Shown here: positions 1 through 64,000 of the stretch, in pieces | Layout of the letters: each line of letters begins with the position of its first letter | How positions within the stretch are numbered: position 1 is the stretch's first letter | Source of the DNA: Clostridiales bacterium GWF2_38_85 | Lineage (GTDB): Bacteria > Bacillota > Clostridia > Oscillospirales > CAG-382 | Assembly (NCBI GenBank): GCA_001797275.1 | Contig: MGOY01000032.1 | Coordinates: forward strand, 124,001 to 188,000 | Direction: 5' to 3' | DNA: 64,000 nucleotides | Position numbers and translations under genes: made by a program | The notes under the pieces: generated by a model | Told to the model about the DNA's origin: nothing | The model's input: the letters and a program-made list of their open reading frames with translations, nothing else | The model's database searches: none

Positions 1-2
1 AA

Positions 3-1115
3 TATACCAATAATGATAACAGCAAGTCATCAGCTTCAGAAGTTTCGGAAAACTCTCAGACAGAGAGTATTTACGAAGATTCAGATAATACATCAGAAAT
101 ATCTGAGATAAATAATTCCGAGATTTCTGATATATCCGATGTTGTTTCGGAAACTGTTGAATCCCAACCCGAAGAATCTATTGAAACATCCGAACCCGTT
201 ATATACGGTCAGACAATCGATGGTGTATACTTGTTCGGTGATGTAGGTCTTCAGGTTTTCGGTTCAAGCTCACTTGCAGAAACAAAATATGCTGCTGCAC
301 TTAATGCATATCGTGATGCGTTTTCATCAGATATAAAAATGTACAGCATTCTTGTTCCGACCTATGTTGAATTTTATAAGTTTACTGATAATCGTGTTAT
401 CTGTCAATCACAAAAAGCAAGCATTGACAGCATATATTCAAAACTTGATAACGGAATAACAAGTGTTGACATATATACAACCTTAAAGGATCATATTTCT
501 GAATACCTGTATTACAGAACTGATGTCAACTGGTCTCCGCTCGCTGCATATTATGCTTATTGTGAGTTTATCAAGGAAATCGGAGATATGCCAATTCCAC
601 TCAGCACTTATGAGACAGGTAAAATTGACGAATTTCTTGGCATGAGCTATATCAGAACCAAAGCAAAACAACTTGAGGATGTTCCCGATAATATCGACTT
701 TTACAGGGTTGACAGGAAATATCCTTCAAACGTAACTCACTATTTCACAGACGGTTCGGTTTATAAAAATTCACAGCTTGTATTTAAAAATGTAGCGGGC
801 ATTACCAATGGTTATCTGATTTTTGGTGCAGAGACACAATACACAAGTATTATAACCGCCAATACTACCGGTAGAAAGCTCCTTGTCCTTCGCGAATCAA
901 GCGCAACAGCGTTTTTACCTTTCCTTGTCCCGCATTTTGATGAAATTCATGCAGTCGACATCAGATATTTCGATGAATATACAAAAGAATCAATTGCTGA
1001 CTTTGCAGAGGAAAAGGGAATTACTGATATATTATTTATCAATTATATAAATTCCGCAAATACCGGTTACAGAATCGATGATATTAATAAATTACTTGGA
1101 GACAGAATTGAATAA
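3..1115 (+). CDS. DHHW/SGNH-like extracytoplasmic protein with Ser/Glu/Asp-rich linker, 5'-truncated by window edge
   Basis: The frame is open from base 3 (YTNNDNSKSSASEVSENSQTESIYEDSDNTSEISE...), upstream of the listed TTG start at 231. The body contains 'YRTDVNWSPLAAYYAY', resembling the DHHW-family active-site region. Confidence 0.6.
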   Translation, partial: YTNNDNSKSSASEVSENSQTESIYEDSDNTSEISEINNSEISDISDVVSETVESQPEESIETSEPVIYGQTIDGVYLFGDVGLQVFGSSSLAETKYAAALNAYRDAFSSDIKMYSILVPTYVEFYKFTDNRVICQSQKASIDSIYSKLDNGITSVDIYTTLKDHISEYLYYRTDVNWSPLAAYYAYCEFIKEIGDMPIPLSTYETGKIDEFLGMSYIRTKAKQLEDVPDNIDFYRVDRKYPSNVTHYFTDGSVYKNSQLVFKNVAGITNGYLIFGAETQYTSIITANTTGRKLLVLRESSATAFLPFLVPHFDEIHAVDIRYFDEYTKESIADFAEEKGITDILFINYINSANTGYRIDDINKLLGDRIE

Positions 1116-1872
1116 AATAATTTTAAGCGGATTTCTGGCTGTATATGGCGCGTTGATCGGAAACAACCGTGATATTAACAAGGTAATTATCGAGAGTGCA
1201 AGATATAATAAAGTAATGGAAAGCAAGCTTCGTATACCTGAACAACGCCAATATTCTAAAATATTAAATATATGCAAAAAAAGAAACATTAAGGTTGAGT
1301 TTTCAAAAAGTCCCATTTTTGATGAACTTAAAACAAGCGGCGGCATTGCAGCGGAAGTTTTTGAACGCCGCTTTACCCCTGCTGAAGAATTGTTGAACAT
1401 TCAAAATCCATTTCTTGCATTTGTTGAAGGCATAGAGGATCCGTATAATTTTGGTTATGTGCTACGTTCGCTTCATCTGTCAGGTGTTGATGCGGTATTG
1501 CTTCCCGAACGTAACTTTTTTTCATCCTCAGACATTGTTGCAAAATCATCAGCAGGGCTCAGTGAGACAATGACTCTTGTGATCTGTAAAGAACCCGAAG
1601 CTTTCTGTAATCAGTTGAAAGCAAATGGAGTTAAAATTGTTTGTACTGCAGTTGAAAACTCGGTCAGCATGTATCAGTGCAATTTGAAGAAACCGCTGCT
1701 GCTTGTTATAGGCGGCGAAAAGAGAGGTATCTCAAAAACAATTCTCAACTTTGCCGACAGTACAATCTGCATCAATTATGCAAAGGACACAAATATAGCG
1801 CTCTCTGCTGTATCGGCAGCATCAGTGCTTGCCTTTGAAGTATACAGACAAAATAATATTAATCTCCTTTGA
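1078..1872 (+). CDS. TrmH/SpoU-family RNA 2'-O-methyltransferase
   Basis: SpoU motifs 'FVEGIEDPYNFGYVLRS', 'LLVIGGEKRGIS' and 'NIALSAVSAASVLAFEVYRQ'. The true start may lie a little downstream of 1078. Confidence 0.85.
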   Translation: MILINYLETELNKIILSGFLAVYGALIGNNRDINKVIIESARYNKVMESKLRIPEQRQYSKILNICKKRNIKVEFSKSPIFDELKTSGGIAAEVFERRFTPAEELLNIQNPFLAFVEGIEDPYNFGYVLRSLHLSGVDAVLLPERNFFSSSDIVAKSSAGLSETMTLVICKEPEAFCNQLKANGVKIVCTAVENSVSMYQCNLKKPLLLVIGGEKRGISKTILNFADSTICINYAKDTNIALSAVSAASVLAFEVYRQNNINLL

Positions 1873-2542
1873 AATATTTTATGTAATCGTTCCCGGTATC
1901 ATCTTTTATCTGAATATACGTATTCGGCACATCACCCAGCAATACGGTTTCAGATATACAAATCCTGTCCGTAACAGATATCGATGCTTTTGAAAAAGGA
2001 GCAACAACATTAATTACTGCATTAAAGTTCAGATAAATGCTGTGAACACTCTGATTTATCCCAACCGAAGTGAATTTATTGTCAATACTGCTCGTGAATG
2101 CTCCGAGCGGTATTATTTTTATGTAGATTTTAAATCCTCTGCCAGAAAACAACGTACTTTTTAGTACAGTTCCAATAGGAATACCGTATTCCTTCGCTTC
2201 TATCTCTGTTATTTTATCAATTATTTCTTTTGAGATTTCCGATTTGATTCTATTTAATTTAACAGAGTTGATAAGAATAGCTGTAACTCTTTCGTCACTG
2301 TTTTTTTCAAGAGTTACAATATCAAAATATTTAATATCGCTGTTGTTAAGATAATTATAAACAATATCGTTAATATAATCTATTACAATTGTATAAGCAT
2401 CAGCTTTTGCAAAAATTACAACAGACTCTTCAATCGATTTTGATAGATATCCAAAAACGCATGTTGATGTAATTATTATTACCAGTAGAAGAACCATTAT
2501 CCTTTTTTTCAATTTTTTACTTGGTTTCATTTGATTCTCCAA
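1859..2542 (-). CDS. yunB: Sporulation protein YunB
   Basis: N-terminal TM plus the YunB-like segment 'GTVLKSTLFSGRGFKIYIKIIPLGAFTSSIDNKFTSVGINQSVHSIYL'. Confidence 0.85.
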   Translation of the reverse strand: MENQMKPSKKLKKRIMVLLLVIIITSTCVFGYLSKSIEESVVIFAKADAYTIVIDYINDIVYNYLNNSDIKYFDIVTLEKNSDERVTAILINSVKLNRIKSEISKEIIDKITEIEAKEYGIPIGTVLKSTLFSGRGFKIYIKIIPLGAFTSSIDNKFTSVGINQSVHSIYLNFNAVINVVAPFSKASISVTDRICISETVLLGDVPNTYIQIKDDTGNDYIKYFKGD

Positions 2543-2596
2543 TCGTATTTTAAAAGTTAAAAAGCTAAAACTAAGAAAAAGCTTCTTGGAGTATAG

Positions 2597-3265
2597 ATGA
2601 TGAAAAAATTCTGTTTATTAATGATTAGCTTAAGTATAATGTTATCAGCAATAATATTCATATACGATTATTTCGGTAATCCATTTTTTTATTCACTTGC
2701 AAATAAACAAATTAGCAAATATATAAATGAACGATATGAACTAATATTAACTTATACAGATATATTATATGATAAAGCCTCCGACAGTTATGTCGGGACT
2801 GCGGCAGATTATAACGGTGTTGAATATACTTTCATATATATTCCGGACTCGGATTATATATATGATGGTTATTATTATGATTCAATTAAAGTATACAAGA
2901 TGAGCATGCGTCAGAGATGCCTTCTTATACTGAGCAGAAACTGTGAGTTGAACGGGAAGATTGATGATATTGTAATTGAAAAAATCGAAATTGAAAAATT
3001 CAAATACAAGCTGAGCGATACAATTGACTCAGATATAAAAACGGATATTTTAATTCGTTTGAATGGTTTTTACGATGAAATACAGTTTAGTGAGGATTCT
3101 TTAATAATATCAAAAACTTTGGCTGTAGCACTAAAAAATATAAATAATATCAGGATAACTACTGCAGAAAACGACGATTTTTTTGATTTCCGTTTTTTTG
3201 GAGGTTGCTGTCCATATGATATAGATTCAACGAGAAATCTAATAAATATTAAAAATGATAGTTAA
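2597..3265 (+). CDS. Hypothetical membrane-anchored protein
   Basis: 222-aa ORF with an N-terminal hydrophobic segment. No family recognised. Confidence 0.55.
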   Translation: MMKKFCLLMISLSIMLSAIIFIYDYFGNPFFYSLANKQISKYINERYELILTYTDILYDKASDSYVGTAADYNGVEYTFIYIPDSDYIYDGYYYDSIKVYKMSMRQRCLLILSRNCELNGKIDDIVIEKIEIEKFKYKLSDTIDSDIKTDILIRLNGFYDEIQFSEDSLIISKTLAVALKNINNIRITTAENDDFFDFRFFGGCCPYDIDSTRNLINIKNDS

Positions 3266-3329
3266 TCCTGCATAGTTTCGGATATTATTAAATTTTATAC
3301 TAACATTATTAATTTTTGAATAATATAAA

Positions 3330-3358
3330 TTGACTTTTTTGCAAAAACAAGCTATAAT
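3330..3358 (+). promoter_or_regulatory. Candidate sigma-A promoter for the paaK-ior operon
   Basis: TTGACT - 17 nt - TATAAT, upstream of the GTG start at 3412. Confidence 0.6.
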
Positions 3359-3411
3359 AATTGAAATATAAAATTGAATGATATTATTCTTTCTTTTCAT
3401 TTTAAAAGGAT

Positions 3412-4722
3412 GTGGATTTTTTGTACTGGCAAAAAGAACTGGAAACCATGCCGAGAAAAAAACTCGAAGAACTACAACTTGAGCGATTAAAGTGCTTGAT
3501 ACAATATTGTATTGACAATGTACCGTATTATAATGCAAAGCTGTCAAAAGCAGGGATAACTGCCGATAAGATTAAAACATTATCTGACATTCAATACATT
3601 CCTTACACAGCCAAAGACGATATCAGAGAGACTTATCCTTTCGGACTTTTTGCAGTACCTATGAAGCAAATTGTAAGAATACATGCTTCGTCAGGTACGA
3701 CCGGCAAGCCTACTGTTGTAGGATATACAAAAAACGACCTTAATAATTGGAGCGACCTGGTTGCAAGAATTGTTGTTGCAGCTGGTGCAAGAGATGATGA
3801 TATTGCTCAGATCAGCTTTGGGTACGGTTTGTTTACAGGTGCTTTGGGACTGCATTATGGGCTTGAACGTATTGGAGCAGCAATTGTGCCAATCTCAAGC
3901 GGTAATACAGAAAAACAAATTATGATTATGAAGGACTTTGGAACAACAGTATTGGTATCAACACCCTCATATGCGATGTATATGAGTGAGGTTGCGGCTG
4001 ACATGGGAATACATAAAAGCGAGATGAAGCTCAGACTCGGCTTGTTTGGTTCAGAAGGTTGTACAGATGAAATGAGAGCAAAGATAGAAGAAAACATGGG
4101 AATTTTCTTTACAGACAACTACGGAATGAGCGAGCTTATGGGACCCGGAGTCGCAGGCGAATGCACAGTACGTTGCGGCCTGCATTTCGCTGAAGATCAT
4201 TTTTATCCCGAGATAATAAATTCTTCAACTCTTGAAGTAAAAGACAGAGGTGAAGAAGGCGAGCTGGTAATAACAACCCTGACCAAAGAGGGAATACCTA
4301 TGCTCAGATACCGCACAAAGGACATCACTCGCATTCAATATGACGAATGCAGGTGCGGCAGGACCCATGCTCGCATGGAAAAGATCAAGGGCAGAAGCGA
4401 TGATATGTTGAAAATCAAAGGTGTCAATGTTTTCCCATCCCAGATTGAAAGTGTCATAATGACAATGCCCGATTCAATCAGCCCTAATTATCAAATAGTT
4501 CTGACAACACATAATTATATGGACGATATAGAAATTAAGGTTGAGCTTATCGATGCAAGTCTGCTTGAAAGCTATGGAGAGCTTGAAAAACTCCAACAGC
4601 AGATAAGGCATAAGCTGCATACCATACTCGGTCTTGACTGCAAAGTAACATTGCTTGAACCGAAATCTATCGAAAGATTCGTCGGTAAAGCAAAGCGTGT
4701 AATCGACCAACGAAAAAAATAA
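3412..4722 (+). CDS. paaK: Phenylacetate-CoA ligase family protein (copy 1)
   Basis: AMP-binding motif '[18 protein letters not shown]', 'YGMSELMGPGVAGEC', '[20 protein letters not shown]'. GTG start. Confidence 0.93.
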   Translation: MDFLYWQKELETMPRKKLEELQLERLKCLIQYCIDNVPYYNAKLSKAGITADKIKTLSDIQYIPYTAKDDIRETYPFGLFAVPMKQIVRIHASSGTTGKPTVVGYTKNDLNNWSDLVARIVVAAGARDDDIAQISFGYGLFTGALGLHYGLERIGAAIVPISSGNTEKQIMIMKDFGTTVLVSTPSYAMYMSEVAADMGIHKSEMKLRLGLFGSEGCTDEMRAKIEENMGIFFTDNYGMSELMGPGVAGECTVRCGLHFAEDHFYPEIINSSTLEVKDRGEEGELVITTLTKEGIPMLRYRTKDITRIQYDECRCGRTHARMEKIKGRSDDMLKIKGVNVFPSQIESVIMTMPDSISPNYQIVLTTHNYMDDIEIKVELIDASLLESYGELEKLQQQIRHKLHTILGLDCKVTLLEPKSIERFVGKAKRVIDQRKK

Positions 4723-4738
4723 TAAGGAAATCAGATAT

Positions 4739-6481
4739 ATGCAAATAGAAAAAAATCAAAAGCTGTTACTTGGTAATGCAGCAATTGCAAGAGGCTTATA
4801 CGAAGCAGGCTGTGTGTTTGTTTCTTCCTATCCCGGCACTCCGTCAACAGAAATCACCGAAGAAGCAGCTAAATACGATGAAATCTACGCTGAATGGGCG
4901 ACAAACGAAAAAGTAGCATATGAAGCTGCTCTCGGAGCTGCTATTGCTGGCGGCAGAGCCTTTACAGGAATGAAGCATGTTGGCTTGAATGTCGCAGCTG
5001 ATCCGCTGTTCACCTCATCCTATACCGGTGTAAACGCTGGACTTGTTGTTGCAGTTGCGGATGATCCTGCAATGCACTCATCTCAGAATGAACAGGATTC
5101 AAGGCATTATGCAGTCGCAGCAAAGCTACCCATGCTCGAGCCTTCAGACTCAACTGAATGTCTTGAGTTCATAAAGCTTGCATACAATATTTCAGAAAAA
5201 TTCGATACTCCCGTAATGCTCAGACTTACAACCCGTATTTCACATTCACAAGGGCTTGTTACTCTCGCAAACAGACAGGAGTTACCCCTCAAGGAATACA
5301 TAAAGAACGACAGCAAATATGTCATGAAGCCTGCAAACGCAACAAAAAGACATCCTGTCGTCGAACAGAGACAGTCTGATATTGAAGAATATGCAAACAC
5401 TTCAACATTAAACAGAATTGAATTCAACGATAAAAAAATCGGTATTATTTCTGCAGGCGATTCTTATGTTTATGCAAAGGAAGCCTTCGGAACAAGTGTA
5501 TCATATTTGAAATTAGGCATGGTTAATCCGCTTCCGTTGAAATTGATTAAGAAATTTACAGATCAGGTCGACAAGATTTATGTAATCGAAGAGCTTGACA
5601 GCATAATCGAAAGCTTCTGCAAAGCAAACGGTGTTAATGTTGAAGGTAAGAATATGCTGCCTGTAATCGGCGAATATTCGCAACAGCTTTTAAATAAGAA
5701 TTTACTGAGTAAAGAAAACGATTACAATGAACTTAAAATAAATATTCCTGTAAGACCACCTGTCATGTGTGCAGGCTGTCCTCACAGAGGCACATTTTAT
5801 GTACTCAAGAAGCTCGGGTTGACTGTTATCGGTGACATAGGTTGCTACACACTCGGTTCAACTATTGACACAACAGTCTGTATGGGTGCATCTGTTTCGA
5901 TGCTGCACGGTTTTAACAAGGTAAGACCGGAAAGTGCAGATAAAAGAGTCGGTGTTATCGGAGATTCAACCTTTATGCATTCGGGCATAACAGGACTTGT
6001 CGATATTATATACAACAACAGTTATTCAACACTCCTTATTCTCGACAATTCAATAACCGGTATGACAGGTCACCAGCAAAACCCCTGTACCGGACTTACA
6101 CTCAAAAACCTTCCTGCAAAAGCTGTTTCACTTGAAACACTCTGCAAAGCCTGCGGCGTTGAAAACATACAAACAGTAGATCCTAATGAAGTCGATACAT
6201 TCGAAAAGATTCTCAAATCAGAGCTTACTAAGGATGCACCCTCGGTTATCATTCTGAAAAGACCTTGTGCATTGCTCAAGACAGTTAAAAAGGACAGCTA
6301 TGCAAGGGTTGATGCTGACAAATGTAAATCCTGCAGAGCCTGCATGAAAATCGGTTGTCCCCGTATATCCTTTGAGACAAAAAAAGCAGTAATCGACGAA
6401 TCATTGTGTATCGGCTGCGGTCTTTGTACAAGGATGTGCAAATTTGATGCGATAGAAATTATAAGCAGAGCTTCCAATTAA
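4739..6481 (+). CDS. iorA: Indolepyruvate ferredoxin oxidoreductase, alpha subunit
   Basis: 'SSYPGTPSTEITEEAA', TPP-binding 'GDIGCYTLGS' and 'DNSITGMTGHQQNP', and two C-terminal 4Fe-4S clusters (CKSCRACMKIGCP, CIGCGLCTRMC). Confidence 0.95.
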   Translation: MQIEKNQKLLLGNAAIARGLYEAGCVFVSSYPGTPSTEITEEAAKYDEIYAEWATNEKVAYEAALGAAIAGGRAFTGMKHVGLNVAADPLFTSSYTGVNAGLVVAVADDPAMHSSQNEQDSRHYAVAAKLPMLEPSDSTECLEFIKLAYNISEKFDTPVMLRLTTRISHSQGLVTLANRQELPLKEYIKNDSKYVMKPANATKRHPVVEQRQSDIEEYANTSTLNRIEFNDKKIGIISAGDSYVYAKEAFGTSVSYLKLGMVNPLPLKLIKKFTDQVDKIYVIEELDSIIESFCKANGVNVEGKNMLPVIGEYSQQLLNKNLLSKENDYNELKINIPVRPPVMCAGCPHRGTFYVLKKLGLTVIGDIGCYTLGSTIDTTVCMGASVSMLHGFNKVRPESADKRVGVIGDSTFMHSGITGLVDIIYNNSYSTLLILDNSITGMTGHQQNPCTGLTLKNLPAKAVSLETLCKACGVENIQTVDPNEVDTFEKILKSELTKDAPSVIILKRPCALLKTVKKDSYARVDADKCKSCRACMKIGCPRISFETKKAVIDESLCIGCGLCTRMCKFDAIEIISRASN

Positions 6482-6534
6482 TAAGTTTTATTTCATAAAA
6501 CACTATTACCTTACCTTACGAAAGGAAATATTTC

Positions 6535-7110
6535 ATGACAAAAAATATGATGATTTGCGGTGTAGGCGGTCAGGGATCATTGCTTGCAAGCAGAATTCTC
6601 GGTCAGGCAGCGCTCTCCCAAGGCTGGGATACAAAGGTTTCCGAAGTGCATGGCATGTCGCAGCGAGGTGGCAGTGTTGTTACATATGTCAGATATTCAA
6701 CCAACGGCAGGGTCGCATCTCCGGTTATCTGCAAGGGTGAAGCAGATGTTCTGATCAGCTTTGAACAGCTTGAAACAGCACGTTGGCTTCCGTTTCTGAA
6801 AAAGAACGGAAAAATTATAACCAGCACTCAAAAAATTTATCCGATGCCTGTTATAGCGGGTAATGCTGAATATCCTCAGAATATAATTGAAGAAATAGAG
6901 AAACTCGATGTAAATATCTCTGAATGCGATGCAATTGATGTTGCAAGGAAGCTCGGCAACGAAAAGGTTGCAAATGTTGTTCTGATCGGACTCTACGCAA
7001 AGTACAGCGACCTTGACAAGCAGATATTTACAGATGCGGTCAAAGCATGTGTACCTGAAAAATTCCTTCAGCTGAATCTAACAGCATTCGAAGCAGGATA
7101 TAATTATTGA
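6535..7110 (+). CDS. iorB: Indolepyruvate ferredoxin oxidoreductase, beta subunit
   Basis: 'ICGVGGQGSLLASRILGQAAL', 'EVHGMSQRGGSVVTYVR'. Directly follows iorA. Confidence 0.93.
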   Translation: MTKNMMICGVGGQGSLLASRILGQAALSQGWDTKVSEVHGMSQRGGSVVTYVRYSTNGRVASPVICKGEADVLISFEQLETARWLPFLKKNGKIITSTQKIYPMPVIAGNAEYPQNIIEEIEKLDVNISECDAIDVARKLGNEKVANVVLIGLYAKYSDLDKQIFTDAVKACVPEKFLQLNLTAFEAGYNY

Positions 7111-7125
7111 AAGGACATAAACTGT

Positions 7126-8439
7126 ATGGCGAATATGTATAATCCGGAAATCGAAACCGCCTCACGCGAAAAGCTAAGAGAGTTACAGTATGTTGCATTG
7201 ATGAAAACCTTGAAGAGAGTTTATGAAAATGTACCTCTTTACAGAAAACGCTTCGACGAGTGGGGTATAAAGCTTGAAGATATCAATAGCGTTGACGATC
7301 TATCAAAGCTTCCGTTCACCTACAAACAGGATTTAAGAGACTGCTATCCTTATGGGTTGTTCGCAGCTCCTATGGAAGAAGTAGTCAGAATCCATGCTTC
7401 CAGCGGAACAACCGGTAAACAAACTGTTGTCGGTTATACAAAAAATGACCTTAACATGTGGTCAAGCTGTGTTGCGAGAGCATTGGCAGCAGCAGGTTGC
7501 ACAAAGAAGGATTTTGTTCATATTTCTTACGGCTACGGTCTGTTTACAGGTGGTCTCGGACTGCATGATGGCGCTCAGCTTCTCGGTGCAACAACAATTC
7601 CTGTTTCTTCGGGCAACACCGACAGACAGCTTCAGATATTTCAGGATTTCGGTTCATCAATTCTTTGCTGTACACCATCATATGCTCTGTTTCTCAGCGA
7701 TGCAATAGCAGAAAAGAAGATACCACACGAAAATCTCAAGCTAAAAGCAGGTATATTCGGTGCAGAGCCTTGGACTGAAAATATGAGAAAAGAAATTGAA
7801 GCAAGACTGGGCATAAAAGCATACGATATATACGGTCTTTCGGAAATAGCAGGTCCCGGTGTTTCCTATGATTGTGAATACCAGTGCGGTATGCATATCA
7901 ATGAAGACAACTTCATACCTGAAATAATCGATCCCGATACCGGTAAGGTTCTGCCATACGGTGTGCAGGGTGAGCTGGTCTTCACCTGTATAACCAAAGA
8001 AGCACTACCGCTTATAAGATACAGAACACGAGACATAACGCGTCTTTTGGTCGATAAATGCAACTGCGGACGCACCTTTGTCAGAATGGAGAAGCCCTGC
8101 GGTCGTTCGGATGATATGCTTATTATTAGAGGTGTCAATGTATTCCCGTCACAGATTGAAAGTGTACTTCTCACAATTAAGGAGGTTCTTCCTCATTATA
8201 TTCTTGTTGTTGACAGAATCAACAACCTTGATACCCTCGAAGTAAAGGTCGAGATCAGCGACGAAATAATGAGCTCTACCGACTCGGTAAGGCATATTGA
8301 GGAAATAGCAAAGAAAATTAAGCATAAGATAGATTCCACTCTCGGAATAGCTGCAAAAATTACTCTTGTCGAACCTAACACAATTCCGAGAAGTCAAGGT
8401 AAAGCTCAACGAGTGATAGATAACAGAAAGTATAACTAA
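7126..8439 (+). CDS. paaK: Phenylacetate-CoA ligase family protein (copy 2)
   Basis: Same motif set as copy 1 ('[18 protein letters not shown]', '[20 protein letters not shown]'). Confidence 0.93.
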
Positions 8440-8487
8440 TACTGTTTCTAAATAGAATTAGTATAAATAGAGAAAGGTTGGGTACAA

Positions 8488-8886
8488 ATGATTATTAAAC
8501 AAATTTCAGTTTTTGTTGAAAACAGATCGGGCAGACTTGCGGAAATAACCTCAATTATTGCCGAAGCAGGCTGCAGTATCAGAGCACTTTCAATCGCAGA
8601 TACAACAAACTTCGGAATTTTAAGATTGATAGTAGATGACAGTAAAAAAGCAGAAGATGCATTGAGAACAAACGGTCTTGCTGTATCCATCACAAATGTA
8701 ATCAACGTTCGCATCGAGGATAAGCCCGGCGGTCTTTCAAAGGTACTTAAGATGATGTCAGAACAGGGAATTGCAGTTGAATATATGTATGCTTTCATAT
8801 CAAAATGCGAGAACGAAGCACAGGTTGTTATGAGAATCGAGGATCTCAATCGAGCAGACGAACTGCTAACTAAAGCAGGATATTAA
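8488..8886 (+). CDS. ACT-domain protein associated with the ior/paaK cluster
   Basis: Tandem ACT-like repeats ('ISVFVENRSGRLAEITSIIAEAGCSIRALSIADT', 'NVRIEDKPGGLSKVLKMMSEQGIAVEYMYAF'). Confidence 0.88.
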   Translation: MIIKQISVFVENRSGRLAEITSIIAEAGCSIRALSIADTTNFGILRLIVDDSKKAEDALRTNGLAVSITNVINVRIEDKPGGLSKVLKMMSEQGIAVEYMYAFISKCENEAQVVMRIEDLNRADELLTKAGY

Positions 8887-8892
8887 AATATT

Positions 8893-8920
8893 AGGAGCTG
8901 ATTGACTCAGCTCCTTTTTC
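8893..8920 (+). terminator. Rho-independent terminator after the ACT gene
   Basis: AGGAGCTGA-ttgac-TCAGCTCCT followed by a T run. Confidence 0.85.
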
Positions 8921-8933
8921 ATGTAAGAAAACG

Positions 8934-9236
8934 TTAGATTCCGCAGTCATGCTGTGGTGGCGGTGGGCAAGGGCAATCAATAAGCCTAACCAATATCAGG
9001 TCACAACCAATCCTTTCGATACAATCCCAAGAAACAATCAGGTTTTCACGCGGTGAGAAGAAGGAAAAGTATTTACCTTGTGGTGGTAGTATCAGCTTGT
9101 GTATTTTTCCAAACTCGATATCGAACTCTATGTCAATAACACAGCCCAACCGTCTGCCGTCAACGATATTAATTACTTCCTTATCTCTCAGATCACAGAA
9201 TGTCATGATACTACTTGGATGCTTACACTGTTTCAT
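8934..9236 (-). CDS. YlmC/YmxH-family PRC-barrel sporulation protein
   Basis: 'FCDLRDKEVINIVDGRRLGCVIDIEFDIEFGKIHKLILPP'. Overlaps the end of spoIVA. Confidence 0.85.
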   Translation of the reverse strand: MKQCKHPSSIMTFCDLRDKEVINIVDGRRLGCVIDIEFDIEFGKIHKLILPPQGKYFSFFSPRENLIVSWDCIERIGCDLILVRLIDCPCPPPPQHDCGI

Positions 9237-10717
9237 AGTAATATGCAGATAAGTCCGCCGCTTCCTTCGTTTATTATGCGCTGCAGCGTCTTTGAAAGCT
9301 TAACTCTTGCGTCGTCTGGCATATGAGCAAGCTTTGTGTTCAGACCTTCACCTACAAGCTCATGAAGTGACTTCCCGAACATATTAGAACCCCATATTTT
9401 CTTCGGGTCTTCTTCAAACTCCTGCAATAAGAACCTGACCAGCTCCTCGCTTTGTTGTGCTGTTCCGACAATCGGCGAAACTTCGGTTTCAATGTTTGCT
9501 CTGATCATATGTATTGACGGTGCGGATGCCTTTAATCTTACGCCATAACCACCCGACTGTTTGACAATCTCTGGCTCTTCAAGCTTCAGGTCATCAATAG
9601 TCGGCGCAACAATACCGTACCCGGTTTCATTAACCTGGTCGAGCGCAGCAGCAACTTTATCATACTTTTTCTTTGCACTTGCAAGCTCAGTAAAAATCGA
9701 AATCAACTCGCGCTCATCCGAAATATTGTAGTTGACAAGTTCTCCAAGCACTTTATAGAACATACTTTCAGGCAGTTTAACTTCAGCTAGTGCCTTACCG
9801 TCACCCAACGATATATTCTCAATCTTAACCGTCATCAGCTGTTGTTCTGAATTCAACTTGTCAAAGTGTGACTGGATTTCCCCAACTTTTCTGATTGATT
9901 GTGCAGTAGACATAATACCGTCATATATTTGCCTACGCAAATAATGATCCTCAGGCAGCACATCAATCCAGCCAGGCATATTGATACCAAGCTCACTGAT
10001 AGGAAATTCGAATAGAATCAGTTCAATGATATGTTTGATATCGTCATCATTCAGGTCAAGACAGTCAAGCAGTGCAACCGGTACACCATATCTCTCTTCG
10101 AGGTCAGTGGCAAGATTGATTGTCTCCAGTGCATTCGGTGTTGCTGAGTTTAATACAATGATAAATGGCTTGTTTATCGCCGTCAGTTCATCAACAACCC
10201 GCTTTTCTGCCGCTACATAACTACTTCTTGGGATTTCGCCTATGCTGCCATCTGTGGTAACCAGAATACCGATGGTAGAATGGTCGTTAATAACTTTTCT
10301 TGTTCCAATTTCAGCTGCCTGTTCAAAAGGCATCTCCTCATTTGACCAGGGTGTCATAACCATCCTCGGAACTCCATCCTCAATATGACCGATCGCGCCG
10401 GGAACTATATAACCTACACAGTCGATCATTCTTAAGTCAAAAGTAGCCTTGTTTGCAAGCGTAACGGTTACAGCTTCATCGGGGACAAACTTCGGCTCGG
10501 TAGTCATAACCGTCTTTCCAGCTGCACTCTGAGGCATTTCGTCCTGCGCACGTGTGCGGTTGTACTCGTTTGCTATATTAGGTATAACAAGAGTTTCCAT
10601 GAATTTTTTGATTAGCGTCGATTTACCTGTCCTGACAGGACCGACGACACCGATATAAATATCGCCACCGGTTCTGGTTGCAATGTCTTGATATATACTT
10701 GTGCTTGTCATACACAT
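9233..10717 (-). CDS. spoIVA: Stage IV sporulation protein A
   Basis: 'IYQDIATRTGGDIYIGVVGPVRTGKSTLIKKFMETLVIPNI' (Walker A GPVRTGKS) and the full SpoIVA architecture. Confidence 0.97.
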   Translation of the reverse strand: MCMTSTSIYQDIATRTGGDIYIGVVGPVRTGKSTLIKKFMETLVIPNIANEYNRTRAQDEMPQSAAGKTVMTTEPKFVPDEAVTVTLANKATFDLRMIDCVGYIVPGAIGHIEDGVPRMVMTPWSNEEMPFEQAAEIGTRKVINDHSTIGILVTTDGSIGEIPRSSYVAAEKRVVDELTAINKPFIIVLNSATPNALETINLATDLEERYGVPVALLDCLDLNDDDIKHIIELILFEFPISELGINMPGWIDVLPEDHYLRRQIYDGIMSTAQSIRKVGEIQSHFDKLNSEQQLMTVKIENISLGDGKALAEVKLPESMFYKVLGELVNYNISDERELISIFTELASAKKKYDKVAAALDQVNETGYGIVAPTIDDLKLEEPEIVKQSGGYGVRLKASAPSIHMIRANIETEVSPIVGTAQQSEELVRFLLQEFEEDPKKIWGSNMFGKSLHELVGEGLNTKLAHMPDDARVKLSKTLQRIINEGSGGLICILL

Positions 10718-11037
10718 TCCTCCGCTTGTGTTATCGTTTGTTATATGATTATGAAAGGAGGACGGGTTTTATGACAAAAGAAAAAAGAGTTCGATATGTT
10801 GAAAACTCTAATTATGATTTTGGATAATTTATTAAATGAATATATATCCTCTGATATAATATAAAATTTATAAACAACAGCATTAAAAGTGACGTTTTTA
10901 TAAAAAATAACTAAATAATTATTGAAAGTATTGAATAATTCTAAATATTAGCTTAAATTTCATCTTTTCTTTTTCATATTAATGTTGTATAATAAAACTG
11001 AAAAGAAATTTTTAATTCTTTATGGAGGAACATCTAT

Positions 11038-12939
11038 ATGACAGACGGGTTTATTCGTGTTGCTGCAGCAACTCCAAAGATAAAGGTTGCAGACTGCATA
11101 TATAATTCCAAAGCAATCACCAAATTTGTTATGTCAGCTGACAAGGATACAGCGCTGATTGTTTTTCCAGAGCTATGTATTACAGGCTATACCTGTGGTG
11201 ATTTGTTCCTGCAAAAAATTTTATTAAATTCAGCTGAAGAAGCTGTCAGATATATTGCACAAAACGCTGTCGACTTTGACGGAGTAATTATCGTTGGACT
11301 TCCTGTTGCAGTCGGTTCACATTTATATAACTGCGCAGCTATAATACAAAAAGGGAAGTTATTGGGACTTGTTCCGAAGATAAATCTTCCAACCTATTCG
11401 GAATTCTATGAAGCAAGGCATTTTACCGCCGGCTTAGATGAGTTTATTAATATAAATTTTGCAGGATTTTTCGTTCCGCTTTGCAGTAACTTGATATTTC
11501 GCTGTAAAAACATCTCTAATTTCGTATTCGGCGTCGAGATATGTGAAGACTTATGGGTTGCCGAGCAGCCGAGTATAAGGCTGACTAAACAAGGTGTAAT
11601 CCTCATCGCAAATCTCTCCGCAAGCGATGAAGCCATCAGCAAGGACAAATTCCGCCGTGACATGGTTTCAATGCAATCTGCAAGGCTCTGCGCAGGTTAC
11701 ATTTACTCAGATGCAGGCGAAGGTGAATCTTCAACCGATCTTGTTTTCAGCGGTCAGAATATCATTGCAGAGAACGGGATTATACTTTCTGAAAGTCAGA
11801 AGTTCACTACCGGAATTCTGTATGCAGATTTTGATTTAGCAAGGCTTATACATGACAGACGCAGAATGACAACCTTTACTCAGATAAAAGCCGAAAATGT
11901 AATCGAATTTGAATATTCAGCGAGAAGTATTAAGCTAAAAAGAGAATTTTCACGAACTCCGTTCGTTCCTTCAATAACAACCGAAAAAGAAAAACGCTGT
12001 GAGGATATACTCAATATTCAAGCCTCAGGACTTATGCAGCGAATAAGTGCAACCGGTTGCGGTGCGGTTATCGGACTTTCCGGCGGACTCGATTCAGCTC
12101 TTGCGCTAATTGTTACAGTAAAATCATTTGATCGTCTCGGACTTGATAAAAAGAACATTCATGTAATCACCATGCCCTGCTTCGGCACCACCTCAAGGAC
12201 ACTGAGCAACGCAAAAGCGCTGGCTTTAGCTTATGGAACAACCCTGCATGAAATCAACATCACAGAAGCCGTAGAATGTCATTTGTCAGACATTTTGCAT
12301 GACGGCCGCCTTGACATCACCTATGAAAACGCACAGGCGAGAGAACGCACACAGGTTCTGATGGATATGGCAAACAAATATAATTGTCTCGTCATCGGAA
12401 CGGGTGATATGTCAGAGCTTGCACTTGGTTGGGCGACCTACAACGGCGATCATATGTCGATGTACGGTGTCAACTTATCAATACCCAAAACACTCGTGAG
12501 ATATTTAGTTGCATATGAAGCACTGCGGGCAGGAGGAAAAATAAAAAAGGTGCTTGAGGATGTCCTTGAAACACCTGTCAGCCCGGAGCTGCTACCGCCG
12601 ACAAACGGTGAGATATCGCAGAAAACCGAAGACCTGGTCGGTCCGTATGAGCTGCATGACTTTTTCCTTTACTATTTTCTCAGATTCGGTTATCCGCCCT
12701 CAAAGATTTATAGAGTTGCAAAAATCGCATTTAAAGGTGCCTATGATGAAGCTGTAATATTAAAATGGCTGAAAATATTTATCAAACGCTTCTTCGCGCA
12801 GCAGTTTAAACGCAGCTGTCTTCCCGACGGACCGCGAGTGGGCAGTGTATCGTTGTCACCGCGGGGAGATTGGCGCATGCCTTCAGATGCATCTGTTCAG
12901 GTTTGGATGAATGATCTTGATACAAATATAAAAAAGTAA
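11038..12939 (+). CDS. nadE: Glutamine-dependent NAD+ synthetase
   Basis: N-terminal nitrilase/CN-hydrolase domain ('FPELCITGYTCGDLF', 'GVEICEDLW') and C-terminal synthetase ('VIGLSGGLDSALAL', 'VIGTGDMSELALGW'). Confidence 0.96.
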   Translation: MTDGFIRVAAATPKIKVADCIYNSKAITKFVMSADKDTALIVFPELCITGYTCGDLFLQKILLNSAEEAVRYIAQNAVDFDGVIIVGLPVAVGSHLYNCAAIIQKGKLLGLVPKINLPTYSEFYEARHFTAGLDEFININFAGFFVPLCSNLIFRCKNISNFVFGVEICEDLWVAEQPSIRLTKQGVILIANLSASDEAISKDKFRRDMVSMQSARLCAGYIYSDAGEGESSTDLVFSGQNIIAENGIILSESQKFTTGILYADFDLARLIHDRRRMTTFTQIKAENVIEFEYSARSIKLKREFSRTPFVPSITTEKEKRCEDILNIQASGLMQRISATGCGAVIGLSGGLDSALALIVTVKSFDRLGLDKKNIHVITMPCFGTTSRTLSNAKALALAYGTTLHEINITEAVECHLSDILHDGRLDITYENAQARERTQVLMDMANKYNCLVIGTGDMSELALGWATYNGDHMSMYGVNLSIPKTLVRYLVAYEALRAGGKIKKVLEDVLETPVSPELLPPTNGEISQKTEDLVGPYELHDFFLYYFLRFGYPPSKIYRVAKIAFKGAYDEAVILKWLKIFIKRFFAQQFKRSCLPDGPRVGSVSLSPRGDWRMPSDASVQVWMNDLDTNIKK

Positions 12940-12957
12940 TAAATGAAAAAAATACAA

Positions 12958-12985
12958 TTGCATTTCTATAATTTCATAGTATAAT
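12958..12985 (+). promoter_or_regulatory. Candidate sigma-A promoter for pfkA
   Basis: TTGCAT - 16 nt - TATAAT. The predicted start site falls at the edge of the hairpin element. Confidence 0.5.
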
Positions 12986-12991
12986 ATATCG

Positions 12992-13082
12992 AACTAACAA
13001 ATGAATTGTGATTTTATTAATCATAAAAAAACCATGGAGTATAGGCTTTTACATGATTACCGGAGTCATTCATTTATTAGTT
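12992..13082 (+). repeat. Long-hairpin element, copy 1 (pfkA leader)
   Basis: Outer arms AACTAACAAATGAAT / ATTCATTTATTAGTT, inner arms AATCAT / ATGATT, loop containing AGTATA. Shares a 24-nt identical block with 20834-20922. Confidence 0.75.
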
Positions 13083-13124
13083 TTGTATAAATAAAGTTTA
13101 TATAAAATATTTTGGAGGTTCTGT

Positions 13125-14189
13125 ATGGCAGAATTTAAAAAAATCGGTATTTTAACTTCAGGTGGTGATGCTCCTGGAATGAATGCGGCAATCAGATCGG
13201 TTACTCGCTACGCTATATATAAAAATATTGAAGTTGTGGGTATTATGAACGGCTACCAAGGACTCCTTGATTCTCAACTTCGTTCGATGCTTGAAGGTGA
13301 TGTTTCGCATGTAATAGACAGGGGCGGAACAATGCTTTATACCTCAAGATGTGAGGAATTTAAAACTGATGCAGGACTTAGAAAAGCAGTCGAGATTTGC
13401 AAGCAAAACGAAATAGACGGTATTGTAACAATAGGCGGTGACGGCACCTTTAGAGGTGCGAACGACCTTTGTAAATACGGTATACCCTGTATAGGATTAC
13501 CCGGTACCATCGACAATGATATCGCCTGCACAGATGCGACGATTGGATTTGATACAGCGATGAATACTGTTCTCAATATGGTCGACCGTCTGAGAGATAC
13601 CGGTGAAAGCCATGCAAGATGCAATGTTGTTGAGGTTATGGGCAGAAAAGCCGGTGACATCGCTATACATACCGCTATTGCTCTCGGTGCAGAAGCTGTT
13701 GCAATCCGTGAATATGTTTTCAATGAAGAATATCTTTACGAAAAGATGCTAACTGCGAAAAAGAACGGTAAGAGATGCTTTATCGTTATTGTTTCAGAAG
13801 GAACCGGCAGGCTGTTCAGCGAAGCTCTCGCAGAACAAATACAGACAAAAACAGGCATCAGCACCAACTTTGCAAAGCTTGCGCATATCCAGAGAGGCGG
13901 TTCTCCCTCACTTGTTGACAGAGTACTTGCAACCAGAATGGGTTGTGAAGCTGTTGAATTGTTGACCAACGGTATAGCAGGCAGAGTAGTGTGCCTTCAA
14001 GGCAGAGATATCGTTTCTGTTGATATCAAGCTGTCTCAAATAATGGACAAGATGCTTAACAATACACTAAAGAGCGGTGATCTTGATGGAATACCTCCGG
14101 AAAATATCGAAATGATGCAGAAGCGTGTTAACGAAAGAATAGAATATAAAAAATTCCAATACGATTTAGTTGATATATTATCTCGATAA
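13125..14189 (+). CDS. pfkA: ATP-dependent 6-phosphofructokinase
   Basis: 'GILTSGGDAPGMNAAIRSVTR', 'TIGGDGTFRGANDL', 'GLPGTIDNDI'. GGDG and GTIDND favour the ATP-type over the PPi-type. Confidence 0.94.
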   Translation: MAEFKKIGILTSGGDAPGMNAAIRSVTRYAIYKNIEVVGIMNGYQGLLDSQLRSMLEGDVSHVIDRGGTMLYTSRCEEFKTDAGLRKAVEICKQNEIDGIVTIGGDGTFRGANDLCKYGIPCIGLPGTIDNDIACTDATIGFDTAMNTVLNMVDRLRDTGESHARCNVVEVMGRKAGDIAIHTAIALGAEAVAIREYVFNEEYLYEKMLTAKKNGKRCFIVIVSEGTGRLFSEALAEQIQTKTGISTNFAKLAHIQRGGSPSLVDRVLATRMGCEAVELLTNGIAGRVVCLQGRDIVSVDIKLSQIMDKMLNNTLKSGDLDGIPPENIEMMQKRVNERIEYKKFQYDLVDILSR

Positions 14190-14284
14190 TAAATTATTCA
14201 AGCTCAAGCAAATTCCCGGCTGAACATTATGAATTGATAATTCATTTTAAATAAAAAAAGTGTTTCAGGAGGGTAGAATTTGTT

Positions 14285-14743
14285 ATGAAAAAAGCATATC
14301 AGCGATTCTTGTGCTTGCGCTTTTGGCTGCAATATTTTACGGATGTACTGACAACGGAAATACATCCTCGAATGACAATTCAATAGACGCAAACCAAACC
14401 GAAAGTACCACCAGTCAGGCTGAACAGTCTGAGGAAATCGGACTTCCGGACATTGGTTGCATCAACTCGGCATGCCTATGGCTCGGTTCAATTCGCTCCA
14501 ACAGAGGAGCTGACCGGCAATGTTATCAAAGACACAGTTGAATACCGTAACTCACTTATCGAAGAAAAATACGGTATTAAAATTGAAACGATTGCGGTTG
14601 ATTATCCGAAGGATATGGTCGCTCAGATTATATTGTCCAATCAGACCGAATACGACATCATCTGCGACGGTGTCTTCCGGATGGCTCAGAATGTATTGTC
14701 GGATTATTTCTGGTGCCTTGATGATGTTGAAGATATATCGTAA
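14285..14743 (+). pseudogene. Frameshifted, C-terminally truncated extracellular solute-binding lipoprotein remnant
   Basis: ATGAAAAAA followed in the wrong frame by 'SISAILVLALLAAIFYGCTDNGNTSS' (lipobox). A second frame switch near 14450 leads into 'GNVIKDTVEYRNSLIEEKYGIKIETIAVDYPKDMVAQIILSNQTEYDIICDG', matching the layout of the SBP at 56191-57696. Stop at 14743. Confidence 0.8.
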
Positions 14744-14764
14744 TTTATAATTATAATTGCATAG

Positions 14765-14795
14765 AAAAAACGCCCTGTGAAAAGAGCGTTTTTTT
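14765..14795. terminator. Bidirectional terminator between the SBP remnant and the GDSL lipoprotein gene
   Basis: AAAAAACGC...GCGTTTTTT. Confidence 0.75.
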
Positions 14796-14806
14796 ATATC
14801 TGTAAT

Positions 14807-15898
14807 TTATTTATTACTCAGAGCTTTGACAATGTTGTTTAATGCATCATAAACCGTTTCAGCAATAAGCTCCTGGCCTTTGTCTGTTGGATGAACATCA
14901 AAGTTTGTATTTGCCGGCTTCAGCAGGCTGAAAAAAGCATTGGTTATTTGATCGTTACCGTCGTATTCATCGAATGCTGTATAAACATCGGCAACGGTAT
15001 AATTCAATTGGGGCTGGTTGTCTGTTATTACATCGTTCAATGACTTAACTGCCTTCTCAACAACCGAGCTGGCGTCGAATAAGGTGCTTGCACCGATTGC
15101 GATTTTAAAGGTCTTGTAAGGATTATATATCGTGCTGATCACAATAGTTGCATCGCTGTTCTGTGTTCTGATATAATTGATTATTTCCGGCAAGTCGTCG
15201 TTTAATTCCTCTGCCGCAGTGTCAATACAAGCCTGAAACTCATCGCCCGTAAGGTATATGTTCAGTGCAGAAAATGCATCTACAACCTTTTGAAAGGTTT
15301 CGCTGTCTGTTGTCGGCGAAGAAAGTGAACCGAGAAGCTGGCTAAGCTCGGTGAAATTCTGTGCATCAATTCCATTTTCGGTAAGTATCTCAAATACATT
15401 CTGGCCGTAGATACTTAATATATTATTAGCTCCGGTTGAGATACTGATAAGATCGGCTGCCATTATTTCGTCATTCTTTGTTTTTATCAAGTCAAGAAGC
15501 TCGTTTGACTTCTGACCGTCAACAGAAAAGTTTGAATACGCAACTTCACCGATATAATTTTCAGCATCAAGCTTCTGTTGAAGCAGATTCGGATAACAGC
15601 CCTCTGCTGGGTTTGCAAGCATACAGCCTCTCGAAATTGAATCGCCGAATGCAACATATGTTAAATCTATCATATTAACAACTTCACTTTCAGCTTCACT
15701 TGTTATTTCTGAACTGTCATTGGAAGCTTCAATATCGCTGATATCTGCTTCACTAACAGAGGAAGAAGTGGATTCTATGTCAGCTGAAGCATTGCTTTCG
15801 CTCTCAGAGGTATTATTTTGTTGAGAACACGATACAAGAGTCAAGCTGAATAGGGAAACGATACATACAAAACTTAAAATATTCTTTAATAATTTCAT
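14807..15898 (-). CDS. SGNH/GDSL-type hydrolase lipoprotein
   Basis: Start refined to 15898 (MKLLKNILSFVCIVSLFSLTLVSCSQQN, lipobox). 'YVAFGDSISRGCM' and C-terminal 'DVHPTDKGQELIAE'. Confidence 0.9.
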   Translation of the reverse strand: MKLLKNILSFVCIVSLFSLTLVSCSQQNNTSESESNASADIESTSSSVSEADISDIEASNDSSEITSEAESEVVNMIDLTYVAFGDSISRGCMLANPAEGCYPNLLQQKLDAENYIGEVAYSNFSVDGQKSNELLDLIKTKNDEIMAADLISISTGANNILSIYGQNVFEILTENGIDAQNFTELSQLLGSLSSPTTDSETFQKVVDAFSALNIYLTGDEFQACIDTAAEELNDDLPEIINYIRTQNSDATIVISTIYNPYKTFKIAIGASTLFDASSVVEKAVKSLNDVITDNQPQLNYTVADVYTAFDEYDGNDQITNAFFSLLKPANTNFDVHPTDKGQELIAETVYDALNNIVKALSNK

Positions 15899-15911
15899 TG
15901 TTACCAACCTT

Positions 15912-17606
15912 TTACTGATATTTGCGTTTGATTTTTTTTGATGTGGTTTTTTCAAATTCCTCATCACGGAATATTATTTTTTTGATAAGCTTATAATTGG
16001 GCTGCTTCTCATTGAATGCTGATATTTCTTTTCTGATTTCAGCTTCTATCGCTTCCTTGCCCATTTCCTTTGTCATATCGGCATTCGGGAAAATTTCTGC
16101 GCAAAGCGCAATCTCAATATCACTCTCGTCCTTGGAAGCGGAAACAATAACCTCGCCGATATACTTGATATTACTCAGCGCTTCTTCGATTTCCTCCGGA
16201 TATACATTTTTGCCGCTCTTGAGAACTATCATATTCTTGATTCGGCCGGTAACATAGAGGAAGCCGTCTTTGTCAATCTTTCCGATATCACCGGTGCAGA
16301 ACCAGCCATCATCAAAGACTTCAGCTGTCGCTGTCGGATTTTTATAATATCCGAGCATAACATTGTCGCCATTAACTAAAATTTCACCTTCACCGTACTC
16401 ATTAGGATTCTTTATTTTAACCCGGTTGCAGGGAATCGGAAGCCCAACAGCACCTTCTCTGTGGTATTCGTTTCTGTTGACCGCAACAATCGGTGAACAC
16501 TCGGTGATACCATAGCCATTAAGCAGGGTTATACCGATGCTGTAGAAGAATTTATACTGTTCGGGTTTTAAAGGAGCGCCCCCACAGATAGCAACTAAAA
16601 GTTCGCCGCCAAAGGCTTCGCGTACCGAGCCGAACAGCTTCTCTCTGAGATCAATACCTATTTTCAGCATTGCATTGCTGAATTTAATAAGCTTTCTCAA
16701 TATCTTGGCCTTGCCTTTTTCTTCAGCCTGCGCCCAGATTCTACGATATATGTTCTCAACGAACAACGGAACAAGCATCAGTTCAGTTGGTTTGTAAAGT
16801 GCAAGGTTAGGCAGAAAGGTTCTCAGCGTTTCGTTTATGCAGACACGCATGCCGTGGTGATACATAGTGAGAATACCGCAGGTAGCTTCATATGAATGAT
16901 GGTAGGGAAGTACAGCAAGTGCGCATTTTGTAATTCCGAGATATTTTTGTGCTTCATTTATTACCGCAACCAAGTTTCTCTGGCAGTGCATTACACCCTT
17001 CGGAACTCCTGTTGTTCCCGAGGTAAACATCAGCTGCTTCAGCTCCTCAACCTCCGGCTCGATCGAAATATAGCAGGTATCGCCCTCTTCAATAAATTGC
17101 CTTCCTGTTTCAATGAGATATTCGGCATTGTAGAAGTTGTCAGCCTTTGTTTTCGGTGCGTCAAGGCATATAAAATGAGTTATTTCATGAACTGAATCCT
17201 TCATCTCAAGTATCTTCTTCTCATAACTTTGAGTAAAAACAACAGCTGTACATTCCGCAGCTTTTAATATGTTGATGGTTTCGTTGTTTGGCAGCTCCTT
17301 GTCAATCGGAACAACAACACCTTTTGTGTTCAGCAGTGTCAGATAGGTGTAGAACCAACCAAAGCAGTTTTCACCGATTATGGCTATATGTTTATCACCT
17401 AACCCGAGCCTGCAGAGAGCCGTACCGAATGCATCGACCTGCTCTTTCATTTCACTGAAGGTAACATCAACGACATTCCCGTCTTTTTTGTAGCTGACAG
17501 CAGTATTTCCTGCAAAGCGGACTGCATTCAACTCAATCATTTCGCGAAGATTTTTAACTTCAGTAACTTCATATAAGGGGTAATTGCTGTTTCTGTTTCT
17601 ATACAT
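15912..17606 (-). CDS. AMP-dependent synthetase / long-chain acyl-CoA ligase
   Basis: 'LMFTSGTTGVPKGVMHCQRNL', 'LLNGYGITECSPIVAVN', 'DGWFCTGDIGKIDKDGFLYVTGRIKNMIVLKSGKNVYPEEIE'. Likely start ATG at 17606. Confidence 0.92.
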   Translation of the reverse strand: MYRNRNSNYPLYEVTEVKNLREMIELNAVRFAGNTAVSYKKDGNVVDVTFSEMKEQVDAFGTALCRLGLGDKHIAIIGENCFGWFYTYLTLLNTKGVVVPIDKELPNNETINILKAAECTAVVFTQSYEKKILEMKDSVHEITHFICLDAPKTKADNFYNAEYLIETGRQFIEEGDTCYISIEPEVEELKQLMFTSGTTGVPKGVMHCQRNLVAVINEAQKYLGITKCALAVLPYHHSYEATCGILTMYHHGMRVCINETLRTFLPNLALYKPTELMLVPLFVENIYRRIWAQAEEKGKAKILRKLIKFSNAMLKIGIDLREKLFGSVREAFGGELLVAICGGAPLKPEQYKFFYSIGITLLNGYGITECSPIVAVNRNEYHREGAVGLPIPCNRVKIKNPNEYGEGEILVNGDNVMLGYYKNPTATAEVFDDGWFCTGDIGKIDKDGFLYVTGRIKNMIVLKSGKNVYPEEIEEALSNIKYIGEVIVSASKDESDIEIALCAEIFPNADMTKEMGKEAIEAEIRKEISAFNEKQPNYKLIKKIIFRDEEFEKTTSKKIKRKYQ

Positions 17607-17641
17607 AGCAGTATCCTGTCCTTTCTTTGCTATCCAAAAGC

Positions 17642-18004
17642 TCAAACTTTCAGATTGCGTCCACAAATCAAATCAGTTCCCTGAACCATGAAATCCTTGT
17701 ATATGACATCTCCGCATTTCAACGGAGCTTTTGCCCTTATTGTTTTTACCAGCTTCATCGCAGTAAACAGCTGTTCCTTGGGTATAGCTTTTGAGGTCTT
17801 GACCGGCATCAGCGGAACAGTCTTAGAATCTGTCGGTATCGTTGAGGTCAGAACTCGTGTCGGAGCAGCAATTTCATTTTTTGCATAAGTCGGACCTCTT
17901 GCACAGAAGTTGTCCTTGCATTCAATCAGTGTATTATTCTCATATTTAACTGTCATTCTGCACCCGCGAGGGCAGATTATACAGGTCATTTTTCTTTCAG
18001 TCAT
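17642..18004 (-). CDS. DUF1667 domain protein
   Basis: 'MTCIICPRGCRMTV...C..NFCARGPTYA' Cys motif. Located between a flavoprotein and an acyl-CoA ligase. Confidence 0.88.
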   Translation of the reverse strand: MTERKMTCIICPRGCRMTVKYENNTLIECKDNFCARGPTYAKNEIAAPTRVLTSTIPTDSKTVPLMPVKTSKAIPKEQLFTAMKLVKTIRAKAPLKCGDVIYKDFMVQGTDLICGRNLKV

Positions 18005-18017
18005 TTTTATCCGAGCC

Positions 18018-19268
18018 TCATATTAATTCTATTGAAATTTGTGTTGCTTTATTTAATTTTTCGCAAATTTCATCGTTCAGCTTGATTATCTGCATTTCGC
18101 TGGGTGTCAAATAGGCTTCTCTCTTTTTGTAAACCGCTTCACCATCAGCGAAAACAGCAACAAACCTTCGGTCGCAGGGAGTTGTTACCCTGAAAAACAA
18201 CGGTGTTTCCGGTGTCAGCTTTTCAAACTTCTGCGGCACACAATATCTGACTCCGTTTTGTGCAATTATATTTTTATATTCATTCTTAGTAATTCCGTTT
18301 TTAAGGTATTGGGTAGCTTTTTTACCTGCTCTTGCAGCTTCGTCCGAAACATAGTCGACCAGATCATGAACATGAAGTACATTTCCACATGCAAATATGC
18401 CTTCAACGCTTGTTTCGAGGTTTTCGTTTATAACAGCTCCGCTTGTTCGCTGGTCAATCTCAACCTCAGCATCGGTTGTAAGTTCATTTTCGGGGATAAG
18501 TCCAACCGATAGCAGTAATGTGTCGCATTCAATAAACTGTTCGCTGCCCGGGATCGGCGTCAGCTTTTCATCAACACTTGCGATTGTTATGCCTTCAAGC
18601 CTTTCTTTGCCGGTGATGCCGACAATGGTGTGCGACAGCATAAGCGGTATGTCGAAATCTTCAAGGCACTGTGCAATGTTTCTGCCCAGCCCGTTGGAAT
18701 AGGGAAGCAGCTCAAGCACTGTCTTAACCTCTGCGCCTTCAAGCGTCAGTCTGCGTGCCATAATAAGACCGATATCACCCGAACCGAGAATAACAATCTT
18801 CTTCCCGATTGTTTTTCCCATTATATTAATATAATATTGTGCGGTGCCTGCTGTAAATATACCTGCAGGCCTTGAACCGGCGATATTGATAGCACCTCTT
18901 GTGCGTTCACGGCAGCCCATTGCAAGTATGACCGCTTCCGTCTTGATATTCATCAGTCCCTTGTCACGCGAAACCGCAACTATTGTCTTGTCCTTTTTTA
19001 TCGACAAAACCATTGTATTAAGTGAGTATTCAATTTTGAGTGCTTCAATCCTGTCCGTATATCTTGTCGCATATTCGGGACCTGTCAGCTCCTCATTAAA
19101 TGTATGTAACCCGAAGCCTGCATGAATGCACTGATTCAATATGCCGCCGAGAAATTCACCGCGTTCCAGAATTAATATGTCGTCTATTCCGTTTTCTTTT
19201 GCTGATATCGCTGCAGCCATTCCTGCAGGGCCGCCGCCGATAACGACCAATTGTTTATGTAAATTCAT
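18018..19268 (-). CDS. NAD(P)/FAD-dependent oxidoreductase
   Basis: 'LVVIGGGPAGMAAAISAKENG', 'KIVILGSGDIGLIMARRLTLEGAEV', 'GIFACGNVLHVHDLVDYVSDEAARAGK'. Start refined to 19268. Confidence 0.9.
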   Translation of the reverse strand: MNLHKQLVVIGGGPAGMAAAISAKENGIDDILILERGEFLGGILNQCIHAGFGLHTFNEELTGPEYATRYTDRIEALKIEYSLNTMVLSIKKDKTIVAVSRDKGLMNIKTEAVILAMGCRERTRGAINIAGSRPAGIFTAGTAQYYINIMGKTIGKKIVILGSGDIGLIMARRLTLEGAEVKTVLELLPYSNGLGRNIAQCLEDFDIPLMLSHTIVGITGKERLEGITIASVDEKLTPIPGSEQFIECDTLLLSVGLIPENELTTDAEVEIDQRTSGAVINENLETSVEGIFACGNVLHVHDLVDYVSDEAARAGKKATQYLKNGITKNEYKNIIAQNGVRYCVPQKFEKLTPETPLFFRVTTPCDRRFVAVFADGEAVYKKREAYLTPSEMQIIKLNDEICEKLNKATQISIELI

Positions 19269-19309
19269 TAACCAATAACTCCTTGAATTTTTTAAAAACA
19301 TAAGTCCGA

Positions 19310-19369
19310 AGTTTCATGTGTTTTCGCTTACGAAATTTCGGCACGCTGTATGCCGAAAAACATGAAACT
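19310..19369. repeat. Nested intergenic hairpin
   Basis: AGTTTCATG (19310) ... CATGAAACT (19361-19369) enclosing TTCGGCA/TGCCGAA. Confidence 0.6.
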
Positions 19370-19372
19370 CGT

Positions 19373-19405
19373 ATTCTTAAAAATTATAAAATAATTTTTA
19401 AGAAT
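19373..19405 (-). terminator. AT-rich perfect hairpin at the 3' end of the GlpA-like gene
   Basis: ATTCTTAAAAATTA / TAATTTTTAAGAAT, 14-bp arms, overlapping the stop codon. Confidence 0.45.
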
Positions 19406-20804
19406 ATAATATTTGAGAATTTCCGCCAAACTTGGTTACTTCTTCAATTGGTATCTTCAATTCTCTCGCAAGTATTTCTGTAATCTTCGGCAAACAGAAA
19501 CCGCCCTGACATCTGCCCATTCCGGCTCTTGTCCTGAACTTAACTCCATCGATTGACCTTGCACCAAGCGGTCTGTGTATGGCAGTAACTATCTCAGCTT
19601 CGGAGATTGTTTCGCATCTGCATATTATGTGAGCGTAAAGCGAATTTTGTTTTATCAGCTCTTCGGCTTCATCCGGTGTCGCATCCGCAATTCGCGGAAA
19701 TTGCTTTCTTAGCATAGTCGCATCAGGATTTTCAATCATCATAACTCCCGCTTGCTTTAACAGCTCTGTTGCATATTCGGCAATCGCAGGTGAGGAAGCA
19801 AGTCCGGGTGATTCTATGCCCGCAACCTGAAGAAAGCAGGGATTTTTATCCGAGAACCCAATAATAAAATCGTCTGTATCGGGTATCGCTCTGACACCTG
19901 CAAACTCATTTATAACACCGCGCTTTGTCAGCACAGGTAATATTCTTCTTGCGTTGTTAAAAACAAAATCCTGGCCTTTGACAGTGGTCGAGCGTTCGGC
20001 TTCATCCTCAACCTTTTCTGAGTTAGGACCGACAAGCATATTTCCCGAAACCGAAGGAGCAACAAGAACACCTTTACCGAGCTTTGTCGGAACAGTGAAC
20101 AATACACTGCTGACACAAAGGCTCTTCTTGTCATAAATAAGATATTCGCCGCGTCTCGGTGTTATTTTAAAGGAAGTATCACCAATCAAGGTCGATATTT
20201 TACCCGAATTGACTCCTGCTGCGTTTACAACATACTTTGCTTTAATTTCGTTATTTATAATAAATTCGTTATTTTCAAATTTAATGTCTGTCACTTCAAA
20301 ATTGAGCCTGAACTCAACTCCGTTCGCAGCTGCATTTTCAGCTGCAGCAATAGTCAGACCATAGGGGCATACAATCGCACTATCCGCATACAACGCACCG
20401 ACAATCTCGGGATTAACCTTCGGTTCAAGCTTCAGTATTTCGTCTTTTCCGATGATCCTGACAGCTTTGACATTATTCGCCTCGGCTCTTGCCTTAAGCT
20501 CACGCACTGTTTTCATCTGCTCATCATCGTAAGCAAGCACTATCGACGGCAGCTCCCTGTACTCAACCCCAAGCTCTCTGACTACCGTTTTCATCAGCTC
20601 GGCACCTCTGACATTGAGCTTTGCCTTGAGTGTACCCGGTACAGGATCATATCCTGCATGAATAATCGCGGAGTTTGCTCTGCTTGCACCGCCGGCAACA
20701 TCGTATGAGCTTTCAAGCACGCAGACCCTGAGCTTGTACCTTGACAGGCTGCGTGCCAGCATACAGCCGCTGACGCCGGCACCGATTATTGCAATATCAA
20801 ACAT
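19398..20804 (-). CDS. FAD-dependent oxidoreductase, GlpA/LhgO-like, with C-terminal BFD-like [2Fe-2S] domain
   Basis: 'DIAIIGAGVSGCMLARSLSRYKLRVCVLE'. C-terminal Cys motifs 'IICRCETISEAEIVTAI' and 'RAGMGRCQGGFCLPKI'. Confidence 0.9.
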   Translation of the reverse strand: MFDIAIIGAGVSGCMLARSLSRYKLRVCVLESSYDVAGGASRANSAIIHAGYDPVPGTLKAKLNVRGAELMKTVVRELGVEYRELPSIVLAYDDEQMKTVRELKARAEANNVKAVRIIGKDEILKLEPKVNPEIVGALYADSAIVCPYGLTIAAAENAAANGVEFRLNFEVTDIKFENNEFIINNEIKAKYVVNAAGVNSGKISTLIGDTSFKITPRRGEYLIYDKKSLCVSSVLFTVPTKLGKGVLVAPSVSGNMLVGPNSEKVEDEAERSTTVKGQDFVFNNARRILPVLTKRGVINEFAGVRAIPDTDDFIIGFSDKNPCFLQVAGIESPGLASSPAIAEYATELLKQAGVMMIENPDATMLRKQFPRIADATPDEAEELIKQNSLYAHIICRCETISEAEIVTAIHRPLGARSIDGVKFRTRAGMGRCQGGFCLPKITEILARELKIPIEEVTKFGGNSQILYS

Positions 20805-20833
20805 TTATATTAAACCGTCCTTTTATAATATCA

Positions 20834-20922
20834 AACCAGCAAATGAATTGTGATTTTATTAATTTGAAAAAGCCAAAAAGTATAGGCTTTTTTCAAATTG
20901 CTTAGGTAATTCTTTATTAGTT
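20834..20922 (+). repeat. Long-hairpin element, copy 2
   Basis: CAAATGAATTGTGATTTTATTAAT identical to copy 1. Perfect inner hairpin AATTTGAAAAAGCC-aaaaagtata-GGCTTTTTCAAATT. Confidence 0.75.
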
Positions 20923-20940
20923 TTTATAGATCACTTATTT

Positions 20941-22299
20941 TTAATTTCTCAAAGAATGAATCGGTGATGGCAATCTACCGCCTCTGCTTATCATCTTTGC
21001 AGGTGAAAATTTGTTGACACTCATGACAGGCGCAGCACCGAGCAGACCGCCGAACTCAACATAATCACCGACCTCCTTGCCTATCGCAGGGATAAGCCTG
21101 ACTGCGGTTGTCTTGTTGTTGACCATACCGATAGCGGCTTCATCAGCGATTATAGCTGAGATAATTGCATTGTCGGTATCGCCCGGAATAACAATCATAT
21201 CAAGCCCGACCGAGCAAACACAGGTCATCGCTTCAAGCTTCTCAAGTGTCAGCGAGCCGCAATTGACAGCGTCAATCATACCCGAATCCTCTGAAACAGG
21301 GATAAACGAGCCGGACAAGCCGCCGACATGAGACGAAGCCATAACGCCGCCCTTCTTGACAGCATCGTTGAGCATCGCAAGAGCCGCAGTTGTGCCGTGA
21401 GCACCGCAGCTTTCAAGTCCGATTGCTTCAAGTATATGAGCGACAGAGTCGCCGATTTCGGGAGTAGGTGCAAGCGACAGATCAACAATACCGAAGGGAA
21501 CACCTAACTGTTCAGACGCCTCACGGGCGACAAGCTGACCGACACGGGTTATCTTGAACGCGGTTTTCTTTATAACCTCGGCGATCCCCGACATATCCAA
21601 ATTCCCGGCTCTCTCGATTGCATGTCTGACGACTCCCGGCCCCGAAACACCGACATTTATAACAGCCTCACCCTCGCCGACACCGTGGAAGGCGCCTGCC
21701 ATGAACGGGTTGTCCTCAGGTGCGTTTGCAAAAACAACTAACTTCGCACAGCCGATTGAATTGCGGTCAGCGGTAAGCTCCGCTGTTTTCTTGATAATCT
21801 CGCCCATCAGCTTGACAGCGTCCATATTAATACCGGCCTTTGTGGTTGCAAGGTTGACAGAGGAGCAGACTCTCTCAGTTTTTGCAAGCGCTTCGGGTAT
21901 CGCTGAAATCAGTGTTCTGTCAGCATTGGTGAAGTCCTTATGCACCAGTGCAGAAAAACCGCCGATGAAGTTGATACCGATTTTTTTTGCGGCAGCATCA
22001 AGCATTTCAGCAATCCTGATAAAGGTTTCTCTGTCGTGTCTGCCGCCGATAAGTGAAATCGGAGTAACAGCAACACGCTTGTTTATTATCGGAATACCGT
22101 ATTTCTTTTCAATGTTGTTACCCACCTCAACAAGTTTTGCCGCCTTGGTGGTTATCTTCTCATAAATATTTGCACAAAGCCTGCCCGGATCGTCCGAAAC
22201 ACAGTCAAGCAGGGAAATACCCATAGTAATAGTACGGATATCAAGCGCATCCTCGCGTATCATATTTATGGTTTCAAGAATATCATTTGTATTAAACAT
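20941..22299 (-). CDS. DUF711 / UPF0210 (PFL) family protein
   Basis: '[33 protein letters not shown]', '[13 protein letters not shown]'-like segment, '[14 protein letters not shown]'. Paired with an ACT protein. Confidence 0.92.
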
Positions 22300-22418
22300 A
22301 TATAGTCCTTAAATTTTATTTTCAGTAAACTCTTATATTAATTTATTAATTCGAAAAAATTTATATTGTAGGGTGGTGGTTTGCTCCCACCGTTCTTGAT
22401 GTTGAAAAACTTCGTTTT

Positions 22419-22688
22419 TCAGATTTTATGCATCGAATTGAATATATCCTCATGCATTGTATGAATTTGCAGGTTGTTCTGCTTTCCAAGTTCGGTCATC
22501 TCATCAACAAACTTTCCGAAATCAATATTGAGGTCATTGATTTCGACAATCATTATCATCGCAAAGTATTCCTTTAAAACGCTTTGTGAAATATCAAGTA
22601 TGTTGACACCGAACTTTGCGCATTCATTGCTTACCTTCGCAATAATCCCGACATTATCCTTACCAGTTACGGTTATAACAGCTTTCAT
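22419..22688 (-). CDS. ACT-domain protein (UPF0237 family)
   Basis: 'MKAVITVTGKDNVGIIAKVSNECAKFGVNILDISQSVLKEYFAMIMIVEI'. Confidence 0.93.
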   Translation of the reverse strand: MKAVITVTGKDNVGIIAKVSNECAKFGVNILDISQSVLKEYFAMIMIVEINDLNIDFGKFVDEMTELGKQNNLQIHTMHEDIFNSMHKI

Positions 22689-22881
22689 ATATATTATACC
22701 TTTCTTTATATCTGAATTATTTTATAATAAATTATTTTATCATAAAAAATTAACTAATTCAATATAAAATCTTTAAAATCAATAAATTTTAAGAAATAAG
22801 ATACAAAGTTACGGCAATCATTATTTTAATTGCTTGAGATATAGAATATTTATTAACACAGTGAACAATTTTTATTTTTTC

Positions 22882-22910
22882 TTGATTAAATATACGATAT
22901 GTGATAAAAT
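22882..22910 (+). promoter_or_regulatory. Candidate sigma-A promoter for nnr
   Basis: TTGATT - 17 nt - TAAAAT. Confidence 0.5.
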
Positions 22911-22947
22911 AAATAGAATCTCAAATCATTAATATAGAGGCGGTTTT

Positions 22948-24408
22948 ATGTCCAATAAATCCTCATTCGCAATCACCTCTGCAACTATGAAACAGCTCGA
23001 ACAGAACTTTTTTACAATCTATAACCTTACAAACCGGTCGCTGATGAAGACAGCCGGTCTTGCTGTCGCACGTAGAATGCTCGACGAGAACCCGAAGAAG
23101 GTCTGCGTTGTCTGCGGCAGCGGCAACAACGGCGGTGACGGTTATGTCGCAGCAGTGTATCTGTCAGCTGACGGTGTTGATGTCAGCGTTGTCATGTCGG
23201 GCGAACCGAAAACCGAGGATGCGAGATACTTCTTTGAAAAATATAAATCAAAAGGCGGCAAACTTGCCGATGTAACCGAAATCGCCGCGTCAACTGAAGT
23301 TGACGCTGCAACCCATATAATAGACGCTATCTTCGGCTATGGCTTTCATGGTGAACCAAAAGGCTCCCAGATTAAGCTTATAAGAGCAGTCAACCAAAGC
23401 AATGCCTTTGTTTTATCCGTCGATATACCCTCAGGCTGTGAATCGGATACCGCAGAATTCACCGAAGCGGTCGATGCCGATGTAACCCTTGCGCTTGGCT
23501 ACCTCAAGGCTGCAAATGTCAGCTATCCCGCTTACGGTAAGTGTGGGAGGGTTGAGCTTGCAGACCTCGGATTTCCGAAAAGAATAGATGAAATCGCTTA
23601 CGATAACAGATTTATAACTCTGCTCAACGACAGCACCGTGCTTCCGCTTTTACCAAAGCGTGAGGACAACAGCCACAAGGGCAGCTTCGGCACCCTTGCG
23701 CTCTATTGCGGCAGTGAAAATATGGTCGGCGCAGCAAAGCTTGCGGCTGTCGCAGCCTTGAAAAGCGGTGTAGGATTGGTTAAGCTGATAAACGACGAAA
23801 AGACACTGAATTATCTCAAGCAATCACTCTCTGAGCCGGTATTTGAATATATAAGCGAAGCTCCGGCAAAGGCAACCGCCTGTGTTGTAGGCTGCGGCTT
23901 CGGTAGGGCAAGGGATGCTCTGCTCGCAAAACTGCTTTCTGCGATAAAAATACCGCTTTGTATTGATGCGGATGGAATAAATTTCGTTGCGGACAATATA
24001 TATATATTAAAAAGTATTTCCGCAGATAATATTGTTACAAAAGTTGTGCTTACTCCCCATCCGACAGAAATGGCAAGGCTGACAGGCAAAACAACCGAAT
24101 ACATCCAGAGTCACCGTCTCGAGGTCGCAGGCCGGTTCGCGCAGGAGCAAAGGGTTGTGCTTGTGCTGAAGGGTGCAAGAACTGTTGTCGCTACCCCTGA
24201 CAGGCTGTACGTCAATACCGGCGGCAGTGCGGCTCTCGCCAAAGGCGGCAGCGGTGATGTGCTTTCCGGTATGATCGGTGCTTACCTTACCCAGGGAATG
24301 TCAGCCGAAAACGCAGCCGTTACCGCAGTGTATCTGCACGGCAAGGCAGGCGACAGACAGTCCGAAATTGTTGGAATGGACAGCGTAATGCCGAGCGAAC
24401 TTTTATAA
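22948..24408 (+). CDS. nnr: Bifunctional NAD(P)HX epimerase/dehydratase
   Basis: Epimerase 'VCVVCGSGNNGGDGYVAAVYL' and dehydratase 'VVLTPHPTEMARLTG', 'ALAKGGSGDVLSGMIGAYL'. Confidence 0.95.
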   Translation: MSNKSSFAITSATMKQLEQNFFTIYNLTNRSLMKTAGLAVARRMLDENPKKVCVVCGSGNNGGDGYVAAVYLSADGVDVSVVMSGEPKTEDARYFFEKYKSKGGKLADVTEIAASTEVDAATHIIDAIFGYGFHGEPKGSQIKLIRAVNQSNAFVLSVDIPSGCESDTAEFTEAVDADVTLALGYLKAANVSYPAYGKCGRVELADLGFPKRIDEIAYDNRFITLLNDSTVLPLLPKREDNSHKGSFGTLALYCGSENMVGAAKLAAVAALKSGVGLVKLINDEKTLNYLKQSLSEPVFEYISEAPAKATACVVGCGFGRARDALLAKLLSAIKIPLCIDADGINFVADNIYILKSISADNIVTKVVLTPHPTEMARLTGKTTEYIQSHRLEVAGRFAQEQRVVLVLKGARTVVATPDRLYVNTGGSAALAKGGSGDVLSGMIGAYLTQGMSAENAAVTAVYLHGKAGDRQSEIVGMDSVMPSELL

Positions 24409-24468
24409 TTTATTTTGCGGATTCATACAAAATTATTTCAATTTGAACAAAGGAGATAATGTTTGATA

Positions 24469-25020
24469 ATGAAAAAAACCGCAATAATACTCATATTCAT
24501 GATATTGTTAACCTGTCTTTGCTCCTGCGGCGGAATCGATAAGCAGTCGCTGGAGGATATAGCGGCACAGCTTGAACCGCCGCTCAGGATAACCGCAACA
24601 GTAAAAAGCGATTCTGTGACTGCGAAGATGACGATGGAGCTGTACAGCTTGGAAAACGATGTTACCATGCGTACCACCTTCACTGAACCCGAAATGTTTA
24701 AAAACCTTGTTGTCGAACGCAAGAAGGACGGAAAATTGATTGCCGACTACAACGGAATCGAAACCGAGCTGGATCAGAATGCGTTGAAGTTCATCGCTGT
24801 AACCCATGACATCATGCAGGAAGTCCGCAACAGCCTCACCGAGTACGGTGAACCGGCAGCTTCTGAGGATGAACGCTATGGAAAGGCTGTCATCGAGGTT
24901 AACGACGGTACAATAACGGTTTACTATGATATCGAGACAAATAAACTGCTAAGAGTTGATTCAGACCTGTTTGATACAAATTTAAAAATAGATGTACTCA
25001 ATATTGAAAAAATAGAATAA
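24469..25020 (+). CDS. Hypothetical lipoprotein (syntenic position of B. subtilis ydcC)
   Basis: Lipobox 'MKKTAIILIFMILLTCLCSCGG'. Located immediately upstream of alr. Confidence 0.75.
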   Translation: MKKTAIILIFMILLTCLCSCGGIDKQSLEDIAAQLEPPLRITATVKSDSVTAKMTMELYSLENDVTMRTTFTEPEMFKNLVVERKKDGKLIADYNGIETELDQNALKFIAVTHDIMQEVRNSLTEYGEPAASEDERYGKAVIEVNDGTITVYYDIETNKLLRVDSDLFDTNLKIDVLNIEKIE

Positions 25021-25023
25021 GAA

Positions 25024-26145
25024 ATGGAAGTGTTGACGGTGCCCGAAAGAACCGTTGCAAAAATCAAGAAAGAAAATCTGATACATAATCTTAATATTCT
25101 AAAGTCTAAGCTTGCACAAAATTGCAGGCTTATGGCTGTTGTCAAGGCTGATGCATACGGTCACGGAGCTGTCGAATGTGCAAAAACGCTTGCTGAGAAC
25201 GGAGTTAAACACTTTGCTGTCGCAACCTTTAACGAAGCGGTTGAGTTGCGTATAGGTGGAATTAAAGGTGATATTCTTATATTTTGCGAGCCTCAGCCAG
25301 ATGAAACAGCCATCGCAAGCAGTTTAAACATCATAAGCACTGTGTTTTCGTCAGAAAAAGCGGAACAGCTGAATGAGTTTACAAAAGGCTCAATCAGAGT
25401 TCATATCAAAATTGACACAGGTATGTCGCGTGCGGGTATCTACTGCCATACACGTGATGATGTCGAAGCCGCAGCTGCTGAGGTAGCAAGGATTCATCAA
25501 TGTAAAAAGCTCAGTATTGAAGGTATATATACACACTTTTCGAGCGCGGACGACATAACCTCCGATGTAACCGACAGCCAGTTTACAGCTTTCAACGCAC
25601 TTCTTGGCAAGCTGAAACAGATGAGCATCCCTACGGGTATTCGCCACATCTGTGCAAGCTCAGGTATCCTCTATTATCCGCAATATCACCTTGATATGGT
25701 GCGTGCCGGCATTGCGTTATATGGTTACAGTCCAAAACCCGGCGACGAGTATTCGCAATTGTTTAAGCCGGTTATGCAGCTTGAAGCTCATATTGTGCAT
25801 ATAACAAAGTTGAAACCATACGATTGTGTATCCTACGGCAGGGCCTATACCTCTGCATGTGATATGAAGGTCGCAACAGTTACGATCGGCTACGGAGACG
25901 GCTATAACAGGAGCTTGTCAAATGTTGATTATATGCTTGTAGGCGGCAAAAAAGCACCTATCTGCGGCAGGGTATGCATGGACATCACCGTCATTGATGT
26001 AACAGACATTGATTGCAAAATCGGCGACACAGCAATAGTCTTCGGCGAAGCTAAACCCGCAGACATCATCGCAAAAAAACTGAACACTATCAGCTACGAA
26101 GTCCTCTGCAACATAGGGAAACGATTTAAACGAACATATCAATGA
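25024..26145 (+). CDS. alr: Alanine racemase
   Basis: PLP motif 'LMAVVKADAYGHGAVECAK', 'HIKIDTGMSRAG', 'VTIGYGDGYNR', 'CGRVCMDI'. Confidence 0.96.
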   Translation: MEVLTVPERTVAKIKKENLIHNLNILKSKLAQNCRLMAVVKADAYGHGAVECAKTLAENGVKHFAVATFNEAVELRIGGIKGDILIFCEPQPDETAIASSLNIISTVFSSEKAEQLNEFTKGSIRVHIKIDTGMSRAGIYCHTRDDVEAAAAEVARIHQCKKLSIEGIYTHFSSADDITSDVTDSQFTAFNALLGKLKQMSIPTGIRHICASSGILYYPQYHLDMVRAGIALYGYSPKPGDEYSQLFKPVMQLEAHIVHITKLKPYDCVSYGRAYTSACDMKVATVTIGYGDGYNRSLSNVDYMLVGGKKAPICGRVCMDITVIDVTDIDCKIGDTAIVFGEAKPADIIAKKLNTISYEVLCNIGKRFKRTYQ

Positions 26146-26312
26146 GCATGTGACGTGTTTCCTGTCCCTCCGTTGAATCATATCAAGTATCATGAAAAAT
26201 TTTTAGGAGTAAATTTTGTTCATGGTGTTCTTATTTAATTAAATTGTCAAACTTTCGTGAACCGGAATAAAATATATAACAAAGGCAAAAATATAATTGT
26301 AACCTTTGAAAA

Positions 26313-26332
26313 TCTGAAAATGAATTTTCAGA
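26313..26332. promoter_or_regulatory. Palindrome upstream of mazF, candidate operator
   Basis: TCTGAAAAT-GA-ATTTTCAGA, 9-bp perfect arms. Confidence 0.4.
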
Positions 26333-26383
26333 CAATAAAATATATTTTTCGGATAGGGACACAAACACGAAAGGAAGATAAGG

Positions 26384-26776
26384 ATGTTAATAAGACGCGG
26401 AGATATCTATTATGCCGATTTGAGCCCAGTTGTCGGCTCCGAGCAGGGCGGTGTCAGGCCTGTGCTGATTGTGCAGAACGATGTCGGTAATAAATACAGC
26501 CCGACCGTAATCGCTGCTGCGATAACCAGCCAGACAGGAAAGTCCAGGCTCCCGACACATATTGAGGTTTACGCCGAAAACTACGGTCTGGCGAAGGACT
26601 CAGTCATATTGCTTGAACAAATACGTACAATAGATAAACATCGTCTGAAAGAGAGAATGGGACATCTTGATGACAGCGTCATGCAGCAGGTCAACGAAGC
26701 TATAACCGTCAGTTTCGGACTGTCCGACACCGAACCCGCAACTACCGGCTATGGTCCACAAACAGTGTTAGGATAA
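26384..26776 (+). CDS. mazF: MazF/PemK (NdoA-like) endoribonuclease toxin
   Basis: '[36 protein letters not shown]', '[10 protein letters not shown]', '[13 protein letters not shown]'. Confidence 0.95.
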
Positions 26777-26802
26777 AAATAGAGATAAAACTAATGTAAA
26801 AT

Positions 26803-26903
26803 GTAGGGGCGACCGCAAGGGTCGCCCGTTTCAATATAATACATAATCGTTATGTCTCGAGCGACTGCATGAGGTAACTGAAGGTTATCTTTGTCGTCCC
26901 TAC
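26803..26903. repeat. GGGCGAC-type palindromic repeat (left of MATE gene)
   Basis: GTAGGGGCGAC ... GTCGTCCCTAC outer arms with an inner GGGCGACC-gcaa-GGTCGCCC hairpin. Confidence 0.7.
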
Positions 26904-26961
26904 TGCTAAATTCTGAAATTATATTGCATGAAAATATCGTTGTTTTGTATGTTGTTGCCAA

Positions 26962-26990
26962 TTGCATATGTTAAATTTATATGTTATAAT
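26962..26990 (+). promoter_or_regulatory. Candidate sigma-A promoter for the MATE gene
   Basis: TTGCAT - 17 nt - TATAAT. Confidence 0.55.
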
Positions 26991-27027
26991 TAATCAAAAT
27001 ATCGATATTTAAAATTTTGAGGTATTT

Positions 27028-28422
27028 ATGTTATTCGGGGTAGATTTCAAGGACAAGAATTTTGTAAAACAGGTATTCAGGTTCGGTGCGCCGGTTGCGT
27101 TCCAGAACCTGCTTTCGTCGTCGCTGTCGTTGATGGATACCTTTATGATAGGTCAGCTGCATAACGAAGCTGCAATCGGTGCGGTTGGGCTGGCGGCACA
27201 GCTGACTATGTTTTTGTTTGTCACCATGTTTGGTGTTGCATCAGCCGGTTCGGTGTTCATCTCGCAGTACTGGGGCGCTGATGATATCAAGGGTGTCAAA
27301 AAATCCTACGGTATAGTGCTGATTGGCTGTATGCTTGTTGCTTCAGCTTTGTTCCTGTTCGTTTTCATAGCTCCGGACAGAGCAATGATGATCTACACGA
27401 ACGAAGTGAGGGTAATCGAAATCGGTGCAAGCTATCTTAAGGTTGTTGCATTTTCATACCTTGCACTGGGTATAAATTTTGCATATACCTCAGTACTTCG
27501 TTCGGTCGGAGAGCCGAACATTCCGATGTATTCGAGTGTATTGTCTGTTTTAGTCAACCTGTTTTTCAACTACGCGCTTATCTTCGGTAAGTTCGGGATG
27601 CCTGCACTTGGTGTTGTCGGCGCTGCATACGGTACGGTTATCGCTTCGTTTGTGTCCTTGATTTTTACAATTACAGTATCTAATATTAAAAAAAACATTA
27701 TAGCTTCGCCACTAAAAGAAATATTTTCAGCAGACCTCGCTTTTATCAAGTACTTTTTCAAAATCGGTTCGCCTGCGATGCTCAATGAGATGCTCTGGAT
27801 CATCGGTTACACCGGCTTTAACATGGTACTGGGCAGGATGGGTGAGAACAATATCACCGCTACTGCGATTTCAAGACAGGTCGAGAACTTCACCTTCGTA
27901 TTCTACAACGGTCTTTGTACCGCTTGTGCAATCATGGTCGGCAAGAGCATCGGTGCCGGAGAAATCGAACGTGGGAAAGCTGATGCGAAGCGGTTCATGC
28001 TGTTGATACCAATGGTTGCAGCAGTACTCGGCGCGATTATAATCACTTTCAGACGGTTTATCCTGATGCCGTTTAACCTGACAGAGCCGGTGTTCAATGT
28101 TGCATTTGTGCTGCTGCTGATAACCAGCCTTGAGATGCCGCTTCGTAACCTGCCGTATATAAGCATTGTCGGTATATTCAGAGCGGGTGGCGACACCAAG
28201 AAGGGACTGCTGTATGACATCTCGGTAATATGGCTGGTTGCGCTTCCGACAACTGCGATATTGGGATTGGTAATTGGGGTACCGTTCCCCATGCTGTACC
28301 TTGCTATGCTATTGTCCGAGGATATAGTCAAGTCAACACTTTGCCTGAAGCATTTCATCAGTATGAAGTGGATAAAGCCGGTTTCCACCACAGCTAACCT
28401 TTCTGATGTTACACAAAATTAA
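27028..28422 (+). CDS. MATE-family efflux transporter
   Basis: Polytopic; 'FGAPVAFQNLLSSSLSLMDTFMIGQL', 'SVLRSVGEPNIPMYSSVLSVLVNLFFNYALIFG'. Confidence 0.94.
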   Translation: MLFGVDFKDKNFVKQVFRFGAPVAFQNLLSSSLSLMDTFMIGQLHNEAAIGAVGLAAQLTMFLFVTMFGVASAGSVFISQYWGADDIKGVKKSYGIVLIGCMLVASALFLFVFIAPDRAMMIYTNEVRVIEIGASYLKVVAFSYLALGINFAYTSVLRSVGEPNIPMYSSVLSVLVNLFFNYALIFGKFGMPALGVVGAAYGTVIASFVSLIFTITVSNIKKNIIASPLKEIFSADLAFIKYFFKIGSPAMLNEMLWIIGYTGFNMVLGRMGENNITATAISRQVENFTFVFYNGLCTACAIMVGKSIGAGEIERGKADAKRFMLLIPMVAAVLGAIIITFRRFILMPFNLTEPVFNVAFVLLLITSLEMPLRNLPYISIVGIFRAGGDTKKGLLYDISVIWLVALPTTAILGLVIGVPFPMLYLAMLLSEDIVKSTLCLKHFISMKWIKPVSTTANLSDVTQN

Positions 28423-28485
28423 TAGATATATAAATTATTATATGTCTGACAGCCTTAGCCTGTCTAAAATACAGCTGACCTATAG

Positions 28486-28531
28486 GTAAGGGCGACAAAG
28501 ACAACAGTCAGGTTGTCTTTGTCGCCCTTAC
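28486..28531. repeat. GGGCGAC-type palindromic repeat / bidirectional hairpin (right of MATE gene)
   Basis: GTAAGGGCGACAAAGACAAC-agtcag-GTTGTCTTTGTCGCCCTTAC, 20-bp perfect arms. Confidence 0.8.
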
Positions 28532-28576
28532 GAGCATTTCCTATTTGTTTATTTGATCATTTACCATAATTTTTCA

Positions 28577-29479
28577 TTATTCATACGATTCGTTTATCGA
28601 ATCGTTGTTCATATGTTCATTGTTCACTGTTGCAAATGTTGCACCGAGCAGCATAAGACCGCCGATTATTTGCGTTAAGGTCATAGCTTCGTTGAGGATG
28701 AGAGCTGATATCAATAAAGAAGTAAGCGGATCAACATAATTGAGTGCGGCAATAGTCTGTCCTTTGATTTTTTGCATACCCGATATGAACAGAAAAAATG
28801 CAAGTCCGGAATGAACTATGCAGAGCAACAACAGCATCGGAATATCTGTGAGCGTTATTCTGAAAACACTGTTACCGCCCCAGATAAGTGCGAGCGGTGC
28901 CATTACAACCGCTGCGGTAAGCAGTTGTATAAAGGTCGACTGCACTCCGTCGACACCCTTTATAAATTTGTTGAGCAGCATCATCGACGCATAGAAAACC
29001 GCTGTCAGCAGTCCGAAGATGATGCCGAGCAGATGATTTTGACCGCCGGTGGTGCTGCTGCTGCCGCCAGCAGTGCTGACGACAAAGAACATGCCTGTCA
29101 TCGCTATGATAATACAGATAACCTTTTTCGGTGATATTTTTTCCTTTAGTACAATCGGCGAGAATATAAGAACAAACACAGGCGCAAAATAAACGCTCAG
29201 CGCCGCATTTGATATTGTTGTATTGTTGTATGCGAGGAAAAGGAAAATCCAGTTAACCGCAAGCGCAACACCCGAGAGAACCAGAATAAAAAGGTTCTTT
29301 TTTATTGCTTTGAAGTCAAATTTCTGCCTCTTAAAAAGCATGATAGTAAGTAAAAACAGACAGCCGATAAAACCACGGATTGCAGCAAGCTCGGCAGGAT
29401 TACGGTTTACTCCCTTCAGTACAAGACCGATTGTACCAAAAATAATCATAGACAGTATAAATTGAATTTTCGACTTCAC
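28577..29479 (-). CDS. DMT-superfamily (EamA) transporter
   Basis: Polytopic; 'RGFIGCLFLLTIMLFKRQ', C-terminal 'ALNYVDPLTSLLISALILNEAMTLTQIIGGLMLLGAT'. Likely GTG start at 29479. Confidence 0.9.
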   Translation of the reverse strand: MKSKIQFILSMIIFGTIGLVLKGVNRNPAELAAIRGFIGCLFLLTIMLFKRQKFDFKAIKKNLFILVLSGVALAVNWIFLFLAYNNTTISNAALSVYFAPVFVLIFSPIVLKEKISPKKVICIIIAMTGMFFVVSTAGGSSSTTGGQNHLLGIIFGLLTAVFYASMMLLNKFIKGVDGVQSTFIQLLTAAVVMAPLALIWGGNSVFRITLTDIPMLLLLCIVHSGLAFFLFISGMQKIKGQTIAALNYVDPLTSLLISALILNEAMTLTQIIGGLMLLGATFATVNNEHMNNDSINESYE

Positions 29480-29622
29480 AAAACAGCTCCCACACCAGAT
29501 TAACACTGCAATTATAAACTGTTTATGTCAAATAATCAATATGCTGTTAAACTATTTTTATTGATTAATTGGGTTTTTTATGTTAAAATAAATTTATATA
29601 ATTCTAACACATCAAAGAAGGG

Positions 29623-31245
29623 ATGAACATAATTATGAAGCTGAATGAAGTTATAACTGCAAAGCTTGACGGAATCAATAAGTTCAGAGATGAAAATCAA
29701 CTGATTCTATACACCACAAAACGCGGAGAGACTACAAAAACCAACCCATATGGTATTGAAGTCATAGTTGTTGACGGTATCGTCGTCAAAAAAGGCACCA
29801 ACGACAACCAGATCCCGCAAAACGGATATGTATTGAGCGGTAACAGCAAAATGTGCAGGTTTCTGATGGAGAAGATTCTGATCGGAACGAAAGTTGAAAT
29901 CAATGATTCAAAGACCGAAGCGACTTTTTATATTGACAAACAGACCTATATCACCGATACAAGAGCAACAGCAGAGCTTAATATTGCTCACATCGCTGAG
30001 AATTCCAATAACGACAACAGAGTGCTTGCAATGGAGATAATTGAGCAGATAGAAAACAAGCTGATACAGCTTGACAAAACTGACGGTGAGGCAGAATTTA
30101 CTGCGCTGCTTGATGAAGTTAAAAAGCTGAATGAGAAGGCATACATTGTCGGAACAGCATCACCTGCTGTCGAAGCACGCGGAATCTGGCACAGACCGAG
30201 TGAGAAAACCGCTGAAGATATTGAAAACACAGTCAAATATTTAGCTGACACCGGGTTCAATATGCTTTTGGTGGAGGCCTTCTACAACGGTTATGTTATC
30301 TATAAAAACTCCGCATTCTGCGAGACAAGACCAAATCTTGCGGACAAGGATTTTGATATGCTTGAGGAGTTTGTCAAGGCAGGGAAAAAATACGGAGTTG
30401 AAATACACGCTTGGGTTGAGGACTTCTTTGTCGGCAGTCCCTACGAGGTACCCGAAGGTACAAAATCAGGATCACCTATCATCGACAAGCATCCGGAATG
30501 GGCGGCAAAGCTCAAAAACGGCAGCATATATATGACCACAGAGCCTAAGTTTGTCTATATCAACGCTGCGATGGACGAGGTGCAGGACTTCATTTCCAAT
30601 GTCTACAACGAGATGCTCGAAAGATATGAGATTGACGGTATTCAGCTTGATTACATCCGTTATCCGCTTGGAACAACAATAGAAAATACTGTCGGCTTCG
30701 ACGACTACACACTGGCTGAATTTAAGCTTCAGAGCGGTATTGATGCAAGGGATATCACTGACTTTGAGTCTGACGAATGGCTGCAGTTTACAAACTTCAA
30801 GACATTCCATGTTACCCGCTTTGTCAACCGTATTCACAATGAGGTCAGAGAGTTTGAGAAAAGAACCGGAAGAAGAGTCTATCTGTCTACTGCGGTGTTC
30901 GGCGATCCTGATATTGCACTCAAACACAAGTGTCAGAACTGGCAGTTCTGGATGTCAAACAACTGGCTGGATTTCATTTCGCCGATGGCGTATTATGAAG
31001 ACAGCGATGAAGTAAGAAAAGAAGTCAAAAATATGGTTGACCGCTACCCGAACATCCCCAACTATGCCGGAATTGCACCGATGTATCATCATATGCCATC
31101 GATTGATTCGACAAGACAGATTGTTGCTACAAGAGATGCCGGTGCGAAGGGTGTTGTATTCTTTGCAACAAATGCGCTGAGCGGTGAACAGGCGGAGCTA
31201 CTCAAAGCCGGACCATTTAAATACAAATCTGATGTAAGAGGTTAA
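29623..31245 (+). CDS. GHL10/DUF187-like glycosyl hydrolase family protein
   Basis: 'ARGIWHRPSEKTAEDIENTVKYLADTGFNMLLVEAFYNGYVIYKNS', 'GVEIHAWVEDFFVG', 'IDGIQLDYIRYP'. No signal peptide visible. Confidence 0.85.
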   Translation: MNIIMKLNEVITAKLDGINKFRDENQLILYTTKRGETTKTNPYGIEVIVVDGIVVKKGTNDNQIPQNGYVLSGNSKMCRFLMEKILIGTKVEINDSKTEATFYIDKQTYITDTRATAELNIAHIAENSNNDNRVLAMEIIEQIENKLIQLDKTDGEAEFTALLDEVKKLNEKAYIVGTASPAVEARGIWHRPSEKTAEDIENTVKYLADTGFNMLLVEAFYNGYVIYKNSAFCETRPNLADKDFDMLEEFVKAGKKYGVEIHAWVEDFFVGSPYEVPEGTKSGSPIIDKHPEWAAKLKNGSIYMTTEPKFVYINAAMDEVQDFISNVYNEMLERYEIDGIQLDYIRYPLGTTIENTVGFDDYTLAEFKLQSGIDARDITDFESDEWLQFTNFKTFHVTRFVNRIHNEVREFEKRTGRRVYLSTAVFGDPDIALKHKCQNWQFWMSNNWLDFISPMAYYEDSDEVRKEVKNMVDRYPNIPNYAGIAPMYHHMPSIDSTRQIVATRDAGAKGVVFFATNALSGEQAELLKAGPFKYKSDVRG

Positions 31246-31255
31246 AAATTTAAAT

Positions 31256-32485
31256 ATGATATACCAAGATATTTTAAATATTCTCGGAATTAATGTGTTG
31301 CCTGAATACTTTGAACCATGTTTCAATGAGTTCAAAGAAAAATTTGAGAGCGGATTGAAGGACGAGGAGTTTATCACTGACGATACATTGAATTTGCTTG
31401 CAGAGCAGGGATTTATCAACCCCGACTGCATAGGCGATGTTACAAATTGTCTTGAGAAAATCCAAAGCGATTCCGAGCTTGATTTTACAATAAAGTATTT
31501 GTACTTTGTTATATGCGAAAAGCGTAATCCCTGGGAGAACCACCTTTACATAACACCGGCTCCCGAAAAACTTGGAGACGAACGGTTTGTTTTCCCATTG
31601 ATATTACTTATTAAAGTGCTTGATAAAGGCATGAAAAATGCCCGCCAAAGCGGGATCGATGAAAGCTATATTGCACAGCTCAAGGGTGTTGTTGCGTATG
31701 CAACCCATGACCGCAGCGAGCAAAGGTGGGAAGTCCGCAACATATATAACTGGCATCTTAATTCAGCGATGGGAATGATGTTCCTCATCGGCAGAATCAA
31801 ATACGAGCCTTCGATGATAGATGAAAACTACTTAGGACTGCGCAGAAAAGCTGACGGTAAGCTGTTATTTGTCTACAAGAACACCGCAGATATTAACGAA
31901 TACGGACAATTCTGCCGCAATGAAGCAGTTGTTGATTTCAAGACAAGCTACAGCGAAACAGACAGTGAAATTATTGCCAACCCGATCCATCCGTCGGGCA
32001 AAATTTTAATGGAAAAGGTCAGATTGAACAAGACCGAATGGGAGGTTGCTGTCAAGGGAGGCGACATGGCACTGTCCATGCACATTCCATCTGGCGAGGG
32101 TTACAACGCCGAACAGATAGGGAAGTCATTCAGAGAAGCACTGGTGTTCTACAAGAAGACCTTCCCGGCACTCGAAATCAAATGCTTTGTCTGCTATTCC
32201 TGGCTGTACAGTCCGCAGCTGACCGAACTGCTGCCCGAAACCAGCGGTATCAATATATTCAACCGCAAGGTTTATCTCTGCCCGGTACCGTCGGATGAGA
32301 GCGGATTCTATACCTTTGTGTTCAGAACCGACAACTTCGATCACGAAACAGCTGATACAAGCACAACCCTGAAACGTAACTTCGTTGCATTTCTCAAAAG
32401 CGGCCGCCGCGCACACAATGGCCTGTTATTCTACCCGGTATCGATGCTTGACAGGTTCGGCGAAGACATCGAATGGGCGTTGTGA
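31256..32485 (+). CDS. Acyltransferase domain protein with GNAT-like C-terminal domain
   Basis: 'WEVRNIYNWHLNSAMGMMFLIGRIKYE', 'MSMHIPSGEGYNAEQIGKSFREALVFYKKTFP', 'CFVCYSWLYSPQLTELLP'. Confidence 0.7.
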   Translation: MIYQDILNILGINVLPEYFEPCFNEFKEKFESGLKDEEFITDDTLNLLAEQGFINPDCIGDVTNCLEKIQSDSELDFTIKYLYFVICEKRNPWENHLYITPAPEKLGDERFVFPLILLIKVLDKGMKNARQSGIDESYIAQLKGVVAYATHDRSEQRWEVRNIYNWHLNSAMGMMFLIGRIKYEPSMIDENYLGLRRKADGKLLFVYKNTADINEYGQFCRNEAVVDFKTSYSETDSEIIANPIHPSGKILMEKVRLNKTEWEVAVKGGDMALSMHIPSGEGYNAEQIGKSFREALVFYKKTFPALEIKCFVCYSWLYSPQLTELLPETSGINIFNRKVYLCPVPSDESGFYTFVFRTDNFDHETADTSTTLKRNFVAFLKSGRRAHNGLLFYPVSMLDRFGEDIEWAL

Positions 32486-32534
32486 TTTAATAAAAACCGA
32501 TATTTATATAGATTAAAAATATTATCATATATAT

Positions 32535-32576
32535 ATACGAGTGACAAAAGAAATTAAATGCTTTTGTCACTCGTAT
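32535..32576. terminator. Bidirectional terminator
   Basis: ATACGAGTGACAAAAG / CTTTTGTCACTCGTAT, 16-bp perfect arms between convergent genes. Confidence 0.88.
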
Positions 32577-32595
32577 AATTTTATCAATCGTATAA

Positions 32596-35500
32596 TTATT
32601 TCTTCCTGCGTTTTATTAAAACTAATGCAACAACAGCGATTGCAATCAATATAACTCCACCTATAATCCAGAATAATGTTTCAGGAAACTCGTCGAATTT
32701 AATTTTTGATTCATCCGTTATGCTTTCTATATTTGATGCTGTCGGGTTTTCGAAATATGCGACTGCGTTGGTCAGCTGTTCTGTGATACTGTCGAGGTGT
32801 GTCTGATAGATATTTTCTTTCTTCAGATAATTATTCAATATTATTATTGCTTGATTGACTGCTGCTCTGCCTTCGTTGCTGTCGGAAACATTGAGCTTTG
32901 CTTCAGCAGTATCAATCTTTTCAAGGTACGGTGCAGGATCGAACCCATACACTCTGAACTCGAATATACCGCCGCTGTAATAGGTTGAGAATGCTTCTAC
33001 ATAGTGACGCTTTAACTGAACATACTTTATATAGCGTGCTTTGGCGGTGTCAAACTCTATTTCATCGGTCTTCCGGTCGCCTTCCGAACCGTCTGTCAGG
33101 TAATATACCTCAGTCCAGCTATCCTCTGAACCGGTTTCAGAAATAAATACTTTGTATTCCGGAACATGCTCATGGAATAGAATTTCGACCTTGTTTACAT
33201 CCATGACCTCACCCAGATCGACAATCAGCCATTGCTCGTCCTTGTCTCTTGCAAAAGAAAGCCTGGTCGATTCATTACCGTCGACAGCAAGGTCGTCTGT
33301 CAGTCTGCCGTCATTGACTTCAAGTCCGGATACGGTGGTCTTGCATTTGTATGCAAGATTTCGGTTGATCCGCAGTGAATTTAAATCGACAGCACCGTAT
33401 TTGACAGCAATATTTGATACACTCTCACTTATTGCTTCGAGTGGCAATACAAAGGTTGAGCTGTCGTTGCGTTCGGTATCAGCCTGGTTCACAGGATAAT
33501 AATAGTAAGTGTCATCTATAATCAGAACAGTTTTTTTGTTGTCGGCAGACAGGCGGATATGCATTGTCTTGCCGGCAGGTATTTCATAGTCATATATGAA
33601 GGTATATATTTCTCGCTTAAATCCGATTTTTCCTGTTCCGTTTATATTGGCGAGCAGTTGCCCGTCGGAACCGTCAAACAGAATTATATTTTCGCCCGAA
33701 ACACTGTCAAGCTTAACATCAAAGTCAGCAGTATATGGGAAGCCGATGCTTTTTGCGCCTTCTGTATCAATCACGGAATTCCCGTCAGGCTCGATATCTC
33801 TTCCGGGGTTGGTGTTTGCAGCTTTATCTGAGAGCAGTTCAAATCTTGATATGAAGTTGTCGACATCCATGTCCTCTGTCTGCGTGCCGCACCAGGTCTT
33901 CTCGGACATAAGTGCAACCGCGCCCTTCAGACGATCAAATATATCAAAGCGTGTGAATCCGCCGTATTCGGTATGCAGATCGTTCCAGAGTGCGAAGCTG
34001 GCACCGATTGTCTGAGGGTGTCCGTCAGGCATTTTATTACCGCCGCCTAAAGTAAAGTAATTGACCTGCCAGACCTTATATAACGCTTTAAGATCGAAAT
34101 AGTCAGCAAATCCATAATTTCCTGCCGGAACAATATAAAGAATAGGGCCGCAGGTATTTACGATATCATAACCGTAATCGTACAGAGTTTTGTAGTCGGA
34201 CAACTCGGTCGCCCAGTAATTTGCCTGAGCATCACCTGATACCGGAGTTACTCCGTTGAAGCCCTGATTTCCGAATGCACCCCAGAAGCGGGGAGTATAG
34301 CCACGGCTGTTTATGTGTTCGATAAGTGCGTTTGTATATGCTCTCATCTGTTCGCTGTATTCTATCGGATATTCGTCAGTGCCGATGTGTACCTTCTTGC
34401 TTACAAAGACAGGATCATCACCTGTTATATATTCATCAAAAAGATTTTTGATAAACTCAACCGTTTCGGGATTGCTGATATCAAGATGGTAATTATCTAG
34501 CATGGGTACGGAGGGGGTAACATTTGAGAAGCAGGCTGAATGAGCAGGTGTATCGATTTCGGTAATAACCTCGATACCGTATTTAAGCATTCGCTTTTGA
34601 TATGCTCTGTACGCATCCTTAGTATAATAACCGTCGGTTGCGGTCAGTCCTTCAACATCGCTCTCAAGCCTGAAAATGAAATAATTGTTCGCACCGACAT
34701 CGTTTATATGCAGGTGGATTTCGTTTAGCTTGAACCATGCGAAGTATTTTGTTATCTCCTCGATATAATCAAGCGGAATCCATGCTCTTGCGACATCAAT
34801 CATTCCGGAGCGGACCTCATAAGCAGGATAATCTCTTGCAATACCTTTAGGAATTGTGAGGCTGTCACGGTTGGAATACAGAATTTGTGTTATACTGATA
34901 CCACCGTACAAAATACCCTTTTCCGCAGGCGCACTGACAGTCAATATATCCTCAACTTCGAGGTAATATCCTTCGTCTCCAAGCTCAGGAATACTGTCAT
35001 CCAATACAAGATATATATCGCTTTTCTTCGGTTCGCCCGAAGCAATAGCTATATAAATTCCGAGCATATCTGAGAAATAGCTCTCTATCATCTCAGCCGT
35101 TTCGTTAAGGTTGTTGTCTGCAATAACAAGCCTTGAACTGTCAGACAGAACAAAGTCGCCTGTTGCACCCTTCCACTCACGGAGTGCAGGCAATACCGCA
35201 GGAACTGTATTGTCACTGCTTTCGATCTCATACCTGCCGGGTACGGTTACAGTTACATTGAAATCGCCCTTCTGGATAACCGAAGGATCATCTTTATGAA
35301 CCGCTTTGTAAAGCAACGCAACCTCAGTATTAACAAGCGGTGTATGTATTCTGCCGTCAAGGTCGATAACCTGAAGATTACTTGAACCAAAAAGCTCGAT
35401 GTTAAATTCGTCGTTTGGTGAAGCAGGAAGTACAAGCTTTGTACCGTCACCGGATATTGTTGGTGCCTTATTCTTCAGCTTTGAAAGCACATCAGGTACG

Positions 35501-36024
35501 TTAAATTTAGAATATATTTCAATTTCATATATTGACACAGTGTTGTAGCCGTTACCTTTGTTGGCATAGATTCTGACATAACGGGCATTTTTAATAGCAG
35601 GGAGCTGATATTGCGAGGTGTAGTTATTCGAAGCAAGGGTTGAGGAAGTAAAGTTGTTAATTGTCTCCCAGCTTTTCGAATCGCTGCTTATATCTATGCT
35701 GTAATCCTTTGAATTTGCGGTCTGCCAGCTGATATTGACCTGTGCAATCGGTAAGACTTCTCCGAGATCAACATAAATCCAGACTGGTGAGCCAGGAAGC
35801 GATTTATCTGACGACCAGCGTGTTGAAGCATTGCCGTCGGTTGCATATTCACCTTCAAGGTTATGTCCTTCGACCTCGACACCCGAAGCAATAGTTGTTT
35901 TACCAAGTGCGATATTGGGATTGTCGTCCCCCGTTGCATACTTTACAGATGCAGCAGTTACTACTGCAATTGAAAATAACAGGATGATTGCTAAGCTGAA
36001 CAGCAATATTTTTTTGTTTTTCAT
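32596..36024 (-). CDS. Large secreted GH20-like glycoside hydrolase with F5/8-type C domains and C-terminal membrane anchor
   Basis: Signal peptide; two discoidin-like segments ('NIALGKTTIASGVEVEGHNLEGEYATDGNASTRWSSD', 'LAYKCKTTVSGLEVNDGRLTDDLAVDGNESTRLSF'); GH20 region 'YEVRSGMIDVARAWIPLDYIEEI', 'VHIGTDEYP'; C-terminal TM + KRRKK. Confidence 0.88.
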   Translation of the reverse strand: MKNKKILLFSLAIILLFSIAVVTAASVKYATGDDNPNIALGKTTIASGVEVEGHNLEGEYATDGNASTRWSSDKSLPGSPVWIYVDLGEVLPIAQVNISWQTANSKDYSIDISSDSKSWETINNFTSSTLASNNYTSQYQLPAIKNARYVRIYANKGNGYNTVSIYEIEIYSKFNVPDVLSKLKNKAPTISGDGTKLVLPASPNDEFNIELFGSSNLQVIDLDGRIHTPLVNTEVALLYKAVHKDDPSVIQKGDFNVTVTVPGRYEIESSDNTVPAVLPALREWKGATGDFVLSDSSRLVIADNNLNETAEMIESYFSDMLGIYIAIASGEPKKSDIYLVLDDSIPELGDEGYYLEVEDILTVSAPAEKGILYGGISITQILYSNRDSLTIPKGIARDYPAYEVRSGMIDVARAWIPLDYIEEITKYFAWFKLNEIHLHINDVGANNYFIFRLESDVEGLTATDGYYTKDAYRAYQKRMLKYGIEVITEIDTPAHSACFSNVTPSVPMLDNYHLDISNPETVEFIKNLFDEYITGDDPVFVSKKVHIGTDEYPIEYSEQMRAYTNALIEHINSRGYTPRFWGAFGNQGFNGVTPVSGDAQANYWATELSDYKTLYDYGYDIVNTCGPILYIVPAGNYGFADYFDLKALYKVWQVNYFTLGGGNKMPDGHPQTIGASFALWNDLHTEYGGFTRFDIFDRLKGAVALMSEKTWCGTQTEDMDVDNFISRFELLSDKAANTNPGRDIEPDGNSVIDTEGAKSIGFPYTADFDVKLDSVSGENIILFDGSDGQLLANINGTGKIGFKREIYTFIYDYEIPAGKTMHIRLSADNKKTVLIIDDTYYYYPVNQADTERNDSSTFVLPLEAISESVSNIAVKYGAVDLNSLRINRNLAYKCKTTVSGLEVNDGRLTDDLAVDGNESTRLSFARDKDEQWLIVDLGEVMDVNKVEILFHEHVPEYKVFISETGSEDSWTEVYYLTDGSEGDRKTDEIEFDTAKARYIKYVQLKRHYVEAFSTYYSGGIFEFRVYGFDPAPYLEKIDTAEAKLNVSDSNEGRAAVNQAIIILNNYLKKENIYQTHLDSITEQLTNAVAYFENPTASNIESITDESKIKFDEFPETLFWIIGGVILIAIAVVALVLIKRRKK

Positions 36025-36083
36025 TTATGAGTCCTTTCCGAGGGGTTGTAATAATGACTAATTATATATCATAAAGCACTACT

Positions 36084-36097
36084 TGTAAAGGCTTACA
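36084..36097. promoter_or_regulatory. cre-like site upstream of the GH20 gene
   Basis: TGTAAAGGCTTACA, one mismatch to TGWAANCGNTNWCA, 60 bp upstream of the GH20 start. Confidence 0.4.
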
Positions 36098-36100
36098 AAT

Positions 36101-36137
36101 TTTATTTGTTTTTATTTGTTTTTATTTATTTTTATTG
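36101..36137. repeat. Short AT-rich 10-bp tandem repeat
   Basis: TTTATTTGTT TTTATTTGTT TTTATTTATT TTTATTG. Confidence 0.7.
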
Positions 36138-36181
36138 TCTACTATTTTTATAGGAATTCATACTTTTAACCCAAAATCGTA

Positions 36182-36210
36182 TTGACATAAATATGGTGTT
36201 GCTGTATAAT
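36182..36210 (+). promoter_or_regulatory. Consensus sigma-A promoter
   Basis: TTGACA - 17 nt - TATAAT, exact consensus hexamers and spacing. Confidence 0.75.
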
Positions 36211-36283
36211 AGTATTGAAACATTGATGAAGAATAAGATTGCAGATTATTCATATTAAAAAACACAATAATGGGGTAATAGCT

Positions 36284-37003
36284 ATGTTTGCAGCAATATC
36301 GCTTGTTATTTCGATGATTTCGGTTATTATATATTCATCGGGGGTTACTGTAAACAAGTCAACAATCATTCTTAAAATGATTGCTTCAACAGTTTTTTTA
36401 GTTTGCGGTATACTTGCGAGGAAGCTTTCAAAAAACAATTTACAATATTCTTGGTTGGTAATATCGGGACTGGCATGCGGATTTATAGGTGACTTTTTGC
36501 TTGCAGCAAAATACACTGCCGGTTTAAAATGGAGCTGGGGCTTTGAAGCAGGACTGTTATTTTTCTTTATTGAACATATACTGCTTATCCTCGCTCTCAC
36601 AGGTATACAACGGATTTCATTGAAGGATATAATCATCTCCGCAATCGTATATATTCCGTTCCTGCTGTTGTTTATCACAGGAAGGGAAAAACTTGAAACA
36701 TTATTGATTCCCATGATTGTATATGGATTTATCTTGATCTTTGTAACTGTCAAAGCATTTTCGATTCCCGCTGCGCTTGTTAACAGTCCGACACAAATTC
36801 TGCTTGCGGTCGGGATTGCATTCTTCTGTCTATCGGATATAATACTCGGCCTGAGCATGACATTTGATTTGAATGCAGAGATAGCGAAGCTGTTCTCCTG
36901 CCCAAAACCATACGACACGCAGTGGATATTCTTTTCTAACGCAATTACTTATTTTCTGGGGCAGACAATGATTGCCTCAACAATATTTTATATAAAAAAG
37001 TAA
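36284..37003 (+). CDS. YhhN-family (lysoplasmalogenase-like) membrane protein
   Basis: 'GLACGFIGDFLLAAKY', 'GLLFFFIEHILLILALTG', 'LLAVGIAFFCLSDIILGLSMTF'. Likely start at 36284. Confidence 0.82.
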   Translation: MFAAISLVISMISVIIYSSGVTVNKSTIILKMIASTVFLVCGILARKLSKNNLQYSWLVISGLACGFIGDFLLAAKYTAGLKWSWGFEAGLLFFFIEHILLILALTGIQRISLKDIIISAIVYIPFLLLFITGREKLETLLIPMIVYGFILIFVTVKAFSIPAALVNSPTQILLAVGIAFFCLSDIILGLSMTFDLNAEIAKLFSCPKPYDTQWIFFSNAITYFLGQTMIASTIFYIKK

Positions 37004-37022
37004 ACCGAGAGGAGTGTTACGT

Positions 37023-37607
37023 ATGTCTTTTAGATATCATAAGTTCTTTATGGATCAACAACACGAGACAGAATGGCTGAATTACATGGCTGTTAAGGGA
37101 CTTGTATTGTTTAAAAAATCGCCTTTGACATATTATTTCGAGCTTATAGAGCTGCCACCCGAAACATTTTATAAATACAGAATACTGACCTTGAAAGCAC
37201 CGGTAGAAAACGGTGACAGCGAAGCTGAAATTACAGAGATAGCCAAAGATGGCAGCGAGCTTGCCTGCGGTTATAAATGCTTTGCTTATTTCAGACGCAC
37301 CGAAGGCGAATTTGCCGAATACAATGATGCGATTTCCCGCAAGAAGCATTATTCTGCGATAATGCAGTTATACCTTTCTTTATTTCTTGCATCAGTAGCT
37401 GTACTGAACTATCAAATTGTTTTTGCATTCAAGCAAAAAATAGAGGAAGAACCGATTGTTGGTGTACTTGCAATTATACTATCTGCGGTAGCAGCATTAT
37501 CACTCGCTGTTCCGCTGACTTATTATACAGAAAAATTCATAAAACTCAGGAAAGAAGTAAAGCTACTGAGAAATAAAGAAACGAAAGGAAGTTTTGTTAA
37601 TGAGTGA
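37023..37607 (+). CDS. DUF2812 domain membrane protein
   Basis: 'MSFRYHKFFMDQQHETEWLNYMAVKGLVLFKKSPLTYYFE' plus two C-terminal TM segments. Confidence 0.75.
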   Translation: MSFRYHKFFMDQQHETEWLNYMAVKGLVLFKKSPLTYYFELIELPPETFYKYRILTLKAPVENGDSEAEITEIAKDGSELACGYKCFAYFRRTEGEFAEYNDAISRKKHYSAIMQLYLSLFLASVAVLNYQIVFAFKQKIEEEPIVGVLAIILSAVAALSLAVPLTYYTEKFIKLRKEVKLLRNKETKGSFVNE

Positions 37608-38790
37608 CAAAGAAAAAAAATTAATCTATGTAGATAATGCCGCCACCACTAAAGTGTCAAAAAGTGTCATCGAAGCGATGTTACCATATATGGAAACTTA
37701 TTATGGCAATCCGTCAAGCCAGCTTTATTCACTCGGCAGAGAAGCTAAAGCTGCACTTGAAAAAGCAAGACAAGGGGTTGCCGAACTGCTCGGATGCGAT
37801 GCGAACGAGATAATATTCACCTCAGGCGGCACCGAGGCTGATAACTGGGCAATAAAAGGCACTGCTTATGCCACAAAAGGCAGGCATATCATAACCTCAA
37901 AAATAGAACATCACGCAATTTTGCACACACTCGATGCTCTGATAAAGCAGGGCTTTGAGGTTACCTATCTTGATGTTTATGACAACGGTATTGTAAGACC
38001 CGAAGACCTTGAAAAAGCCATCAGAGAAGATACAATTCTTATAACCGTCATGTATGCAAACAACGAAATAGGCACAATTCAACCTATAAAGGCACTCGCA
38101 GAAATTGCGAGGAAGCATAAGATTCCGTTCTTTACCGACGCTGTACAGGCTGTCGGAAAGCTGCCGATTAATGTAAAGGAGCTTGGAGTGGACATGCTTT
38201 CACTCTCAGGCCATAAAATACATGCACCAAAGGGAATAGGCGCATTATATATACGCAAGGGTGTACGGCTGAGCAACCTTATTGAAGGCGGCGGTCAGGA
38301 ACGCGGAAAACGCTCAGGTACAGAAAATGTTGCCGGAGTTATAGCTCTTGAGCAAGCGCTCAGGGAAGCTGTTGCGGATTTAACGGATAAAGACAAGGTT
38401 GGAAAGCTACGTGATTATCTGGCTGATAAGTTAATAAAGATACCTTATTCAAGAATAAACGGCGATATTAAGAACCGACTTGATGAGAACCTGAATATGT
38501 CCTTCGAGTTTATCGAGGGCGAGGGGCTTATCATGCTGCTTGATATGAACGGTATATGTGCATCCACCGGCTCTGCATGCTCAACCAGTTCGCTTGAGCC
38601 ATCGCATGTTCTTCGTGCTTTGGGACTACCGCACGAGATATGCCATGGTTCTCTCAGAATTTCACTGTCTGCAGATAATACCTTTGAAGAAATGGACTAT
38701 ATCGCAGAAAAAGTAACCTGGGCAGTCAACAGACTTCGTATGATGTCACCGTTGTACGAAAGAAAACTTAAAGAAGAAAGGTCGAAATAA
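37600..38790 (+). CDS. iscS: Cysteine desulfurase (IscS/NifS family)
   Basis: 'IYVDNAATTKVSKSVIEAMLPYMETYYGNPSS', 'SLSGHKIHAPKGIGALYIRKG', 'CASTGSACSTSSLEPSHVL'. Confidence 0.95.
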   Translation: MSDKEKKLIYVDNAATTKVSKSVIEAMLPYMETYYGNPSSQLYSLGREAKAALEKARQGVAELLGCDANEIIFTSGGTEADNWAIKGTAYATKGRHIITSKIEHHAILHTLDALIKQGFEVTYLDVYDNGIVRPEDLEKAIREDTILITVMYANNEIGTIQPIKALAEIARKHKIPFFTDAVQAVGKLPINVKELGVDMLSLSGHKIHAPKGIGALYIRKGVRLSNLIEGGGQERGKRSGTENVAGVIALEQALREAVADLTDKDKVGKLRDYLADKLIKIPYSRINGDIKNRLDENLNMSFEFIEGEGLIMLLDMNGICASTGSACSTSSLEPSHVLRALGLPHEICHGSLRISLSADNTFEEMDYIAEKVTWAVNRLRMMSPLYERKLKEERSK

Positions 38791-38793
38791 TAT

Positions 38794-39225
38794 ATGTACA
38801 GCGAAAAAGTAATGGACCATTTTGCAAACCCCCACAATGTCGGTGAGATAGAGAATGCTGACGGTGTCGGTGAAGTTGGTAACGCAAAATGCGGCGATAT
38901 AATGAAAATATATCTTAAAATAAAAGACGATATTATAGTCGATGTTAAATTCAAGACCTTTGGTTGTGGCGCAGCAATTGCAACCTCATCCATGGCGACT
39001 GAGCTTATCAAAGGAAAGAGCGTCAATGAAGCAGTCAAGCTGACAAACAAGGCAGTAATCGAAGCACTTGATGGTCTGCCCGCACCGAAGATACACTGCT
39101 CAGTGCTTGCTGAAGAAGCTGTAAAGGCCGCTCTTGCTGACTACTACAAGAAAATCGGCAGAGATGCAAGCGATCTGATGGTCTGCGAAGGCTGCTGCGG
39201 TTCTTGCGATCATCACCATGAATAA
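38794..39225 (+). CDS. iscU: Fe-S cluster scaffold protein IscU/NifU
   Basis: 'MYSEKVMDHFANPHNVGEIENADGVGEVGNAKCGDIMKIYLKI', 'FKTFGCGAAIATSSMATE'. Cys/His-rich C-terminus CEGCCGSCDHHHE. Confidence 0.95.
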   Translation: MYSEKVMDHFANPHNVGEIENADGVGEVGNAKCGDIMKIYLKIKDDIIVDVKFKTFGCGAAIATSSMATELIKGKSVNEAVKLTNKAVIEALDGLPAPKIHCSVLAEEAVKAALADYYKKIGRDASDLMVCEGCCGSCDHHHE

Positions 39226-40246
39226 GAAGGTTGTCGTCGGTCTATCGGGCGGAGTTGACAGCGCAATGAGTGCTTTAAAGTTGAAAAACAGCGGAATGCA
39301 GGTACTCGGGCTATACATCATGATGCACGAAAACTATACCGACTCACTTCAAAAAGCAAAACAAGCTGCAGATCAGGCAGAGATTGATTTTGATACAGTT
39401 GATAAACGTGATGAATTCAAAGAAATCGTCATAAATCAATTTGTCAATGAGTACCTTAAGGGCAGAACCCCAAATCCCTGCGTTATCTGTAACAGCAATA
39501 TAAAAATAGCAACACTCTGCGACGAAGCTGATAAAAGAGGCTATGACTTTGTCGCAACCGGACATTATGCGAGGATTGATAAGGATCCGAAAATTGGTAG
39601 ATACACTGTGTTCTGTGCTGAGGATGGGAAAAAGGACCAAAGCTATATGCTCTGGCAACTCAACCAGAAACAGCTTTCGAAGCTGATAACTCCATTGTCA
39701 AATGAATACAAAAATATTTTGAAGAACGATGCAAAGAAAGTGTTTTCTGCAGCTGAATATGACGAAAGTCAAGAAATCTGTTTTATACCTTCGAATGATT
39801 ATGTTTCGTTCATAAATAATTATCTTTCAGCTGAGCAACTGCCACCACCCGGCAATTTCATTGATTCAGATGGCAAAATAATCGGTAGACATAAGGGCAT
39901 CCACAACTACACTATCGGTCAGAGGCACGGACTCGGAATCGTTCTCGGCGAAAGAGCATTCATAACAAAAATTGACACTAAAATGAACGATATAACTGTT
40001 GGTGTTACTGGTGATGAGTTTACAGACACCTTTAAAGCCGATAACCTGAATTTTATGGTTGAAGACATACCTGAATATGTTACGGTCAAAACACGCTATC
40101 ATTCAAAAAAATATCCCGTCAAGGTTGAATTTATTGAAAATTATGTTAAAGTAACCTCAGAAATACCGCTAAGAGCAATAACTCCCGGTCAATCTGCGGT
40201 ATTTTATAAAGATAACATGGTACTGTTCGGTGGGCTTATAGGTTGA
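39218..40246 (+). CDS. mnmA: tRNA-specific 2-thiouridylase
   Basis: 'VVVGLSGGVDSAMSALKL', 'GRTPNPCVICNSNIK', 'DQSYMLWQL', 'SQEICFIP'. Confidence 0.95.
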   Translation: MNKKVVVGLSGGVDSAMSALKLKNSGMQVLGLYIMMHENYTDSLQKAKQAADQAEIDFDTVDKRDEFKEIVINQFVNEYLKGRTPNPCVICNSNIKIATLCDEADKRGYDFVATGHYARIDKDPKIGRYTVFCAEDGKKDQSYMLWQLNQKQLSKLITPLSNEYKNILKNDAKKVFSAAEYDESQEICFIPSNDYVSFINNYLSAEQLPPPGNFIDSDGKIIGRHKGIHNYTIGQRHGLGIVLGERAFITKIDTKMNDITVGVTGDEFTDTFKADNLNFMVEDIPEYVTVKTRYHSKKYPVKVEFIENYVKVTSEIPLRAITPGQSAVFYKDNMVLFGGLIG

Positions 40247-40372
40247 ACAGATAGAAACATCTTTTTTAATTTTAACTTGTTCAACCAGCGAGTTTGTGTT
40301 TTCGAACATAATAATAGAAATCGTAAACTCAAAAAACAATCATATATATTAATATGAAAGGAAGTTACAGGT

Positions 40373-41314
40373 ATGAGCAATACCTTAGAATATTCTATAA
40401 AACTAACAGAGGTTGCTGCTGAATTTCAACTTGAAGAAATTTTTATTCCATCATTTGTTGAAGAAATAACGGTAAAGAGAGCCGATGTTAGCCGTCCAGG
40501 GTTGCCACTTGCCGGCTTTTTCAGTCATTTCGAAGGTGGACGTATTCAGATAATAGGCAATATGGAGCATAAATATCTTCAGACATTGCCTGATGATGAA
40601 AGAGTATTGCATCTCGAAAAATTCATTTCACATGGTGTTGTTGCAGTTGTTGTTTCGAACTCACTTGAGATTTTTGAAGAATTAAAATGCTATTGTGAGA
40701 AATATAATACCCCACTTTATCGAACCTGGGATACAACATCATCATTTATGGCAGCGCTTATTGCATATTTGAATATTGCACTCGCTGAGCGTATCACCCG
40801 GCATGGTGTACTGGTTGAGGTTTACGGTGAAGGAATTTTAATACTCGGCGATAGCGGCATCGGTAAAAGCGAAACTGCAATTGAACTTGTCAAAAGAGGG
40901 CACCGTCTTATTGCAGACGATGCGGTTGAACTCAAAAAAGTCTCGGCAAAAACTCTTGTTGGAAGCGCACCCGAACTTATCAGACACTACATAGAGCTGC
41001 GAGGAATCGGTATAATTGATGTACGCAGAATTTTTGGAATGGGTGCAGTGAAACTATCCGAGAAAATTGACCTGATACTGAACCTTGAGATGTGGGAAAA
41101 AGGAAAATTCTACGAACGTTTTGGGCTGGATGACGAATATACAGAAATTCTCGGTATCAAAATCCCATCAATAACAATTCCGGTACAACCCGGTAGAAAC
41201 CTTGCAGTTATAATCGAAATTGCAGCAATGAATAACAGACAGAAAAAAATGGGCTATAATACTGCTCTTGAATTCAATAAACGTTTAATGCAGAATATAG
41301 CTGATAATCAATAA
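40373..41314 (+). CDS. hprK: HPr kinase/phosphorylase
   Basis: 'GILILGDSGIGKSETAIELVKRGHRLIADDAV', 'IELRGIGIIDVRRIFGMGAV', 'VQPGRNLAVIIEIAAMNNRQKKMGYN'. Confidence 0.96.
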   Translation: MSNTLEYSIKLTEVAAEFQLEEIFIPSFVEEITVKRADVSRPGLPLAGFFSHFEGGRIQIIGNMEHKYLQTLPDDERVLHLEKFISHGVVAVVVSNSLEIFEELKCYCEKYNTPLYRTWDTTSSFMAALIAYLNIALAERITRHGVLVEVYGEGILILGDSGIGKSETAIELVKRGHRLIADDAVELKKVSAKTLVGSAPELIRHYIELRGIGIIDVRRIFGMGAVKLSEKIDLILNLEMWEKGKFYERFGLDDEYTEILGIKIPSITIPVQPGRNLAVIIEIAAMNNRQKKMGYNTALEFNKRLMQNIADNQ

Positions 41315-41336
41315 TCAATTCAGAAAGGGAATTCTT

Positions 41337-42290
41337 ATGAATTATTATATTGGTGTAGATCTTGGAGGAACAAAAATTGCTGCCGGTATTACTGACGAAA
41401 GCGGCAAGATTCTTATTAAGGACAGTGTTCCCACACTTGCTGAAAGAGAAGCAGATGAAATCGTTAAGGATATGGCGAAGCTTTGCCTTAGTCTTGCCGA
41501 AAGAATGAACCTTACAATGAAAGATATCAGATATGTCGGTGTAGCGACGCCTGGTATTGCAAACCAAAACCGCGGTACTGTTGATTATTCCTGTAATCTT
41601 CCAATGGTCAATTATCCCCTTGTTCAAAGATTACAGAACTTTCTTGGAATAAAAAAGGTACTTATTGAAAACGATGCAAATGCAGCAGCACTTGGCGAAA
41701 CAATCTGTGGTGCTGCACAAAATTGCAACAATTCTGTCATGATCACTCTCGGCACCGGTGTTGGTGGCGGATGTATAATTAACAGAAAAGTGTATAGCGG
41801 ATTTAACTTCTGCGGTCCTGAACTTGGACATATTGTTATTGAACATGACGGTGTACCCTGTTCCTGTGGCAGAAAAGGCTGCTGGGAATCCTATTCTTCA
41901 GCTACTGCACTCATCAGAATGACAAAGGAAAAACTTTTATTAACAAAAGACACAATTATGTGGGAAATGACCGGCAATGATATCAACAAGGTCAGTGGCA
42001 AAACGGCATTTACCGCATCAAAGCAAGGCGACAAGGCAGGGCAGGAGGTCGTTGATAAATACATCGGCTATCTTGCAAGCGGTATTGTCAGTGTTATCAA
42101 TATCTTTCAGCCCGAAGTTCTAAGCATCGGCGGTGGAGTTAGCGGCGAAGGTGATTATCTTCTGAAACCGCTCATGAAAATTGTTGATAAAGAAGAATAT
42201 GCGAGAGACAGCACAGCAAGAACAAAAATCAAAATTGCACAGCTTGGAAATGATGCCGGTATAATAGGTGCTGCAATGCTTGGTATTTAA
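41337..42290 (+). CDS. ROK-family sugar kinase (glucokinase-like)
   Basis: 'YYIGVDLGGTKIAAGI', 'VLIENDANAAALGE', 'GTGVGGGCI', Cys motif 'CSCGRKGCWESY'. Confidence 0.93.
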   Translation: MNYYIGVDLGGTKIAAGITDESGKILIKDSVPTLAEREADEIVKDMAKLCLSLAERMNLTMKDIRYVGVATPGIANQNRGTVDYSCNLPMVNYPLVQRLQNFLGIKKVLIENDANAAALGETICGAAQNCNNSVMITLGTGVGGGCIINRKVYSGFNFCGPELGHIVIEHDGVPCSCGRKGCWESYSSATALIRMTKEKLLLTKDTIMWEMTGNDINKVSGKTAFTASKQGDKAGQEVVDKYIGYLASGIVSVINIFQPEVLSIGGGVSGEGDYLLKPLMKIVDKEEYARDSTARTKIKIAQLGNDAGIIGAAMLGI

Positions 42291-42331
42291 AATAAGTTTA
42301 ATATAAATTACCTTAGAAAGGGTATGAGGCA

Positions 42332-42366
42332 ACATCACAAACGCAGAAATATTGTGATGTTTTTTC
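42332..42366 (+). terminator. Terminator after ROK kinase
   Basis: ACATCACAA ... TTGTGATGT + TTTTTT. Confidence 0.85.
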
Positions 42367-42385
42367 TCATTATAAAGAAAATTAT

Positions 42386-44731
42386 ATGACAGACATGTTA
42401 ATTAAAAAAAGTTTATACAATACAATACCACTACGTGGAATTGTCGCATTCCCACGTCTGATTACGAGTTTTGAAATTGCCCGCAACCAGTCTATCAATG
42501 CGATTAAAACAGCTGAAGACGATGACGGATTAATTTTTCTCGTTGCTCAGAAGGATACTGCAGATATTGAAATTACTCGTGAGGGTCTTTATAGTATAGG
42601 TGTTGTAGCAAAAATAAAAAAATCACTGAAACTTGAAAACAAGCATTATCAGGTCGTTGTTGAAGGATTATTCAGAGCTGAAATGTTAACCTTTGATATC
42701 AATGACGATGTTTATGTATCAAGAGTATTACCCAATGAATTCAACTTTAGCTACGATCATAAAATGATCAAAGTTGCAATATTAGGTGCTAAAGCAGCAT
42801 TTTATAATTATCTGACCTTTGTACCAAAGCCTTCGGATGAAGTCATCAAACTTATCGAGGATACTGAGGAAGCAGGTTATCTCTCCGACCTTATTGCTGC
42901 AACTGCACTTAAAAAATCTCAGGATAAACAAAATATCCTTGAAGAAGTCAATGAGCTGACCAGGTTAAATAAAATCACTACAGCTCTTGAGCAGGAAATT
43001 GAGTTACTTGAGCTTGAAGGTACTATACATAACAAGGTTCAGTACAGATTGCAACAACATCAGCGCGATATTTATCTGAAAGAACAGCTTAATGTCATTC
43101 AGGCAGAGCTTGGATTAAACAAGAACGACAACGATTCGGAACCTTACGAGTATTATAATGAAATAATTGAAGCAAAGCTACCGCTTGCTGTAAGAGATAA
43201 ACTGTTAAAGGAAGCCGAAAAACTCAGCAACACACCCTTCGGGAGTGCTGAAGGTACTGTTATCAGAAATTATGTTGAGGTTTGCCTTGAGCTTCCGTGG
43301 GAAAAGCAAACTAAAGAAAGACTTGATCTTGACTCGACAAGAAAAATTCTTGATGCTGATCATGATGGTCTTGAAAAGGTTAAGCAGAGAATCCTCGAAT
43401 ACATTGCAGTTAAAAAGCTTGCTCCTAAACTCGATGGACAGATTCTCTGCCTTGTAGGTCCTCCCGGTGTTGGCAAAACCTCGATTGCCAAAAGCATTGC
43501 AAGAGCAGTAAACAGAAAATATGTACGCATTTCACTCGGTGGTATCAAGGATGAAGCTGAAATCAGAGGGCATAGAAAGACCTATGTAGGCTCAATGCCG
43601 GGTAGGATAATCAACGCACTGAAACTTGCTGGATCATCAAACCCGTTGCTTCTGCTTGATGAAATAGATAAATTAGGCAGGAATTCGATTTACGGTGATA
43701 CATCGGCTGCGCTTCTTGAGGTTCTTGATTCGGAACAGAACAGAGCCTTCAGAGATAACTTCATCGAGCTTCCTTTTGATTTGTCGAAATGTATGTTCAT
43801 TGCGACAGCGAATACTATAGATACTCTTCCGTCAGCACTTATTGATCGTATGGAAATAATCAAGATGGATAGTTATTCCGACAGTGAGAAGCTGGCAATC
43901 ACAAAAAATCACCTGATACCCAAGCAGATGAAAAAGCATGGACTTACAAAACGACTATTAAAATTCGAAGATAGTTCCATTCTTCTTCTGATAAACAGCT
44001 ATACCATGGAATCCGGTGTCAGAAACCTCGAAAGGGAAATTGCTTCGATTTGCCGTAAGGTTGCAAAAAAAATCGTTGCAAACGAAATCAAATCTTACAT
44101 TGTAACCCCCAATGCAATTCGTGATCTACTCGGGCCTGAAAGATATCTTGCTGAGCATGTCAATGAATTCGATGAGATCGGTATGGTCAACGGTCTGGCA
44201 TGGACTCAATACGGCGGAGATATGCTGAGAATTGAGGTTGTTTCTATGGTGGGCAATGGCACGCTTGAACTAACCGGATCGCTTGGTGATGTCATGAAGG
44301 AATCAGCAAAAGCAGCAGTTAGTTATATCAGAAAGCATGCAACCGAACTTGGTGTAGATGAAGACTTCCATACTAAGAAGGATATACATATTCATGTCCC
44401 TGAAGGCGCAATCCCAAAGGATGGACCATCGGCAGGTATAACAATAACAACAGCACTGTTGTCCGAGTTGTTGAATAAGCCTGTCAAGCAAAGCGTTGCT
44501 ATGACGGGCGAAATCACCCTCACAGGCAGAGTGTTGAAAATCGGTGGGCTGCGTGAGAAAAGCTCAGCTGCATTTAAAGCAGGTATAAAAACTATTATCA
44601 TTCCTAAGGATAATGAAAGTGATATTAAGGATTTTGATCAATGTGTAAAGGATGGTATCAACTTTATCCCTGTTACTCATATTTCAGAGGTTATCAAGTA
44701 TGCCTTTGACATTAAACTTTCAAATGAATAA
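42386..44731 (+). CDS. lon: ATP-dependent protease Lon
   Basis: 'LCLVGPPGVGKTSIAKSIARAVNRKYVRISLGGIKDEAEIRGHRKTYVGSMPGRII' and catalytic 'PKDGPSAGIT'. Confidence 0.97.
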   Translation: MTDMLIKKSLYNTIPLRGIVAFPRLITSFEIARNQSINAIKTAEDDDGLIFLVAQKDTADIEITREGLYSIGVVAKIKKSLKLENKHYQVVVEGLFRAEMLTFDINDDVYVSRVLPNEFNFSYDHKMIKVAILGAKAAFYNYLTFVPKPSDEVIKLIEDTEEAGYLSDLIAATALKKSQDKQNILEEVNELTRLNKITTALEQEIELLELEGTIHNKVQYRLQQHQRDIYLKEQLNVIQAELGLNKNDNDSEPYEYYNEIIEAKLPLAVRDKLLKEAEKLSNTPFGSAEGTVIRNYVEVCLELPWEKQTKERLDLDSTRKILDADHDGLEKVKQRILEYIAVKKLAPKLDGQILCLVGPPGVGKTSIAKSIARAVNRKYVRISLGGIKDEAEIRGHRKTYVGSMPGRIINALKLAGSSNPLLLLDEIDKLGRNSIYGDTSAALLEVLDSEQNRAFRDNFIELPFDLSKCMFIATANTIDTLPSALIDRMEIIKMDSYSDSEKLAITKNHLIPKQMKKHGLTKRLLKFEDSSILLLINSYTMESGVRNLEREIASICRKVAKKIVANEIKSYIVTPNAIRDLLGPERYLAEHVNEFDEIGMVNGLAWTQYGGDMLRIEVVSMVGNGTLELTGSLGDVMKESAKAAVSYIRKHATELGVDEDFHTKKDIHIHVPEGAIPKDGPSAGITITTALLSELLNKPVKQSVAMTGEITLTGRVLKIGGLREKSSAAFKAGIKTIIIPKDNESDIKDFDQCVKDGINFIPVTHISEVIKYAFDIKLSNE

Positions 44732-44784
44732 TTTAGATTTTATTTGTTTTCTCAATACACTTGAAAGGATATTAGTATAAAAAA

Positions 44785-45393
44785 ATGAAAATGAATTATG
44801 GAAATCTGAATCTTCATAATATCGAGCTTACTATTACTGCTGGTTTAAAATCTCAATTGATTCAAAGTAGTCTCTTTCAAATTGCGCTTTCAGGACGCTC
44901 CAATGTTGGTAAATCGTCGCTAATAAATACAATGCTCGGTCGCAAAAAGCTTGCAAGAGTCAGCGGAGAACCGGGTAAAACCATCACCGTCAATTATTAT
45001 AACATAGATAAAAAAATGTTTCTTGTCGACTTACCGGGATATGGTTTTGCAAGTCGACCATTTTCCGAAAAAGAAAAGTGGGCTGAGCTAACGGAAGCTT
45101 ATTTTGCTCAGAATGATGCTTTAAAGCTGGTTTTACAGCTCGTTGACATCAAGGTCGGTTTGACACCGGATGATATCACAATGCTCGAATGGATGAATTT
45201 TTATTCAGTGCCATATACAATTGTCGCAACTAAAAGCGATAAACTGAATAAAACTGAACTGTCAACGGCAGCTGCTGCACTTGCAGTAGATAAAAACATC
45301 CGTCCGAACACCGAAATAATGCTTTTTTCATCATTAAAGGGTTACGGACGGGATGAATTGTGGAGTGTAATAATTAAGAAGCTTTCAAAATAA
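44785..45393 (+). CDS. engB: Ribosome biogenesis GTP-binding protein EngB/YsxC
   Basis: 'IALSGRSNVGKSSLINTMLGRKKLARVSGEPGKTITVNYY', 'LVDLPGYGFA', 'ATKSDKL'. Confidence 0.96.
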   Translation: MKMNYGNLNLHNIELTITAGLKSQLIQSSLFQIALSGRSNVGKSSLINTMLGRKKLARVSGEPGKTITVNYYNIDKKMFLVDLPGYGFASRPFSEKEKWAELTEAYFAQNDALKLVLQLVDIKVGLTPDDITMLEWMNFYSVPYTIVATKSDKLNKTELSTAAAALAVDKNIRPNTEIMLFSSLKGYGRDELWSVIIKKLSK

Positions 45394-46335
45394 CTTTAGG
45401 AAGTCAGGTTTACTCGCATTGAATATCCTTCCGTTCAAGTATTCGAGTGAAGTTGCAGGCGGATTGAATTTAAAAGTCAATGTATAGGCAGAAAGTGCTT
45501 GGGATACAAATCCCGCCTTTCTGTCTTCTTTATTTTCCGCGTATTTTCCGTCACCAAGTAATGGATGACCAATGTTTGCAAGCTGTGCACGTATCTGGTG
45601 TGTTCTGCCGGTTATTAATGTAACCTCGAGAAGTGTAAGCTTTTTTACTGGGTTTGTTTGTATGTTTTTATATTTTAAGACAGCGATCTTATTTGATGCG
45701 TTTTTATGTTTAGACAGTATAACACGGTTTTCATCAGATATCTTTTCGATGTAATCTGTCAGTGTCTCTTCATTGCTTTTCGGTATTCCGTGAACAACGC
45801 AAAGGTATTTCTTTTCAATTTCATGGTTTTTAATTTTGTCATTTAATATTCGGAGAGCCTCAGCTGTCTTTGCGGCAATAATCAATCCTTCGGTATTTCT
45901 GTCAATGCGATTGCAGAGTGCGGGTGAAAATGAGTTCTCACTTTCAGGGTTATATTCCTTCTTCTGATATAGATATGCTTTTACATGATTTATCAGAGTA
46001 TTGAATTCTTCTTTGTCATCAGAATGAACTATCATACCTGACGGTTTATTAACAATAATAATATTGCTGTCTTCAAAAACAACATTAACGTTTGGTTTGA
46101 CAGACATAAATTGATTTTCTTTTTTTGCACCAAAGAACTCATCACTGATGAAAAATGTCAGAACATCATTTTCGTTAAGGTTCTGAGTTTCCACAACTTT
46201 TTTTCCGTTGATTTTGATACATTTCAACCTAATATATTTATACATTAGTGATTTAGGCATTGTAGGAAAATATTTCCCGAGAAATTTATCAAGTCTTATA
46301 TTACTGTCATTTTTATTTATTGTTAGTGTTCTCAT
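45385..46335 (-). CDS. RluA-family 23S rRNA pseudouridine synthase
   Basis: S4-like N-terminus, 'IIVNKPSGMIVHSD', 'CNRIDRNTEGLIIAAKT', 'TGRTHQIRAQLANIGHPLLGD'. Confidence 0.93.
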   Translation of the reverse strand: MRTLTINKNDSNIRLDKFLGKYFPTMPKSLMYKYIRLKCIKINGKKVVETQNLNENDVLTFFISDEFFGAKKENQFMSVKPNVNVVFEDSNIIIVNKPSGMIVHSDDKEEFNTLINHVKAYLYQKKEYNPESENSFSPALCNRIDRNTEGLIIAAKTAEALRILNDKIKNHEIEKKYLCVVHGIPKSNEETLTDYIEKISDENRVILSKHKNASNKIAVLKYKNIQTNPVKKLTLLEVTLITGRTHQIRAQLANIGHPLLGDGKYAENKEDRKAGFVSQALSAYTLTFKFNPPATSLEYLNGRIFNASKPDFLKLF

Positions 46336-46551
46336 TTTATCTCTTTCAAATAAATTTAATATTATATTTACACATTATATAAAAGGTATAAATTAATTAT
46401 ACCAAAAAATTTTTATATTTTCAAGTTATTCAGTTGATTTTTATTAAATGTCGTTATATAATAATACACAATGTAAATTCTGCGTAAAATTAAATGCAGA
46501 AAAATATTTGATTGTTTTACAATTAATATTAGAATTAGAAAGGAAGATACG

Positions 46552-49299
46552 ATGAAGAAGTTTTCATTCAAAGCATTAAGCTTAATTTTAATGCTAACAA
46601 TGTTATTGCCGATGATGGGAATAACAACTATTGCGGATGATTTAACTATTATCAGCGACACATCTCCTGCAATATCGGCAACAGTAGGAGATACTGTTGA
46701 TCTTGCTGATTACGCATTCGGCACAGTTTCCTGCGACAAAATCACTTGGACCGTCGCTAATGACGGTGCTGCTCTCAACGGAACAACCTTTGCCGCAACC
46801 GCAAGAGGTGCGTATATTTTCAATGGTACCTATGAAAATACCGACTATGTACTTTTCATTGTTGTTAAAACAGCTGATGAAGAGGATTATGTTATCTATG
46901 AAAACGATTTTGATGATGAAGCTGATCTTGAAGGCATTTCTAAAATACAGGGTAAAGATGCAACAATATCTGATGGTAAGTTGATTGTTGATGCAACTCC
47001 GACAGGAGCAACAAGACTTCTCCTTCCGGATTACCTTAGTTCTTTCGGTGATTATAAGATTGAAGCAACAGCTACTATTACGGAAGCATCTGATACATCA
47101 AGATGGATGTCTGTTATGTACAGAGTTCAGAATAATAATTTTCCTTATTATCAGATGGCTGTGCGAAAAGATGCAACAGCAGCAAATGGTGTTGAATTTG
47201 CTGAAAGAGATCCTTCCGATGCTTGGAAAGTTAGCAATAAAACAGCTTATACCGAAGTAATTAGTGATACAAAACAATATACATTGACAGTAAAAGCTTA
47301 TCAGAATTATGTATCTGAGAGTATCGGTAAAAAAATCCTGCTTTATTCCGATGCTGCAAGCAGCTATACAAAAGGTAAAATTGGTTTTCAAGTATCATCA
47401 GGTAAAATGATTATTGACAGCGTCAAGGTTTCATTGCAACTTGAAATTCCTGAACAGCCCAAAGCAAAACCAGCTTTGGTTGATGTTCGAGATTTTACAT
47501 CAAACCTTACAACAACTCCAACAGTTGTTTCATACATAAAGACAGCTGATGATTATGATAACATACTGACTAATTCACCTGCAACAGCTATATTCAATTT
47601 GAATGATGCAGGCGAAGTTGTTGATAAGGATGGCACAAAGCTTGCTACTATTGAAGAAGCTTATGCAAAACTCGAAAATAAGGTTATTGCCGGATTCATT
47701 CCATCAAGCAATACATCTGTTGATGTTCTTGTAACTTATCTTAATGATAATGAAATTGATGATGTACTTATTGCTTCATCTGATACAGTGATAGTACAAT
47801 ATGCGAGAACATCATATAAGATGGCACGCGGAGCTATAATTTTTGCTGACGGTGCAACCGATGAAGCTGCATTAATGACAATCAGAGAGACCGTAAACAG
47901 TAACAGTTCAAAGATTGCAATTCTTCCATATTCAATGGCAAAGAAAGAGCTTGTAAGCTTTCTTCAGCAACTGCTTGTAACCGTATGGGTTGAAGCTCCC
48001 GAAAATGAAACAGAAGCGCAGGATATGGCACTCATACTCAGCGGCGCGAACGGTATCGTTGTAAGCGATGTTGCACAAGCAGAGAAGTGCTTCACCGAAA
48101 ATTTTGAAGAAAACTCATTTACAAGAGAAATATATGTAATTGGACACAGAGGCGTACCCTCTCTCGCACCCGAAAATACAATTGAAGGCTCTAAACTTGC
48201 TGCGCAGCTTGGTGCTCAGATTATAGAGAACGATATATACATAACAAAAGATAACATTCTTGTTGTAATGCATGATGGCGATCTTGCAAGAACTACAAAC
48301 GGAACCGGGAATATCGAAAACTATACATATGCAGAATTACATGAATTCCTGATAGATACTCATGCAAGCGATTCAAAGTATACAGATGTCAAAATCCCGT
48401 CGCTTGAAGATTATTTCAAGGAATTCAAGGATAAGGGCACACTCATATTTGTAGAAATTAAATCTGGTAAAGCTGAGCTTATTACAGAGCTTGCAAGACT
48501 GGTTGAAGAATATGATTTTTATGATCAGATGTGTGTCATTTCATTTAACTCTGCTCAACTTCTTGCACTTCAGAAAGTAATGTCTGGTATGTCAATGGGC
48601 TATCTATGCAGTGGCTTGACAAATGCAGCTACACCTGTAGAGAGTATCCGCTCAGTTTTAATGTCAACACAGTTGTATAACACAACATTCAATCAAGATT
48701 ATAATGGTATTAATCAGGAATTTCTCACTGAGTCAAATCACAGAGGAATCACCTCATGGCCTTGGACTTATACAGATCGTAGTGTTTTCGATCAATATTA
48801 CATGATGGGTATATTTGGATTGACTACAAACTATGCACAATGGACCAGTACAATGGCAAAGGAAGTTGTCAGTGAAAGTTACGATTACCAAATTGACCTA
48901 AATGCTTCAAAGACAATTGATCTTACTGCCGTAAACTACAACGGTAAAGAAACCGCACTCAGCGCAGAGGCTGAGATTGTAATGCTCTGGGGTGATGACC
49001 TTGTAACCGTTGATGGCAACACATTCACAGCAAAAGCTGAAGGTGAAGCTGCTTTCTATTGCAGATATAAGACAAACCTTATGAAGACTGATACCGAAAT
49101 AGCGGAAGAAATTTATATTTATTCACCAGTTATCAAACTTTCACTCGGTACACTTGAAGAAAGCGCAACAATTTCAGAAGAAAGCGTCGTTCCCGGTCTT
49201 AACGATGGACTTGACTGGTATGTATATATTATTATTGCTGTTGCAGTAATAGGTGTAATTGGTCTTGTTGTATTCGTCTCAAAGAATAATAAAAAATAA
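46552..49299 (+). CDS. Secreted multidomain glycerophosphodiester phosphodiesterase with Ig-like/LamG-like regions and C-terminal TM
   Basis: Signal peptide; 'VIGHRGVPSLAPENTIEGSKLAAQLGAQIIENDIYITKDNILVVMHDGDLARTTNGTG'; C-terminal TM + KNNKK. Confidence 0.9.
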   Translation: MKKFSFKALSLILMLTMLLPMMGITTIADDLTIISDTSPAISATVGDTVDLADYAFGTVSCDKITWTVANDGAALNGTTFAATARGAYIFNGTYENTDYVLFIVVKTADEEDYVIYENDFDDEADLEGISKIQGKDATISDGKLIVDATPTGATRLLLPDYLSSFGDYKIEATATITEASDTSRWMSVMYRVQNNNFPYYQMAVRKDATAANGVEFAERDPSDAWKVSNKTAYTEVISDTKQYTLTVKAYQNYVSESIGKKILLYSDAASSYTKGKIGFQVSSGKMIIDSVKVSLQLEIPEQPKAKPALVDVRDFTSNLTTTPTVVSYIKTADDYDNILTNSPATAIFNLNDAGEVVDKDGTKLATIEEAYAKLENKVIAGFIPSSNTSVDVLVTYLNDNEIDDVLIASSDTVIVQYARTSYKMARGAIIFADGATDEAALMTIRETVNSNSSKIAILPYSMAKKELVSFLQQLLVTVWVEAPENETEAQDMALILSGANGIVVSDVAQAEKCFTENFEENSFTREIYVIGHRGVPSLAPENTIEGSKLAAQLGAQIIENDIYITKDNILVVMHDGDLARTTNGTGNIENYTYAELHEFLIDTHASDSKYTDVKIPSLEDYFKEFKDKGTLIFVEIKSGKAELITELARLVEEYDFYDQMCVISFNSAQLLALQKVMSGMSMGYLCSGLTNAATPVESIRSVLMSTQLYNTTFNQDYNGINQEFLTESNHRGITSWPWTYTDRSVFDQYYMMGIFGLTTNYAQWTSTMAKEVVSESYDYQIDLNASKTIDLTAVNYNGKETALSAEAEIVMLWGDDLVTVDGNTFTAKAEGEAAFYCRYKTNLMKTDTEIAEEIYIYSPVIKLSLGTLEESATISEESVVPGLNDGLDWYVYIIIAVAVIGVIGLVVFVSKNNKK

Positions 49300-49316
49300 T
49301 AATTTTTAAATCACAT

Positions 49317-49350
49317 AAAAAACTCCTGCCGTATAAGACGGGAGTTTTTT
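49317..49350 (+). terminator. Terminator after the secreted GDPD gene
   Basis: AAAAAACTCC...GGAGTTTTTT. Confidence 0.8.
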
Positions 49351-49413
49351 ATCACTATATTTTTTAAAGCATATACTTATTATTAAGAAAATATGTAAGG
49401 GGTTAATAAATAT

Positions 49414-50076
49414 ATGAGCTTTTTCAGAAATAGCAGGCGAAATACCGCTATGCCAAGTACTGATAACTGTAACAGCAGAGATACAAATATTGTTTCGGGT
49501 ATCGGTTTCATGGGATTTGACTGTCCAGGATGTAATCATGGAAGACACAGAGAAAATAATGAATTTCTAATACCGTACTCTTCAGGTGAGCAAATAATTT
49601 TAATAACGCCATCAGGTACTGAAAACGGTCAGGCATCGGCTATCGGTTTCGGTAGTACATTTAATTCTTTAACAATAACAAGCAGTGGACAGATAATAAC
49701 CGGTCAGCAGAATATTGCTTTTTTATTGCCGGAAAAATCGATATTATCCGATCTGAACATTTATTTTACGAATACAAATCCGTTATCAACATCTGTAACC
49801 ACCCAAGTAATCAAGGCTCAGGTTTATATTTCAACAACACCAGATAATACCTTTACACCTTTAAATGATGCAGTTGTAACGCTGCAGCCTCAGATTATAG
49901 GATCTATTATTGCCGGAACCTCATTTTTAGGACAAAGAAATAACTTAAAAATTAAGTTAAACGAAAACACAAGAATTATGCTTGTATTTTCATTGAATTA
50001 TGTGTCGGGTGATAATATATCTCTTACAGTTCTCGGATATTCAAGCGCAGGAATGACATTGAAGGACAGATGCTAA
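49414..50076 (+). CDS. BclB C-terminal-like (exosporium-type) protein lacking collagen repeats
   Basis: 'FLIPYSSGEQIILIT...AIGFGSTFNSLT...NIAFLLPEKSILSDLNIYFTNT...VIKAQVYISTTPDNTFTPLNDAVVTLQPQIIGSIIAGTS...RIMLVFSL' recalls the BclB C-terminal domain pattern. Confidence 0.65.
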   Translation: MSFFRNSRRNTAMPSTDNCNSRDTNIVSGIGFMGFDCPGCNHGRHRENNEFLIPYSSGEQIILITPSGTENGQASAIGFGSTFNSLTITSSGQIITGQQNIAFLLPEKSILSDLNIYFTNTNPLSTSVTTQVIKAQVYISTTPDNTFTPLNDAVVTLQPQIIGSIIAGTSFLGQRNNLKIKLNENTRIMLVFSLNYVSGDNISLTVLGYSSAGMTLKDRC

Positions 50077-50633
50077 TTTTCAATTTCGATTATTTTATCA
50101 GCGTATTTCGAAACATAATTTCTGTCATGAGTTATTATAATAACTGCTTTATCCTGTGCGATTTCAAGCAATACAGAAGTAATGTTATTAATATTATCAT
50201 CGTCAAGCCCGTTGAAAGGTTCGTCAAGCAATAAAATATCGAAGTCTGAAGATAAGGCTCTTGCTAATTCAACTCGTCTTTGCATTCCTCCTGAAAGTTC
50301 AGAAGGCATCTTGCTTTCTTCGCTTTCAAGTCCAAGAGTTTTCAACATATTCGAAATATCTGTATTCGTATTACCGGCAAGTATTATGTTTTCTTTAACA
50401 TTCAGCCAGGAAAATAATCTATTTTCTTGAAATACAACACTGACCTGACCATCAACCTTGATTGTCCCGCTATCAGGCTTCTCAAGACCTGCGATGAGGC
50501 GTATAAGCGTTGTTTTACCGCTGCCAGATATACCTGTTATAGCAAAAAATCCGTTGGACGGCAGGTTGAATGACAGATCAGAAAGTACCGGTTTTGAATT
50601 GAATGATTTAAATATTTCATCTGCTTTAATCAT
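50073..50633 (-). CDS. ABC transporter ATP-binding protein (SsuB/TauB type)
   Basis: 'ITGISGSGKTTLIRLIAGLEKPDSG', 'ELSGGMQRRVELARALSSDFDILLLDEPFNGLD'. Confidence 0.94.
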   Translation of the reverse strand: MIKADEIFKSFNSKPVLSDLSFNLPSNGFFAITGISGSGKTTLIRLIAGLEKPDSGTIKVDGQVSVVFQENRLFSWLNVKENIILAGNTNTDISNMLKTLGLESEESKMPSELSGGMQRRVELARALSSDFDILLLDEPFNGLDDDNINNITSVLLEIAQDKAVIIITHDRNYVSKYADKIIEIEN

Positions 50634-51388
50634 ATTTTCTTTTTTAACCTTTTTATAAAAATCCGTTCAATAATAAAGCTTATAACTATTATAACAACAG
50701 TCCATGCGAATAAGTCTGCAGATTCAAGATATATTTTTGCATTATACAATTGCTTTCCAATTGAATACTTAGGTGTTGTCAGAACTTCAGCAGCAACACC
50801 TGCTTTCCACGCCATTCCGAAGGATGATAGAACTGCCGCAGACAGGTATGGTTTTATTGAAGGAATGTAGAATAGTTTAATTTTTTTAAAACCTTTGATT
50901 CTGTATATTTCACAGACTTCATTCAAATTCTTATCCGTATTATTTAAACCTGCATGGATATTTTCCCATATAATAGGTAGAACAATAATAAAAGCTGTAA
51001 CCGCAGGTATTATATTTGTGCTGAGCCAAATATACAGCAATATAATAAATGAGGCAACCGGAGCTGCTTTAAAAATATTTATTATCGGTGAAAACAATGT
51101 TCTGAATATTTTTATATAATATGAAAGAAAGGATATTATAATACCTAAAATCAAAGCAGATAAAAATCCGATTATTATTCTGAGTAAGGATAGAAATGTT
51201 ATAATCCAAAAATCAGGTTTTGCCGCGTTAATGAATAATCTCATTATAACAGCAACGGGGGAGGGAAGTACCACTTCTTTATTTATTAAAAAGGAAGCAA
51301 ACCACCACAGCCCAACCCAAAAAAGAGCTGAAGCTGTGGTGTATAAAATATTTTTTATTTTTGGATGCTTAACGATATATTGCTTCAT
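50630..51388 (-). CDS. ABC transporter permease (SsuC/TauC type)
   Basis: Polytopic with EAA-type loop; 'LPSPVAVIMRLF', 'SSFGMAWKAGVAAEVLTTPKYSIGKQLY'. Confidence 0.92.
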   Translation of the reverse strand: MKQYIVKHPKIKNILYTTASALFWVGLWWFASFLINKEVVLPSPVAVIMRLFINAAKPDFWIITFLSLLRIIIGFLSALILGIIISFLSYYIKIFRTLFSPIINIFKAAPVASFIILLYIWLSTNIIPAVTAFIIVLPIIWENIHAGLNNTDKNLNEVCEIYRIKGFKKIKLFYIPSIKPYLSAAVLSSFGMAWKAGVAAEVLTTPKYSIGKQLYNAKIYLESADLFAWTVVIIVISFIIERIFIKRLKKKI

Positions 51389-52292
51389 CGGGTATAGCTC
51401 CTCCGATGGACTGAGGATTTTGTTCGTAAAGCATATTGAATATACCCTGAGTCATTGACTTCATTTCATCACCGTCAATATATGTGATGTTACAGTTGGG
51501 AATAGCTTTTTTTGCAAGTGCTGCTTTTGGTATAATTTCATATGTTTCACATAAAGTTGCTGCATCATCGAGATTTGCATTTACATAGTCAACAGAAGCT
51601 TTATAATCCTTCAAGAAAGTTTTAAGAGTATTTTCGTTTTCTTCAGCAAATTTTTTATTTACAATTATACAACCCTGAATAAGCTCATAATCAAATAACT
51701 TGTTCCATTCCTCAGTTAAATCGAGAGCAATTCTGAGGTCTTGATTACTTGATAATGCAGTTGTTACATTAGGTTCCGGCAGCATACCAATGAGAATATC
51801 TCCGCTGACCATCTGAGTAACAAGCGCGGTATGTTCGGTCAAATATTCAACTTCGCAGTTTACACCTTTTTTCTCAAGTAGAGCATTTAATATATATTCC
51901 GGTGTTGAACCCTGACCGGTTGCATAGATTTTTTTACCTTCCAGGTCTTCAAGTGAATTGATTGTATTACCGTTTTCAAGGATATAAAGAACACCTAATG
52001 TATTTATAGCAGCTATCTGAAGCTCACCGTTAGTTTTTGCATATAAGGTTGATGCTAGATTGATCGGTACAGCTGCAATATCATATTCGCCCTTAATAAC
52101 AGCAGCAACAATTTCATCAGGTGCACTGGAAATTGTGAAGTTGTAGTCTGGATTATCCTTCATGAGCTTTACCATACCTATACCGGTTGGCCCTTTTAGT
52201 GTCAATATATCAAGCGACACTTTTTCTTCTTCGCAAGCAGAAAAAGCAAAAATCATAAATGTTGCAAGAATGAATGCTAATATTTTTTTCAT
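51369..52292 (-). CDS. ABC transporter substrate-binding lipoprotein (SsuA/THI5-like)
   Basis: Lipobox 'MIFAFSACEEEK'; 'TLKGPTGIGMVKLMK', 'IYATGQGSTPEYILNALLEKKG'. Upstream of the permease. Confidence 0.9.
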   Translation of the reverse strand: MKKILAFILATFMIFAFSACEEEKVSLDILTLKGPTGIGMVKLMKDNPDYNFTISSAPDEIVAAVIKGEYDIAAVPINLASTLYAKTNGELQIAAINTLGVLYILENGNTINSLEDLEGKKIYATGQGSTPEYILNALLEKKGVNCEVEYLTEHTALVTQMVSGDILIGMLPEPNVTTALSSNQDLRIALDLTEEWNKLFDYELIQGCIIVNKKFAEENENTLKTFLKDYKASVDYVNANLDDAATLCETYEIIPKAALAKKAIPNCNITYIDGDEMKSMTQGIFNMLYEQNPQSIGGAIPDEAIYR

Positions 52293-52484
52293 CTTAGGTT
52301 TTCTCCTTCATGGTACTTAGCCATTACATTTTATATATTTATTATATCTTTAAAAATATAAAAATGCAAGCCAAAATATTATAATGAATGTATAAGATTA
52401 AATTGTCGTCATATTATAAAGTTATGAAACTATACGAAATTAATAAATTTAGGGTTGTTTTAGTATAAAAAATGAAAAAAACTA

Positions 52485-52513
52485 TTGCATTTTTCTGCGG
52501 AATATGTTATATT
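52485..52513 (+). promoter_or_regulatory. Candidate sigma-A promoter for rpmE
   Basis: TTGCAT - 17 nt - TATATT. Confidence 0.5.
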
Positions 52514-52548
52514 ACTAAGTGTTATCAAAAGAGAGGAGCATTAGGAAG

Positions 52549-52749
52549 ATGAAAACAGGAATACATCCGCAATATAAAGAAACTACTATAAAGTGTGCAT
52601 GCGGCGAGGAATTTACCACTCGGTCAACAAAACAAAATATTAAAGTTGATATATGCTCAAAATGTCATCCGTTTTTCACCGGTAAGCAAAAGTTTGTTGA
52701 TGCCGGCGGTCGTGTTGATAAATTTAAGAAAAAGTTCAACATTCAATAA
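52549..52749 (+). CDS. rpmE: 50S ribosomal protein L31 (Zn-ribbon, C+ type)
   Basis: '[63 protein letters not shown]'. CxC...CxxC. Confidence 0.97.
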
Positions 52750-52780
52750 TTGTTTACCTTTAAGGTTACCGATAAGGTTG

Positions 52781-52818
52781 ATCTCGCACTGGTTATTACC
52801 GCTGCGAGATATTTTTTT
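52781..52818 (+). terminator. Terminator after rpmE
   Basis: ATCTCGCA...TGCGAGAT followed by ATTTTTTTATTTT. Confidence 0.85.
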
Positions 52819-52901
52819 ATTTTAACCATTAAATGAATTAAAATATTAATACTAAAAAATTATATTCATTTATCAGTTTATAATAGTGAGGTAGAAAATA
52901 C

Positions 52902-53987
52902 ATGATATTAAAAGAATTTAATGAAAAAAAGCCTAATGCTGTACTTGTTGCATTGGGAAACGATGAAACTACTGAGGAATCAATATCGGAGCTGGAAAGA
53001 CTGCTTGATACGGCAGGAGCAGTTTGTGTTGCAAGAATTACACAGCCCAAGGATAAGCCGGATACTAAAACTTATATCGGAAGCGGAAAGGCAAAAGAGC
53101 TTTCTGAATTTATAAAGACAAGATACGACTCTGATGATGAAATTTCTCTGGTTGTATTTGACGATGAGTTGTCACCTTCCCAGATTGCAAATCTTGAGGA
53201 TATTTTAGATTGTCCGGTTATTGACCGAACAATGCTTATACTTGATATTTTTGCCCAGCATGCGACTACAGCCGAAGGTAAACTGCAAGTAGAAATTGCT
53301 TGCTTGCGATATACAGCACCCAGACTTATCGGCAAAGGCGCTCAGCTGTCAAGGCTTGCCGGTGGTATCGGTACAAGAGGTCCGGGTGAAAGCAAATTAG
53401 AAAGTGATCGCAGACATCTTAAACGTCAAATTTCAGCTCTTGAAAGCAAAATTAACGATCTGGAAAGAACAAGAAGTATAAAAAGAGCCAGACGACTGAA
53501 GTCAGGTATTAAAACAATTGCAATCGTCGGTTATACCAATGCCGGCAAATCAACTCTGATGAATGCATTGACCAATGCAGGGATACTTGCAGAGGATAAA
53601 CTTTTTGCAACGCTTGACCCGACAACAAGAAAATTACGTCTGCCGAGCGGGAAGGAATTTCTGATAACAGACACTGTTGGTTTTGTAAGCAGGTTACCTC
53701 ATCATCTTGTTAAAGCATTCAAATCTACTCTTGAGGAAGTCAAATACGCCGATATAATTATCCGGTTGGTTGATGCCTCCGAAAAATATGAAACAAGAAT
53801 GATGAAGCAGATAGTAACCGATAAACTGCTCGAGGAGCTTGGAGCTACAGATAAACCAACAATCACAATTTATAACAAATACGATGTTGCTATCGAAGAA
53901 GATTTGATTCCAAAAGATGCAATCAGCATTTCCGCAAAAACAGGGAAGGGTATCCAAGCTTTGATAAGTAATCTTGAAGTTGTATAA
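52902..53987 (+). CDS. hflX: GTPase HflX
   Basis: 'RLAGGIGTRGPGESKLESDRRHLKRQI', 'IAIVGYTNAGKSTLMNALTNAGILAEDKLFATLDPTTR'. Confidence 0.95.
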   Translation: MILKEFNEKKPNAVLVALGNDETTEESISELERLLDTAGAVCVARITQPKDKPDTKTYIGSGKAKELSEFIKTRYDSDDEISLVVFDDELSPSQIANLEDILDCPVIDRTMLILDIFAQHATTAEGKLQVEIACLRYTAPRLIGKGAQLSRLAGGIGTRGPGESKLESDRRHLKRQISALESKINDLERTRSIKRARRLKSGIKTIAIVGYTNAGKSTLMNALTNAGILAEDKLFATLDPTTRKLRLPSGKEFLITDTVGFVSRLPHHLVKAFKSTLEEVKYADIIIRLVDASEKYETRMMKQIVTDKLLEELGATDKPTITIYNKYDVAIEEDLIPKDAISISAKTGKGIQALISNLEVV

Positions 53988-54067
53988 TACTAACCCTCAA
54001 AAGAACCATGATGCAATAATTCCCAACTAAAGGTTGATAATTGCTGATTTGTATAAAAATTAAAAAA

Positions 54068-54100
54068 GCATGTTACTGTCAGTCAGCAACATGCCTTTAT
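54068..54100. terminator. Bidirectional terminator between hflX and GDPD
   Basis: GCATGTT...AACATGC flanked by A and T runs. Confidence 0.7.
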
Positions 54101-54897
54101 TCTTCTTCAAATATAAATGAATTATATTTTCTGAGAGCATCGCTTTCAAGAAGCTCATCCGGTACCGTCCAGGCAAACATTGGAGTGCGGAATATCAACC
54201 TGCAAAGACGAACCGATAGTAAATATTTGTGCTTATAGTCGTATGCAAGAAAATCCGGCCTTGCAAGCACATTAAGAAGCATTGAACGCAGCAGAAAAAT
54301 AAATAAAAAATATCTCTTTTTATGACGATATGGGAACTTGCACATTAACTGACCGCGTGTTATATCAGGTCTGTTATGTCTGAACCAGAACAAATATAAC
54401 GGATTAAAACTCTCTATACAATAGCTGCCATTATAATTATCCAACAGTTTTACTACAGCTCTGCATATCCTGAAACCGAGAATTTTATTACTTGCTTTAA
54501 TTTCAATAAGCAATGGAACCTTTCCACTGACCAGTTTAAGAACTTCTTTGAATGTAGGTATACTGTTATCAGAATCAAAAATCATATATTGTTTAATCTG
54601 AGTATATGTTAAATCGGATATTTTTTTATTTACATTGCACGCTCGCAATAAATCATAATCATGGAAAACAACTATTTCGCCGTCTTTTGTCAGATGGATA
54701 TCAAGCTCAATGCCAAAACCGTCATTCACTGCTCTCGAAAACGATGATAGTGTATTTTCAGGTGTCAGATAATTATGTAATCCACGATGAGCAAATTTCA
54801 CTCCGAGAAAGTGCTTTACCGGTTTTCTTCTCATGCTGGGCTTGAGAAAATATAAATATATAGTTATGACTACGAGTGTATTAATCAAGTATCTCAT
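54097..54897 (-). CDS. Membrane-anchored glycerophosphodiester phosphodiesterase
   Basis: 'FAHRGLHNYLTPENTLSSFSRAVNDGFGIELDIHLTKDGEIVVFHDYDLLRACN'. Start refined by the upstream AGAGGATGG. Confidence 0.9.
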   Translation of the reverse strand: MRYLINTLVVITIYLYFLKPSMRRKPVKHFLGVKFAHRGLHNYLTPENTLSSFSRAVNDGFGIELDIHLTKDGEIVVFHDYDLLRACNVNKKISDLTYTQIKQYMIFDSDNSIPTFKEVLKLVSGKVPLLIEIKASNKILGFRICRAVVKLLDNYNGSYCIESFNPLYLFWFRHNRPDITRGQLMCKFPYRHKKRYFLFIFLLRSMLLNVLARPDFLAYDYKHKYLLSVRLCRLIFRTPMFAWTVPDELLESDALRKYNSFIFEEE

Positions 54898-55060
54898 AAT
54901 TATGACCATCCTCTTTCTTAAGTAACCTAAATTTAAAGACTTATATCTTAATTTTCTCATCTTACATTGAATATTATTATAACAAAACTACGCAATAAAG
55001 CAACATGTAAATATTATAATGTAGGTTAATTATTTGTTAAGTGAAGAGTAACTTAAAATA

Positions 55061-55093
55061 CAAAAAAATAAGCAACCAATAACATTGGCTGCT
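55061..55093 (-). terminator. Terminator of the GNAT gene
   Basis: On the minus strand AGCAGCCAAT-gtt-ATTGGTTGCT followed by TATTTTTTTG. Confidence 0.75.
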
Positions 55094-55219
55094 TTGTTCA
55101 ACATAACTGTTATTGATACAATTTAATTTTTCCACAAGCAATAGAGGAAAAATTAAAAAAGTACAGGTATCGTTAAAAGGTTTGAATTGATGAATGAAAT
55201 GTTCATGATTTCCGGTTAT

Positions 55220-55708
55220 TTATAATATTTGAAGTTGCATATCAGTATATTTGGAGTGCTTATCAATAAATCCTAATTTTTGATATAAAGGCTTCCCCAT
55301 TTCAGTTGCGGATAATTCGAGTTTAGAAATATTATAGTTTTTAGCTTTTTCAATTAATAGCGTCAGCACATGCGTTGCAATTCCTTGATTTCTAAATTCA
55401 GGTTTTGTATAAACATTCAAAATTGTACCATTTTTTCCTGTAATGAAGCTGGGATTTGCAGGCTTAGTTGAAATAGCAAGATAAGCTGTTGAAACAACAC
55501 TCGAGTTTTCTTCGGCAAAAATTGCAACAAAAGAAACCTCAATACTTTCTTGAAAATAACTATATAATTGATTGCTTATTTCAATTATCTCTTTTTCTGA
55601 TAAAGTTCCTCTATCCGCAGTCAAATACTCAAGTCGCAGCTTAACAAGCATCTCTATATCCGCTATGGTTGCTTCTCTATATGTTATGCTCATAATAATT
55701 TGCCCCAC
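55220..55708 (-). CDS. GNAT-family N-acetyltransferase
   Basis: 'GTILNVYTKPEFRNQGIATHVLTLLIEKAKNYNISKLELSATEMGKPLYQKLGF'. Confidence 0.93.
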   Translation of the reverse strand: MGQIIMSITYREATIADIEMLVKLRLEYLTADRGTLSEKEIIEISNQLYSYFQESIEVSFVAIFAEENSSVVSTAYLAISTKPANPSFITGKNGTILNVYTKPEFRNQGIATHVLTLLIEKAKNYNISKLELSATEMGKPLYQKLGFIDKHSKYTDMQLQIL

Positions 55709-55790
55709 AAAATATAAATAATTTCATTTACATCAATGGAATAAACTTTCATAACTAATACCAATTTGTATCAATTACGGCAGTCAGTTT

Positions 55791-55864
55791 TGGCTGCGGA
55801 ACTAGGATTTGAACCCAGACAAACAGAGTCAGAGTCTGTCGTGCTACCATTACACAATTCCGCA
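55791..55864 (-). tRNA. tRNA-Gln (anticodon CUG), CCA encoded
   Basis: Minus strand TGCGGAATTGTGTAATGGTAGCACGACAGACTCTGACTCTGTTTGTCTGGGTTCAAATCCTAGTTCCGCAGCCA. Acceptor TGCGGAA/TTCCGCA, anticodon loop CTCTGAC. Confidence 0.96.
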
Positions 55865-56056
55865 TCATTTTCAAGTGCTTAAAAAGTATAGCATACACGT
55901 TTTTAAATGTCAAGTGAAAAAATCAATTTTAGCAATTTTAATTTATTTAGATGAAATATTAATACAAACTATATATTGTTAATATTAAATTAAATATATA
56001 TTAATATTTGACTTATAAAATATCTAAAAAGTCATAAATATTCTCATATTTTTTTG

Positions 56057-56085
56057 TTGATTTTTCAATTCTTCTGTATTATAAT
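56057..56085 (+). promoter_or_regulatory. Candidate sigma-A promoter for the orphan SBP
   Basis: TTGATT - 17 nt - TATAAT. Confidence 0.55.
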
Positions 56086-56190
56086 CATATTAATATTAGT
56101 TTGTACTGATAAGTGCAGATTCAACTTCTAACTGGTTATTTATCAGACTGGTTGAATTACAAAACAAATTTAACAGGAGGATTTATTTTC

Positions 56191-57696
56191 ATGAGTTTGA
56201 AAAAGTTAAGCATTCTATTGCTCGTAGTTTTATTGCTTTTGCCATTTGCAGCATGTAACCAAGACAATACGAATTCAGGTACAGTTTCACTGACAGATTC
56301 CACAGTTTCAACAGAGTCGACTACATCTGAAAAAGTATTGTTCGAAGGCCTTCCTACCGATACCTATGACGGAAGGGAAGTTAATATTCTTGTCGGTGGC
56401 TTACAACAGGGAGATCGTTACCAATCAAGAGAAATTTTTGGTGATGAGACGATCAACGAGCTTATCAATGATGCGGTTCTTGCACGTAACAGCATTGTCG
56501 AAGAAAAGTTCGATATTAAAATCACCGGTTATGCAACCGGAGCTGGTGAAAGCATCACCACTATGATCAGAGCACTAAACCAAAGCCAGGATGCCACATA
56601 TGACATTCTTGCTCCATTTATGAATGATGCGGCAGTTATGGCAAGTGAAGGTTTCTTCTACAACCTCAAGGAAATCGACAATATGCGTCTTGACGGTGCT
56701 TATTGGGATCAGAGAGCAAACGAAGACCTTGAAATTATGAATAAATTATATTTCACAACTGGTTATATCAGCATTCTTGATAATGAATGTACGCAGTGTA
56801 TGATTTTTAACAAAGATGTTGTTGAAAACTACAGTGTTCCAAATCTGTACGATCTCGTTTTGAACGGCGAATGGACTATCGATAAAATGCTTCAAATAAC
56901 AAGAGACGTTACAGCAGATACCGATGGTGAAGCCGGAATGACATATAAAGATATGTGGGGCTTATATATAAACAGCGGTGAACCTACACATATGTTTATT
57001 GCAGCCGGACAAAGATTTGTTGATAAAGACGGCAATGGAAATCCAATTATAACAATTGATACACCCCAAGCTCAAGCAGTTATAGCTAAACTTGCCGAAG
57101 TAATGGGTGACAGACAATCTTCGATTATAATCGAAGATCTCCAGTCAACAGCTCTTGGTGAAGGATTCGAAGATTGTTATTATCTCGCATCTGAACAGCT
57201 TGCAGCAGGTAAAACTCTTCTCAGAACAATGTGTCTTGTTGACTTACGTGATTTAGCAGACAAGTATTTCGAATATGGTATTTTGCCACTTCCGAAATAT
57301 GACATGAACCAAGATAATTATTACAGCAATGTATCTACCTTCCCGGTACCGGGCTATTGTATTCCGATCCAAGCAGCAGACAAAGATTTCTCAGCATTGG
57401 TTCTTTCCGCTCTTTGCGAAGCTTCCGAGGATACACTCAACACAGCATACTATGATCAGATGTTAAAGAACCGTCGTTTCGTTGATAACGAATCCAAAGA
57501 AATGCTTGATATTATTTTTGAAAATCGTGTTTATGATTTAGGTGTTGTATTCAACTGGTCTGGAATCAGAGATGTAATCAGCACATCTGTTACAAATGGT
57601 CAGAATACATTCGCTTCTACATGGGAAGCAGCTGAAGCCTCTGTTACAAATGCTATGAACACAACAATAGATGCATTTTCATCATTGAATGACTAA
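56191..57696 (+). CDS. Extracellular solute-binding lipoprotein (orphan)
   Basis: Start refined to 56191 after AGGAGG; 'MSLKKLSILLLVVLLLLPFAACNQDN' lipobox. No ABC permease or ATPase adjacent. Confidence 0.88.
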   Translation: MSLKKLSILLLVVLLLLPFAACNQDNTNSGTVSLTDSTVSTESTTSEKVLFEGLPTDTYDGREVNILVGGLQQGDRYQSREIFGDETINELINDAVLARNSIVEEKFDIKITGYATGAGESITTMIRALNQSQDATYDILAPFMNDAAVMASEGFFYNLKEIDNMRLDGAYWDQRANEDLEIMNKLYFTTGYISILDNECTQCMIFNKDVVENYSVPNLYDLVLNGEWTIDKMLQITRDVTADTDGEAGMTYKDMWGLYINSGEPTHMFIAAGQRFVDKDGNGNPIITIDTPQAQAVIAKLAEVMGDRQSSIIIEDLQSTALGEGFEDCYYLASEQLAAGKTLLRTMCLVDLRDLADKYFEYGILPLPKYDMNQDNYYSNVSTFPVPGYCIPIQAADKDFSALVLSALCEASEDTLNTAYYDQMLKNRRFVDNESKEMLDIIFENRVYDLGVVFNWSGIRDVISTSVTNGQNTFASTWEAAEASVTNAMNTTIDAFSSLND

Positions 57697-57709
57697 GTTT
57701 AATTAGGTT

Positions 57710-57755
57710 ATAAATAAGATCAGGATGCCATAAAAAGCATCCTGATCTTATTTAT
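57710..57755. terminator. Strong bidirectional terminator
   Basis: ATAAATAAGATCAGGATGC / GCATCCTGATCTTATTTAT, 19-bp perfect arms. Confidence 0.88.
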
Positions 57756-57764
57756 AATATAGTT

Positions 57765-58964
57765 TTAATCATCATCACGGATAATATCTACAAGCACTGC
57801 ATGAAGTACATATCTTTCATGTTCGTCAAGCATATTATTCGTACAGGTTGAGAATGTGAGTATTTTAGTTGATTTGTTGATATACTTTTTATAATTCGAA
57901 GTCCAACCTGCAAATAAACTTTGATCATATATATTTTGAAGAAATTCAACCCATTGCCCATCATTTTCAAACTCGTATTTGATATAATTATTGCCTTTGG
58001 TTGCTTTGTACATCGAGAACGGTTTATAAATATACAATCCATCAGGGTTTATAACTTGTATTTCTGTTGTATTGAAAAGATCCCAGTTAGAATATGGCCA
58101 GAAGAAATCTTCAACAGCGGAGAACATACTGCCGTCAGACATATTATGACCGTATAAAACTATATGTCGGTTGTTTGAGTAGATTTTATCCGTTCTGAAA
58201 TCAGCGAAAATCGAACCATGCTTATTTTCGATACCATCAGGTGTCTTGGTAAGATATTGTTCATTATCGATACCTTGAACAATAAGATAATCGATTCGTG
58301 TACCGGGGATCTTTATCCAACCGATTGTATCTGGATATTTGCCTGTTTGTATTGCATCATTTAGTTTTTTCTTTAAATCCTGATATAAGCTTAATAATTC
58401 TGGTGGCGTGAAATCTATACCATCTACATCAGAACCGATCATCTCGTTAAGAGTCAGCGTTTTTGAATTTTTAATTGATACTTTTGCGGCGGAAAGAGCG
58501 CTTGTCCTATTAAATTCATCTTGAATCTGGTTATATATATTATTTGCTTTTATTGAATCAACATACCAATTTATAATTTTTATCCCTGAGAATATAAAAG
58601 TTCCTACACAAGCAACAAGAACTCCGGCTCTAATATATGTGGCTGCGTTGTTCTTTTTCTTTTTCTTTGGTATCTCAAAATAATCGATTTTATCAGAAGA
58701 GAAATTTTCTAAAGAGCTGAGAAATGATGCTTCTGAAGCGGTTTCAAATTTCGATAATTCATTTTCTGACGTTATTTCATTTTTAGTTTGGAAATCATTC
58801 TTTATCGGAAAAATGTTTTTCGTATTATCGGATTGTTTATCTTCAATCATTTCCAGAGTTATTAAATTATTACATTTCTCTTCTTCTGATATACAGTCTT
58901 CGATTAGAAATATTTCATCAGATTCGTTTTGGTGCTTTTTTTTGTTTCTAAGATTTTTTAACAT
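57765..58964 (-). CDS. Class B sortase with extended cytosolic N-terminus (copy 2)
   Basis: 'RIDYLIVQGIDNEQYLTKTPDGIENKHGSIFADFR', 'HIVLYGHNMSDGSMF', catalytic 'LTFSTCTN', 'RYVLHAVLVD'. Start ATG 58964. Confidence 0.92.
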   Translation of the reverse strand: MLKNLRNKKKHQNESDEIFLIEDCISEEEKCNNLITLEMIEDKQSDNTKNIFPIKNDFQTKNEITSENELSKFETASEASFLSSLENFSSDKIDYFEIPKKKKKNNAATYIRAGVLVACVGTFIFSGIKIINWYVDSIKANNIYNQIQDEFNRTSALSAAKVSIKNSKTLTLNEMIGSDVDGIDFTPPELLSLYQDLKKKLNDAIQTGKYPDTIGWIKIPGTRIDYLIVQGIDNEQYLTKTPDGIENKHGSIFADFRTDKIYSNNRHIVLYGHNMSDGSMFSAVEDFFWPYSNWDLFNTTEIQVINPDGLYIYKPFSMYKATKGNNYIKYEFENDGQWVEFLQNIYDQSLFAGWTSNYKKYINKSTKILTFSTCTNNMLDEHERYVLHAVLVDIIRDDD

Positions 58965-59006
58965 AAAAGCTCCGTTTCTCTTGTTTTGCAAGGAAATAAA
59001 TTCGAA

Positions 59007-60116
59007 TTAATTCAACAGTATTATATTTGTCAGTATAGCATGAAGGACAAATCTTTGCTGTGAATAATTTGCACTGTAATTTGTACAGGTAGACAAAGTT
59101 ATAAGGTGTGTATCTGCTTTTATATAACTACTCATATCTTTTTTCCCATAATATACCCCTTTATCATATATAGCTATAAGAAAGTTGATCCATTCATTCT
59201 CACTTGCAAAATCTTGTTTTACATAATTATCAAATTTTGTTGTTGCATATATTGAAAAAGGTTCGTAAATGTATATTGCATCAAGTGTATATATTCGTAC
59301 TGTAGATTCATTATATAATTTCCATGCTCGATCGTCATGATTAAAAAAATCTTTGAGAGAGCCGAACATAGTTCTGTCAGTCATATTATGACCATACAGA
59401 ACGAGATGCTTAACATTATCTATATCTTTGCTACATCTATAATCAGCAAAAATTGCTCCACTTTTAGTGTTTTCTCTGCCACCATAGGTTTTTGATAAGT
59501 ACTCTGAATTGTTATCTGTTTGAACAACAGGGTAATCAACATTCGTATTTGAAATTTGAACCCAACTATAAAAATCATCGTTTAATTCTGAAATAGTAAC
59601 AAGATTCTGTCGGATATTATTAAGATTTTCAATATCATCAAGAGCATAATCTATATCACATTCAGAAATATCAAGAAGCTCGCCAAGATTTCTTGAAGTA
59701 GTTTGATTTCCATCTTTTCCACGGTTTAATATACTAAGAATACTTTCATATTCTTTCTTTGCAGCAAACGAATCAATACCCCAGTCAATAAGCATTATAA
59801 TCGAATATGCAAATACAGCCATAAAAATAATAAAAAACAAAAACCAAACCATTCCGAATCGTTTTTTCTTTTTCTTTGGAAGTCGTTTAAAATCTTCTTT
59901 TGAAAAATGTTTATTAAAGTTATTTGATTTATTATTACTTTTTATATCATCTCTTTTTTTGGTGTTATTATGAGTATGCTGATGGGTGTCTTTTTTATCA
60001 CGAATAATTTCGATGCCATTGTTATCGGTTACCATATCTTCTATTAAAAAAACACGATGTCCGGTCGTTGTATTATAATTCTTATGTTTATTTTGGTTTG
60101 CTTTTTTCTTTAACAT
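59007..60116 (-). CDS. Class B sortase with extended cytosolic N-terminus (copy 1)
   Basis: 'NVDYPVVQTDNNSEYLSKTYGGRENTKSGAIFADYR', 'HLVLYGHNMTDRTMFGSLKDF', catalytic 'ITLSTCTN', 'RFVLHAILTN'. Confidence 0.93.
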   Translation of the reverse strand: MLKKKANQNKHKNYNTTTGHRVFLIEDMVTDNNGIEIIRDKKDTHQHTHNNTKKRDDIKSNNKSNNFNKHFSKEDFKRLPKKKKKRFGMVWFLFFIIFMAVFAYSIIMLIDWGIDSFAAKKEYESILSILNRGKDGNQTTSRNLGELLDISECDIDYALDDIENLNNIRQNLVTISELNDDFYSWVQISNTNVDYPVVQTDNNSEYLSKTYGGRENTKSGAIFADYRCSKDIDNVKHLVLYGHNMTDRTMFGSLKDFFNHDDRAWKLYNESTVRIYTLDAIYIYEPFSIYATTKFDNYVKQDFASENEWINFLIAIYDKGVYYGKKDMSSYIKADTHLITLSTCTNYSANYSQQRFVLHAILTNIILLN

Positions 60117-60269
60117 TTCTTTTGCTCTTCCGTTGAGTGTAATAAATTTTTAAGTATTATTTTGAAATAACAGTATATATGCATTATACAAAAATTAATT
60201 AAAAATATCAACAAAAATGTGAAAAGTTTCAAAAGTTGTTACATTTATAATTTAATTTTCAAAATTGGG

Positions 60270-60297
60270 TTGACTTTTATAGAAAATCGTATAAAAT
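60270..60297 (+). promoter_or_regulatory. Candidate sigma-A promoter for tig-clpP-clpX
   Basis: TTGACT - 16 nt - TAAAAT. Confidence 0.5.
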
Positions 60298-60351
60298 AAA
60301 ATAGATTGGATTAATGTCCGCAATATTCTAAGAAAGTATGGTATTAATAAT

Positions 60352-61635
60352 ATGAGCTTAAAAGCAGTAAACAATTTAGAAACAAATAAATATGAACTTG
60401 AAATTGTTATCCCAAAAAAAGATTTTGATGATGCAATTCAAAAGGCATATCAAAAGAATGTTGATAAAATCAATGTTCCCGGATTCCGTAAAGGAAAAGC
60501 TCCAAAAGGTATAATTGAAAAAATGTACGGAGCATCAGTTTTCTATGATGATGCTATTGATATAGTTCTTCCCACACTTTATAAAGATGCTCTTGATGAA
60601 TCTAAGTTAGAAGCAGTTGCAAGACCTGAAATAGAAGTAGCAAACATCGACGAAGACGGCGTTGTTGTCAAAGCAACAATATTTACGAAGCCTGTTCCCA
60701 CCGTCGGTGAATATAATGGTCTGAAAGTTTCAAAGAAAGCTGTAAATGTTGAAAACAGCGAAATCGATGCTGAAATAAATGTTACTCGTGAACGCAATGG
60801 CCGCATGCTTACAGCTGAAGGTCGTTCAGCTGTAATGAACGACACTGTAGTATTTGATTTTGAAGGATTTGTCGACGGTAAAACCTTCGAAGGTGGAAAA
60901 TCCGAAAACTTCTCACTTGTTTTAGGTTCAGGTCAATTTATTCCTGGATTCGAAGAACAAATGGTTGGACATAATGTTGGTGAAGAATTTGATGTCAATA
61001 TATCATTCCCTGAAGATTATCATGTTGAAAACCTTAAAGGTCAGCCTGCTGTATTCAAAATAAAACTTCATGAGGTTAAGAAATTTGAACTTCCGGAACT
61101 CGATGATGATTTTGCAAAAGATGTATCGGAATTCGATACCTTTGTTGAATACAGAGACAGTATCAAGGCTAAGATAACAGATAGAAAAGAGAAGGCTGCT
61201 GATTCTGAACTTGAGACAATGATTGAAGATGCAATAGTTGCCATCACTGAAGTTGACGTTCCCAATGTTATGATAGAAGATGAGGTTGAACACTACATAA
61301 GTGATTATGATCAAAGGTTAAAAATGCAGGGCGGTTCGCTTGATATGTATTTTAAGTATACAGGTATGAACTTGGATCAGCTAAAAGAACAATTTAAACC
61401 CCGCGCTGAAAGAGCAATAAAATGCCGTCTGGCTCTTGAAAAAATTGCAGAAACCGAGAAGTTTGTAGTAACAGACGATATGTTTGAAGTTGAATACAAG
61501 AAGATTGCAGATTCATATGGTATTGATGTCGATACAGTAAAAAAATCTGTAACCGATGAAATGCTTGTCGGGGATATTAAAACAAGAATGGCATTTGACA
61601 AAGTCAAAGAAGCTGCTGAAATCACAGTTGAATAG
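60352..61635 (+). CDS. tig: Trigger factor
   Basis: '[19 protein letters not shown]', FKBP segment '[46 protein letters not shown]'. Confidence 0.97.
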
Positions 61636-61706
61636 TTGATATTTTAATGCAAATGAATAGTAAAAGCTATTCATTTGTTCAGTTTAACTCAGAAAGGAGT
61701 TTTATT

Positions 61707-62291
61707 ATGTCATTAGTCCCAATGGTTATCGAGCAGACGAGCAGAGGTGAGCGTTCATACGATATTTTTTCACGTTTATTAAACGACAGAATCGTTTTTC
61801 TCGGTGATGAAGTCAATGATACAACAGCATCACTTGTGGTCGCTCAATTATTGTATCTTGAAGCACAGGACCCTCAAAAAGATATTTATTTATACATTAA
61901 CAGCCCAGGCGGTTCAATCACATCCGGTATGGCTATTTATGATACAATGAATTTTATTAAGTGTGATGTTTCGACTATGTGTGTCGGCATTGCTGCAAGT
62001 ATGGGTGCATTCTTACTTACAGCAGGTACAAAAGGGAAGAGATTCGCTCTTCCAAACAGCGAAATAATGATTCATCAGCCCTCAGCAGGCACACAAGGTC
62101 AAGTTACAGATATGAAAATTCATTTGGACAGATTTGTAAGAATACGTTCGAAGTTGAATGAGATGTTATCTCAAATGACCGGTCAGCCACTTGAAGTTAT
62201 AGAAAGAGATACTGAACGTGATAATTTTATGACTGCTGAAGAAGCATTGAAATATGGTCTTATCGATAAAATCAGCGATAAGAGAATTTAA
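61707..62291 (+). CDS. clpP: ATP-dependent Clp protease proteolytic subunit
   Basis: Start refined to 61707 after AAAGGAG; '[25 protein letters not shown]', '[12 protein letters not shown]', '[12 protein letters not shown]'. Confidence 0.97.
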
Positions 62292-62305
62292 ACGAGGAAA
62301 ATCAT

Positions 62306-63586
62306 ATGCCCAAAAAGGAAATCAAAGGTTGTTCATTTTGCGGCAGGCCAAAAAATGAAATAACCGGTTATATATCTGGTATTGGTGATGCGGTAATTTG
62401 CAGTGACTGCATTCAAATAATGACACAAATGCTTAATGAAGGTCCTGCAAAAAATGATATATTGCAAACATCAGCAAAAGGATTATCCTTAACTACTTTA
62501 CCGAAACCTATTGAAATTAAACAAATTCTTGATCTACATGTAATAGGTCAGGATGAAGCAAAGGTTGTTTTATCTGTTGCCGTATATAATCATTATAAAA
62601 GAATATTAAGCATTGAAGCAGATAAGAAGAGTAAATCAAAAGTTAAAGATGAAAATGATGTTGAATTGAGAAAAAGCAACGTTCTTCTTCTCGGTCCGAC
62701 AGGTGTCGGTAAAACACTGTTAGCTGAAACACTTGCAAAGCTTCTTGATGTCCCTTTTGCAATTGCAGATGCAACAACCTTAACTGAAGCAGGTTATGTC
62801 GGTGAGGATGTGGAAAACATATTACTCAAACTTATCCAAGCGGCAGATTATAATGTTGCAAAAGCCGAACGCGGAATTATATATATTGATGAAATCGATA
62901 AAATTTCAAGACGCAGTGAGAATAGATCAATAACTCGTGATGTTTCCGGTGAAGGTGTTCAGCAGGCATTATTAAAAATAATAGAAGGTACAGTTTCCAA
63001 TGTACCTCCGAATGGTGGAAGAAAGCATCCGCAGCAAGATTTTATTGAAATTGATACTCGGAATATTCTGTTTATCTGCGGTGGCGCATTTGATGGTATC
63101 ACCGAAATAATTGATAAAAGGCTTGGTGGCTCCACGATTGGTTTTAGCGGTGAAATTAAACGATTTGATGATGATCGCAATAAAGACATTACTCCTCATG
63201 ATCTCGTCAAATATGGCTTGATTCCTGAGCTTGTAGGACGTTTGCCGGTTGTTGTTTCGTTATCTGAATTGAACAAAGATGCGTTTGTCCGAATCTTATC
63301 GGAACCGAAGAGTGCACTCATAAAACAATACCAGAAGTTGTTTGAACTTGACAATGTTAAGCTTGAATTTACAAAGGCTGCGCTTGAAGCTATTGCTGAT
63401 AAAACCATTGAGTTAAAGACCGGAGCAAGAGGGCTGAGAACAATCATGGAAAAAATTATGACAAATTTGATGTTTTCAACACCTTCAGATTCAATCAAGT
63501 CAGTAAAAATAGATGAAGATACTGTAATTAATGGTACAGAACCAACAATAATCAAAAAACCAAAGAAAAAGGCAGCTTCAAATTAA
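62306..63586 (+). CDS. clpX: ATP-dependent Clp protease ATP-binding subunit ClpX
   Basis: N-terminal zinc finger '[10 protein letters not shown]...CSDCI', '[46 protein letters not shown]'. Confidence 0.98.
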
Positions 63587-63597
63587 GCTGCCTTTTT
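63566..63597 (+). terminator. Terminator overlapping the clpX stop
   Basis: AAAAAGGCAGCTT / AAGCTGCCTTTTT. Confidence 0.85.
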
Positions 63598-63626
63598 AAC
63601 ACTATATCTGAGAGGCTTTTATACGA

Positions 63627-64000
63627 ATGATAAAAAATCTGTCTCTATATATACATATACCGTTTTGTAAAAATCGCTGCCATTATTGCGATTTTTACTC
63701 AAATACAGATTGCAGCAATGAATTGCAATCAAAGTATACAAAAGCTTTGATTACTTCAATGAATGTACCCATAGATAAAATGGAATACAGCATTGATACA
63801 GTCTATTTTGGCGGTGGTACTCCGACGATGCTAGATGCTGAGAATCTTGTGAAGATCATAAAGAAGATTCAATCATCATTTAATTTATCAGATGATTGCG
63901 AGATAACCGTCGAAACAAATCCGAACAGTGCAAAAGAAAACGAATTAAAAATACTCAAGGATAACGGGGTAAACAGAATTAGTATTGGTCTTCAAAGCCT
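63627..64000 (+). CDS. hemW: HemW-like radical SAM protein (coproporphyrinogen III oxidase-like), truncated by window end
   Basis: Read directly: MIKNLSLYIHIPFCKNRCHYCDFYSNTDC...VYFGGGTPTML...EITVETNPNS...GVNRISIGLQS. CxxxCxxC radical SAM motif. No stop in window, so absent from the ORF track. Confidence 0.92.
   Translation, partial: MIKNLSLYIHIPFCKNRCHYCDFYSNTDCSNELQSKYTKALITSMNVPIDKMEYSIDTVYFGGGTPTMLDAENLVKIIKKIQSSFNLSDDCEITVETNPNSAKENELKILKDNGVNRISIGLQS

Follow-up and report, generated by a model that had tools for sequence, protein, structure and literature searches.

The presence of a long hairpin immediately upstream of pfkA, in the 64,000-nt stretch of DNA analyzed here (the window), raises the question of whether this hairpin is an RNA that serves the gene or a repeat that landed next to it. 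The original prediction described it as an element present in two copies with compensatory inner-stem changes, and considered a regulatory leader RNA, a stabilizing 5′ hairpin, a small RNA, and, ranked last, a MITE. It is the last of these four readings that the evidence favors: the feature is very probably a MITE, probably spread in trans by an IS630-family transposase.

Structure and dispersal of the element

Both window copies contain the sequence blocks reported as shared between them, and in both the proposed fold, comprising an outer stem, an internal loop, an inner stem, and a 10-nt loop, was confirmed, with inner stems that differ in sequence between the copies and stay paired. The two copies are therefore real, but the bounds first given to them were too short, as the element reaches a TA on each side (Table 1). 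It measures ~101 bp, with TIRs of ~21 bp, or ~105 bp when the flanking TAs are included (about 103-106 bp in most of the 76 full-length copies), is non-coding, and carries no transposase. The consensus reads TA, then TATTAAACTAACAAATGAATTGTGATTTTATT-AATTTGAAAAAAGCC-AAAAAGTATA-GGCTTTTTTCAAATT-GCTGAGGTAATTCATTTATTAGTTTTATA, then TA, and the TIR consensus of the 76 full-length copies is TATWAAACTAAYAAATGAATT. The whole element forms a single quasi-palindrome, in which the TIRs build the outer stem, followed by an asymmetric internal loop, the inner stem, and the 10-nt loop. Copy 1 belongs to the AATCATG/CATGATT subfamily, its nearest copies being C45:40494, C25:92481, and C14:168725, and several private changes break pairs in its inner stem. 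Copy 2 belongs to a different subfamily, AATTTGAAAAAAGCC/GGCTTTTTTCAAATT (AATTTG); taken alone, its fold is weak relative to shuffled sequences on the + strand, with a z of -1.2, and the - strand scores better, at -2.2.

Table 1. Features of the two window copies, the pfkA locus, and the resident insertion sequence. Positions refer to the window unless a contig (C) of the host genome (G000) is given.
Feature	Position	Strand	Basis or remark
MITE copy 1 with flanking TAs (12985-12986, 13088-13089); body 12987-13087	12985..13089	+	covariance-model match G000:C32:136985-137089
Copy 1 left TIR, TATCGAACTAACAAATGAATT	12987..13007	+	TIR consensus TATWAAACTAAYAAATGAATT
Copy 1 right TIR	13068..13087	-	alignment of full-length copies
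Copy 1 inner stem (element columns 35-49/60-74) with 10-nt loop	13019..13058	+	
MITE copy 2	20827..20928	+	covariance-model match G000:C32:144827-144928
Probable ancestral pfkA promoter, TTGCAT-16-TATAAT	12958..12985	+	sequence; spacing compared with G001
pfkA (6-phosphofructokinase), 5′ UTR containing copy 1	13125..14189	+	ORF
IS630-family insertion sequence	G000:C8, about 118214-119352		1139 bp with TAs, flanked C-TA...TA-G
Relic end of the resident IS630	G000:C36:11614		IS-end 26-mer match

The search of the host genome and its relatives with a covariance model, suggested together with the original prediction, was carried out with a model built from 21 copies. It matched ~87 distinct places in the 2.83-Mb host genome, so the element is not a two-copy one, and it matched nothing in the genomes of 148 relatives, among them the single congener covered (G001). 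Independently of the model, copy 2 used as a BLAST query found about 40 places in the host genome, and the TIR pattern AAACTAAYAAATGAATT had 92 forward and 96 reverse matches compared with 5 and 9 for the reversed-pattern control. Contigs C10, C17, and C29 begin inside element copies, so the assembly is probably interrupted by the repeat, and ~87 is probably an underestimate of the copy number.

The copies lie on many contigs in unrelated flanks, and two identical ones (C24:95671 and C36:101732) have different surroundings. Among copies with enough flank, 82 of 84 were intergenic according to a simple ORF caller. In regions of tandem genes no orientation bias was found (32 vs 25, p 0.43), and convergent gene pairs harbored 4 copies where about 8 were expected. 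Such an intergenic, unbiased spread is the pattern of tolerated insertions, unlike that of a leader RNA or a terminator. The element is thus short, non-coding, bounded by TIRs, and dispersed in many copies among unrelated flanks, as is characteristic of a MITE. All its inner-stem subfamilies are paired (AATTTG/CAAATT, AATCATG/CATGATT, GATTTTG/CAAAATC, and CATTCGA/TCGAATG), and shortened derivatives devoid of the inner stem occur at C14:259192, C31:75538, and C37:53473.

Other sequence features of the window were also recorded. In both copies a weak promoter-like pair, ATCACA-18-TATATT/TATTAT, faces outward from the left end (13012-12983 and 20854-20825, - strand), and the number of such pairs is about that expected by chance. 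A tRNA located elsewhere was the sole above-threshold Rfam match over the window. Two hairpins with arms of 28-29 nt (32527-32584 and 57701-57764) are possibly terminators; being single-copy in the genome, they are not further MITE families. Downstream of pfkA, at 14260-14743, two short overlapping ORFs resemble a broken gene for a lipoprotein or solute-binding protein.

The pfkA leader and the corresponding sites in relatives

The promoter TTGCAT-16-TATAAT reported just before copy 1 is present, though its match to the consensus is weak: TTGCAT agrees at 3 of 6 positions, and a simple scan favors another -10 box at 12967-12972. It lies outside the element except for its last T, which is common to the flanking TA. 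When the element is removed, TATAAT is separated from GGAGG by 25 nt, and the promoter-to-SD distance of pfkA in G001 is 26 nt. Because removal restores this spacing, the hairpin probably opens the pfkA mRNA, and its proposed placement at the 5′ end of that transcript is supported by the comparison with the region upstream of pfkA in G001. In several other relatives, a promoter-like pair, read by eye, is found at a similar distance upstream of pfkA. Homologs of pfkA with 49-80% identity were identified in 15 of 16 relatives, and reading by eye the stretches upstream of pfkA in 15 relatives revealed no match to the element.

Empty orthologous sites were sought in G001. The genes flanking copy 2, both on the - strand and named by reading their sequence as a DUF711-like gene and an FAD-dependent oxidoreductase gene, are adjacent in G001 with a gap of about 20 nt that lacks the element, and thus represent an empty site. 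The gene upstream of copy 1 is not syntenic in G001, so the empty-site alignment fails upstream of pfkA; at this locus, the promoter-SD spacing speaks for an empty ancestral site. The exact TIR 23-mer was absent from the GTDB species genomes, a collection from which the host's own records are possibly missing. Three genomes from one related genus gave weak BLAST matches to the inner stem, which fell short of the covariance model. TIR matches in viral contigs were due to chance; they fall at the beginning of a coding sequence of a phage (MKLTNEF...) and have no covariance-model match.

These data bear on the first alternative, namely that the hairpin is a cis-acting regulatory or stabilizing leader RNA of pfkA maintained by selection. 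Although the hairpin is located between the likely promoter and the ribosome-binding site, and copy 1 folds more stably than shuffled sequences (z -4.3 to -4.6, the latter value on the + strand), none of the 148 relatives yields a covariance-model match, and G001 has nearly the same promoter-SD spacing without this hairpin. At copy 1, no Rfam family passes its gathering score, and the two matches obtained at E up to 1 are far below threshold. The substitutions private to copy 1 destabilize its fold as random ones would (see below). Neither conservation upstream of pfkA in relatives nor maintenance of pairing at the pfkA locus was found, and we consider a selected pfkA leader RNA very unlikely.

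Covariation among copies and its origin

The differing yet paired inner stems had been taken as the mark of selection on RNA structure. When more copies were examined, as had been proposed, the structure did covary across subfamilies, with a score of 0.091 compared with 0.068 +/- 0.006 for shuffles, none of 500 shuffles reaching the observed value. The branches on which the paired changes arose were assessed on a tree of 76 copies, with changes placed by parsimony, a reconstruction that is rough for such short AT-rich sequences and has weak nodes. Inner-stem changes that altered both sides of a pair and preserved it accounted for 8 of 54 events on internal branches and 1 of 117 on tips (Fisher p 0.0005). 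Similarly, restorations of any kind compared with breaks numbered 19 vs 21 on internal branches and 13 vs 61 on tips (p 0.001). Overall, inner-stem changes on tip branches broke 61 pairs and kept 30. At the origin of the subfamily of copy 1, two adjacent pairs changed on one branch.

Copy 1 itself differs from its subfamily by 11 private substitutions, which weaken the fold from -38.3 to -25.7 kcal/mol. Random placement of these substitutions gave a mean of -23.2 kcal/mol, and 32% of the simulated sequences were at least as stable as the real one. A fold-energy permutation over all copies showed damage below random (p 2e-7); it was rejected as a signal of selection, as it pools private changes with those inherited by whole subfamilies, and the split into tip and internal branches removes it.

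The compensatory changes are thus real across subfamilies, and they are inherited from source elements. Selection on RNA structure at the individual loci, as originally inferred, is not supported: the paired changes are located on internal branches, changes in individual copies mostly break pairs, and copy 1 is decaying; in addition, orientation toward neighboring genes is unbiased, and the hairpin was found in none of the relatives. From the branch-wise pattern and the random-like destabilization of copy 1, it follows that the palindrome is maintained in the replicating elements and decays after landing; copy 1 is decaying, and there is no sign of selection on the pfkA leader RNA. Paired changes of this kind can also arise by template switching from one hairpin arm to the other, a published mutational route that requires no RNA selection (PMC8794818). 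Pairing in the replicating sources may have been kept because mobility requires the palindrome, because template switching corrects one arm from the other, or for both reasons. In one copy, G000:C31:34801-34904, the inner loop is present as the exact reverse complement of its usual sequence, i.e., inverted relative to the outer part, suggesting that the two arms of a DNA hairpin exchanged sequence.

The same results apply to the second alternative, a dispersed family of small RNAs, or of bidirectional terminators or processing sites, under genome-wide selection. Covariation above shuffles and the location of copies between genes would fit such a family, but orientation is unbiased, convergent gene pairs are not favored, and broken inner-stem pairs prevail over kept ones on tip branches; in addition, no terminator-like pattern was found at either window copy. 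We regard this reading, too, as very unlikely. Also very unlikely is a palindrome of the REP/REPIN kind, mobilized by a RAYT (Y1 tyrosine) transposase, or a hairpin end of IS200/IS605 type, since its agreement with a short, palindromic, intergenic, multicopy element is offset by long, near-perfect TIRs flanked by TA and by ends that match those of a resident IS630.

The resident IS630 element and known repeat families

The host genome encodes one IS630 transposase (NF033545, E 2e-21 and 8e-38), split over two frames that overlap near an A8 run. The ends of this insertion sequence, TATATAACTAACTATTGATTTAGG and TATATAACTAACAAAATAATTAGG, agree with the MITE ends at 17-19 of 24 positions (5-7 differences), a likeness to a resident IS630 that characterizes MITEs mobilized by this family. 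A degenerate IS-end 26-mer, searched over the whole genome with up to 3 mismatches, detected nothing but the pair of IS ends, a single MITE copy (2 mismatches), and one relic IS end, and its reversed control gave no match. None of the 148 relatives has the resident transposase; a transposase pattern scan of named genomes gave 146 matches, none of them in a relative. Plasmids of other bacteria commonly carry distant IS630 homologs (about 50% identity).

Members of the IS630 family usually target TA, often within CTAG. In the AT-rich context of the host, TA was found on both flanks in 54 of 77 copies, as expected for duplication of a TA target, although TA identity at both flanks in such DNA is weak proof of target-site duplication. 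Next to the flanking TA, the left base was C in 35 of 77 copies and the right base G in 46 of 77, as in a CTAG target, and column 1 was T in 61 of 77. A correlation scan of the flanks detected no longer target-site duplication. The restricted distribution common to the MITE and the resident IS630, together with their matching ends, makes supply of the transposase in trans by this IS630, or by a closely related one since lost, the best explanation. Because the ends are similar and not identical, the actual helper could be another IS630 that was lost.

According to this MITE model, an IS630-family (Tc1/mariner-like, DDE) transposase would cut the ~101-bp non-coding quasi-palindrome at its ~21-bp TIRs and insert it at TA, preferably within CTAG, with duplication of the TA. 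Copy 1 would have been inserted just 3′ of the pfkA -10 box, so that the pfkA mRNA probably starts within the element; its 5′ hairpin would then be a by-product of the insertion, and the effect of this hairpin is possibly nil. It is unlikely that the pfkA copy has been co-opted, with transcription starting in the left TIR and the 5′ hairpin blocking 5′-end decay or being processed by RNase III; if true, the co-opted hairpin would set glycolytic flux in the host species.

The helper of Nezha is of the IS630 type. Nezha, a TIR-bounded cyanobacterial MITE (cited in PMC10969869), is comparable to the present element as a TIR-bounded bacterial MITE, in architecture only and in a different host. The closest known system is RUP of Streptococcus pneumoniae together with IS630-Spn1. 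RUP is 107 bp long, occurs in about 108 intergenic copies, has ends like those of IS630-Spn1, and shares with that insertion sequence the TA target (PMC2229807). The element described here is similar in length (~105 bp with TAs), copy number (~87), the presence of a resident IS630 with similar ends, and the TA target; the likeness is one of architecture, in a different host, and, unlike RUP, the present element forms a single long quasi-palindrome, the inner stems of its subfamilies having been re-paired. Correia/NEMIS elements of Neisseria are also short and TIR-bounded, exceed 100 copies, and can end up in transcripts and become RNase III substrates (PMC10969869, PMC2229807), but they differ in host and sizes, and Correia elements have experimentally shown promoters and IHF sites. 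Transcribed Correia/NEMIS and ERIC insertions can provide promoters or undergo RNase III or RNase E processing (PMC10969869). ERIC/RPE, palindromic repeats of about 105-146 bp, form long hairpins once transcribed (PMC2229807); in this respect they resemble the present element, with no sequence relation claimed.

The feature is therefore an ordinary type of element in a new host and not a new regulatory RNA. With it, the lineage gains a RUP-like MITE family linked to IS630, found here in one genome only and carried by none of the 148 sampled relatives. It also provides a worked case in which covariation within a repeat family resembles selection on RNA, yet arises in the mobile source lineage; such covariation would mislead any scan in which paired differences among dispersed copies are taken to prove that an RNA is functional.
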